Source: Ruminococcus sp.
GTDB lineage: Bacteria > Bacillota > Clostridia > Oscillospirales > Ruminococcaceae
Assembly (NCBI GenBank): GCA_017513795.1
Contig: JAFXEJ010000086.1
Span: 1 to 33,645, forward strand
Direction: 5' to 3'
Length of the DNA: 33,645 nucleotides
In this document: positions 1-33,645 of the stretch, piece after piece
Layout of the letters: each line of letters opens with the position of its first letter
How positions within the stretch are numbered: the stretch's first letter is position 1
Program-made: the position numbers and the translations under genes
The notes under the pieces: generated by a model
The model's database searches: none
What the model saw: only the letters and a program-made list of their open reading frames with translations
What the model was told of the DNA's origin: nothing

Positions 1-2
1 AC

Positions 3-1958
3 AAGGATATTATGATAGGCTCTCTTGCTTCGGACGGAAAGAAAGTTCTTGTGAACATAGCCGGCACTTTCGAGCTTTTTGACATCGGCGGAGCTTACAT
101 CGGTTCTCTGACCGTTGATGAAGGAGAAAGCGTCGATGCGATCGGAAACGACCGTGACGGAAATATCATCATAGCCGTCCGGACTGGCGATGAAACTGTA
201 CAGTTCCGGAAAATCGCTGAGGACGGAACTACACAGCCGGCTGAGCTGACATATAATTTCCCTGAAAGCATTCATTACGATATCGTGCCGGGTTCGGGCG
301 ATTACTCTATGTATGTAAGCTCTCTGAGTACTATCTACGGTATAAGAGCCGATGATAATACAATAGACAGCCTTTTCAGTCTCAACGCCGCCGGACTTAA
401 TTCGAGCAATTTCTCGGATTTTGCCATCGCTTCGGACGGAAATTTCATCATTCCCGTTATCAGCAACAGCGACTGGACGGTTACAGCAAAGCATTATACC
501 CAGTGCGATCCGTCAGAGCTTGAAAATCTCCCAGTTCTCACGCTGGGAACCTTCCATCAGGATTCCTCTCTGCCCGAAATTGTTGAAGCCTTCAATGATG
601 AATCCAACGATTGCCGCATTGAAATAAAGTACTATCAGGAGAATATCCAGATGCCACAGGGAGTAGATTTCAATGACGAAGAAGTAATGCTTGAAATTGA
701 CAAGAAAGTTCGTGAAGCACATCAGAAAGCTCTTGATGAGCTGAGAGATGACGCGCTCAAAGGCGAGCTCCCTGATATTGTCCTGACCGATCCTCTCAGC
801 GGAATTTTCGGTAATATTAATCTTGCCGAAACAGGTGCGCTCACCGATCTCTACGAATTTATAGACAAGGATGATACTCTTAACCGTGAAAGCATAGTTC
901 CGAGCCTTCTCAGAGCGGCAGACGAAGCTTTTGACGGACATATCTACAGTATGCCGACTGAATTCAACCTCAGTTTAGATAACGTAATGAAAACAAAGTT
1001 TGCAAAGGATATCACTGAATGGGATTTCAACACATATATGGACTATATAGAAAACGAGAGCGAAATTCTCGGAAGTGATGAAGAATTTCGCAAGACATGG
1101 TCAGCAAGAAAAATGATAATGTTTTACACCCACTGGATAGACATGGACAAGGCGGAATGTCATTTTGATTCGCCTGAATTCCTGCGCTATCTGGAGTACT
1201 GCAATGCCGGCGAGCCTGTTCCCGATGAAGAACTGGACTACACCTCGTATGAGTATTCAGATGAAGAACACGACAGAATGTTCATTGAACAGCAGAACAC
1301 TTACAGAGAAGACAGACGGCTTTTGGGAGATATTTATATCAGCGAATATACAAGCTATCTCTACACAACGAAAGGTGACTTCGGCGGCGAGGAACTGACA
1401 TATCTCGGCGAGGTTGACGGCGAAATGGATACGCCTGTTTTCGGTTTTATCCGAGGAGGCTTCGCTATTACAAAAGATTGTCAGAACAAGGAGCTTGCAT
1501 GGGAATTTATAAAGTATCGTCTCAGTGACAGCTTCTATAAGAAAAATATCGACAAAAATATGTTTCTGGGAGGATTTCCGGCTACAAAGAGCGGACTTCA
1601 GCTTGTCAGGGAAAAGAGCTTCGAACCGCAGGATAATTCTACCGTCAAGGGATTCGAGGACTACACCGGATATCTCTACAACACCGCTTACATGGACGAA
1701 AACGGTGATTACAAGTATGTTGATATTGGTTATGTTACGGATGAGCTGATTGCAGAAGTTGACAGCTACATTGATAAGGCTGTTATCAGCAAGAATAATA
1801 ACGTACTTCAAGGAATAGGCGAAGAACAGACAATTACAATTGATACTATCTATAACGAAGAATTCGACCGGATGATAAACGGAGAAATCACGCCGGAGGA
1901 ATGTGCATATATGCTCCAGAATCGACTGTCAATATACCTCTCCGAAAACTTTGGTTAG
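3..1958 (+). CDS. Extracellular solute-binding protein, 5' end outside window
   Basis: Substrate-binding component of an ABC importer, probably for sugars or oligosaccharides, acting outside the membrane. The frame is open to the window edge (codons before the ATG at 12 are Lys-Asp-Ile), so the true N-terminus and any lipoprotein signal lie upstream. About the first 170 residues are beta-rich with repeated hydrophobic-Gly-Asp patterns, like a propeller-type sensor domain. From about residue 178 (LTLGTFHQDSSLPEIVEAFN) it resembles family 1 solute-binding proteins: an LPDIVLTDP-type stretch near 250, and a C-terminal GFAITKDCQNKELAWEFIKY segment typical of SBP hinge and closing helices. It ends with a TAG at 1956. 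The propeller-plus-SBP architecture is unusual but seen in ruminococci as I recall it. No permease genes are visible nearby. Substrate unknown. Confidence 0.8.
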   Translation, partial: KDIMIGSLASDGKKVLVNIAGTFELFDIGGAYIGSLTVDEGESVDAIGNDRDGNIIIAVRTGDETVQFRKIAEDGTTQPAELTYNFPESIHYDIVPGSGDYSMYVSSLSTIYGIRADDNTIDSLFSLNAAGLNSSNFSDFAIASDGNFIIPVISNSDWTVTAKHYTQCDPSELENLPVLTLGTFHQDSSLPEIVEAFNDESNDCRIEIKYYQENIQMPQGVDFNDEEVMLEIDKKVREAHQKALDELRDDALKGELPDIVLTDPLSGIFGNINLAETGALTDLYEFIDKDDTLNRESIVPSLLRAADEAFDGHIYSMPTEFNLSLDNVMKTKFAKDITEWDFNTYMDYIENESEILGSDEEFRKTWSARKMIMFYTHWIDMDKAECHFDSPEFLRYLEYCNAGEPVPDEELDYTSYEYSDEEHDRMFIEQQNTYREDRRLLGDIYISEYTSYLYTTKGDFGGEELTYLGEVDGEMDTPVFGFIRGGFAITKDCQNKELAWEFIKYRLSDSFYKKNIDKNMFLGGFPATKSGLQLVREKSFEPQDNSTVKGFEDYTGYLYNTAYMDENGDYKYVDIGYVTDELIAEVDSYIDKAVISKNNNVLQGIGEEQTITIDTIYNEEFDRMINGEITPEECAYMLQNRLSIYLSENFG

Positions 1959-1982
1959 GCACCAGCGGTGCCCCCGAACCAC

Positions 1983-2046
1983 GTTCCCATGTGCGTTCCG
2001 CACATTCCTCTGTACGGAGCGATACTCGCATTTCGCTCGTGGGAAC
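1983..2046. other. Branched palindromic structure, three-way-junction type
   Basis: GTTCCCA (1983-1989) pairs with TGGGAAC (2040-2046) and encloses two hairpins: TGTGCG-TTC-CGCACA (1990-2004) and GAGCGA...TCGCTC (2017-2038). It starts 24 bases after the preceding stop codon. There is no U-run, so it is not a standard terminator. It may be an RNA-stabilising 3' end or one of the palindromic cassettes that fill the neighbouring spacers. Confidence 0.5.
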
Positions 2047-2075
2047 AAATTTTATGCAGAACATTTCAAACAACC

Positions 2076-2220
2076 AATTGTAGGGGACGGCGTCTCGACG
2101 TCCCGCAAAATAAACCGCAATGTTCATGGTCGAACATATCACAGGCGAACACAGTTCGCCCCTACATTTATAATACGTAAAATAGCCATCTGTAGGGGTC
2201 GGCGTCCTCGACGTCCCACA
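2076..2220 (-). repeat. Dispersed palindromic repeat, inverted copy
   Basis: The block from about 2140 to 2220, read on the minus strand, matches 4999-5104 and 7451-7513. It shares the constant core CTACAGATGGCTATTTTACG, then TATTATRAATGTAGGGG, flanked by the palindromes GGCGAACACAGTTCGCC and GGACGTCGAGGACGCCG-like. A second GGGACGGCGTCTCGACGTCCC palindrome lies at 2082-2102. The spacer 1959-2434 has no gene that I can support. Confidence 0.75.
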
Positions 2221-2264
2221 AAAATGCAATGTATAAATGAACGTTAAATGTTTTGTGGACACCA

Positions 2265-2354
2265 TAATTACGAATTACGCATTACGAATTACGAATTAGA
2301 AATGCCGACACCACAATTACGCATTACGAATTATGCATTACGCATTACGAATTA
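2265..2354. repeat. Short AT-rich tandem repeats (ATTACGMATT)
   Basis: Two blocks, 2265-2299 and 2314-2354, are built from 6-10 base words ATTACG, AATTACGAATT and GCATTACG. They are separated by a non-repetitive 14-base stretch. Low-complexity spacer sequence; no function is evident. Confidence 0.7.
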
Positions 2355-2391
2355 AAAAAGAAATCTCCACACATACAATACTCCTAATGGG

Positions 2392-2422
2392 AAACGGCGG
2401 TCAACATTGACCGCCGTTTTTC
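2392..2422. terminator. Rho-independent hairpin, possibly bidirectional
   Basis: A 13-bp perfect stem, AAACGGCGGTCAA/TTGACCGCCGTTT, with a 2-base loop. A T-run follows on the plus strand and a weaker one on the minus strand. It sits 13 bases beyond the stop of the minus-strand acyl-CoA synthetase fusion gene and would end that transcript. Confidence 0.8.
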
Positions 2423-2434
2423 TTAACATCAAAT

Positions 2435-4741
2435 TTATCCCTTGAGTTCCACACGTCTGATTTTTCCGCTGATAGTCTTGGGAAGTTCATCACGGAATTC
2501 AACGATTCTCGGGTACTTATAAGGTGCAGTATGCTCCTTGACATAATTCTGGATTTCCTTTTTAAGCTCGTCAGTGCCGACAGTTCCCTTTGTGAGAACA
2601 ATAGAAGCCTTTACTACCTGACCTCTTACCGGATCAGGAGCCGCACTTACGCCGCATTCAAGAACATAGGGAAGCTCCATAATAACGCTTTCGATTTCGA
2701 ATGGTCCGATACGATAGCCGGAGGACTTGATAACATCATCAACACGTCCTACATACCAGTAGTAGCCGTCCTCGTCCTTCCATGCAGTATCGCCTGTGTG
2801 GTAGATTCCGTCATACCATGCTTCCTTTGTCTTTTCCTCGTCATTGTAATATCCGAGGAAAAGTCCGGGAGGTGTATTTTTGTCGGTACGGATAACGATT
2901 TCGCCTGTTTCGCCGGGTTTTACAGGATTTCCGTCCGGATCAACGATATCAACGTCATACTGAACATTCGGCTTGCCCATTGAGCCGGGACGAGCCGTCA
3001 TGCCAACGAAGTTTCCGATAGCAAGAGTTGTCTCTGTCTGACCGAAGCCTTCCATGAGCTTTACTCCTGTTGCCTTGAGGAACTGGTTGTATACTTCCGG
3101 ATTGAGTGCTTCGCCGGCAACTGTTGCGTACTTTATGCTGCTGAGGTCATACTTGGACAGATCCTCCTTGATAAAGAAGCGGAACATTGTCGGAGGTGCA
3201 CAGAATGTAGTTATATTGTATTTCTTGAACATCGGGAGAATCTTTGAAGCGTCAAAGCGGTCAAAGTCATAAACGAAAATACAAGTCTCGCTGAGCCACT
3301 GTCCGTAGAGCTTGCCCCACATAGCCTTTCCCCAGCCTGTATCAGAAATGGTGAAGTGTGTGCCGTTAGGATCAACATTGTGCCAGTAACGAGCTGTAAC
3401 AAAGTGTCCGAGAGCGTAAAGATGGCTGTGTGTAGCAATTTTCGGATAGCCTGTAGTTCCTGATGTGAAGTACATGAGATTAGGCTCATTTCCGCATGAA
3501 AGAAGTGCCGGATCAGTCGGACGCTCAAAAACATCGCTGCATCCCTTGATTCCCTCATCGAAATCAAACCAGCCGTCACGCTGACCGTGTGCCATCATTT
3601 TTATGATGTTCATGCCGGATTCTTCGATTGCAAGCTCCACCTGATGAGCAACATCGCCGTCACCTGTACATACGATAGCCTTTACATCGGCAGCCTTGAA
3701 ACGATATGTGAAATCGTGCTGAACAAGCTGATTTGTAGCCGGAATAACGATAGCTCCGATTTTGTGGAGAGCATTTATTGCAAACCAGAACTGATAGTGT
3801 CTTTTAAGAACGAGCATTACTCTGTCGCCCTTGCGGATTCCCATTGAGCGGAAATAATTTGCTGTCTGATTGGAATATTTCTTGATATCAGCGAATGTGA
3901 ATCGCTTTTCCTCCAGATTATCAGCAACGTAGATAAGAGCGCATTTATCGGGATTCTTTTCAGCAAGAGCGTCAACAACGTCGAAGCCGAAGTTGAAGGT
4001 TTCTGTATTTTTGAAGCGGATATTCTTCATTGCGCCGTTTTCGTCTGTTTCGACCTCAACGAACTTATCCGCAACGGGATTGTCAATTTTTGCAAGATCG
4101 AAGTTTGTAACACCGGGAAGAATTACAGGATCAAGGTGCTGGAGAGCTCTCTGCGGAGCATTTGCGCCGAAAACTACAGCATAGAAGCTGCATTCCTTGC
4201 CGCCTACAGCCCATTCGTCGTGCGGCTCAGAGCTGTCGTAGTAAATGGAGTCGCCCTCATTGAGAATCTCAACGTTGTCGCCGACTCTTACTTTAAGCTG
4301 ACCGCTGACAACGATATCCATTTCCTGTCCTTCATGTGTATGCGCATGTGCAACCCTGAATTTCTCGTCAACGTAGGGAATAGTTACGAGGAAGGGTTCA
4401 CCGATCTTGTTTTTGAAATTGGGTGCAAGACGCTGATAGATAAGTCCCTTGCGGCGTGCAATGGGAAGTCCCTCGCCCTTTCTTGTGATATCAAAGCTGT
4501 TGATACGGGGAGATTCACCCTCCATAAGGTCAGTGATCTCAACGCCTGTTGCGCCTGCAAATTTATAGATGAATGAGAAGCTGAAATCCTTTGCACCGCC
4601 CTCATATGCGAGGTACTCAAAGGAAGTCATACCCACCTTTTCCGCCATTTCCTCAGGTGTCAGACCTACCGACTCACGTGTAGCTCTAATTCGCTGAGCG
4701 ACCTCTCTTATCTTAAATTCGGGATTCATAAAATTACTCAT
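2435..4741 (-). CDS. HTH (XRE)-cupin-AMP-binding acyl-CoA synthetase fusion
   Basis: 768 residues with three parts. An XRE-type helix-turn-helix lies at about 10-65 (IRATRESVGLTPEEMAEKVG). A cupin barrel lies at about 120-200 (GQEMDIVVSGQLKVRVGDNV, then GDSIYYDSSEPHDEWA). An acyl-adenylate-forming acyl-CoA synthetase fills about 240-765, with P-loop YFTSGTTGYPK near 425, the TGDTAWKDEDGYYWYVGR/DD region near 655, and a C-terminal ISGKIRR carrying the catalytic lysine. The synthetase half is closest to medium-chain or acetyl-CoA synthetase-like enzymes: carboxylate + ATP + CoA to acyl-CoA. I chose the ATG at 4741 because GAAAGGAGC lies 9-10 bases upstream; the longer frame to 4798 lacks a Shine-Dalgarno. 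The HTH and cupin suggest a ligand-responsive regulator that may control its own promoter, where palindromes sit. Substrate unknown. Confidence 0.88.
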   Translation of the reverse strand: MSNFMNPEFKIREVAQRIRATRESVGLTPEEMAEKVGMTSFEYLAYEGGAKDFSFSFIYKFAGATGVEITDLMEGESPRINSFDITRKGEGLPIARRKGLIYQRLAPNFKNKIGEPFLVTIPYVDEKFRVAHAHTHEGQEMDIVVSGQLKVRVGDNVEILNEGDSIYYDSSEPHDEWAVGGKECSFYAVVFGANAPQRALQHLDPVILPGVTNFDLAKIDNPVADKFVEVETDENGAMKNIRFKNTETFNFGFDVVDALAEKNPDKCALIYVADNLEEKRFTFADIKKYSNQTANYFRSMGIRKGDRVMLVLKRHYQFWFAINALHKIGAIVIPATNQLVQHDFTYRFKAADVKAIVCTGDGDVAHQVELAIEESGMNIIKMMAHGQRDGWFDFDEGIKGCSDVFERPTDPALLSCGNEPNLMYFTSGTTGYPKIATHSHLYALGHFVTARYWHNVDPNGTHFTISDTGWGKAMWGKLYGQWLSETCIFVYDFDRFDASKILPMFKKYNITTFCAPPTMFRFFIKEDLSKYDLSSIKYATVAGEALNPEVYNQFLKATGVKLMEGFGQTETTLAIGNFVGMTARPGSMGKPNVQYDVDIVDPDGNPVKPGETGEIVIRTDKNTPPGLFLGYYNDEEKTKEAWYDGIYHTGDTAWKDEDGYYWYVGRVDDVIKSSGYRIGPFEIESVIMELPYVLECGVSAAPDPVRGQVVKASIVLTKGTVGTDELKKEIQNYVKEHTAPYKYPRIVEFRDELPKTISGKIRRVELKG

Positions 4742-4790
4742 AGTAAGCCTGCTCCTTTCTGTAAAATCAGCAAGAAAATCATAGTATTGC

Positions 4791-4819
4791 CTATACAAAT
4801 TGTATACTTGTGTATACGC
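4791..4819 (-). promoter_or_regulatory. Operator-like palindromes in the 5' leader of the fusion gene
   Basis: On the minus strand GTATAC-ACAA-GTATAC is followed by AATTT-GTATAG, giving three spaced GTATAC/G half sites. They begin about 14 bases downstream of the -10 box at 4833-4838. The position fits a repressor roadblock or start-site operator. The encoded HTH domain is the obvious candidate binder, which is an inference. Confidence 0.55.
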
Positions 4820-4832
4820 TTACATAGTAAAT

Positions 4833-4861
4833 ATTATACCACTTTTCCCTATAAATGTCAA
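4833..4861 (-). promoter_or_regulatory. Consensus sigma-A promoter of the fusion gene
   Basis: On the minus strand TTGACA (4861-4856), a 17-base spacer, then TATAAT (4838-4833). Both boxes are perfect consensus. Transcription would start near 4826 and read into the gene at 4741. Confidence 0.88.
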
Positions 4862-4877
4862 TATAAATTTCACAGGT

Positions 4878-5208
4878 GTATGTGTAAAAAATATATAGGC
4901 AATGTAGGGTGCGATGCCCACATCGCACCGCAGACATATTACATTCATAACGGGCGGATGTAGGCATCCGCCCCCAGACTGTAGAAAAAGCCGTATATTA
5001 ACGGGACGTCGTGGACGCCCAACGGAAGTGCCCTTGGGGTGCGCCGTCCCCTACAGATGGCTATTTTATGTATTATGAATGTAGGGGCGAACTGTGTTCG
5101 CCCGCAAACAACGATGTTTATCGACAATCTCCGGGCGGATGTAGGCATCCGCCCCTACATAAGAAATAAAACAAAAAATATGTTTGCCCACGAAAATTTT
5201 ACGCATAC
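4878..5208. mobile_element. MITE-like element with terminal inverted repeats and 9-bp target duplication
   Basis: Ends GTATGTGTAAAAAAT (4878-4892) and AAATTTTACGCATAC (5194-5208) are imperfect inverted repeats. The element is flanked on both sides by TTCACAGGT (4869-4877 and 5209-5217), a perfect 9-bp direct repeat consistent with target-site duplication. It carries no plausible gene. Inside are several palindromes, including GGTGCGATG-CCCA-CATCGCACC (4908-4929), GGGCGGATG-TAGG-CATCCGCCC (4952-4973 and again 5133-5154) and GGGCGAAC-TGT-GTTCGCCC (5085-5103). A block at 4976-5087 is shared with 7428-7516, suggesting nested insertion. A shorter relative lies at 8121-8271. Confidence 0.75.
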
Positions 5209-5296
5209 TTCACAGGTTCAAGACGATTTTGCGCTTTATGGTAAAAGAACACTAAATCTCTGTACAGAGGATATAAAATTTTTATTGCCAAACTTA

Positions 5297-5325
5297 TTGA
5301 CATTGCCATTTATCGGGAGTATAAT
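5297..5325 (+). promoter_or_regulatory. Consensus sigma-A promoter of the folate operon
   Basis: TTGACA (5297-5302), 17 bases, TATAAT (5320-5325). The start site would be near 5332, at a small hairpin CGGTATG-GTGT-CATGCCG (5333-5350) that precedes the riboswitch. Confidence 0.88.
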
Positions 5326-5360
5326 ATAAGTGCGGTATGGTGTCATGCCGACAATTTCAC

Positions 5361-5477
5361 TGAAGAGTAAGAATGTGTTCGATATACCGGAAACGGTATA
5401 GCAGTGCCGACGGGACGGGGAGTTGTCCGCCGGACGAAAGCCACATGGCTGCGGTTCGCATTCTGCATCCCGCTTCA
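5361..5477 (+). promoter_or_regulatory. Tetrahydrofolate (THF) riboswitch
   Basis: The leader of folT-folC folds as a class I THF aptamer. P1 is TGAAG/CTTCA (5361-5365 with 5473-5477), followed by the conserved AGTA. P2 is AGAATG/CATTCT (5370-5375 with 5459-5464). A TATACCG-GAAA-CGGTATA hairpin (5383-5400) lies in the 5' arm. Then come the conserved GGGACGGGGAGTTGTCC element, a GTCC-GCC-GGAC hairpin, an AGCC-ACAT-GGCT hairpin and GCGG...TGCATCCCGC. As I remember it, the E. siraeum folT riboswitch carries the same GGGACGGGGAGUUGUCC core. The gene context (folate importer, folylpolyglutamate synthase) agrees. Confidence 0.88.
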
Positions 5478-5501
5478 TAGGACAACTAAAAAGCTTTTAT
5501 G

Positions 5502-5537
5502 CCTTCTTTTCTTGTCGTATGAGTGAGGAAAAGGAGG
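5502..5537 (+). promoter_or_regulatory. Shine-Dalgarno-sequestering hairpin (expression platform)
   Basis: CCTTCTTTTC (5502-5511) pairs over 10 positions (one T-G wobble) with GAAAAGGAGG (5528-5537), which is the ribosome binding site of folT. The loop is 16 bases. There is no terminator U-run between aptamer and gene, so control is probably at translation initiation. Confidence 0.65.
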
Positions 5538-5545
5538 TATTTTTT

Positions 5546-6115
5546 ATGAATTCAACAAATTCCACAAACAAAACATCCGCCGCAAAGAGTCTCAGACTTT
5601 TCGGCAATACCCGTGTACTTGTCATTTCTGCGCTGTTTATCGCAATGAGTATCGTTCTTGGCAAATATCTTGCCTTCAACATCGGTACAAGTATACGCAT
5701 CAGCTTTGAGAATCTTCCCCTTCTTATGGCTGGAATTTTCTTCGGTCCGTTCATCGGAGCAGCTGTCGGCGCCGGAGCTGACCTCATCGGCTGTCTCATG
5801 GTAGGATACGCTATCAATCCTGTCATCACTCTCGGAGCCGCTCTTATCGGCTTTGTTTCGGGATTTATGGCAATTCTTCTTTCAAAGATGAAGCCGCTTC
5901 CAAGAACTGCATTTTCAGTTCTTGCCGCACACGCTGCCGGCTCCATGCTCGTGAAATCAATCGGAATGTTCTTCTATTTCAACACACCGATTCAGGTTCT
6001 TCTGCTGAGAATCCCGCTTTACCTCGGCATCGGTATACTCGAATTCTACGTTATCCACCTTCTTCTGAAAAACAAGGCTTTCTCGGAACAGCTTGAAAGA
6101 GTGAAAAGAAAATGA
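5546..6115 (+). CDS. folT: ECF transporter S component, folate (FolT)
   Basis: 189-residue integral membrane protein that binds folate and docks onto the shared ECF energy-coupling module. About six hydrophobic helices are visible, with the S-component pattern NIGTSIRISFENLPLLMAGI and FFGPFIGAAVGAGADLIGCL. The start at 5546 is set by AGGAGG at 5532-5537; an upstream in-frame ATG would begin inside the riboswitch. Folate specificity is inferred from the THF riboswitch upstream and from folC, whose start codon overlaps this stop by 4 bases (ATGA). Confidence 0.9.
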   Translation: MNSTNSTNKTSAAKSLRLFGNTRVLVISALFIAMSIVLGKYLAFNIGTSIRISFENLPLLMAGIFFGPFIGAAVGAGADLIGCLMVGYAINPVITLGAALIGFVSGFMAILLSKMKPLPRTAFSVLAAHAAGSMLVKSIGMFFYFNTPIQVLLLRIPLYLGIGILEFYVIHLLLKNKAFSEQLERVKRK

Positions 6116-7386
6116 CAAATTACGAAATTGCTCTTGAATATCTGAAAATAACTGCTCAGCGTGGAAGCAAGCTCGGTCTTGAACGCATCAGACAGATAAC
6201 AGAGCTTCTCGATAACCCTCAGGATAAAACGAAAATCATCCATATTTCCGGCACAAACGGCAAAGGCTCTTTCGGGGCAATGCTGACGCAGATTCTTGAA
6301 GCAGCCGGATATCGCACAGGCGGATTCTCCTCCCCCGCTATCACAGAAGTGACCGACAGCTTCCGTATCGGCGGAAATGAGGTTTCTCAGGAAAAACTCG
6401 GCGAACTCATCTGCCGTATCGGTCCTGTATGCGAAAGGCTTATAAACAAGCCTACGGAATTTGAAGTTCTTACCGCCGCAGCATTTCAGCTTTTCGCTGA
6501 AAACAAATGCGATGTCGCCCTCGTGGAATGCGGCATGGGCGGCGATCTTGATTCCACAAACGTTATCAGCTCTCCCCTGCTTTCGGTAATTACCAACGTC
6601 CGGAAGGATCACTGTGCTTTTCTCGGCAATACCACTGAGGAAATCGCATTGCACAAGTCTGGAATTATCAAGGCTGGCTGTCCCGTACTTTTCGGCGGAA
6701 GCGATTCTGCCGCAGAAAATGTGATAATATGTGCCGCTGAAAATTCCGGCTCTGAGCTTTTCCGCACCGATTACAGCCGTATTTCCGACGTTTCGCACAG
6801 CCTTGAGGGAACTGATTTCACATTCGGCGGCTTCGGCAGACTGCATATAAATCTCGCCGGAACTTATCAGGTGTACAATGCCGCAAATGTCCTTACAGCA
6901 GTCGAAATTCTGCGCAGATACGGCTTCACCATCACCGATGAAAACGTGCGTACCGGTCTTGAAAAGGCTCGCTGGCACGGCAGATTTGAGATTCTCCGCA
7001 AGAATCCCACTGTGATTTTTGACGGCTCGCATAACCCCGACGGAATTTCCTCCGCCGCAGAAAGCATCCGCCTGTGCCTGAACGGAAAAGCGGCTCTCCT
7101 CATAGGCGTTATGGCAGATAAGGAATACTCACTTTACGCCGATATGCTGGGAGATTTCACGGCTCATGCATTCGCTGTCACTCCGGATAACCCTCGAGCA
7201 CTCGACAGCAAAACTCTCGCCGAAACTTTCGCTGAAAAGAATATTCCGGCGACTGCTTTCGATTCTCTGGAAGACGGCGTGAAGTCAGCTTATGAATTCG
7301 CAAAAAAACATAACGTGCCGCTGATTGCTCTCGGCTCACTCTATATGTACAGGGAATTCATAAACGCCCTCGATAACCTGAACTAA
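6112..7386 (+). CDS. folC: Bifunctional folylpolyglutamate/dihydrofolate synthase
   Basis: 424 residues, normal length for the Mur-ligase-like FolC family. It adds glutamate to (tetrahydro)folate using ATP and, in the bifunctional form, makes dihydrofolate from dihydropteroate; this traps folate in the cytoplasm. The ATP-binding loop HISGTNGKGS is at 44-53, followed by SSPAITEVTDSFRI (folate/omega loop region), VECGMGGDLDSTNVI near 140, and DGSHNPDG near 304 in the C-terminal Mur ligase domain. The ATG overlaps the folT stop, so translation is coupled, and the whole operon is under the THF riboswitch: uptake and retention are regulated together. Confidence 0.95.
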   Translation: MTNYEIALEYLKITAQRGSKLGLERIRQITELLDNPQDKTKIIHISGTNGKGSFGAMLTQILEAAGYRTGGFSSPAITEVTDSFRIGGNEVSQEKLGELICRIGPVCERLINKPTEFEVLTAAAFQLFAENKCDVALVECGMGGDLDSTNVISSPLLSVITNVRKDHCAFLGNTTEEIALHKSGIIKAGCPVLFGGSDSAAENVIICAAENSGSELFRTDYSRISDVSHSLEGTDFTFGGFGRLHINLAGTYQVYNAANVLTAVEILRRYGFTITDENVRTGLEKARWHGRFEILRKNPTVIFDGSHNPDGISSAAESIRLCLNGKAALLIGVMADKEYSLYADMLGDFTAHAFAVTPDNPRALDSKTLAETFAEKNIPATAFDSLEDGVKSAYEFAKKHNVPLIALGSLYMYREFINALDNLN

Positions 7387-7403
7387 TCCCACTCGGAACA
7401 GAA

Positions 7404-7427
7404 AGAACCCTTTTAAAAAAGGGTTCT
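7404..7427 (+). terminator. Hairpin after folC
   Basis: AGAACCCTTTT-AA-AAAAGGGTTCT, an 11-bp perfect stem 18 bases after the folC stop. The A/T-rich loop side and the lack of a downstream U-run make it an imperfect terminator. Confidence 0.55.
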
Positions 7428-7516
7428 CAGACTGTAGAAAAAGCCATATATTAACGGGACGTCGAGACGCCGTCCCCTACAGATGGCTATTTTACGTATT
7501 ATGAATGTAGGGGACA
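7428..7516 (+). repeat. Dispersed repeat block, copy shared with the MITE interior
   Basis: CAGACTGTAGAAAAAGCC to ATGAATGTAGGGG matches 4976-5087, except that the variable palindrome in the middle differs (here GGGACGTCGAGACGCCGTCCC). It lies between two hairpins of nearly the same sequence (7404-7427 and 7531-7554), as if inserted beside or within a duplicated terminator. Confidence 0.7.
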
Positions 7517-7530
7517 GGCTCCCGTTGGGA

Positions 7531-7554
7531 GAACCCTTTTTCAAAAGGGTTTTC
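7531..7554. terminator. Hairpin between folC and the thioesterase gene
   Basis: GAACCCTTTT-TC-AAAAGGGTTTTC, nearly the same stem as 7404-7427. It lies between convergent genes and could serve either. Confidence 0.5.
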
Positions 7555-7603
7555 CTCAACAATAACTATAAATATCCTGTAAAAGTATAACAGTCAAAGC
7601 GAA

Positions 7604-8038
7604 TCAGTCCATGATATCGGCACCGTTATGGTCAGCGAATAAGCGGTAGATATCGGGGAATTTAAGTTTAGTTCTGACAGGTTTAAGTTCTGTATCAGTA
7701 AAGCAATGTGAGGAGTGTCCCTCAACGCAGAGTTTACCGCTTTCGCAGCTTACAATGCGGTAATCGAGTTCGAGGGTTGTTCCGTTGAATTTCACAATTT
7801 TCGGATAAACAGCGAATTCCTCGTCAAAGCGGAGAGGCGATTTATACTTACAGTCAACTGACAGCACCGGCATGAGGATTCCCTGTGCTTCGATCTGTTC
7901 CATGGGCATTCCAACCTGAATGAGAAAATTAACACGGCTTTCCTCAAAGATACGGATGTAGTTCGAGTGGTGCATTATTCCCATTTTGTCGGTTTCGTAG
8001 TAGTAAACTCTGCGTTTGTACGGCTTTATTGTGTTCAT
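7604..8038 (-). CDS. Acyl-CoA thioesterase, YbgC/4HBT hot-dog family
   Basis: 144 residues. Hydrolyses acyl-CoA (or acyl-ACP) thioesters in the cytoplasm. The family signature YYYETDKMGIMHHSNYIRIF near residue 13, with its catalytic aspartate and the HHSNY helix start, is complete, and EESR follows as in 4-hydroxybenzoyl-CoA thioesterase-like proteins. The ATG at 8038 was chosen because GAAAGGAA lies just upstream (8045-8052); the longer frame overlaps the promoter. It is a single gene with its own promoter. Substrate unknown. Confidence 0.9.
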   Translation of the reverse strand: MNTIKPYKRRVYYYETDKMGIMHHSNYIRIFEESRVNFLIQVGMPMEQIEAQGILMPVLSVDCKYKSPLRFDEEFAVYPKIVKFNGTTLELDYRIVSCESGKLCVEGHSSHCFTDTELKPVRTKLKFPDIYRLFADHNGADIMD

Positions 8039-8056
8039 ATTCAGTTTCCTTTCTCT

Positions 8057-8101
8057 GATGTGATTTATTATAATTATGTCACATCGGAGGGAAATTGTCA
8101 A
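8057..8101 (-). promoter_or_regulatory. Thioesterase promoter with overlapping inverted repeat
   Basis: On the minus strand TTGACA (8101-8096), 17 bases, CATAAT (8078-8073). A perfect inverted repeat, GATGTGA (8057-8063) and TCACATC (8079-8085), brackets the -10 box and start region with a 15-base spacer. This is a likely operator, though the spacing is too long for a CRP/FNR site (TGTGA-N6-TCACA). Confidence 0.7.
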
Positions 8102-8120
8102 GCAGCTGAATTTTTCCGAA

Positions 8121-8271
8121 TATGTAAAAAATTATAGGCAATGTAGTGTGCGATGTCAACATCGCACCACAGAGAGATTTAATAATCATTACAGGCGAAT
8201 GAGAACATCCGTCCCTACATAAGAAATAAACCGATAAAAAATATGTTTGCTCACAAATTTTTTTACACATA
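8121..8271. mobile_element. Short MITE-like relative of the 4878-5208 element
   Basis: Starts TATGTAAAAAATTATAGGCAATGTAG and ends with ATATGTTTGCTCACAAATTTTTTTACACATA, parallel to both ends of the longer copy. It keeps the TGCGATG-TCAA-CATCGCA palindrome and the CCCTACATAAGAAATAAA block, but lacks the nested middle section. I found no clear target duplication, so it is older or trimmed. Confidence 0.65.
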
Positions 8272-8296
8272 AAATTTATGCCAGAAAGGAAAATCA

Positions 8297-9097
8297 ATGG
8301 AAATAATCAGAAATATCCTGAAAATACTGATGTGGTTTTTGATAATAGGTTTCTCCTGTAATTTTATTATGCAGAGCGTAAGTTATTCTTTTTATAAAAA
8401 TGCCAAAAAGACGAATAAAGTCACGTTTGAACCGAAATTTATCAGGTTCAACGATAATCTGACGGGGTACGGCTATAATCTTGATAAGCAGTCCGATAAA
8501 GTCATCTTGTTTTTCGGCGGCTCAAATTATATTGCGTACAATTCTGTTGCTGAATATTCAGGAAATTTCGACTGCCCCTTTATTTCCGCCGACTATTATG
8601 GCACTCAGGAAAGCAATGGAAAAATGAATCTTGAATCTATGCAGAAAACTGCCGCCGATCTATACGACTGGACAAAAAAAGAATATCCGCAGTCCGGAAT
8701 TGTTATCATTGGACACAGCTACGGAACCGGAATTGCTGCGTATCTTGCAAGCATCCGTGACGCTGAATGCTTGTTTATAGCCGCCGGTTATCGTGATGTT
8801 TCTGATTTATACAACAAAATGACACCTATATTCTGGGGACCTCTCAAAATCTTTATTTCAAACAACATCCTCACGTCAGAATATGCCAGTGACGTTTCAT
8901 GCCCTGTATATGTTATGGGATCTGATGCCGATAAAACGCTGGATTCTTCGCTGCAAAAAAAGGTTGCAGACTGCTTTGAAAATTCAGAATTGATAATTTT
9001 CAGTGGTATAAATCACGAGGATTACTTCGTAAGCAGTGAAGTTATTGAATATATAGCAGCGAAAATGAATTCTGATACTTCTCCGGCAGAGGATTAA
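8297..9097 (+). CDS. Alpha/beta hydrolase with N-terminal membrane anchor
   Basis: 266 residues. A hydrophobic helix (residues 9-30, ILKILMWFLIIGFSCNFIMQ) is probably a membrane anchor or uncleaved signal. The hydrolase fold follows: strand VILFFGGSNY, nucleophile elbow GHSYGTG near 146 (catalytic Ser), an acid in GSDADKTLD near 213, and His in SGINHEDYF near 238, in the order expected for a serine hydrolase triad. An AGAAAGGAAA ribosome binding site precedes the ATG. Substrate not recognisable; it could be an esterase or lipase-like enzyme at the membrane. Confidence 0.8.
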   Translation: MEIIRNILKILMWFLIIGFSCNFIMQSVSYSFYKNAKKTNKVTFEPKFIRFNDNLTGYGYNLDKQSDKVILFFGGSNYIAYNSVAEYSGNFDCPFISADYYGTQESNGKMNLESMQKTAADLYDWTKKEYPQSGIVIIGHSYGTGIAAYLASIRDAECLFIAAGYRDVSDLYNKMTPIFWGPLKIFISNNILTSEYASDVSCPVYVMGSDADKTLDSSLQKKVADCFENSELIIFSGINHEDYFVSSEVIEYIAAKMNSDTSPAED

Positions 9098-9125
9098 GTT
9101 AAATAATAAATTTTTATTTCAGCTA

Positions 9126-9154
9126 TTGACATTTGCTTCCCTTTGTGATATAAT
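9126..9154 (+). promoter_or_regulatory. Promoter of tRNA-Trp
   Basis: TTGACA (9126-9131), 17 bases, TATAAT (9149-9154), 23 bases before the mature tRNA 5' end. Confidence 0.88.
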
Positions 9155-9177
9155 TAATACTGTTGAAGTAATCATAT

Positions 9178-9253
9178 AGGGGTATAGCTCAGTTGGTAGA
9201 GCAGCGGTCTCCAAAACCGCGTGCCGAGGGTTCAAGTCCTTCTGCCCCTGCCA
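9178..9253 (+). tRNA. tRNA-Trp (anticodon CCA)
   Basis: Full cloverleaf: acceptor AGGGGTA/TGCCCCT, D arm TAGCTCAGTTGGTAGAGCA, anticodon stem GCGGT/ACCGC with loop CTCCAAA (anticodon CCA), T arm GAGGGTTCAAGTCCTTC, discriminator G and encoded CCA at 9251-9253. The antisense reading of this gene gives a well-known spurious protein. The accessory island begins just after it. Confidence 0.97.
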
Positions 9254-9260
9254 AATCATT

Positions 9261-9303
9261 AAAGCCTGTATTAAGCGGAAAACGCCGAAATACAGGCTTT
9301 TTT
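9261..9303 (+). terminator. Terminator of tRNA-Trp
   Basis: AAAGCCTGTATT...AATACAGGCTTT stem with an inner GCG/CGC apex, then a T-run. Its left arm AAAGCCTGTAT(T)AAGC is nearly the same as that of the terminator at 30932-30972 at the far end of the island. Confidence 0.9.
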
Positions 9304-9365
9304 CTTGCCTATCAAAAACAGTTTTAACTGCATATTTGCAGTTGCGTGTGAAGAAAAAACAGTTG

Positions 9366-9399
9366 TTTTTCACACGTTTTCACACGAAATTCACACGAA
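9366..9399. repeat. Three tandem TTTTCACACG repeats
   Basis: TTTTCACACG-like units at 9367-9376, 9377-9386 and 9389-9398, with a related inverted word GCGTGTGAAG at 9342-9351. They lie 115 bases after tRNA-Trp. Such arrays near a tRNA can be recombinase arm sites, but nothing else here shows that. Confidence 0.4.
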
Positions 9400-9498
9400 G
9401 AAAAGGTGGTATAACGTTACAACAAGCCAGCTCCCTTACGTGAGTTGGTTTTCTATATGCTATAATTTGAATTCTATTTCCCAAAAATCAGAAATATC

Positions 9499-9527
9499 TT
9501 GATTTGGGGAAATAGAAATAATATAAT
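9499..9527 (+). promoter_or_regulatory. Promoter of the first tRNA-editing gene
   Basis: TTGATT (9499-9504), 17 bases, TATAAT (9522-9527). The second copy of the gene has the same layout (30293-30321), so the repeat includes the promoter. Confidence 0.75.
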
Positions 9528-9585
9528 AAATGTAACACAAAGCATTTTAAGATGACTTTGAATAAATGAAAACGAGGAAGAAAAA

Positions 9586-10131
9586 ATGGATATTGATAAC
9601 ACACTTTACAGCGGACGCCCAACTGACAATCGCTCCGAAGTTGAAATGGCTATATACGACATACTCGATGCTCTTGGCATAGATTACAAGCGTGCTGACC
9701 ATGACCATGCTGATACTATGGAGGACTGCCTTGCAATCGAAAAAGTTCTCGGTGCGAAGATATGCAAGAATCTGTTTCTCTGCAATCGCCAAAAGACAAT
9801 TTTCTATATGCTGCTTATGCCCGGAGATAAGCCTTTCAAGACTAAATTCCTGACTTCACAGCTGAATTGTGCAAGACTTTCTTTTGCAGAAGCTGATAAA
9901 ATGCAGGAGTATCTTCACACTATACCAGGTTCTGTATCAGCTCTGGAATTGATATTCGATACAGATAATAACATTCAGCTTGTAATTGACAACGACCTTA
10001 TGAAAGATGAATACATCTGCGGTCATCCGGGTATCAACACATCTACTGTACGTCTGCTCCGTGACGATATGTTGAGATATGTTCGTGAAGCAAAACACGA
10101 GCCTACATTTATAGATTTACCAACAGAATGA
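9586..10131 (+). CDS. Ala-tRNA(Pro) deacylase-like protein (ProX/YbaK family), copy 1
   Basis: 181 residues of the prolyl-tRNA editing domain family, free-standing proteins that hydrolyse mischarged Ala-tRNA(Pro) in the cytoplasm. Visible family features are DHADTMEDCLAIEKVLGAKI near 39-58, KNLFLCNRQKTIFYMLLMPG, the FLTSQLNCARLSFA stretch, and a C-terminal GHPGINTSTVRL near 147, where the conserved GxxP-type loop lies. The start has a GAGGAAG ribosome binding site. A second gene at 30382-30927 encodes 94% the same residues (11 differences), with many synonymous changes. Its own hairpin follows at 10137. Confidence 0.88.
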   Translation: MDIDNTLYSGRPTDNRSEVEMAIYDILDALGIDYKRADHDHADTMEDCLAIEKVLGAKICKNLFLCNRQKTIFYMLLMPGDKPFKTKFLTSQLNCARLSFAEADKMQEYLHTIPGSVSALELIFDTDNNIQLVIDNDLMKDEYICGHPGINTSTVRLLRDDMLRYVREAKHEPTFIDLPTE

Positions 10132-10136
10132 TACCT

Positions 10137-10157
10137 GAAGCCTCCGTTGGAGGCTTC
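10137..10157 (+). terminator. Hairpin after the first tRNA-editing gene
   Basis: GAAGCCTCC-GTT-GGAGGCTTC stem followed by a T-rich stretch (TGTATTCTCTTTTATT). Confidence 0.75.
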
Positions 10158-10254
10158 TGTATTCTCTTTTATTCGATAGAATTCTATAATTATGAAAATC
10201 GAGGACTTAATTCGACAAGTTTTTGAAATTATAAGAATTTTATTAGAATTTCTC

Positions 10255-10283
10255 TTGACTTTTTCTTATAAATTTCTCATAAT
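10255..10283 (+). promoter_or_regulatory. Upstream promoter-like site in the fic leader
   Basis: TTGACT (10255-10260), 17 bases, CATAAT (10278-10283). It is followed by a strong AAGGAGG (10290-10296) but no ATG: the open frame there starts at ATT (10305) and runs only 14 codons (IYNTRAELFVSPST). It could be a leader peptide or the wreck of a small gene. Confidence 0.4.
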
Positions 10284-10334
10284 TTGAATAAGGAGGCTTC
10301 AATCATTTATAATACAAGAGCTGAATTATTCGTA

Positions 10335-10416
10335 TCTCCTAGCACATAATAATATTCAGGAGAAATTACGCCTAACCGCTTGACTTTTCTCCTAAAACAG
10401 ATTATAATTAGGAGAA
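10335..10416 (+). promoter_or_regulatory. fic promoter with two operator-like palindromes
   Basis: Promoter: TTGACT (10380-10385), 17 bases, TATAAT (10403-10408). A perfect 9-bp inverted repeat TTCTCCTAA (10387-10395)/TTAGGAGAA (10408-10416) covers the spacer, -10 and start site. A related palindrome TCTCCT (10335-10340)/AGGAGA (10358-10363) lies 50 bases upstream. This is a classic repressor layout; the winged-helix end of the Fic protein is one possible binder. Confidence 0.7.
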
Positions 10417-10430
10417 AGGAGCGTGAAAAT

Positions 10431-11480
10431 ATGAGAAACTTCGATTATAGTGAACTTGCAAAAAGTTTATGGGACAGCGAAATCATAGGTCTGGTAGCCC
10501 AGATTCACGAATATAAAGGCAGACAGGAGCTTTATCTGAAACAGAAGCCTGCTGAGCTTGACCGCCTTATTGAGATTGCAAAGGTACAAAGTACAGAAGC
10601 TTCAAATGAGATTGAAGGCATACGAACTACAAACACCCGTCTGTTGCAACTTGTAAAAGATAAGACCACTCCTCGTAACCGTGATGAAGAAGAGATTATG
10701 GGATACCGTGATGTGCTGAATACTATTCACGAGAACTTTGAGTATATACCAATAACATCGAATTATATTCTCCAGCTCCACCGTGATCTGTATAAGTATT
10801 CTCATAAAAGCATCGGCGGTACATTCAAGAATTCTCAGAATTATATAAGTGCGACAGATGCGAATGGACGTGAATTCGTATTGTTCACGCCGCTTCCGCC
10901 CTATGAAACTCCTGCTGCTATCGAATCGATATGTGACAGCTATAATCGTATAATATCAACGCAGGATATCGACGCCCTGCTTCTGATACCTGTATTCATC
11001 CACGATTTCCTTTGCATTCACCCTTTCAACGATGGTAATGGTAGAATGAGTCGCTTGCTCACAACTCTATTGCTATACCGTTCAGGCTATGTAATCAGCA
11101 GATATATCTCCCTTGAAAGCAAGATAGCCAAGAACAAGAACCTGTACTATGACGCCTTAGAACAGTGTCAGAAAGGCTGGCACGAAAACGAAGAAGATCC
11201 TGCTCCGTTCATAAAGTACTTACTACAGACTATTCTTGCTGCATACCGTGATTTTGAGGAGCGTGTGGCATTAGTCGATGAAAAGCTGCCTGCAATTGAA
11301 ATGGTACGGCGTGCTGTTTATAATAAAATCGGTAAGTTCACCAAGAGCGAGGTCATGGAGCTTTGCCCTACACTCAGCAAAGCCTCGGTAGAAAACTCTA
11401 TCAAGCAGCTTGTTGAACAGGGACTTCTTTTAAAGCACGGCAGTGGTAGAAGTACTTTTTATACCAGGAGCGATATATAG
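10431..11480 (+). CDS. Fic family protein with C-terminal winged helix (class II)
   Basis: 349 residues. Fic enzymes transfer AMP (or another nucleotide) onto hydroxyl side chains of target proteins. The active-site motif HPFNDGNGRMSR is at about 196-207. An N-terminal inhibitory helix motif [S/T]xxxE[G/N], seen as SNEIEG at about 58-63, places it in class II, which is autoinhibited in cis. The last 70 or so residues form a winged-helix-like module (KIGKFTKSEVMELCPTLSKASVENSIKQL). The start at 10431 follows AAAGGAG; an upstream in-frame ATG overlaps the promoter. Under two operator-like palindromes, so it may be self-regulated. No separate antitoxin gene is seen. Confidence 0.92.
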   Translation: MRNFDYSELAKSLWDSEIIGLVAQIHEYKGRQELYLKQKPAELDRLIEIAKVQSTEASNEIEGIRTTNTRLLQLVKDKTTPRNRDEEEIMGYRDVLNTIHENFEYIPITSNYILQLHRDLYKYSHKSIGGTFKNSQNYISATDANGREFVLFTPLPPYETPAAIESICDSYNRIISTQDIDALLLIPVFIHDFLCIHPFNDGNGRMSRLLTTLLLYRSGYVISRYISLESKIAKNKNLYYDALEQCQKGWHENEEDPAPFIKYLLQTILAAYRDFEERVALVDEKLPAIEMVRRAVYNKIGKFTKSEVMELCPTLSKASVENSIKQLVEQGLLLKHGSGRSTFYTRSDI

Positions 11481-11556
11481 GCTATAGTGGAATGAGATGA
11501 ATTGGAATTTTTGAAGAACAATATTAAAAAAAGAATATGAAAGGAATTGGGTTGAA

Positions 11557-12372
11557 TTGATAACGAAACATGAAATATTCACCTTCCTGGAAGACGCAGG
11601 AATAAAACCTGATGACATAGTGACAATTCACTGCTCTTTACGTGCCATCGGCAAAATTGAGAACGGTGCAGACGGCTTGATCGATGCATTCTGCGAGTAC
11701 CTGCATGACGGACTATTTATTGTACCGACGCATACATGGGATAAGGTTTGGAAGGAGTCACCGTATTACGATGTCAGATCGACTGTTCCTGACATTGGAA
11801 CGCTTGCTGAGGTTGCGGCTTTTCGTAAAGACGGGATACGTTCCCTGCACCCGACTCATTCTGTTGCAGTGTTTGGCAAAGGTGCGGCTGATTTTGTCAG
11901 GGGAGAAGAAAAATGTGCATCTCCTGCGCCTATGAGCAGTTGCATCAGCAGACTTTACGAAGCAAACGGAAAAGTCCTCCTCGTTGGTGTCGGACATGAA
12001 CGTAATACATATCTCCATTCAGTGGATGAGCGACTCAGGATTCCGGATAGACTAAATCCAACCCCTTTTGAGATCACAATCGTGGACTACGATGGAAAGA
12101 TTCTGAAATCTCCTCCGTTCCATACGCATTTCACAGCCGCATCAGATACATGTGTTTCAGAATACTATCCCAATTACAAAGAAGCGTTCGAATATACAGG
12201 TGCTGTGACATATTCCAAGCTTGGAAACGCATTAGTGTATGTCTGTGATTGCAGAAAAATGACGGATACTTGCAGAAGAATTTGGGAGAAAGCAGACCGC
12301 GACCTTTGTATCTCGTCGGAGCCGATTCCTGAAGAATTGTATGAAGAAAGTAGCAAAGCAGCTGATGTATAA
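11557..12372 (+). CDS. AAC(3)-family N-acetyltransferase
   Basis: 271 residues, normal for the antibiotic N-acetyltransferase family that acetylates the 3-amino group of aminoglycosides with acetyl-CoA. Family landmarks are VTIHCSLRAIG near 22, LFIVPTHTW near 53, SLHPTHSVAVFGKGA near 95-110, and LLVGVGHERNTYLHSVDE near 140-158. Translation appears to start at a TTG (11557), with AAAGGA 11 bases upstream; no ATG fits in frame. Family members include proteins without a known resistance phenotype, so aminoglycoside resistance is possible but not shown. It lies 76 bases after fic and may be co-transcribed. Confidence 0.88.
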   Translation: MITKHEIFTFLEDAGIKPDDIVTIHCSLRAIGKIENGADGLIDAFCEYLHDGLFIVPTHTWDKVWKESPYYDVRSTVPDIGTLAEVAAFRKDGIRSLHPTHSVAVFGKGAADFVRGEEKCASPAPMSSCISRLYEANGKVLLVGVGHERNTYLHSVDERLRIPDRLNPTPFEITIVDYDGKILKSPPFHTHFTAASDTCVSEYYPNYKEAFEYTGAVTYSKLGNALVYVCDCRKMTDTCRRIWEKADRDLCISSEPIPEELYEESSKAADV

Positions 12373-12386
12373 CAAATCCTGATGTA

Positions 12387-12412
12387 TTTCAATAGCCCGT
12401 AGTCTATTGAAA
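12387..12412. terminator. Inverted repeat after the acetyltransferase gene
   Basis: TTTCAATAG (12387-12395) pairs with CTATTGAAA (12404-12412). No U-run follows. A third CTATTGAAA-like word lies at 12479-12487, before the opposing terminator. Confidence 0.4.
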
Positions 12413-12484
12413 CACAGTAAAACCATTTCACATAAGTGATATTTCCGCTTTTGCAATATTGCAATAATAACGGACACCCTATTG

Positions 12485-12512
12485 AAAAAACGGAGCCGGT
12501 CATGCCGGCTCC
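12485..12512 (-). terminator. Terminator of the amidoligase/recombinase operon
   Basis: On the minus strand GGAGCCGG-CATGA-CCGGCTCC, then GTTTTTT. It lies 5 bases past the recombinase stop codon. Confidence 0.9.
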
Positions 12513-12516
12513 ATTC

Positions 12517-13089
12517 CTATAGTTTGCTCTCGTATTCTCTAATTCTGCGGTAAAAGGTGTTTGCTCGAAGTCCCATCTGTTTCTGAAACTCCACGGCTGT
12601 GATATTCTCGGACTTCCACTGCTCATACAGCTGACCAAACTTCACCCAGTCAATAGGAATAGGCTGTCTGCCCTTATATTTTCCTTGAGCCTTGGCTATA
12701 GCAATTCCCTCACGCTGACGTTGTAAGGTCTGCTCACGTTCAAGCTCGGAGAGAGCGGCAAATATTGACAGAACAAACTGCCCTTGCGGAGTATTGGTAT
12801 CTATATTTTCCTTGCTGCTGACAAGTGTTACTCCTTTGCTTTTAAGCACATCTATTATATTAAGCAAATCCCGTGTTGAACGTCCAAGTCTGCTGATACT
12901 TTCAATATATAAGGTATCGCCCTCTCGGACATAATCAAGCATAGCTTTCAGTTCAGGACGATTAGTATTCTTGCCTGACATTTTTTCTGCAAATACACGC
13001 TCTACTTGATATTGCTCCATTATCGCTTCTTGACGAGCGGTCTCCTGATGTTCCGTTGAAACACGAATATAGCTAATCTTGCTCATCAT
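12517..13089 (-). CDS. Serine recombinase (resolvase/invertase family)
   Basis: 190 residues, the size of small resolvase/invertases. The catalytic serine is in YIRVSTEHQ near residue 10. IESISRLGRSTRDLLNII near 65 carries the conserved arginines. QGQFVLSIFAALSELEREQ near 105 starts the long E helix. A short C-terminal helix-turn-helix (FQKQMGLRANTFYRRIREYE) binds DNA. The ATGATG start at 13089/13086 overlaps the stop of the amidotransferase gene, so it is translated with the operon. It may act as a resolvase, a DNA invertase or a regulator of the carrying element; no obvious inverted sites were seen around it. Confidence 0.92.
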   Translation of the reverse strand: MMSKISYIRVSTEHQETARQEAIMEQYQVERVFAEKMSGKNTNRPELKAMLDYVREGDTLYIESISRLGRSTRDLLNIIDVLKSKGVTLVSSKENIDTNTPQGQFVLSIFAALSELEREQTLQRQREGIAIAKAQGKYKGRQPIPIDWVKFGQLYEQWKSENITAVEFQKQMGLRANTFYRRIREYESKL

Positions 13090-14063
13090 AACACCCCACA
13101 GCATTCCTCATGCACAGCTTCACCGCACATAAACTTGATATCCCTGAGAGCTTCATGAAGCAGATTCGTATCAATAAGCATCTCCTCCACCTCGTCACAA
13201 GTGTATCCCCACTCCAGCAAAAGTTCAACATCCGATGAATCTACCCCGTACATACTGCAATATGCCAGCAAGATTTCTTCTTGTATATTAAAATAAGTAG
13301 AGTAATCGTAATCATACCACGCAGCATATTTTGAACGGTAGAGCTTCGGCTCGAATTCAGCACGTGTAATTTCACCGTTCTTGTTGATACACAAAATATC
13401 ACCCTCATCAGTCTCAACTCGCTCGTATGCAAACTTATGGAATCCGACCTTTTTCAAGGCGTTCTTCATGATGCTTTCTGTTGAAGCGTAAATGTAGATA
13501 CCCAAAGCTTCGAAGTGAATCAAACACATGGGATTGCTTCCTTTGACGATATATAGGGAATTTTTGTCATCGAGCATGGTGAATGTGAAATTTCCCTCAA
13601 CGGTCTCCGCCATATATTTGAGACTGTCGAAGTCAAGTTTCTGCTGAGATTCTATAAGCTGACAAGCGGCATAAGAGTCTGTTTCGATGTGAGTATCAGG
13701 TATAAGCTTGTTCTTGCGTAGTTCTCGGTCATTCCACAAAACACCATTGTGCGCCAGACTCCAGGATGTGCTGCCAGTTTCGCCGTAAAAAGGGTGATTA
13801 TTGTAATTAAGCTTCTGATTTCCTTGAGTTGTAAGTCGGGTATGTCCCATGACTGCCCTTGTTTCTTCGGGAAAGTTGAATTTCATCTTATGAGCAGGCT
13901 TAGGTCTTTTGTATATCGTTACTTTTCCGTCTTTTATGTAGCTGATACCGGCAGCATCCGTGCCACGTTCTTCCGCCGCATTTGCAAGTGCCTGAGTGAG
14001 TTTTTTCAGTACGTTATACGGCACAATTTGTTTATAATCGAGCCAACCAAAAAGTGCACACAT
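13086..14063 (-). CDS. Stand-alone class II glutamine amidotransferase
   Basis: 325 residues. Releases ammonia from glutamine with an N-terminal cysteine nucleophile. Cys2 directly follows the initiator Met. Family elements in order are ERGTDAAGI near 32-40, GHTRLTTQGNQKLNYNNHPF near 73-92, AHNGVLWN near 104, and ETDSYAAC near 127. Unlike GlmS or PurF there is no sugar-isomerase or phosphoribosyl domain: after about 220 residues there is only a charged alpha-helical tail (DVELLLEWGYTCDEVEEML). A partner enzyme must use the ammonia, and the amidoligase two genes upstream is the obvious one. The start follows AAGGAGGA inside the end of the 59-codon gene. Confidence 0.88.
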   Translation of the reverse strand: MCALFGWLDYKQIVPYNVLKKLTQALANAAEERGTDAAGISYIKDGKVTIYKRPKPAHKMKFNFPEETRAVMGHTRLTTQGNQKLNYNNHPFYGETGSTSWSLAHNGVLWNDRELRKNKLIPDTHIETDSYAACQLIESQQKLDFDSLKYMAETVEGNFTFTMLDDKNSLYIVKGSNPMCLIHFEALGIYIYASTESIMKNALKKVGFHKFAYERVETDEGDILCINKNGEITRAEFEPKLYRSKYAAWYDYDYSTYFNIQEEILLAYCSMYGVDSSDVELLLEWGYTCDEVEEMLIDTNLLHEALRDIKFMCGEAVHEECCGVL

Positions 14064-14064
14064 T

Positions 14065-14244
14065 CTAATTCTCCTCCTTGTAATTGACGTCTAAAAGTGC
14101 CTGATTTCCGTCATTTAATACTTCCATTACGACTTCTCCGATTTTGTCAACAAGAACTGTTGCAGCAATCAGCGTAGCTATTTTGAGTACATCACCGACA
14201 GGACTTCCGGTCGGTACAGCCTTGATAAAATCAATTGGTTTCAT
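14065..14244 (-). CDS. 59-residue hydrophobic peptide in the amidoligase operon
   Basis: Short open frame starting MKPIDFIKAVPTGSPVGDVL and ending ALLDVNYKEEN. The centre (about residues 18-45, KIATLIAATVLVDKIGEVVM) is a hydrophobic to amphipathic helix that could lie in or on a membrane. Its ATG has AGGAGGA placed in the last codons of the amidoligase gene, and its own last codons hold the ribosome binding site of the amidotransferase gene. The end-to-start packing on both sides argues that it is translated. Function unknown; it could be a substrate peptide for the amidoligase or a membrane partner. Confidence 0.7.
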   Translation of the reverse strand: MKPIDFIKAVPTGSPVGDVLKIATLIAATVLVDKIGEVVMEVLNDGNQALLDVNYKEEN

Positions 14245-15351
14245 TTACATTTCCTCCTGTATTTCGATTTCTTCATTTATGTAGAGCTTGCGTTCTTTGA
14301 GATACTGAATAAGTTCGGTATCTGTAATATTCGCTACAAATTCCGACCATGAAAGCTTCTGTAATCCTTCGTCGCTCGTTCCAACTGCAATATCACAAAT
14401 TGCGTTCACAAGTTCCAGTGCAGCGATAAGTGTGTTGTATTTCAGTGTGCCTCTGAACATACGGAACTCAATTGTGCTGTAATTGCAAAGATTCACAGCG
14501 GTATATCTTCCATAACTGCCTTTCTTAGCCTTATCCAGTATCTCTCGACCTGTCTTTTCAAAGCCGTAGCGAGCTGCCCAGCGGTTTATGCTGTACTCTG
14601 AACGACGTGAGAATTTCAGCATCTCATTCCAGTGAGTTTCGACAAAGTACAGAATTCGGCTGATAACCTCATCCTGTTCTTCTCTGGAATCACCGAAGTT
14701 GTCACGGTTCACGTGGATATGAAGTCCGCAAGTGTTTGTCTGATGTGAGCGATATCCCAGTGATATAGCCTTTTTCATGATATTTTCCCAGTTCATATTA
14801 TTCTTGTGATATTCAAGGGACATGGGATGTGAAATTATCTCCATGCCGTCATCAAGAGAACCGTCGCCCTTGATATAGACACGCTCACTGTTGCCGTTGG
14901 AATTGGCTATTCTTAGCAGTTCTTCGGCATTATCATCATCTTTGCCGGCACCGTCGATTTCAAGTTCAACTCCGAAATATCGTGAACTATCGCCATAGAA
15001 AATAGGCTCTGGCTTATAGCTATAATCATGGATATTTCGGCATTTATTGACCTCGTCGTGGTAGCAGTCGCTGCAATAATCATAACCATTGAGATGAAAG
15101 CAATCATCAACGTGAACAAGTGCGTCACAATTTTCACAACGGATATAAAAATTATCATAACACGATTCGCAAAGATTTGTATATTCGTCACCGAAGGCAT
15201 CAGAGTCAAAGATAGTCGCTCCGCATCTGTCGCAAGTACAGCAATAGCGTTCTACGCAATCAGAACAGACAACTTGTCCATTGACCATTGAGTAGTCATC
15301 ATCTGTAATTTCTGCTCCACAATGGGAACAAATGATTTTATTTTCTTCCAT
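14245..15351 (-). CDS. Amidoligase (glutamine-synthetase-like fold) with N-terminal zinc-ribbon/LIM-like repeats
   Basis: 368 residues. Residues 1-115 contain three CxxC...CxxC units (CSHCGAEI, CDRCGATI, CENCDALV, each followed by CxxC) resembling LIM or treble-clef zinc fingers. From about 135 the Amidoligase_2-type fold follows: YFGVELEIDG (metal/ATP strand), IKGDGSLDDGMEIISHPM near 180-200, NTCGLHIHVNRDNF near 230 with the HxH pair, and TAVNLCNYSTIEFRMFRGTL near 305. The family is predicted to join an amine to a carboxyl group using ATP. I chose the ATG at 15351, with GGAGGA 7 bases upstream. The amidotransferase in the same operon would supply ammonia. The target is unknown. Confidence 0.85.
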   Translation of the reverse strand: MEENKIICSHCGAEITDDDYSMVNGQVVCSDCVERYCCTCDRCGATIFDSDAFGDEYTNLCESCYDNFYIRCENCDALVHVDDCFHLNGYDYCSDCYHDEVNKCRNIHDYSYKPEPIFYGDSSRYFGVELEIDGAGKDDDNAEELLRIANSNGNSERVYIKGDGSLDDGMEIISHPMSLEYHKNNMNWENIMKKAISLGYRSHQTNTCGLHIHVNRDNFGDSREEQDEVISRILYFVETHWNEMLKFSRRSEYSINRWAARYGFEKTGREILDKAKKGSYGRYTAVNLCNYSTIEFRMFRGTLKYNTLIAALELVNAICDIAVGTSDEGLQKLSWSEFVANITDTELIQYLKERKLYINEEIEIQEEM

Positions 15352-15380
15352 TTTGATTTCCTCCAAAATAACGTAAAATA

Positions 15381-15400
15381 GCCGCTCCCGAAGGAGCGGC
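15381..15400 (-). other. Stable UUCG hairpin between DUF960 and amidoligase genes
   Basis: On the minus strand GCCGCTCC-TTCG-GGAGCGGC followed by TATTTTACGTTATTTT. An 8-bp GC-rich stem with a C(UUCG)G loop. It could be a partial terminator or an RNA-processing block that sets a lower level of the genes downstream. Confidence 0.6.
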
Positions 15401-15407
15401 ATTGTCA

Positions 15408-15692
15408 TTAATATTCTTCTGCAAGCAGCATTGTTGAGTGGTCGCCGTCATCGATTATGTAAATCTTCTCGGCTATCGGCTTTTCTGACGGAATAAGATA
15501 TTCCATTTTATATTCGGGATTTTCTGATGTGTGCGTGATTCTCTGCATTTCACCGAAGGGTTCGAGTTTAAAGACCTGTAAATAGTCTCTTTCAGCAGGC
15601 AATTCATCCACGCAATTCCACAGGAATAACTGCAATTCAAGCGGTATTGCATAATCTACGCCACAAGTCAGATAGCGGTTATTGTTGAACAT
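15408..15692 (-). CDS. DUF960-type small protein
   Basis: 94 residues. The pattern RYLTCGVDYAIPLELQLFLW, then DYLQVFKLEP and NPEYKMEYLI, matches my recollection of DUF960, a family found mainly on Firmicute plasmids and conjugative elements and of unknown function. First gene of the minus-strand operon, with AAAGGAG upstream of its ATG. It is separated from the amidoligase gene by the stable hairpin at 15381-15400. Confidence 0.75.
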   Translation of the reverse strand: MFNNNRYLTCGVDYAIPLELQLFLWNCVDELPAERDYLQVFKLEPFGEMQRITHTSENPEYKMEYLIPSEKPIAEKIYIIDDGDHSTMLLAEEY

Positions 15693-16024
15693 TTTTTAAG
15701 CTTCTCCTTTCAATATTATTTACCACGATCAGGGTATCACAGTAATAATATATATTTGGAGATTCGAAAAAATGAGAAATAGAAATATATATTGTTATTT
15801 TGAAGGAAAGTTATGGGGGATATTCTTGCCGCCCATTTCGGGCGGCGTGAGTATAAAAAACAGCTGTACCGATAATGATACAGCTGAGAGAATGATAATA
15901 ACTCCCTACGGAAATAATGTTGAACTGAACGTCAGTCGAAGGAGCAAGTCATGGAGGACTTTACAAACTTTACATAGTTAAACTTGATTAATAATCTGTT
16001 ATCGTTTTTCTGAATATATTTTCT

Positions 16025-16050
16025 ACTCCCAACTATTCGGGAGTTTTTTT
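16025..16050 (+). terminator. Rho-independent terminator of an unidentified plus-strand transcript
   Basis: ACTCCC-AACTATTC-GGGAGT then seven Ts. Upstream (15693-16020) there is only a doubtful 69-codon frame and a GCCGCCC-ATTTC-GGGCGGC hairpin (15829-15847), so this transcript may be a small RNA. Confidence 0.7.
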
Positions 16051-16054
16051 GTAG

Positions 16055-16186
16055 GACAAATGTACTGTATAGTAATAATGTCGGACATTCTTGCTTTTAA
16101 CCTGTAATTATATTATATATTAATTATTAAATATATAATATATATCTTATATTGATGCCATATGCGGGTAAAAAAGACAAATGTAC
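16055..16186. other. Candidate origin of transfer (oriT) region
   Basis: A direct repeat GACAAATGTAC at 16055-16065 and 16176-16186 flanks an extremely AT-rich segment (16108-16160, alternating TATA/ATTA with palindromes). Related words AGTAATAATG (16070-16079) and CATTATTG (16189-16196) are in opposite orientation. It lies directly upstream of the ribbon-helix-helix and relaxase genes, where an oriT is usually found. No known nick sequence was recognised. Confidence 0.4.
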
Positions 16187-16224
16187 GTCATTATTGAAAA
16201 TACTATACTATGGAGGTACATCCT

Positions 16225-16455
16225 ATGAAAAAGAAGAAATCCATATGGATCGAAGAAGAAACGATTGCTGATATTGAAAAGGAAGCAAAAGAAAGAGAAT
16301 CCAAGTTTGCGACTATTGCAAATGAAAGATTGAAGCAGCGTGCTGACATACCTACGCCTTATATTTTGGCAAAAACACAGACTATCATAAACTTGTGCAG
16401 AGCAGGTAAAATCGAAGAAGCACAAGAGGAGGAAAATAAACTATGGAAATTTTGA
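16225..16455 (+). CDS. Ribbon-helix-helix protein, mobilisation accessory type
   Basis: 76 residues. KKSIWIEEETIADIEKEAKE followed by ESKFATIANERLKQR is the strand-helix-helix pattern of MobC/TraY-like or antitoxin-like RHH DNA-binding dimers. The start at 16225 follows GGAGG at 16212-16216; the ATG at 16210 has no site. The last 13 bases overlap the next gene, which looks like a relaxase, so an oriT-binding accessory role is more likely than an antitoxin role. Confidence 0.7.
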   Translation: MKKKKSIWIEEETIADIEKEAKERESKFATIANERLKQRADIPTPYILAKTQTIINLCRAGKIEEAQEEENKLWKF

Positions 16456-16997
16456 AAGTATTTACATACGCTGGTTGTTCGGAAGATTACTGTGATCATA
16501 TAATGCCATATCCGGCAAATGAAGACAGTGTTGCAGTCAGAGGATATGGTGTGGATTACAGCAATCCTGAAAACACCAAAAGACAGTTTAAATCTATTGC
16601 AAAGAATTATGGTAATGAAGAGAAAAATCCATTTATTCAGTACATGATGTCGTTGACGAAGAAAACTGCACCTGATGCTGAAACAGCAATGGCAATTAAT
16701 GAGAAATTTATAGAGCCATTGAAAGAAGATCATCAAATTCTTGCTGGAACTCACAAAAAACATACAGCAAGTTCTGAGTACCATAACCACGATTACATTG
16801 GCACAACAAACATCAGAAACGGAAAAATGCTGCATGCAAATAATGAGACTAACTTTGCGATGGCTCAGCGTTTGGCTGATATAACTCAACAGGACGTCTT
16901 GCTTGTCATTGAGAAGAGAAAGGATAATTCCTTAGATATTGACCACGATAAGAAACCTTTTGAAAAGTTATTTAAACCTCATAAAACCAAGGACTAA
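16443..16997 (+). CDS. Short relaxase/mobilisation nuclease-like protein
   Basis: 184 residues. The segment SSEYHNHDYIGTTNIRNGKM (about 110-129) resembles the histidine motif of MobA/VirD2-type relaxases, where a pair of histidines binds the metal and Asn and Gly-Lys follow. The N-terminal part has a relaxase-like AVRGYGVDYSNPENTKRQF stretch and a later PDAETAMAINEKFIEPLKED helix. It stops right after the nuclease core; usual relaxases are 300 or more residues, so this is a minimal or trimmed version. The start overlaps the RHH gene and has GAGGAGG. It would nick a transfer origin on this element, if active. Confidence 0.6.
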   Translation: MEILKVFTYAGCSEDYCDHIMPYPANEDSVAVRGYGVDYSNPENTKRQFKSIAKNYGNEEKNPFIQYMMSLTKKTAPDAETAMAINEKFIEPLKEDHQILAGTHKKHTASSEYHNHDYIGTTNIRNGKMLHANNETNFAMAQRLADITQQDVLLVIEKRKDNSLDIDHDKKPFEKLFKPHKTKD

Positions 16998-17035
16998 TTA
17001 AATATAACGCCTGATACTTTTTATTGATTCAAACC

Positions 17036-17095
17036 GGACAGCTTCATTATGATTCTCGTTATCATGCCCGGCCTTTGTGCCGGGAGAAGCTGTTC
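17036..17095. other. Perfect three-way-junction structure
   Basis: The outer stem GGACAGCTTC/GAAGCTGTTC (17036-17045 with 17086-17095, one wobble) encloses ATGAT...ATCAT (17049-17065) and CCCGGC-CTTTGT-GCCGGG (17067-17084). There is no U-run. It lies 39 bases after the relaxase stop and 47 bases before the next promoter. It could be a structured RNA 3' end or a single-strand recombination or replication site. Confidence 0.6.
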
Positions 17096-17141
17096 GCAAC
17101 TATGTGATAATAAAATACTGCTGAATTACCAAGAATAAAAC

Positions 17142-17170
17142 TTGACATATCACGCACAATGATATATAAT
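17142..17170 (+). promoter_or_regulatory. Consensus promoter of the ATPase-phzF pair
   Basis: TTGACA (17142-17147), 17 bases, TATAAT (17165-17170). It is followed by AGTTACTAACT, a small inverted repeat (17179-17189). Confidence 0.88.
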
Positions 17171-17218
17171 ATACTTGTAAGTTACTAACTCATAATTCAC
17201 TAATTTGGAGGAGCAGGT

Positions 17219-18613
17219 ATGTTTTATTGTCGTGAAAATGAACTGGGAAAACTTAAGCACCGCTATGATGATAACAACTTTGAATGCGTTGTTATCTATG
17301 GACGCAGAAGAGTTGGTAAAACCGCACTGATAAAAGAATTCTGTCAGAACAAGCCAGTCATATTCTTTTCTGCTCTCAATGCCACATCTCAGGAAAACCT
17401 TGAAAGCTTATCCAGAGCCATTTATGAATATAAAAATCCTGAGCTTGTTGGCGCTGATGCTCCGATATATCCCAGCTATGACGCAGCTTTTCAGGAGATA
17501 ACTGAGTTGTCAAAACAAAATCGCCTTATATTTGTAATAGACGAATATCCCTATCTTGCAAAAGCTGAGAAGTCTATATCTTCACGACTTCAGCATATCA
17601 TCGACCATATATGGCAAAACAGCAAGCTATTCCTTATCCTCTGCGGATCTTCCATGAGCTTTATGGAGTATCAGGTGCTTGGATATGAAAGTCCGCTGTA
17701 TGGCAGAAGGACTGCTCAGTTCAAAATTGAATCACTTAAGTACCGTGAGATCACTGCTTTCCTTCCAAAACTTAAACCTGAACAGCTGTCGCTTGTATAT
17801 GGTATTACAGGCGGTATCCCTCACTATATCAACAAGCTTGCGGTTAAGAATGATATTGATGCAGCTTTACTTGAAAACTTATTTGACACTTCTGCATATC
17901 TGTTTGAAGAACCTGAGAATCTTCTGAAACAGGAGCTTCGTGAGCCTGCTATGTATAATTCAATTATTACCGCAATAGCTGGCGGTGCTTCACGTTCAAA
18001 CGATATATCCACAAAAGTAGGTATCGAAAGCAGTAAATGTGCTAAATATATTCAGGTCTTGCTTGATCTTGGCATACTCCAGAAAGAAACTCCGCTCACT
18101 GAAAAGCCAGGGCGAAAGACGGTATATGCTATTAAAGACCAATTTTTCCGTTTCTGGTATCGGTTTGTACCGCGTAATATGACTGCTATCACATCCGGTC
18201 GAATTGAAAAGGTATATGACAAAGCAATTAAAGCGCATTTCCACGAACACATGGGACTTACCTTTGAGGAGATATGCAAGGAATATCTGCTGTATTATGC
18301 TGATGATCTTCCGATAACGCTCTCGGATATTGGCCAATGGTGGGGGTCAGATAAGACTACTCGTAAAGAAGTTCAGATAGATATCGTCGGCAAATCAGCT
18401 GATAACAATGAATATATCATCGGCTCATGCAAATACCGCAATGAAAAGATAGGCGTTGACGAGCTGGAACTCATTAAGCACTACGCCTCTGTATTCGGTA
18501 AGGGCAGCAAGTACCATTACTATATTTTCTCACTCGGTGGCTTTACTAAGGAGCTTCTGGAATGTGAAAAGCGTGGAGAAGTCAGACTTCTTACTTTGAA
18601 GGAACTGTATTAA
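17219..18613 (+). CDS. AAA ATPase with C-terminal DUF234/PD-(D/E)xK-like domain
   Basis: 464 residues. Walker A is in VIYGRRRVGKTALIKEF near 30, Walker B in LIFVIDEYPYL near 103, and a sensor-like LILCGSSMSFM near 141. A winged-helix-like segment follows (ISTKVGIESSKCAKYIQVL near 262). The C-terminal part, VQIDIVGKS...YIIGSCKYR near 387-407, has the D...(E/S)xK spacing of the DUF234 nuclease-like domain. This archaeal-type ATPase family is common in Firmicutes and often of unknown role. An excellent GGAGGAG site precedes the ATG. phzF follows after 10 bases. Confidence 0.85.
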   Translation: MFYCRENELGKLKHRYDDNNFECVVIYGRRRVGKTALIKEFCQNKPVIFFSALNATSQENLESLSRAIYEYKNPELVGADAPIYPSYDAAFQEITELSKQNRLIFVIDEYPYLAKAEKSISSRLQHIIDHIWQNSKLFLILCGSSMSFMEYQVLGYESPLYGRRTAQFKIESLKYREITAFLPKLKPEQLSLVYGITGGIPHYINKLAVKNDIDAALLENLFDTSAYLFEEPENLLKQELREPAMYNSIITAIAGGASRSNDISTKVGIESSKCAKYIQVLLDLGILQKETPLTEKPGRKTVYAIKDQFFRFWYRFVPRNMTAITSGRIEKVYDKAIKAHFHEHMGLTFEEICKEYLLYYADDLPITLSDIGQWWGSDKTTRKEVQIDIVGKSADNNEYIIGSCKYRNEKIGVDELELIKHYASVFGKGSKYHYYIFSLGGFTKELLECEKRGEVRLLTLKELY

Positions 18614-18623
18614 GGAGAAACAA

Positions 18624-19400
18624 ATGAAACAGTATATTGTTGATGCTTTCACGGATAAAATATTCTCGGGAAATCCTGCTGCTGTATGCGTTCTTGACAA
18701 ATTCCCCAACGATGATATCATGCAGAGTATCGCTGCTGAGAACAATCTGTCTGAAACTGCATTTGTTGTAAATGAGAATGATCGTTATCATATCCGCTGG
18801 TTTACTCCAAAAAGCGAGATTGATTTCTGCGGTCACGCTACTCTTGCGACTGCTTACGTTCTTTTCAACTTCTATGAGCAGGAGGATGATACTCTCAACT
18901 TCTGCGGTCAGATCGGTGAGTTTACTGTACGAAGGTCCGGAGATTTAATAAAAATGGAGTTTCCTGCCTATAAGCTGGAGCATATCGAGATAACGGATAT
19001 GATGATCGAAGCTCTCGGTACTATACCTCTCGCCGCATACAAGGACCGTGATATACTGTTTGTGCTGAGAGATGAGGACGAAGTCCGGGACTTGCAACCT
19101 GATATGGCACTTATTTCAAAACTGGACGGTGCTTGTATTGCTGTCACTGCCAAAGGAACAAAATATGACTGCGTTTCACGAGTATTTGCTCCCAAATATG
19201 GCGTGAACGAGGATCCTGTGACTGGTTCAACTCACTGCATGATCGCTCCCTATTGGAGCAGAAGGTTGAATAAATCGACTATTACTGCTTTCCAGGCTTC
19301 TTCCCGTACCGGTATTCTGTACTGTGAGAGTGGCGGAGATAAGGTCATAGTATCCGGAAAAGCTACACTCTTCTCAATAAATGACATTGTTGGATTATGA
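18624..19400 (+). CDS. PhzF family isomerase-like protein
   Basis: 258 residues with the PhzF/diaminopimelate-epimerase fold. FSGNPAAVCVLD near 13-24, ENNLSETAFVV with the conserved glutamate near 45, WFTPKSEIDFCGHATLATAY near 59-78, and EDPVTGSTHCMIAPYW near 195 are all intact. Stand-alone PhzF proteins act as isomerases or epimerases on small metabolites, and the natural substrate is usually unknown. No other phenazine genes are present. Translated from AAGGAG just after the ATPase gene and followed by a UUCG-loop terminator. Confidence 0.93.
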   Translation: MKQYIVDAFTDKIFSGNPAAVCVLDKFPNDDIMQSIAAENNLSETAFVVNENDRYHIRWFTPKSEIDFCGHATLATAYVLFNFYEQEDDTLNFCGQIGEFTVRRSGDLIKMEFPAYKLEHIEITDMMIEALGTIPLAAYKDRDILFVLRDEDEVRDLQPDMALISKLDGACIAVTAKGTKYDCVSRVFAPKYGVNEDPVTGSTHCMIAPYWSRRLNKSTITAFQASSRTGILYCESGGDKVIVSGKATLFSINDIVGL

Positions 19401-19407
19401 TATATCT

Positions 19408-19436
19408 GCACCGCCTTCGGGCGGTGCTTCTGTTTA
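19408..19436 (+). terminator. Terminator after phzF
   Basis: GCACCGCC-TTCG-GGCGGTGC stem (19408-19427) followed by TTCTGTTTAT. Confidence 0.8.
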
Positions 19437-19503
19437 TACATATCTCAACAGCGAGGATACCCGGAAGCAGTTTGTCTATATAGCTGTAGCTGAGAGCTTC
19501 CAC

Positions 19504-19532
19504 TTGCGCCAATCGTTGAATTGTGCTATAAT
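19504..19532 (+). promoter_or_regulatory. Extended -10 promoter of the type III R-M locus
   Basis: TTGCGC (19504-19509), 17 bases, TATAAT (19527-19532) preceded by TGC, an extended -10. It is 55 bases before the helicase start. Confidence 0.65.
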
Positions 19533-19586
19533 AATAATGTATTTATGGCCAACTAGTGGTTGGTATTCTATTATGGAGTGAATATT

Positions 19587-21452
19587 ATGGATAACATGAT
19601 GCCTTTTGAGTTAATAAATAATGTTACTAAAACCCTAAAGGATGATTTATCATCAGAAATAAAAAAAGGAAGCAGGCTATCTGTTGCAGCTGCTTGCTTT
19701 TCTATCTATGCATTTCAGGAACTAAAAAACGAATTACAGAATATTGATGAACTCCGTTTCATATTCACTTCACCAACATTTACAACCGAAAAGGCTCGTA
19801 AGGAAAAGAGAGAGTTCTATATTCCGCGCCTTAACCGCGAACGCAGTCTGTATGGCACCGAGTTCGAGGTGAAGCTTCGCAATGAATTAACTCAAAAGGC
19901 AATAGCCAAAGAGTGTGCTGAGTGGATACGTCAAAAAGTTATTTTTAAATCCAACACAACAAATGAGAATATGATGGGATTCATCAATCTTGATGATAAA
20001 AGCTATAGTCCAATCAATGGATTTACAACGGTTGATCTAGGATGTGAAAGAGGAAATAATGCGTATACGATGATACAGAAAAGCTGTACTCCGTTTTCTG
20101 ATGCATACCTCTCATTATTTGAAAATCTTTGGAGTGATCCAAATAAGCTTCAGGTCGTAACGGATGAAGTTATTGATAACATAACTGCCGCTTATAATGA
20201 AAACGCTCCTGATTTCATATACTTCGTGACACTTTATAATATCTTCAATGAATTCCTTGATGATATATCAGAGGATAATTTACCAAATGAAGCGACAGGT
20301 TTCAAAGACAGTAAGATATGGAATATGCTGTTTAATTACCAGAAGGATGCTGTTCTTGCTATTATAAACAAGCTTGAGAAATATAATGGCTGTATACTTG
20401 CTGACAGTGTCGGACTTGGTAAAACATTTACAGCCCTTGCTGTTATCAAGTATTATGAAAACCGCAATAAATCAGTGCTTGTTCTTTGCCCAAAGAAGCT
20501 CACAAATAACTGGAATACATACAAAAATAATTACAAAAATAATCCAGTTGCATCTGACAGACTACGCTATGATGTCCTCTATCATACAGATCTGAATCGG
20601 AAGAGTGGCTTGTCTAATGGCATCGATCTCAGCTATATTAACTGGAGTACCTACGACCTTGTTGTTATTGATGAATCTCATAACTTCCGTAACGGCGGTA
20701 AGCTTTCAGGTGAAGATGATGAGAAAGAAAATCGTTACCTGCGCCTTTTAAACCATGTTATCAGAAAAGGCGTGAAAACCAAAGTGCTCATGCTGTCTGC
20801 AACTCCTGTTAATAACCGCTTTAATGATCTTAAGAATCAGCTTGCTCTCGCTTATGAAGGAAATACTGATTATATCGACGAGAAACTCAATACGACTCGT
20901 TCTATTGATGAGATATTCAGAAACGCTCAGAGAGCTTTCAATACATGGAGTAAGTGGGAAACCTGCGACAGAACATCTGAAAACCTGCTTAAGATGCTTG
21001 ATTTCGATTTCTTCGAGGTACTTGATTCCGTCACCATAGCACGTTCCCGCAAGCATATACAGAAATATTACGATACTACGGATATCGGAACATTCCCTAC
21101 AAGATTAAAGCCTAAGTCGCTTAGTCCTTGCCTTACTACAAAGAAGTCTGCTATTAATTATAATGAGATTTTCGAACAGCTCATGCTGCTGAATCTTAAT
21201 ATATATAGACCTTCACACTTTATTCAGGCAAGTAAAATGAGTAAGTATTCAGAATTATATGATGACAGCGGAAGTCTTACACAGGCAGGACGTGAACAGG
21301 GAATACGACGATTAATGGCTATAAATCTTATGAAACGAATGGAAAGTTCGGTATATTCGTTTAATCTCACTTTTGTCAATGTGCTTGCACCGATTGACAC
21401 TAAAGAGGGCGATGAAGTATATGAAAAGCTCTACAATCCTCTTTATTATTGA
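19587..21452 (+). CDS. SNF2-like helicase with PLD-like N-terminus, truncated at the C-terminus
   Basis: 621 residues. The N-terminal part (about 10-170) resembles the PLD-like module of a class of restriction-linked helicases. The first RecA domain is complete: Walker A ILADSVGLGKTFTA near 269, motif II VVIDESHNF near 357, and motif III LMLSATPVNN near 400. The second RecA domain (motifs IV-VI, with the arginine finger) is missing; the protein ends about 60 residues after the linker, with a tail VLAPIDTKEGDEVYEKLY. Relatives I know are around 1000 residues. So this is a deletion derivative, probably without helicase activity, in front of a type III R-M pair. The start at 19587 follows TGGAGTG. 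Confidence 0.75.
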   Translation: MDNMMPFELINNVTKTLKDDLSSEIKKGSRLSVAAACFSIYAFQELKNELQNIDELRFIFTSPTFTTEKARKEKREFYIPRLNRERSLYGTEFEVKLRNELTQKAIAKECAEWIRQKVIFKSNTTNENMMGFINLDDKSYSPINGFTTVDLGCERGNNAYTMIQKSCTPFSDAYLSLFENLWSDPNKLQVVTDEVIDNITAAYNENAPDFIYFVTLYNIFNEFLDDISEDNLPNEATGFKDSKIWNMLFNYQKDAVLAIINKLEKYNGCILADSVGLGKTFTALAVIKYYENRNKSVLVLCPKKLTNNWNTYKNNYKNNPVASDRLRYDVLYHTDLNRKSGLSNGIDLSYINWSTYDLVVIDESHNFRNGGKLSGEDDEKENRYLRLLNHVIRKGVKTKVLMLSATPVNNRFNDLKNQLALAYEGNTDYIDEKLNTTRSIDEIFRNAQRAFNTWSKWETCDRTSENLLKMLDFDFFEVLDSVTIARSRKHIQKYYDTTDIGTFPTRLKPKSLSPCLTTKKSAINYNEIFEQLMLLNLNIYRPSHFIQASKMSKYSELYDDSGSLTQAGREQGIRRLMAINLMKRMESSVYSFNLTFVNVLAPIDTKEGDEVYEKLYNPLYY

Positions 21453-21603
21453 GACTGGAGCCGAATTTGATAACTGAAATGGGGCGATTCTAATTAACGA
21501 TAATACATTTGAAAATTCTATACCTGAGTCACTTGGTGAGATTATCGATGCAAACTCAAAATTAACAGAGTGTTTTAAACCAACACTTGAGCAACAGGAA
21601 GAA

Positions 21604-22644
21604 ATGCAATGTTTAACAGCTACTGCTCATCTTGATTTACCCAACTTATCAAACGCCACATCAATAGCTCAATCGATTGTTTCTCCTGCACTTATCGAGC
21701 CACCTTCGCTTGCACTTTCAATGGCAACGATTGAAACTCCAGCCGTAAAGATGGCTAATATGTTGTCAAATTTTCACATTGACCCAGAATGGGTTTCTAT
21801 TGCAACTTCAATAAATAAAACTATAACAACGGCTCTTGGAAACGCCTTTAAAAACATAGTCGAAAACATGTCATCAGCATTAATGGCATTTATAAAGTCT
21901 CCGATAGTTGAGTGGCTACAATCATTTGATTTCACTCCTATTTTAACAGCTCTTGAAGAGTTGAAAATTGACGAAGAACATCTAAAAAGACTTGATGAGC
22001 TTAATGAAAAATATATTAATGCGATGTATGAGTGCAAGTGGTTCCCGTACGCAGGGTGGACAGCAGGCATTGACCTGCTCGTAGAAGTAAGCGATATACT
22101 TGCAACAAGTCGTGGCAAAAGCAAACGACGAGAAAAACGCATTGATAAAGCAATTTTAGATTATTACACGCCTAATGAAATCAAGATAATCAAACGGTCA
22201 TGGAATAACTCAAATTTAGAGCCATACATAAAAAAAGCTCTCGGACAAACTCTCGAAGCCTTTCTACGAAAGGAATACGCATTAGTAATTCCTTTTTTAG
22301 CTACAATGTGGGAAGGACTTATTAAGTCGAAACTTTCGGAAAAGAAAAGGTCAAATAACGAGTTAAAAAAAGACTTCAGCGAACTCGTAGATGAAAACGG
22401 ATTTGAAAAAGTTTTTAGTGATTTTTATAATGAAATGATAATTAAGACTTGTTATAGCGTAGAAGATGTTGTTGAGGGAGTTCCCAATAGGCACAGTATA
22501 GCGCATAGTTGGTATATTAAATATCCGACACGAAAAGCTGCTTTAAATGCTATTTTATTGACAGACTTCTTAATTAAATTGAAACCTAAAGAGAATGCGG
22601 AGGATCCCCAAAATGAACAAACTCAAAATGCACACCCCGAATAA
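21604..22644 (+). CDS. HEPN-like protein (RxxxxH) inside the R-M operon
   Basis: 346 residues from the first ATG; the frame is open back to 21478, and the ribosome binding site at this ATG is too close, so the true start may be an upstream ATT (about 21487-21493) or may have been lost in the deletion that cut the helicase gene. The first 100 residues are Ser/Thr/Ala-rich. The C-terminal 150 are helical and end with PNRHSIAHSWYIKYPTRKAA, giving Arg296-x4-His301, the signature of HEPN RNase-type domains found in abortive-infection proteins. More AT-rich than mod, which it overlaps by 32 bases. Specific family not recognised. Confidence 0.6.
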   Translation: MQCLTATAHLDLPNLSNATSIAQSIVSPALIEPPSLALSMATIETPAVKMANMLSNFHIDPEWVSIATSINKTITTALGNAFKNIVENMSSALMAFIKSPIVEWLQSFDFTPILTALEELKIDEEHLKRLDELNEKYINAMYECKWFPYAGWTAGIDLLVEVSDILATSRGKSKRREKRIDKAILDYYTPNEIKIIKRSWNNSNLEPYIKKALGQTLEAFLRKEYALVIPFLATMWEGLIKSKLSEKKRSNNELKKDFSELVDENGFEKVFSDFYNEMIIKTCYSVEDVVEGVPNRHSIAHSWYIKYPTRKAALNAILLTDFLIKLKPKENAEDPQNEQTQNAHPE

Positions 22645-24571
22645 AGCCGACGAGAATTTTCAGAAGCTCGCCGCATTATTCCCTAACGCAGTAACCGAGA
22701 CTATCAACGAGAACGGCGAGGTAGTCCGTGCAATAGATAAAGATGTTCTCATGCAGGAGATAAGCACAACCGTTGTTGAGGGCAAAGATGAGCGCTACCA
22801 GTTCACATGGCCTGACAAGAAAAAAGCCGTACTTGCGGCAAATTCACCGATAGCTAAGACTCTCCGTCCTTGCCGTGAGGAAAGCGTTGACTTTGACAAT
22901 ACAGAAAACCTCTATATCGAGGGCGATAACCTCGATGTTCTCAAACTTTTGCAGGAAACCTATCTCGGCAAGGTAAAGATGATTTACATAGATCCGCCCT
23001 ATAATACGGGCAACGACTTCGTTTACAATGATGATTTTGCGGAGAATACCGATGATTATCTTGACAGGAGCGGACAGTTCGACGAGGAAGGCAACCGCCT
23101 TGTGCTGAATACTGAAAGCAACGGCAGATTCCATACAGACTGGCTTAATATGATATATCCCCGTCTGCGCCTTGCTAAGGATCTGCTGACCGATGACGGC
23201 GTTATTTTTATTTCGATTGATGATAATGAACAAGAGAATTTGAAAAAAGTTTGCGATGAAGTGTTTGGAGCTTCTAATTTTGTTGCAACATTCCCATGGC
23301 GTAAAAGAACGGCAAAATCTGATGTCCCTTTCGGTGTGTCTCAGGATTATGAATGGATAGTCGTTTATGCAAAAAACAATTCATTTGTTGCAAGAGTTAA
23401 TGGAACTGAAAGACAGTATTATGAAACTCCTGATTATCCGAATAAACCGTGGAGAATTCACGATCTGACTACTCAAAGGACTGCATCAGAAAGACCAAAT
23501 AGCAATTTCACAATGGTTAATCCGAAAAATGGTGAAGAATATCCAGTAAATCCCTTAAGAACATGGGCGGTTACTAAAGAAACATTTGACGAATACTATG
23601 CTAAAGGCAAAATTGTATTTCCAGGAGATTATGATTTCCTTAATATTAAAAGACCGATGTTTAGATATTGGAAATATGACGATATGCTTAAAGCTGGCGA
23701 AGCATTTGGTATGATGCCTGCAAGTACAAAATTACCAGATGAAATAGGTATGTCGCTTGATGGCACAAAAGAGATTACAGAATTATTTGAGGGAAAAATA
23801 TTTAGTTACCCTAAAACAGTGAATCTAATAAAGCACTTTATTGATATGAGTACAAAAATTGATAAAAACTGCTATATCCTCGACTTCTTCTCAGGCAGTG
23901 CCACAACCGCCCATGCAGTAATGCAGCTTAATGCAGAGGACGGCGGACACCGTAAATTCATAATGGTACAGCTCCCCGAAGAAACAGACGAAAAGAGCGA
24001 GGCTTTCAAGGCAGGCTACAAGAATATCTGCGAGATAGGCAAGGAAAGGATACGCAGAGCAGGACAAAAGATATTAGCCGAAGCACAGAAAGAAACAGTT
24101 GAAATGGCAACTTATGGTGAAACATTTGAAGTAGATAAGATTGCTGATAAGTATAAAAATTTAGATACTGGTTTCCGTGTCCTCAAACTCGACAGTACAA
24201 ATATGAAGGATGTTTACTATAACCCCGACGAGCTTACCATTGAAACGCTTATGGGTACTGTCGATAACATCAAGGAGGACAGAACTCCCGAGGACTTGCT
24301 TTTCCAGGTAATGCTCGATCTCGGAGTGCTCCTTTCAAGCAAGATAGAGCAGACAGTTATCGGCGGCAAGACCGTGTATAACGTCGCTGACGGCTTCCTC
24401 ATTGCCTGCTTCGATGAAAATGTCACCGAGGAGACTATTACTGCTGTCGCAAAAATGAAGCCGTATTACTTCGTTATGCGTGACAGCTCAATGGCAAGCG
24501 ACTCCGTTGCCGCTAACTTCGACCAGATTTTCGAGGCCTATTCTAAGGATACGGTCAGGAAGGTGATGTGA
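22613..24571 (+). CDS. mod: Type III restriction-modification DNA methyltransferase (Mod)
   Basis: 652 residues. An N6-adenine methyltransferase of the beta class (motif IV before motif I): YIDPPYNTGND near 125 and DFFSGSATTAHAVMQL near 423. The flanks are conserved and about 48% GC in 60-base samples (23161-23220, 24241-24300), but the centre, about residues 200-420, is near 32% (23641-23700). That centre is the target recognition domain, so it looks swapped in. The ATG at 22613 follows GGAGGAT inside the upstream gene. The stop overlaps the res start (TGATG). Mod sets the sequence specificity for both modification and restriction. Confidence 0.94.
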   Translation: MNKLKMHTPNKADENFQKLAALFPNAVTETINENGEVVRAIDKDVLMQEISTTVVEGKDERYQFTWPDKKKAVLAANSPIAKTLRPCREESVDFDNTENLYIEGDNLDVLKLLQETYLGKVKMIYIDPPYNTGNDFVYNDDFAENTDDYLDRSGQFDEEGNRLVLNTESNGRFHTDWLNMIYPRLRLAKDLLTDDGVIFISIDDNEQENLKKVCDEVFGASNFVATFPWRKRTAKSDVPFGVSQDYEWIVVYAKNNSFVARVNGTERQYYETPDYPNKPWRIHDLTTQRTASERPNSNFTMVNPKNGEEYPVNPLRTWAVTKETFDEYYAKGKIVFPGDYDFLNIKRPMFRYWKYDDMLKAGEAFGMMPASTKLPDEIGMSLDGTKEITELFEGKIFSYPKTVNLIKHFIDMSTKIDKNCYILDFFSGSATTAHAVMQLNAEDGGHRKFIMVQLPEETDEKSEAFKAGYKNICEIGKERIRRAGQKILAEAQKETVEMATYGETFEVDKIADKYKNLDTGFRVLKLDSTNMKDVYYNPDELTIETLMGTVDNIKEDRTPEDLLFQVMLDLGVLLSSKIEQTVIGGKTVYNVADGFLIACFDENVTEETITAVAKMKPYYFVMRDSSMASDSVAANFDQIFEAYSKDTVRKVM

Positions 24572-27500
24572 TGAAGTTCAATTTTAAGATACAACAGTAT
24601 CAGACCGATGCTGTCGAAGCTGTTGTGAATATATTCAAAGGTCAGGGACTTCACGAGCGTGTGGGTTATATCCGTGATATGGGTACCCTTGAAGAAGACG
24701 ACAAGCAGCTCTCTTTCCTTGCGGAGGATACTGCCGAAGATGACGAACTCCTCGACCTCGAAAACAGCATGGGCTACAAGAACGAAGCTGTACAGCTTAC
24801 TGATACGGAACTTCTGAAAAACATCCATGAAATGCAGACTGCGAACAATATCCGTCTCTCTCCTAATCTTATCAAGGAGCTTGGCAGGTGCAGTCTTGAT
24901 ATCGAAATGGAAACCGGCACAGGAAAGACCTATGTCTATATCAAGACTATGTTCGAGCTGAACAAGCGTTACGGCTGGAGCAAGTTCATCGTTGTTGTGC
25001 CGAGTATTGCTATTCGTGAGGGCGTGAAGAAGTCCTTTGAGATAACCGTGGATCACTTCATGGAGCATTACGGCAAGAAGGCGAGATTTTTCGTTTACAA
25101 CAGCTCTAACCTCAATCAGCTGGACAACTTTTCGTCAAGTGCCGGTATCAATGTAATGATAATCAATACACAGGCATTTGCGGCTTCTCTCAAAGAGGAC
25201 GGCAAGAGCAAGGACGCTCGTATCATCTACTCGAAGCGTGACGATTTCGGTTCACGCCGTCCTATCGACGTTATCAAGGCGAACCGACCTATCATTATCC
25301 TTGATGAGCCTCAGAAGATGGGTGGGGCTGTTACACAGAAAGCACTGAAGAACTTCAATCCGCTGTTCAGCCTTAACTACTCAGCTACTCACGCTAAGCA
25401 ACATAACCTTGTATATGTTCTTGACGCCCTTGACGCCTATAATAAACGTCTTGTCAAGAAAATAGAAGTCAAGGGCTTTGAAGTGAAAAACCTTCGTGGA
25501 ACTGATAAATATCTGTATCTGGAAAGCATTGTACTCTCCAACAATAAGCCGCCTATGGCAAGGATAGAGCTTGAGGTCAAGTACAAAGATCATATAAAGC
25601 GTGAGACCAAAGTGCTCGGCGTTGATGATAACCTCTATTACAAATCCAATGAAATGGAGCAGTATAAAGGCTATCTTATATCAGATATTGATCCCATCCG
25701 TGGTACAGTTACATTCACTAACGGAGAGATATTGCAGACTGGTGAGATCACAGGCGATATTTCCGAGAAGGATATGCGTCGTATCCAGATAAGAGAGACT
25801 ATTCTTTCTCATTTTGAAAAGGAAGAAAAGCTCTATAATATGGGTATAAAGACACTCTCCCTTTTCTTCATCGATGAAGTAGCAAAGTATCGTCAGTATG
25901 ATGAAAACGGCGATGAAGTGCTTGGTGAATACGGTGAGATGTTCGAGCAGGAATACACCAGTATCCTGAACGATAACCTCACTATGTTTGATACTGACTA
26001 TCAGAAGTATCTTCGCACCACCTGTAGTGATGTATCGAAGGTTCATCGTGGTTATTTCAGTATCGACAAAAAAGGCAGGAGCGTAGATAGTTCCGTCAAG
26101 CGTGGTAGTGATATATCAGATGATATTTCAGCATATGATCTTATCCTCAAAAACAAGGAAAGACTGCTGAGCTTCGATGAGCCTACTCGTTTCATATTCT
26201 CACATTCCGCCCTTCGTGAAGGCTGGGACAATCCTAATGTATTCCAGATATGTACATTGAAGCATTCTGATAGCCAGACATTGAAACGTCAGGAAGTAGG
26301 ACGTGGACTAAGATTATGCGTGAATCAGTCAGGTAATCGTATGGATAATGACTCTTGTGGTGATAACGTTCACAGTATTAATATGCTGACGGTTATTGCA
26401 AGCGAAAGCTATAAGAACTTTGTAGCAGATTTACAGTCAGATATTAAGACAGTACTCTATGACCGACCTTCAAAGGCAACTATAGAATACTTTGTAGGAA
26501 AAACTGTTATGAATGGCGAAATGCCGGTTGTTATTGATAATAAGCAGGCTAAGGCGATATACAAATATCTTCTGAAGAATGATTATATCGATGATGATGA
26601 TAATGTAACAGAAGAATATCGGAATGATCTTGCAAACAATTCTCTCATTCCAGTCCCAGATGAACTAAAGCCTATTGAAGTAGGCATACATAAACTGGTA
26701 CAGGGCATATTTGACGATAGTGTGCTGAAAGATATGGTATCAGATGGACATGAAACCAAAGTTAAAGACAATCCGCTTAACGATAACTTCTATAAGAAGG
26801 AATTCCAGGCCTTATGGAAATCTATCAATCACAAATATGCATACACAGTTAATTTCAACAGCTCAGAATTAGTTGAAAAGGCTATCGATTATATCAACAA
26901 TAATCTGTATGTTTCTGAACTGCAATACACCACTACAACAGGTCAGCAGAAGTCTGATATAAATCAGTATGAGATTGAAAGAAACGACTCCTTTGACACT
27001 GCAAAGACAAGGACTCAAACTCTTCGTCACGCTCAGATCAGCCAGATACGCTACGATCTCATAGGAAAGATAGCCGAAGGCACCGTTCTTACAAGAAATA
27101 CTGTTGCTGCAATTATAAAAGGATTGCGGATAGACAAGTTTGCAATGTTTAAATACAATCCTGAGGAGTTCATTGCTAAAATGATTCGTCTTATTCGTGA
27201 GCAAAAAGCGACAATGATCGTTGACCATATAAGCTATAATCAGATAGATGGCGAATACGATTCTAATATCTTTACTGCTGATAAGAGCAATCAGAGCTTT
27301 GATAAGGCATTTAAGGCACAGAAACACGTTCAGAACTATGTATTTACTGATGGTACTGCTGAAAAGAGCGTAGAACGCAGATTTGCAGAAGATCTTGATT
27401 CAGCATCAGAAGTATGTGTATATGCTAAACTTCCGAAGGGATTCAATATACCAACTCCTTTAGGCCATTATTCACCTGACTGGGCGATAGCCTTTAACGA

Positions 27501-27687
27501 GGGAACAGTAAAGCATATATATTTTATTGCTGAAACTAAAGGTTCAATGTCAAGTATTGACCTCAGACCTATTGAAAAAGCGAAAATTGACTGTGCGAGG
27601 GTTCTGTTCAACAAGGTCAATACAAGTGAAGTTCTATATGATGCGGTTAATAATTATCAAGAACTCCTAAATATGATTAAGCTGTAA
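24571..27687 (+). CDS. res: Type III restriction enzyme (Res) helicase-nuclease
   Basis: 1038 residues, full length for Res. Walker A MEIETGTGKT-type (seen as METGTGKTYVY) near 112, motif II IIILDEPQKMGG near 244, motif III SATHAK near 271, later RFIFSHSALREGWDNPNVFQ and QEVGRGLRL (motif VI) near 545-590. The nuclease motif is at the end: PDWAIAF, then AETKG 17 residues later (about 969-990), the PD...ExK pattern. It forms a complex with Mod and cuts unmethylated DNA after ATP-driven communication between sites. The ATG at 24571 is preferred over the GTG at 24568 because AGGAAGG is correctly spaced. Translationally coupled to mod. Confidence 0.95.
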   Translation: MKFNFKIQQYQTDAVEAVVNIFKGQGLHERVGYIRDMGTLEEDDKQLSFLAEDTAEDDELLDLENSMGYKNEAVQLTDTELLKNIHEMQTANNIRLSPNLIKELGRCSLDIEMETGTGKTYVYIKTMFELNKRYGWSKFIVVVPSIAIREGVKKSFEITVDHFMEHYGKKARFFVYNSSNLNQLDNFSSSAGINVMIINTQAFAASLKEDGKSKDARIIYSKRDDFGSRRPIDVIKANRPIIILDEPQKMGGAVTQKALKNFNPLFSLNYSATHAKQHNLVYVLDALDAYNKRLVKKIEVKGFEVKNLRGTDKYLYLESIVLSNNKPPMARIELEVKYKDHIKRETKVLGVDDNLYYKSNEMEQYKGYLISDIDPIRGTVTFTNGEILQTGEITGDISEKDMRRIQIRETILSHFEKEEKLYNMGIKTLSLFFIDEVAKYRQYDENGDEVLGEYGEMFEQEYTSILNDNLTMFDTDYQKYLRTTCSDVSKVHRGYFSIDKKGRSVDSSVKRGSDISDDISAYDLILKNKERLLSFDEPTRFIFSHSALREGWDNPNVFQICTLKHSDSQTLKRQEVGRGLRLCVNQSGNRMDNDSCGDNVHSINMLTVIASESYKNFVADLQSDIKTVLYDRPSKATIEYFVGKTVMNGEMPVVIDNKQAKAIYKYLLKNDYIDDDDNVTEEYRNDLANNSLIPVPDELKPIEVGIHKLVQGIFDDSVLKDMVSDGHETKVKDNPLNDNFYKKEFQALWKSINHKYAYTVNFNSSELVEKAIDYINNNLYVSELQYTTTTGQQKSDINQYEIERNDSFDTAKTRTQTLRHAQISQIRYDLIGKIAEGTVLTRNTVAAIIKGLRIDKFAMFKYNPEEFIAKMIRLIREQKATMIVDHISYNQIDGEYDSNIFTADKSNQSFDKAFKAQKHVQNYVFTDGTAEKSVERRFAEDLDSASEVCVYAKLPKGFNIPTPLGHYSPDWAIAFNEGTVKHIYFIAETKGSMSSIDLRPIEKAKIDCARVLFNKVNTSEVLYDAVNNYQELLNMIKL

Positions 27688-27700
27688 TAGAGCTATTAAT

Positions 27701-27720
27701 GGGCCTCCGAGAGGAGGCTC
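27701..27720 (+). terminator. Hairpin after res
   Basis: GGGCCTCC-GAGA-GGAGGCTC with a GNRA-type loop, 13 bases after the res stop. Only a weak pyrimidine tail follows. Confidence 0.6.
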
Positions 27721-27771
27721 TCAATCTACTTACCTTATATATGAGGCAATAAAAGTGAATAAGGATTATAA

Positions 27772-28314
27772 ATGAAAAATAATATATTAATACTTAACGG
27801 CAGCATGAGAAAAAATGGCAATACTGCACGGCTGGTGCAGAGCTTTGCAGATGGAGCTGTCCAGAATAATAACGTTGAGATAGTGTATGTTGCCGATTAT
27901 AATGTCAATCCCTGCATAGGCTGTAACAGCTGTTTCGTGCGAGAAGGCAATAAATGTTTCCAGGATGATGACATGGTGAAGATATATGAGAAGCTAAGAA
28001 ATGCGGATATCGTTGTCATCGCTTCACCTGTATATTTCTATGGTATCAGCGCACAGCTGAAAGCTATCGTGGACAGGCTTCACACTCCCATGAGGAACAC
28101 GTTTCATATCAAGAAACTCGGACTTTTGCTTGTAGGAGCAGCACAGCTTCCGAATCTGTTTGATCCGATACTGATGCAGTACCAAATGGTGCTGGAGTTC
28201 TTCAAGCTTGAAAGTATAGGTACAGTATTAGTGCGAGGAGTAAATGACATCGGCGACATTGACGGTAACTCGGCGCTGAAAGAAGCGTATGATATGGGAG
28301 TTTCCATAGAATAA
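27772..28314 (+). CDS. Flavodoxin-family NAD(P)H-dependent oxidoreductase
   Basis: 180 residues. The FMN phosphate loop LNGSMRKNGNTARLV is at 9-23, and SPVYFYGISAQLKAIVDRLH near 85-104 completes the flavin site of the NADPH-dependent FMN reductase / iron-sulfur flavoprotein type. CIGCNSCFVREGNKC near 48-62 has spaced cysteines that could bind a metal or form a redox pair. Starts after TAAGGA. Role unknown; possibly a quinone or nitro-compound reductase. Confidence 0.88.
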   Translation: MKNNILILNGSMRKNGNTARLVQSFADGAVQNNNVEIVYVADYNVNPCIGCNSCFVREGNKCFQDDDMVKIYEKLRNADIVVIASPVYFYGISAQLKAIVDRLHTPMRNTFHIKKLGLLLVGAAQLPNLFDPILMQYQMVLEFFKLESIGTVLVRGVNDIGDIDGNSALKEAYDMGVSIE

Positions 28315-28336
28315 TCACACATACGGAGGTACATAA

Positions 28337-28735
28337 ATGAAACGTGAATTAGGTATCGCACGATGCGGACTTGCCTGCTGTCTGTGCTCGGAAAATGCTG
28401 AGTGCAAGGGATGTAAGCAGGACGGCTTTCTCGACCTTTCATGGTGCAAGGATGCCGAATGGTGCGAAAACAGAAAATGCGTACTTGAAAAGAATATAAG
28501 CGGCTGTTACGAGTGCAAGCCCGAAAGCTGCCGCAAGGGACTGTACAAGGAGAAGATAAAAGCTCGGGCATTTGCTGAGTTCACAAGGAGATTCGGCGTT
28601 GAGGAGCTTCTGAACTGCCTTGAACGCAACGAAAAATCAGGAATTGTCTATCACCGTGAGGGAATAATCGGCGACTACGACGACTTTGATGACCTTGAAA
28701 AGCTGATAAACTTCATTAAGACAGGAGAAAAATAA
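28337..28735 (+). CDS. DUF3795 cysteine-rich protein
   Basis: 132 residues. The N-terminal ARCGLACCLCSENAECKGC, then WCENRKCVLEKNISGCYEC and PESCRKGLY, is the Cys pattern of DUF3795, a presumed zinc- or cluster-binding family of unknown function common in anaerobes. The C-terminal half is helical. Good GGAGG site; probably transcribed with the flavodoxin-like gene 22 bases upstream. The reading frame continues past its TAA into the metallopeptidase fragment. Confidence 0.85.
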   Translation: MKRELGIARCGLACCLCSENAECKGCKQDGFLDLSWCKDAEWCENRKCVLEKNISGCYECKPESCRKGLYKEKIKARAFAEFTRRFGVEELLNCLERNEKSGIVYHREGIIGDYDDFDDLEKLINFIKTGEK

Positions 28736-29047
28736 AAAGTTGAAAACAACGGAGATCAACGGCTGAACCTGGCACTATCCTTATTAATTAAGAAGAGGTA
28801 CTATGACGAATTAGATGGTGAAGTTCTAATCACAGTTGCACATGAACTAATACACTGGCAGTTACACCAAAAATTCTACAAGCTTCTTGTTATACTTGGC
28901 ACCGCTACTGATATAATGAATTGCAGTGCAACGATAAGCGTCCCTGACGACAATATGACCGATGTTCAGTAAGCTTTATGTATCGCAGAGTGTCCTAAGC
29001 TGATCGAAAGTGCTGTGCTTATCGCTGAAAAGCTTATAAACGAATAA
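28736..29047 (+). pseudogene. Broken metallopeptidase-like fragment (HELIH) with internal stop
   Basis: In the same frame as the DUF3795 gene after its stop, an uninterrupted 78-codon stretch includes DGEVLITVAHELIHWQLHQK (28818-28877). HELIH is the zinc motif HExxH of ImmA/IrrE-like or SprT-like peptidases. There is no ATG and no ribosome binding site. The frame stops at 28970-28972 and then continues in frame as ALCIAECPKLIESAVLIAEK to a second stop at 29045-29047. These look like two remnants of degraded genes. Confidence 0.6.
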
Positions 29048-29090
29048 TATTGTTTTCCGTCCAAACAAGAAATTTATAACCATTAAACTG

Positions 29091-29139
29091 AAAAACACAG
29101 TACTTTTGTAACATCAGCCACAAAGTACTGTGTTTTTTT
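29091..29139 (+). terminator. Strong Rho-independent terminator
   Basis: AAACACAGTACTTT...CAAAGTACTGTGTTT stem with a 12-15 base loop, followed by a long T-run. Ends the transcript of the decayed region. From here to 29350 only a promoter is visible. Confidence 0.85.
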
Positions 29140-29283
29140 CTCCCCCCTTGAAATTCAGTGCCATTTTATATAGTATAATTATACTGGTATATTTCTAATG
29201 AAGGGACGGATACCTGCATCATCCTGTCAGGCAGCGTTCCCTATACTACCTGTATTTTTACATATACGCTGGACAATTAACCG

Positions 29284-29313
29284 TTGAAAAAGTATGTTTT
29301 TATGTTATGATAT
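29284..29313 (+). promoter_or_regulatory. Promoter of the 194-residue orphan gene
   Basis: TTGAAA (29284-29289) with TATGAT (29306-29311, 16-base spacer) or TGATAT (29308-29313, 18-base spacer). Confidence 0.5.
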
Positions 29314-29350
29314 CTTTAAATGGTTCATGCAATGAAAAGGAGACAATTAT

Positions 29351-29935
29351 ATGAATATCAGCGAAAATATTCAGTGGATTACAAACGACGCCACTCAGTG
29401 GAAATTTTACACCAACAGATCATATCGGGCAAAAATACAGATTGCCGATCCAAAGCAAGTATACAATGTTGCTGATAAGCCTGGAGTTATATATAACTTT
29501 TTGGAGGATGCCTATGAGAAAGTTGATAACACAGGTTATGTAGTAACTGGAATTGCTGGCGAAATGTGGCCCATCGGAGAAAAAACAGTAAAGAAATATA
29601 ATATTGCTCCCGAAAAAATCACATCTGAACCTGTAGAAGTTGATACAATTGAACTGGATACAGTATATACAGCAATCATGATACCGGATGATACACCGTT
29701 CACTATTGAAGTAGATTACGGAGAAAAAGCCATTCTTAATGGAAATCGTATTGGCATTGAACATGGTAACGGAGATTATATTCTGATTGCAACAAAACTC
29801 ATCAATGATGAATATCACCCCGATTTCACTGACAGCGGTCAAATCATAAACGGTACGATTTTCGAAAAGCTTTACAAACCTTTTTTATTTAAAACAAGCC
29901 CCCCTTACGAAATATGTTCTATAACTATGCTATAA
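29351..29935 (+). CDS. Hypothetical protein, PGDYG-like fold suspected
   Basis: 194 residues, no signal peptide. The stretch KPGVIYNFLEDAYEKVDNTG, followed by YVVTGIAGEMWPIGEKTVKKY, is reminiscent of the PGDYG domain (a small beta-rich domain with conserved Gly-Glu-Trp/Trp-Pro-Ile and a final Tyr). A second, similar half (GDYILIATKLINDEYHPDF, then GTIFEKLYKPF) may be an internal repeat. An AAAAGGAGA site precedes the ATG. Function not known. Confidence 0.65.
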   Translation: MNISENIQWITNDATQWKFYTNRSYRAKIQIADPKQVYNVADKPGVIYNFLEDAYEKVDNTGYVVTGIAGEMWPIGEKTVKKYNIAPEKITSEPVEVDTIELDTVYTAIMIPDDTPFTIEVDYGEKAILNGNRIGIEHGNGDYILIATKLINDEYHPDFTDSGQIINGTIFEKLYKPFLFKTSPPYEICSITML

Positions 29936-29936
29936 T
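29928..29936 (+). promoter_or_regulatory. Extended -10 promoter of the small exported protein
   Basis: TGC followed by TATAAT (29931-29936). No good -35, as expected for an extended -10. It overlaps the last codons of the preceding gene. Confidence 0.5.
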
Positions 29937-29979
29937 ATAGTCATAAGGTTATACACTTAATGACTCAGGAGGTATTGTT

Positions 29980-30210
29980 ATGAAAAAAATGATTATCAAG
30001 GCAGTAACAGCTCTTTTAATTTTCGGCGGATTCAAAGTTGTTGTATTTGAGCCCGATAAACCGCATACATTCAAAGTAACAATTCCGGCTTTTACAGATA
30101 TTGTCGAATTCTTTGATAAAATTGCAGAAGCTACTGAAGAAGTCACAAAAGATTTTGAAGTCACGCCGGTTGACGATAATGAAGATGTAAGCGAGACTAA
30201 TCAAACATAA
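29980..30210 (+). CDS. Small membrane-anchored or exported hypothetical protein
   Basis: 76 residues. The N-terminus MKKMIIKAVTALLIFGGFKV is a signal or anchor helix. The rest is acidic (EATEEVTKDFEVTPVDDNED). CAGGAGG precedes the ATG. No family recognised. Confidence 0.65.
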   Translation: MKKMIIKAVTALLIFGGFKVVVFEPDKPHTFKVTIPAFTDIVEFFDKIAEATEEVTKDFEVTPVDDNEDVSETNQT

Positions 30211-30292
30211 CAACAAAAAAACTTCCAATCTTTTTTCTTGCCTTAATTTGCCTAAAAAAAATTTTTACACATACAACTCCAAAATAAAAATC

Positions 30293-30321
30293 TTGATTTC
30301 AGGAAACAAAAGTGTTAAAAT
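30293..30321 (+). promoter_or_regulatory. Promoter of the second tRNA-editing gene
   Basis: TTGATT (30293-30298), 17 bases, TAAAAT (30316-30321). Same placement and first box as for copy 1 (9499-9527). Confidence 0.7.
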
Positions 30322-30381
30322 AGAAGAACAAGTAATTTCTGCTTGAACTGACTTATGAAAATGAAAACGAGGAATAAAAAA

Positions 30382-30927
30382 ATGAATATTGATAACACAC
30401 TTTACACAGGCAGACCTACAGACCAGCGTTCCGACACTGAAATGGCTATATACGACAGACTCGACGCTCTTGGCATAGATTACAAACGTGCCGACCACGA
30501 ACACGCTGATACTATGGAGGACTGTCTCGCAATTGAGAAAGTTCTCGGAGCAAAAATCTGCAAGAACCTGTTCCTTTGCAATCGTCAGAAGACAAGCTTC
30601 TATATGCTGCTTATGCCCGGAGATAAGCCTTTCAAGACAAAGTTTCTGACTTCACAGCTCGGCTGTGCAAGACTTTCCTTTGCGGAAGCTGACAAGATGC
30701 AGGAGTATCTGCACACTATCCCCGGCTCTGTATCTGCACTGGAACTCATATTCGATACTGACAACAACATTCAGCTTGTCATTGACAACGACCTCATGAA
30801 GGATGAATATATCAGCGGTCATCCGGGTATCAGTACTTCTACTGTACGCCTGCTCCGTGACGATATGCTGAGATACGTCCGTGAAGCTAAGCACGAACCG
30901 ACTTTTATTGATCTTCCGACAGAATAA
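30382..30927 (+). CDS. Ala-tRNA(Pro) deacylase-like protein (ProX/YbaK family), copy 2
   Basis: 181 residues, 94% identical to the protein at 9586-10131, with differences at residues such as 2, 9, 15, 18, 19, 26, 40, 72 and 94. Both have the AACGAGGAA ribosome binding site and about 100 bases of related upstream DNA. The start at 30382 is set by alignment with copy 1; a longer frame from 30355 has no such support. Many synonymous differences show the two are old paralogues or came from different strains. Same predicted editing role. Followed by a strong terminator. Confidence 0.88.
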   Translation: MNIDNTLYTGRPTDQRSDTEMAIYDRLDALGIDYKRADHEHADTMEDCLAIEKVLGAKICKNLFLCNRQKTSFYMLLMPGDKPFKTKFLTSQLGCARLSFAEADKMQEYLHTIPGSVSALELIFDTDNNIQLVIDNDLMKDEYISGHPGISTSTVRLLRDDMLRYVREAKHEPTFIDLPTE

Positions 30928-30931
30928 CAAT

Positions 30932-30972
30932 AAAGCCTGTATCAAGCACAATTCGCTTGATACAGGCTTTTC
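30932..30972 (+). terminator. Terminator after the second tRNA-editing gene
   Basis: AAAGCCTGTATCAAGC/GCTTGATACAGGCTTT, a 16-bp stem, then TTCC. Nearly the same left arm as the tRNA-Trp terminator at 9261-9303. Confidence 0.88.
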
Positions 30973-30992
30973 CTGTTTACAGTAATATAAAA

Positions 30993-31919
30993 TCAGGGAG
31001 TATAATTTCTTACAATTGAAGAAATCACGCCGTCAGTTGTATTTACAATAGTATTTCTATTTCTGAAACCGTAAACATCATCTGAAAGTGCCGCAAATTC
31101 ATCTGCTGTATATGTCTTAGGAGACTCCATAACAGCATTGTCTGTCATAGTGAAATCCTCAGCAAGCGTATATGTATTCACGCCGATCGTATAGTAGGAT
31201 TTAGCACTATTCATGCCGGATTCATAATACACGGAATTATCATTTGTTCTGAATACACGTCCGCCGTTTTCGATTCCGCCGTTGATTATAACTCTGTCGC
31301 CGGATATCTCTGCTGTTTCGACCTTTACCGGAGTTCCGAGGCAATAAACCGTATCTCCGGCAGTCAGTGCCGTAATATCCTTAGCACTGAAATACTCATA
31401 GCCGTAGAGAGTTACAGTAAGCGTATATGTACCGTCGCCAGCCTGTACAAGATCATTCATCGTAAATGATGCCGGAACCTTTGCATTGTTGAACTCACTT
31501 ACATTCTGCTTTCGTGCCATAGGTCCGTTCAGAGCGAAAACTTCTTTTGCTTCTGCGGTTTCTGCGGGAGCTTCAGTAGAAATTTCAATTTCAGCTTCTG
31601 TAGTCACAACTTCAGTGGGAACTTCACTTTCAGCTTCTGTAGTTACTGCTTCAGTGGGAACTTCACTTTCAGCTGCTGTAGTCACAGCTTCGGTAGAAAT
31701 TTCACTTTCAGCTTCTGTAGTTACCGCTTCGGTGGACACTTCTTTTTCCTGTTCTTTGGTTGTTTCCGCAGAAACTGCTTCTGTTGCTGCTGATTCCTCT
31801 GTCTGTGTAGTTTTTTCACCGGAAGAATCTGACGAAGATTCATTTTCTGTCATACCGCATCCGGCAAGTGACATTGAAAGCATTGCTGTCAGAATAATAC
31901 TTAATAAATATTTTTTCAT
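30993..31919 (-). CDS. Lipoprotein with tandem STEAVTT repeats
   Basis: 308 residues. Signal peptide ends in lipobox LAGC with Cys21, so the mature protein is lipid-anchored on the outer face of the membrane. A Ser/Thr/Glu-rich linker (22-125) includes five 13-residue repeats (V/I-S/P-TEAVTTEAES-E type). The globular C-terminal part (130-308) holds ASFTMNDLVQAGDGTYTLTV and TYTADEFAALSDDVYGFRNR, unrecognised. The linker probably spans the cell wall. A TTTTAGGAGC ribosome binding site precedes the ATG. Confidence 0.88.
   Translation of the reverse strand: MKKYLLSIILTAMLSMSLAGCGMTENESSSDSSGEKTTQTEESAATEAVSAETTKEQEKEVSTEAVTTEAESEISTEAVTTAAESEVPTEAVTTEAESEVPTEVVTTEAEIEISTEAPAETAEAKEVFALNGPMARKQNVSEFNNAKVPASFTMNDLVQAGDGTYTLTVTLYGYEYFSAKDITALTAGDTVYCLGTPVKVETAEISGDRVIINGGIENGGRVFRTNDNSVYYESGMNSAKSYYTIGVNTYTLAEDFTMTDNAVMESPKTYTADEFAALSDDVYGFRNRNTIVNTTDGVISSIVRNYTP
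31545..31739 (-). repeat. 39-bp coding minisatellite in the lipoprotein gene
   Basis: Five imperfect 39-bp units encoding VSTEAVTTEAESE, ISTEAVTTAAESE, VPTEAVTTEAESE, VPTEVVTTEAEIE and ISTEAPAETAEAK. Copy number could vary without shifting the frame. Confidence 0.85.
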
Positions 31920-32034
31920 AATAATTGCTCCTAAAATAGTTATAGTTTTATATGAAGACGCAGAACAATCAGGAAAAAATCCGTATCAGATCACTTTTGA
32001 TATTTATGTGTATAATTTCCGGATTACTGCGTAA

Positions 32035-33645
32035 TCAGATATTCAGAGTTTCAATTACAGCCTTTTTCATCAGCACAAGATCAAAGACATCAAGTCTTCC
32101 ATCCTTGCAAAAATCTGCCGCCTGCCAATTGACAAAGTTTGTATCCGGTACATCAATCAGATACTTTTGAAGCAGAACAACATCGGACAGGACAAAGTTT
32201 CCGTCGTTGTTCACATCTCCGCTTGCCGGCTCAGTATCGAGCACATCTACTGTAAATGAATCCTTTGCATTGCCGTACATGACTGTAATGGAATATGTTC
32301 CGGCTTTTGTATTGTCAAACATTGAAGTATCAACTTCTATCGGAACATTGCTTTCAAGAAGTTCATAATAATCCTCGTTCATAATGCAGGCAACAAGCTC
32401 GCCCATGGTATAACTTCCGTTCAGACGCAGACCTGACAGATCAAGTTCTTCTCCGAGCTGATACACCGTCTTATCCGGCAGCTTGCTTACACCAATTCCA
32501 TAGCTTTCAGATACTTCCTGCTTTTCAAGCGGAACCACCATATAATCGTTATATAAAGCAAATGTATATACATCGCCGATCTCGCAGTCAAGCGGATCTA
32601 CTTCAAGAGAAGATGCAAGTACGCTCAGACCGTAATAATACTCTGTATCAGCGTCATCCTTATAACGAACGCTCCAGTGCGCTGAACCGTCGTAAGTTTT
32701 GCTTGTAACGGTCAGATCCTTCTTCTCCATTAAGTCAGCACAGCTGCCTGCTTTGTTCAACACAGCACCCTCGTCAATGGTATAGTGACACGCATGAGCA
32801 TACACCGGATTATCAGCTGCCGGATATACCTTTGTCAGACTTATTTCACCGTCAGCAACAAAAACATCACCATAATTGATATCAGCCGGAGCGTTCTCCC
32901 ATATCACCTTGTCAGCAGTATAACTGCCGTCGGATTTCTGGTAAAAATAACGGAACTGCGGAAGTCCCTCGCCGTATGTACCTACATACACAAAGAATTC
33001 CTCTGCGTCAAATTTCTCATTAATTACAGTTACTTTCTTTACATCGGCAAACTGTTCCGGATAGGTTTCAAGAAATACACCGGAAAATGTCACTTCAAGC
33101 TTCATGCCTACTACTGGCTTGACGTTTTCAAGATGCGAAGCAGATAAAGAAATCAGTTGTTTTGGACTTTCGCTGTTTTTTACAATAAGTGTATTACCTT
33201 TTATCTCTGTAATTTCCACTGTCATTACAGCATTTTCTTTCATATTCTGCTTTTCAAGCGGAACCACCATATAATCGTTATATATAGCAAATGTATATAC
33301 ATCGCCGATCTCGCAGTCAAGCGGATCCACTTCAAGAGAAGAAGCAAATACGCTCAGACCGTAATAATACTCTGTATCAGCGTCATCCTTATAACGAATG
33401 CTCCAGTGCGCTGAACCGTCGTAAGTTGTGCTTGTAACAGTCAGATCCTTTTTCTCCATTAAGTCAGCACAGCTGCCTGCTTTGTTCAATACAGCACTCT
33501 CGTCAATGGTATAGTGATATGCCATAGCATACGCCGGACTATCAGCTGCCGGATATACCTTTGTCAGACTTATTTCACCGTCAGCAACAAAAACATCACC
33601 ATAACTGATGTCAGCCGGAGCGTTCTCCCATATCACCTTGTCAGC
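32035..33645 (-). CDS. Dockerin-containing extracellular protein, 5' end outside window
   Basis: At least 536 codons, open to the right edge. Residues near both ends of the repeat, VIWENAPAD, occur twice 243 residues apart (729 bp), so the visible N-terminal part is a tandem module; about 380 bp are nearly identical between copies. Next comes an Ig-like domain (LPDKTVYQLGEELDLSGLRL to DSFTVDVLD). The C-terminus is a type I dockerin: GDVNNDGNFVLSDVVLLQKY, then ADFCKDGRLDVFDLVLMKKA, the two F-hand calcium repeats that bind a cohesin. It should be secreted and attached to a cellulosome-like scaffold. No catalytic domain is visible in this part. Confidence 0.9.
   Translation of the reverse strand, partial: ADKVIWENAPADISYGDVFVADGEISLTKVYPAADSPAYAMAYHYTIDESAVLNKAGSCADLMEKKDLTVTSTTYDGSAHWSIRYKDDADTEYYYGLSVFASSLEVDPLDCEIGDVYTFAIYNDYMVVPLEKQNMKENAVMTVEITEIKGNTLIVKNSESPKQLISLSASHLENVKPVVGMKLEVTFSGVFLETYPEQFADVKKVTVINEKFDAEEFFVYVGTYGEGLPQFRYFYQKSDGSYTADKVIWENAPADINYGDVFVADGEISLTKVYPAADNPVYAHACHYTIDEGAVLNKAGSCADLMEKKDLTVTSKTYDGSAHWSVRYKDDADTEYYYGLSVLASSLEVDPLDCEIGDVYTFALYNDYMVVPLEKQEVSESYGIGVSKLPDKTVYQLGEELDLSGLRLNGSYTMGELVACIMNEDYYELLESNVPIEVDTSMFDNTKAGTYSITVMYGNAKDSFTVDVLDTEPASGDVNNDGNFVLSDVVLLQKYLIDVPDTNFVNWQAADFCKDGRLDVFDLVLMKKAVIETLNI
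32520..33645 (-). repeat. 729-bp tandem modules within the dockerin gene
   Basis: The segment 33250-33645 aligns with 32521-32916 with few differences, offset by exactly 729 bases (243 codons). The left, non-identical part of each unit differs because the second copy leads into the Ig-like domain. The repeat number beyond the window is unknown. Confidence 0.85.

Follow-up and report, generated by a model that had tools for sequence, protein, structure and literature searches.

In the window, that is, the whole stretch of 33,645 nt of Ruminococcus sp. DNA analysed here, five genes on the minus strand had been described in an earlier note made from the sequence alone. All five are real genes, and the four protein families named in that note were matched by the respective products. 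The first gene (15408 to 15692) specifies a DUF960 protein of 94 aa (PF06124, 8.1e-27). The second (14245 to 15351) encodes an amidoligase of 368 aa, composed of three C4 zinc modules (residues 8-96) and a GS/GCS-like ligase domain matching PF12224, Amidoligase_2, at 25.5 bits with a cut-off of 22 (residues 169-318, profile positions 75-244 of 245). A peptide of 59 aa with one hydrophobic helix is encoded by the third gene (14065 to 14244), which will be referred to as the slot gene, and a stand-alone class II glutamine amidotransferase of 325 aa, with an N-terminal cysteine and a helical-looking C-terminal tail, by the fourth (13086 to 14063; PF13522, 3.6e-10, 40.4 bits versus a cut-off of 27; PF13230, 33.7 versus 23). 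The last gene (12517 to 13104) codes for a small serine recombinase of 195 aa with a resolvase domain and a short C-terminal part (PF00239, 9.1e-43, over residues 10-143). Its translation may also start at 13089, where the start would overlap the amidotransferase stop as ATGA.

Since GGAGG is found just upstream of 15351 and the N-termini of related proteins align from there, the amidoligase most likely starts at this position and not at 15408. With this start, DUF960 would therefore not be packed against the amidoligase. End-to-start packing, previously proposed for all five genes, is found for amidoligase, peptide, amidotransferase and recombinase, but not for DUF960, which is followed by a leader of 56 nt containing a hairpin. 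Two features had been overlooked in the earlier note: a divergent relaxase gene upstream of the operon and, behind the recombinase gene, a conserved site. The relaxase (16443 to 16997, plus strand) is a short protein of the MobA/VirD2 type (184 aa; PF03432, 5.3e-13), and the small gene ahead of it (16210 to 16455, plus strand), without a family match, is MobC-like by position only. On the minus strand, the recombinase gene is followed by a terminator-like inverted repeat (12489 to 12515) and by a res-like site of 101 bp (12387 to 12487).

In total, 98 distinct amidoligase loci were found, almost all of them in Ruminococcus, and the window's own genome harbors four copies of the amidoligase/amidotransferase locus. 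The five-gene arrangement recurs in these 98 loci, far beyond chance, so that the adjacency of the genes is not confined to one strain. Amidotransferase matches were obtained in 36 genomes of the genus, seven of which had matches only at E > 1e-8; these were not counted as copies and are probably other enzymes. For the enzyme trees, 78 of the 98 loci were kept, the others having internal stops or a short amidoligase or amidotransferase; one locus with a single internal stop (L023) was left out of alignment A1.

The enzyme pair and the DUF960 leader

A class II glutamine amidotransferase adjoins the amidoligase in 95 of the 98 loci, and an iterated profile search revealed the two as neighbours in 72 of 80 viral contigs; they also adjoin in phage Marvin and podovirus ctgrD200. 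Judged from gene order and conserved residues, the two enzymes are a fixed pair, in line with the earlier note, which had placed them in one pathway, and the gene pair probably makes amide bonds. In the amidotransferase, Cys2, Arg76 and Asn106-Gly107 are invariant and Asp129 is nearly so among 24 diverse sequences; among 78 close sequences, C2 is kept in 77 and R76, N106, G107 and D129 in all. The cysteine directly after Met1 is presumably catalytic, and the arginine, Asn-Gly and aspartate are taken to form the glutamine site.

The amidoligase matches phrog_16683 (1.3e-103). Its zinc-finger-like repeats, already recognized in the earlier note, correspond to CxxC-x17-CxxC modules, of which there are three, one every 32 residues (C8/11/29/32, C40/43/61/64, C72/75/93/96); every one of these cysteines is conserved in 77 or all of the 78 amidoligases aligned. 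Eleven positions are invariant in 59 diverse amidoligases (E129, E131, K161, D163, S165, E171, H211, H213, R250, N287, E295), and all of these ligase-type residues, with ExE (129/131) and HxH (211/213) among them, are kept in all 78 close ones. We assume that these positions have the ATP- and metal-binding roles of the residues in GS/GCS-type enzymes. A sequence search of solved structures detected no relative of the catalytic domain, and a profile search of solved structures gave significant matches only to the zinc part and none to the catalytic domain, LIM-type protein-binding fingers being the best match of the zinc modules (2.6e-5). For a relative of the amidoligase on a C. difficile plasmid, an RlaP-family protein is encoded beside it and no amidotransferase adjoins, and in the viral locus L165 no amidotransferase is present within 3.2 kb. 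Therefore, the ligase may also act without this partner.

The pair could act on DNA, RNA or a nucleic-acid-binding protein and shield an incoming element from host defence, the zinc modules binding nucleic acid or protein. The zinc repeats are kept throughout, the unit is located in mobile elements and phages, and defence-like genes, among them a type III restriction-modification system, lie nearby in the window. In addition, DUF960 accompanies SAUGI and DUF1643 in the ccr complex of a staphylococcal cassette-related island, according to the available part of one report (PMC10581047), and another copy in the window's genome, C15, combines a large serine recombinase, DUF960 and DUF1643. We nevertheless regard this explanation as unlikely, because the zinc modules are closest to protein-binding fingers, the annotated part of the neighbour clusters contains no recurrent gene for base modification or nucleotide metabolism, and none of four operon proteins (DUF960, amidoligase, amidotransferase, recombinase) was matched by a PADLOC model at E 0.001. 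A literature search on amidoligases with base modification yielded no paper containing an amidoligase.

In 88 of the 98 loci the amidoligase is preceded by a DUF960 gene, and all four DUF960 genes found in the window's genome lie on the contigs of the four enzyme copies. The leader between the two genes contains a terminator-like GC hairpin of 8 bp with a TTCG loop and a short U-rich tail (15381 to 15400, minus strand). Of 77 leaders free of N, 75 contain a hairpin by a loose criterion. After leaders with N or odd spacing had been dropped, 75 were kept for folding, and 64 of them reached z < -2 against dinucleotide shuffles, a measure of stability and not of column covariation; the stems differ and yet pair. 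RNAalifold, applied to a column alignment of 51 leaders, gave no consensus structure because the stems shift register in such an alignment, and the hairpin had no match in Rfam. DUF960 may be a second conserved protein of the element, the hairpin partly cutting its transcript off from the enzymes.

The slot peptide, the recombinase and its site

The slot between the two enzyme genes is filled in 62 of the 98 loci, in 61 of them with a hydrophobic one-helix peptide, and empty in 32; in one copy of the window's genome a DUF4314 protein occupies it. For the 59-aa peptide of the window, no family was detected in Pfam, PHROGs or NCBIfam at E 1. A 17-residue hydropathy of at least 1.6 is reached by 55 of the 61 one-helix peptides. 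Four types, A to D, were set by patterns made for this analysis, the peptide of the window being of type A. Within types, a coding signal and median dN/dS values of 0.18-0.36 were obtained. Many peptides have acidic C-termini, and for types A, C and D the median net charge following the helix is -3, while type B lacks an acidic tail end. On the amidoligase tree, peptide type changes 25 times versus a minimum of 5, but exchanges between A and B are partly a matter of naming, since the profiles of these two types match each other. Shuffling gave a mean of 44 changes, and a value as low as 25 in none of 200 trials; the types are clustered overall and therefore not freely exchanged.

The earlier note had seen the peptide as a possible target of the enzymes. 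As a ribosomal peptide, its carboxylates, such as those in the acidic tails of types A, C and D, would be amidated to yield a small bacteriocin-like or signalling peptide. Purifying selection within types, a gene directly between both enzymes with its own ribosome-binding site, and the acidic C-termini speak for such a role, which is quite unlikely all the same: a conserved precursor is missing, as the slot is empty in almost a third of the loci with otherwise similar enzymes, and profile searches detected no slot peptide elsewhere within these loci. Furthermore, peptide type follows the trees of both enzymes only loosely, the DUF4314 protein and type B do not fit, and no exporter or leader protease is present among the recurrent neighbour clusters, as far as these were annotated. 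Given the frequent changes of its type compared with the enzymes, the slot peptide appears to be a poor candidate for the sole substrate, and a fixed target is not what these data suggest. It may rather be an exchangeable one-helix membrane companion.

A recombinase gene is present downstream in 49 of 64 scorable loci, specifying small serine (31), tyrosine (17) or large serine (1) enzymes, and absent in 15. Within the window's genome, the same enzyme pair is followed by a small serine recombinase in the window and in copy C78, by a tyrosine recombinase in C76 and by a large serine recombinase in C15. Since three classes occur across four copies of one genome, the recombinase is most likely an exchangeable mobility module of the element and not part of the chemistry. 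This fits element maintenance, one of the options listed in the earlier note, better than its suggestion that the five genes serve one pathway, against which the missing peptides and the hairpin setting DUF960 apart also argue.

Known res sites comprise about 100-120 bp next to the recombinase gene and contain several inverted subsites, one of them a dyad of 26-28 bp. The 101-bp site fits this description. It ends in a 26-bp dyad (12+2+12) and contains a second TTTCAATAG half-site and a TTGCAATATTGCAA palindrome. It aligns without gaps and at equal length in 18 loci, the window and L005 among them; L087, with a truncated recombinase, and L117, with the site inverted, had been left out beforehand. 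The dyad was detected once per source in 33 sources and not at all in a reversed control of 2,116,380 bases.

The recombinase could also be functionally tied to the operon as an invertase, exchanging slot peptides or inverting a promoter. It matches the DNA invertases of phrog_125 (5.9e-63), the site has the opposite orientation in L117, slot types have been exchanged over evolution, and every one of the 31 small-serine loci has its slot filled, while none of 16 scorable no-slot loci has a small serine recombinase (serine against tyrosine, Fisher p 3e-6). However, this association comes down to only one or two independent pairs on the trees and is indistinguishable from shared descent, and seven filled slots are accompanied by a tyrosine integrase. 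With a single dyad per locus there is nothing to invert between, and no copies of the site were found around the slot. An invertase function is consequently considered very unlikely.

A probable mobile element and its possible function

The divergent relaxase is present upstream in 36 of 79 loci, and all eight relatives tested belong to PF03432; a small gene precedes the relaxase in 38 of the 79. Together with a few small genes, the enzyme pair appears to make up the constant centre of a family of mobile elements from rumen bacteria. In some relatives, homology breaks off at 17203 and at about 17131. Because sequences diverge where the res-like site ends, this point was considered as the right boundary but rejected: a promoter-like stretch further on is common to L132, L139 and L108, and a hairpin is found there in several loci. 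A pair of attachment sites flanking the element was not found, the dyad having no second copy in a locus, nor was an empty site among 125 genomes of the genus searched with each flank. No type IV secretion gene was detected among the subset of window ORFs compared with Pfam; an ATPase of 1008 aa resembling HerA/DUF87 is encoded near copy C78.

With moderate confidence, we favour a mobilizable-element core in which a glutamine-dependent amide-forming pair alters a host component, accompanied by a separate recombinase and a companion peptide. The elements, of Ruminococcus flavefaciens and its kin, would be mobilizable and probably integrative. Amidoligase and amidotransferase would form a two-subunit enzyme, the latter releasing ammonia from glutamine via its N-terminal cysteine, the former activating a carboxylate with ATP and metal and coupling this ammonia to it, while the zinc modules may bind substrate or partner. 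As the element's own enzyme, the small serine recombinase would act as a resolvase or integrase on the res-like site that follows its gene; other copies employ a tyrosine integrase or large serine recombinase instead. The altered component would most likely be located at the envelope, and its change may benefit the element, e.g. by excluding competing elements or phages. For phage amidoligase and GATase genes, envelope modification and superinfection exclusion have been suggested in the available parts of two reports (PMC10580990, PMC11318856), both citing Iyer 2009. The window's genome contains a MurT-type protein, which makes it less plausible that the pair compensates for a missing amidation of peptidoglycan glutamate.

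A more specific version, in which the constant enzyme amidates an envelope component, the swapped membrane peptide determines the recognition of particular elements, phages or conjugation partners, DUF960 is a regulator and the hairpin tunes dose, appears improbable as a whole. If exclusion were the function, mobile elements with three recombinase types would share one conserved exclusion core.

Comparison with known systems

Amidoligase systems of the GS-like kind were reportedly predicted by comparative genomics (Iyer et al. 2009, Mol. Biosyst. 5:1636), those of phages being thought to alter the cell wall, and this general prediction covers the enzyme kind described here. Pairs of GS-like amidoligase and amidotransferase are widespread in phages, and their target is only guessed in the literature found. 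In mycobacteriophage Marvin the pair is gp105/gp106, and OM43 phages carry PF12224 and PF13522 genes as a pair, as stated in the available text (PMC10580990). Phage and element pairs have both families adjoining, with equal residues kept. In contrast to the elements, DUF960 is missing in 76 of 80 viral loci, a relaxase or recombinase module of the element's kind is lacking, and the aligned phage amidotransferases often end in CxxC pairs instead of a helical tail. LUZ24-like phages, as described in the accessible part of one paper, differ from the Ruminococcus loci by an HNH gene between the enzymes and an ATP-grasp gene nearby (PMC3890496).

GatD is a class I amidotransferase and MurT a Mur ligase, and neither family is represented in the operon. 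In the sections available, MurT/GatD is described as amidating peptidoglycan (PMC3267633, PMC5871853); the operon pair would resemble it as a two-protein system for glutamine-dependent carboxylate amidation. The ccr complex of staphylococcal cassette elements likewise combines DUF960 with serine recombinases in a mobile element, together with DUF1643 as in copy C15, but the parts of the reports at hand do not mention amidoligase or amidotransferase (PMC10581047, PMC10433870).

PafA is a GS-like ligase that works with the small protein Pup (PMC3511204, PMC7947786), and the operon likewise has a GS-like ligase beside a protein of about 60 residues. The slot peptide, in contrast, is not conserved, has no fixed C-terminus and is often missing.

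Here, the pair is a core part of small mobilizable elements in a culturable rumen genus, often with several copies per genome. With four natural variants in a single genome, loci that have or lack the peptide, and differing recombinases, these elements offer a compact setting for the question of the amidoligase target, and for the recombinase beside the enzymes, which had puzzled the earlier note, element mobility is a simple and likely answer. While the enzyme pair is already known from phages, its mobile-element form, the peptide slot and the hairpin look new.

Operon organization and occurrence

The operon and the site behind it occupy positions 12387-15692 on the minus strand of the window and comprise genes for DUF960, an amidoligase with three zinc modules, a hydrophobic peptide of 59 aa, a stand-alone class II amidotransferase, and a small serine recombinase. 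The earlier note had described all five genes as packed end to start. This holds for amidoligase, peptide, amidotransferase, and recombinase, with each ribosome-binding site located in the preceding gene, but not for DUF960, which is separated by a leader of 56 nt containing a strong hairpin from the amidoligase gene, most likely starting at 15351. Upstream of the operon and divergent to it, a small gene and a gene for a short MobA/VirD2-type relaxase are found. A direct repeat, GACAAATGTAC, present twice ahead of the relaxase gene (16055-16065 and 16176-16186), is a possible oriT or regulator site.

The draft genome that contains the window (2.56 Mb, 163 contigs) is related to Ruminococcus flavefaciens and to similar bacteria of the rumen and gut. 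It harbors four amidoligase/amidotransferase copies, the one in the window and three others designated C78, C76, and C15, the last being incomplete at a contig end. In C76 and C15, DUF960 is located downstream rather than upstream. The amidoligase was detected in 18 of 60 relatives searched. Among 60 genus genomes, 36 gave an amidotransferase match, which was strong (E < 1e-28) in 29. A scan of named genomes revealed at least 424 relatives, of which 80 were kept. All fetched loci together gave 131 rows in an ordered table, and 98 of them were distinct by DNA. Among these 98, the amidotransferase gene is next to the amidoligase gene in 95 and DUF960 is upstream in 88. Of 79 loci examined, 36 carry a divergent relaxase gene upstream; for 61 loci, 2 kb or more of sequence was available on this side, and 35 of them have the gene. 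All eight relaxase relatives tested belong to PF03432. One Ruminococcus-type copy, L142, resides on a contig labelled Alistipes senegalensis (JAMPEF010000110.1), which is likely a binning error.

From 78 leaders, one masked by N, 77 were scored. By a loose criterion applied with no control (7-9 bp paired, one mismatch allowed), a stem is present in 75; in a controlled test on a set of 75 leaders, folding with z < -2 was obtained for 64 (median -3.22). The best stems comprise 36 different sequences, a few not being the GC hairpin, and RNAalifold yielded no consensus structure for the leaders. The hairpin is followed by a U-rich stretch and then by the ribosome-binding site. On the simplest reading of these sequences, it would act as a partial terminator, DUF960 being made in excess of the enzymes.

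Several other genes are present in the surroundings. Thirteen of 79 loci (cluster c9; L111, 4848-5780, and 12 others) have a minus-strand gene for a DUF1848 protein upstream of the operon (match of the cluster representative 1.4e-102). The window itself encodes two proteins with an aminoacyl-tRNA editing domain (PF04073; 9586-10131 and 30355-30927) and, between 10380 and 27687, defence-like neighbours, namely a Fic protein (SoFic model), an ATPase (PDC-S27), a Snf2-type helicase, and a type III restriction-modification pair.

The enzyme pair and the peptide between its genes

An alignment of 59 amidoligases, of which half are of viral origin, has as invariant zinc cysteines C8, C11, C40, C61, C64, C72, and C93 and as invariant ligase residues E129, E131, K161, D163, S165, E171, H211, H213, R250, N287, and E295. 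Among 78 close amidoligases, each of the 12 zinc cysteines is retained in 77 or 78. In 24 amidotransferases, Met1-Cys2, Arg76, and Asn106-Gly107 are invariant. Viral matches were obtained in 276 stretches, and the best 80 were analysed. In 72 of these 80, an amidotransferase gene is located downstream of the amidoligase gene, 71 times within about 150 bp and once at 613 bp. Of the eight viral loci lacking it, seven are positioned near an end of the fetched sequence; L165 is not. A relative on a C. difficile plasmid has an RlaP-family gene in place of the amidotransferase gene, which counts against a strict enzyme pair. The C-terminus of the amidotransferases also differs: the Ruminococcus type has a helical-looking tail (YGVDxxDVELLxxxGYxxDEVEEML type in amidotransferase alignment A3), whereas many viral enzymes end with CxxC pairs.

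The position between the two enzyme genes, the slot, is filled in 62 of the 98 distinct loci (gap of 147-225 bp) and empty in 32 (0-3 bp); the remaining rows are one overlap and three that could not be scored. One slot gene specifies a DUF4314 protein and the other 61 peptides of 47-68 aa, with ORF starts as picked by script. According to our own sorting, these fall into type A (27 peptides), type B (14), type C (15), and type D (5). Median dN/dS within types is low (A, 0.36, 27 pairs; B, 0.20, 3 pairs; C, 0.25, 12 pairs; D, 0.18, 5 pairs), and the peptide genes are therefore coding and under constraint. A stretch of 17 residues with a mean hydropathy of at least 1.6 is present in 55 of 61, as would fit a membrane helix.

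Changes of slot type were counted on the amidoligase tree (78 rows) and compared with means for shuffled labels. Types A, B, and C changed 17, 8, and 10 times (shuffled 20.8, 10.5, and 13.1), type D once (4.9), the empty state seven times (20.1), and all states together 25 times (44.0). On the amidotransferase tree, type A changed 19 times versus 20.9, a value as low being reached in 106 of 500 shuffles. Thus, types A, B, and C appear to be often exchanged, while the distribution of type D and of empty slots follows descent. Such frequent exchange speaks against the peptide being the specific substrate of the enzymes.

Recombinase genes and the res-like site

Within the genome, a small serine recombinase gene is located behind the enzyme genes in the window and in C78, a tyrosine integrase gene in C76, and genes for a large serine recombinase of 518 aa and DUF1643 in C15. 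Of 77 loci scored with a reach of 3 kb, 13 were cut short; the other 64 comprise 31 with a small serine recombinase, 17 with a tyrosine integrase, one with a large serine recombinase, and 15 with none within 3 kb. The recombinase behind the enzyme pair is exchangeable between copies. The 27 other loci in which a close small serine recombinase is present have a median identity to the window of 88% in this protein, versus 71% in the amidoligase and 72% in the amidotransferase. The proposal in the earlier note that the five genes form a single pathway is not supported, since the recombinase class varies between copies and the slot peptide is exchanged or missing.

Behind the small serine recombinase gene, a site of 101 bp was detected, whose length is the same in all 18 loci aligned and which has a 26-bp dyad at its end. 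When the given strand was scanned, each of 33 sources (some overlapping) contained the dyad exactly once, and the reversed control lacked it. By the usual definition of a res site, the 101 bp look like one, and resolution of multimers or cointegrates would therefore be the simplest reading of recombinase action; integration of the element by the same enzyme is conceivable. Most likely, the recombinase serves the mobility of the element and takes no part in the amide chemistry.

An aminoglycoside N-acetyltransferase-family gene (window 11557-12372) terminates just outside the res-like site. In L117, the site (10445-10559) follows the recombinase gene directly and is inverted. L132, L139, and L108 share a promoter-like stretch of the TTGACAAG-GTTTAGAC-TCTGATAT-AT type after the site and otherwise differ from one another. 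In L019, the reading frame of the amidotransferase continues into that of the small serine recombinase (355 codons, no stop before the fetched stretch ends), apparently by natural fusion or deletion.

On the other side of the operon, a 33-bp box (window 17171-17203) follows a perfect TTGACA-17-TATAAT promoter ahead of the ATPase gene. Near-copies are located before or flanking other genes in L243-L253 and downstream of the relaxase gene in L078, L085, L102, L109, and L124. Homology ends at the box end in L247 and begins shortly before the box in L243-L245. With at most three mismatches, the box was found in four of 60 genus genomes and not once in the reversed control. Its placement suggests a breakpoint or recombination node.

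Possible function and relation to known systems

Amidoligases and amidotransferases of these families form amides in an ATP-dependent manner from glutamine-derived ammonia, and judged by its sequence, the window pair may plausibly do the same, as proposed in the earlier note. A target in the envelope would be in keeping with the hydrophobic nature of the companion peptide. A MurT is already encoded in the host genome; if the wall is the target, the usual glutamate position is therefore probably not the one modified. Phage amidoligase and GATase have been proposed to alter the cell wall and to exclude other phages (PMC10580990, PMC11318856, both citing Iyer 2009). Staphylococcal cassette elements likewise contain DUF960 together with serine recombinases (PMC10581047, PMC10433870), which supports an element-linked role. 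The amidoligase/amidotransferase pair itself is already known. In the sections of the literature searched, no mention was found of its combination with DUF960, a relaxase, or a peptide slot, and as far as these sources extend, the mobile-element form is apparently a new version of a known pair.
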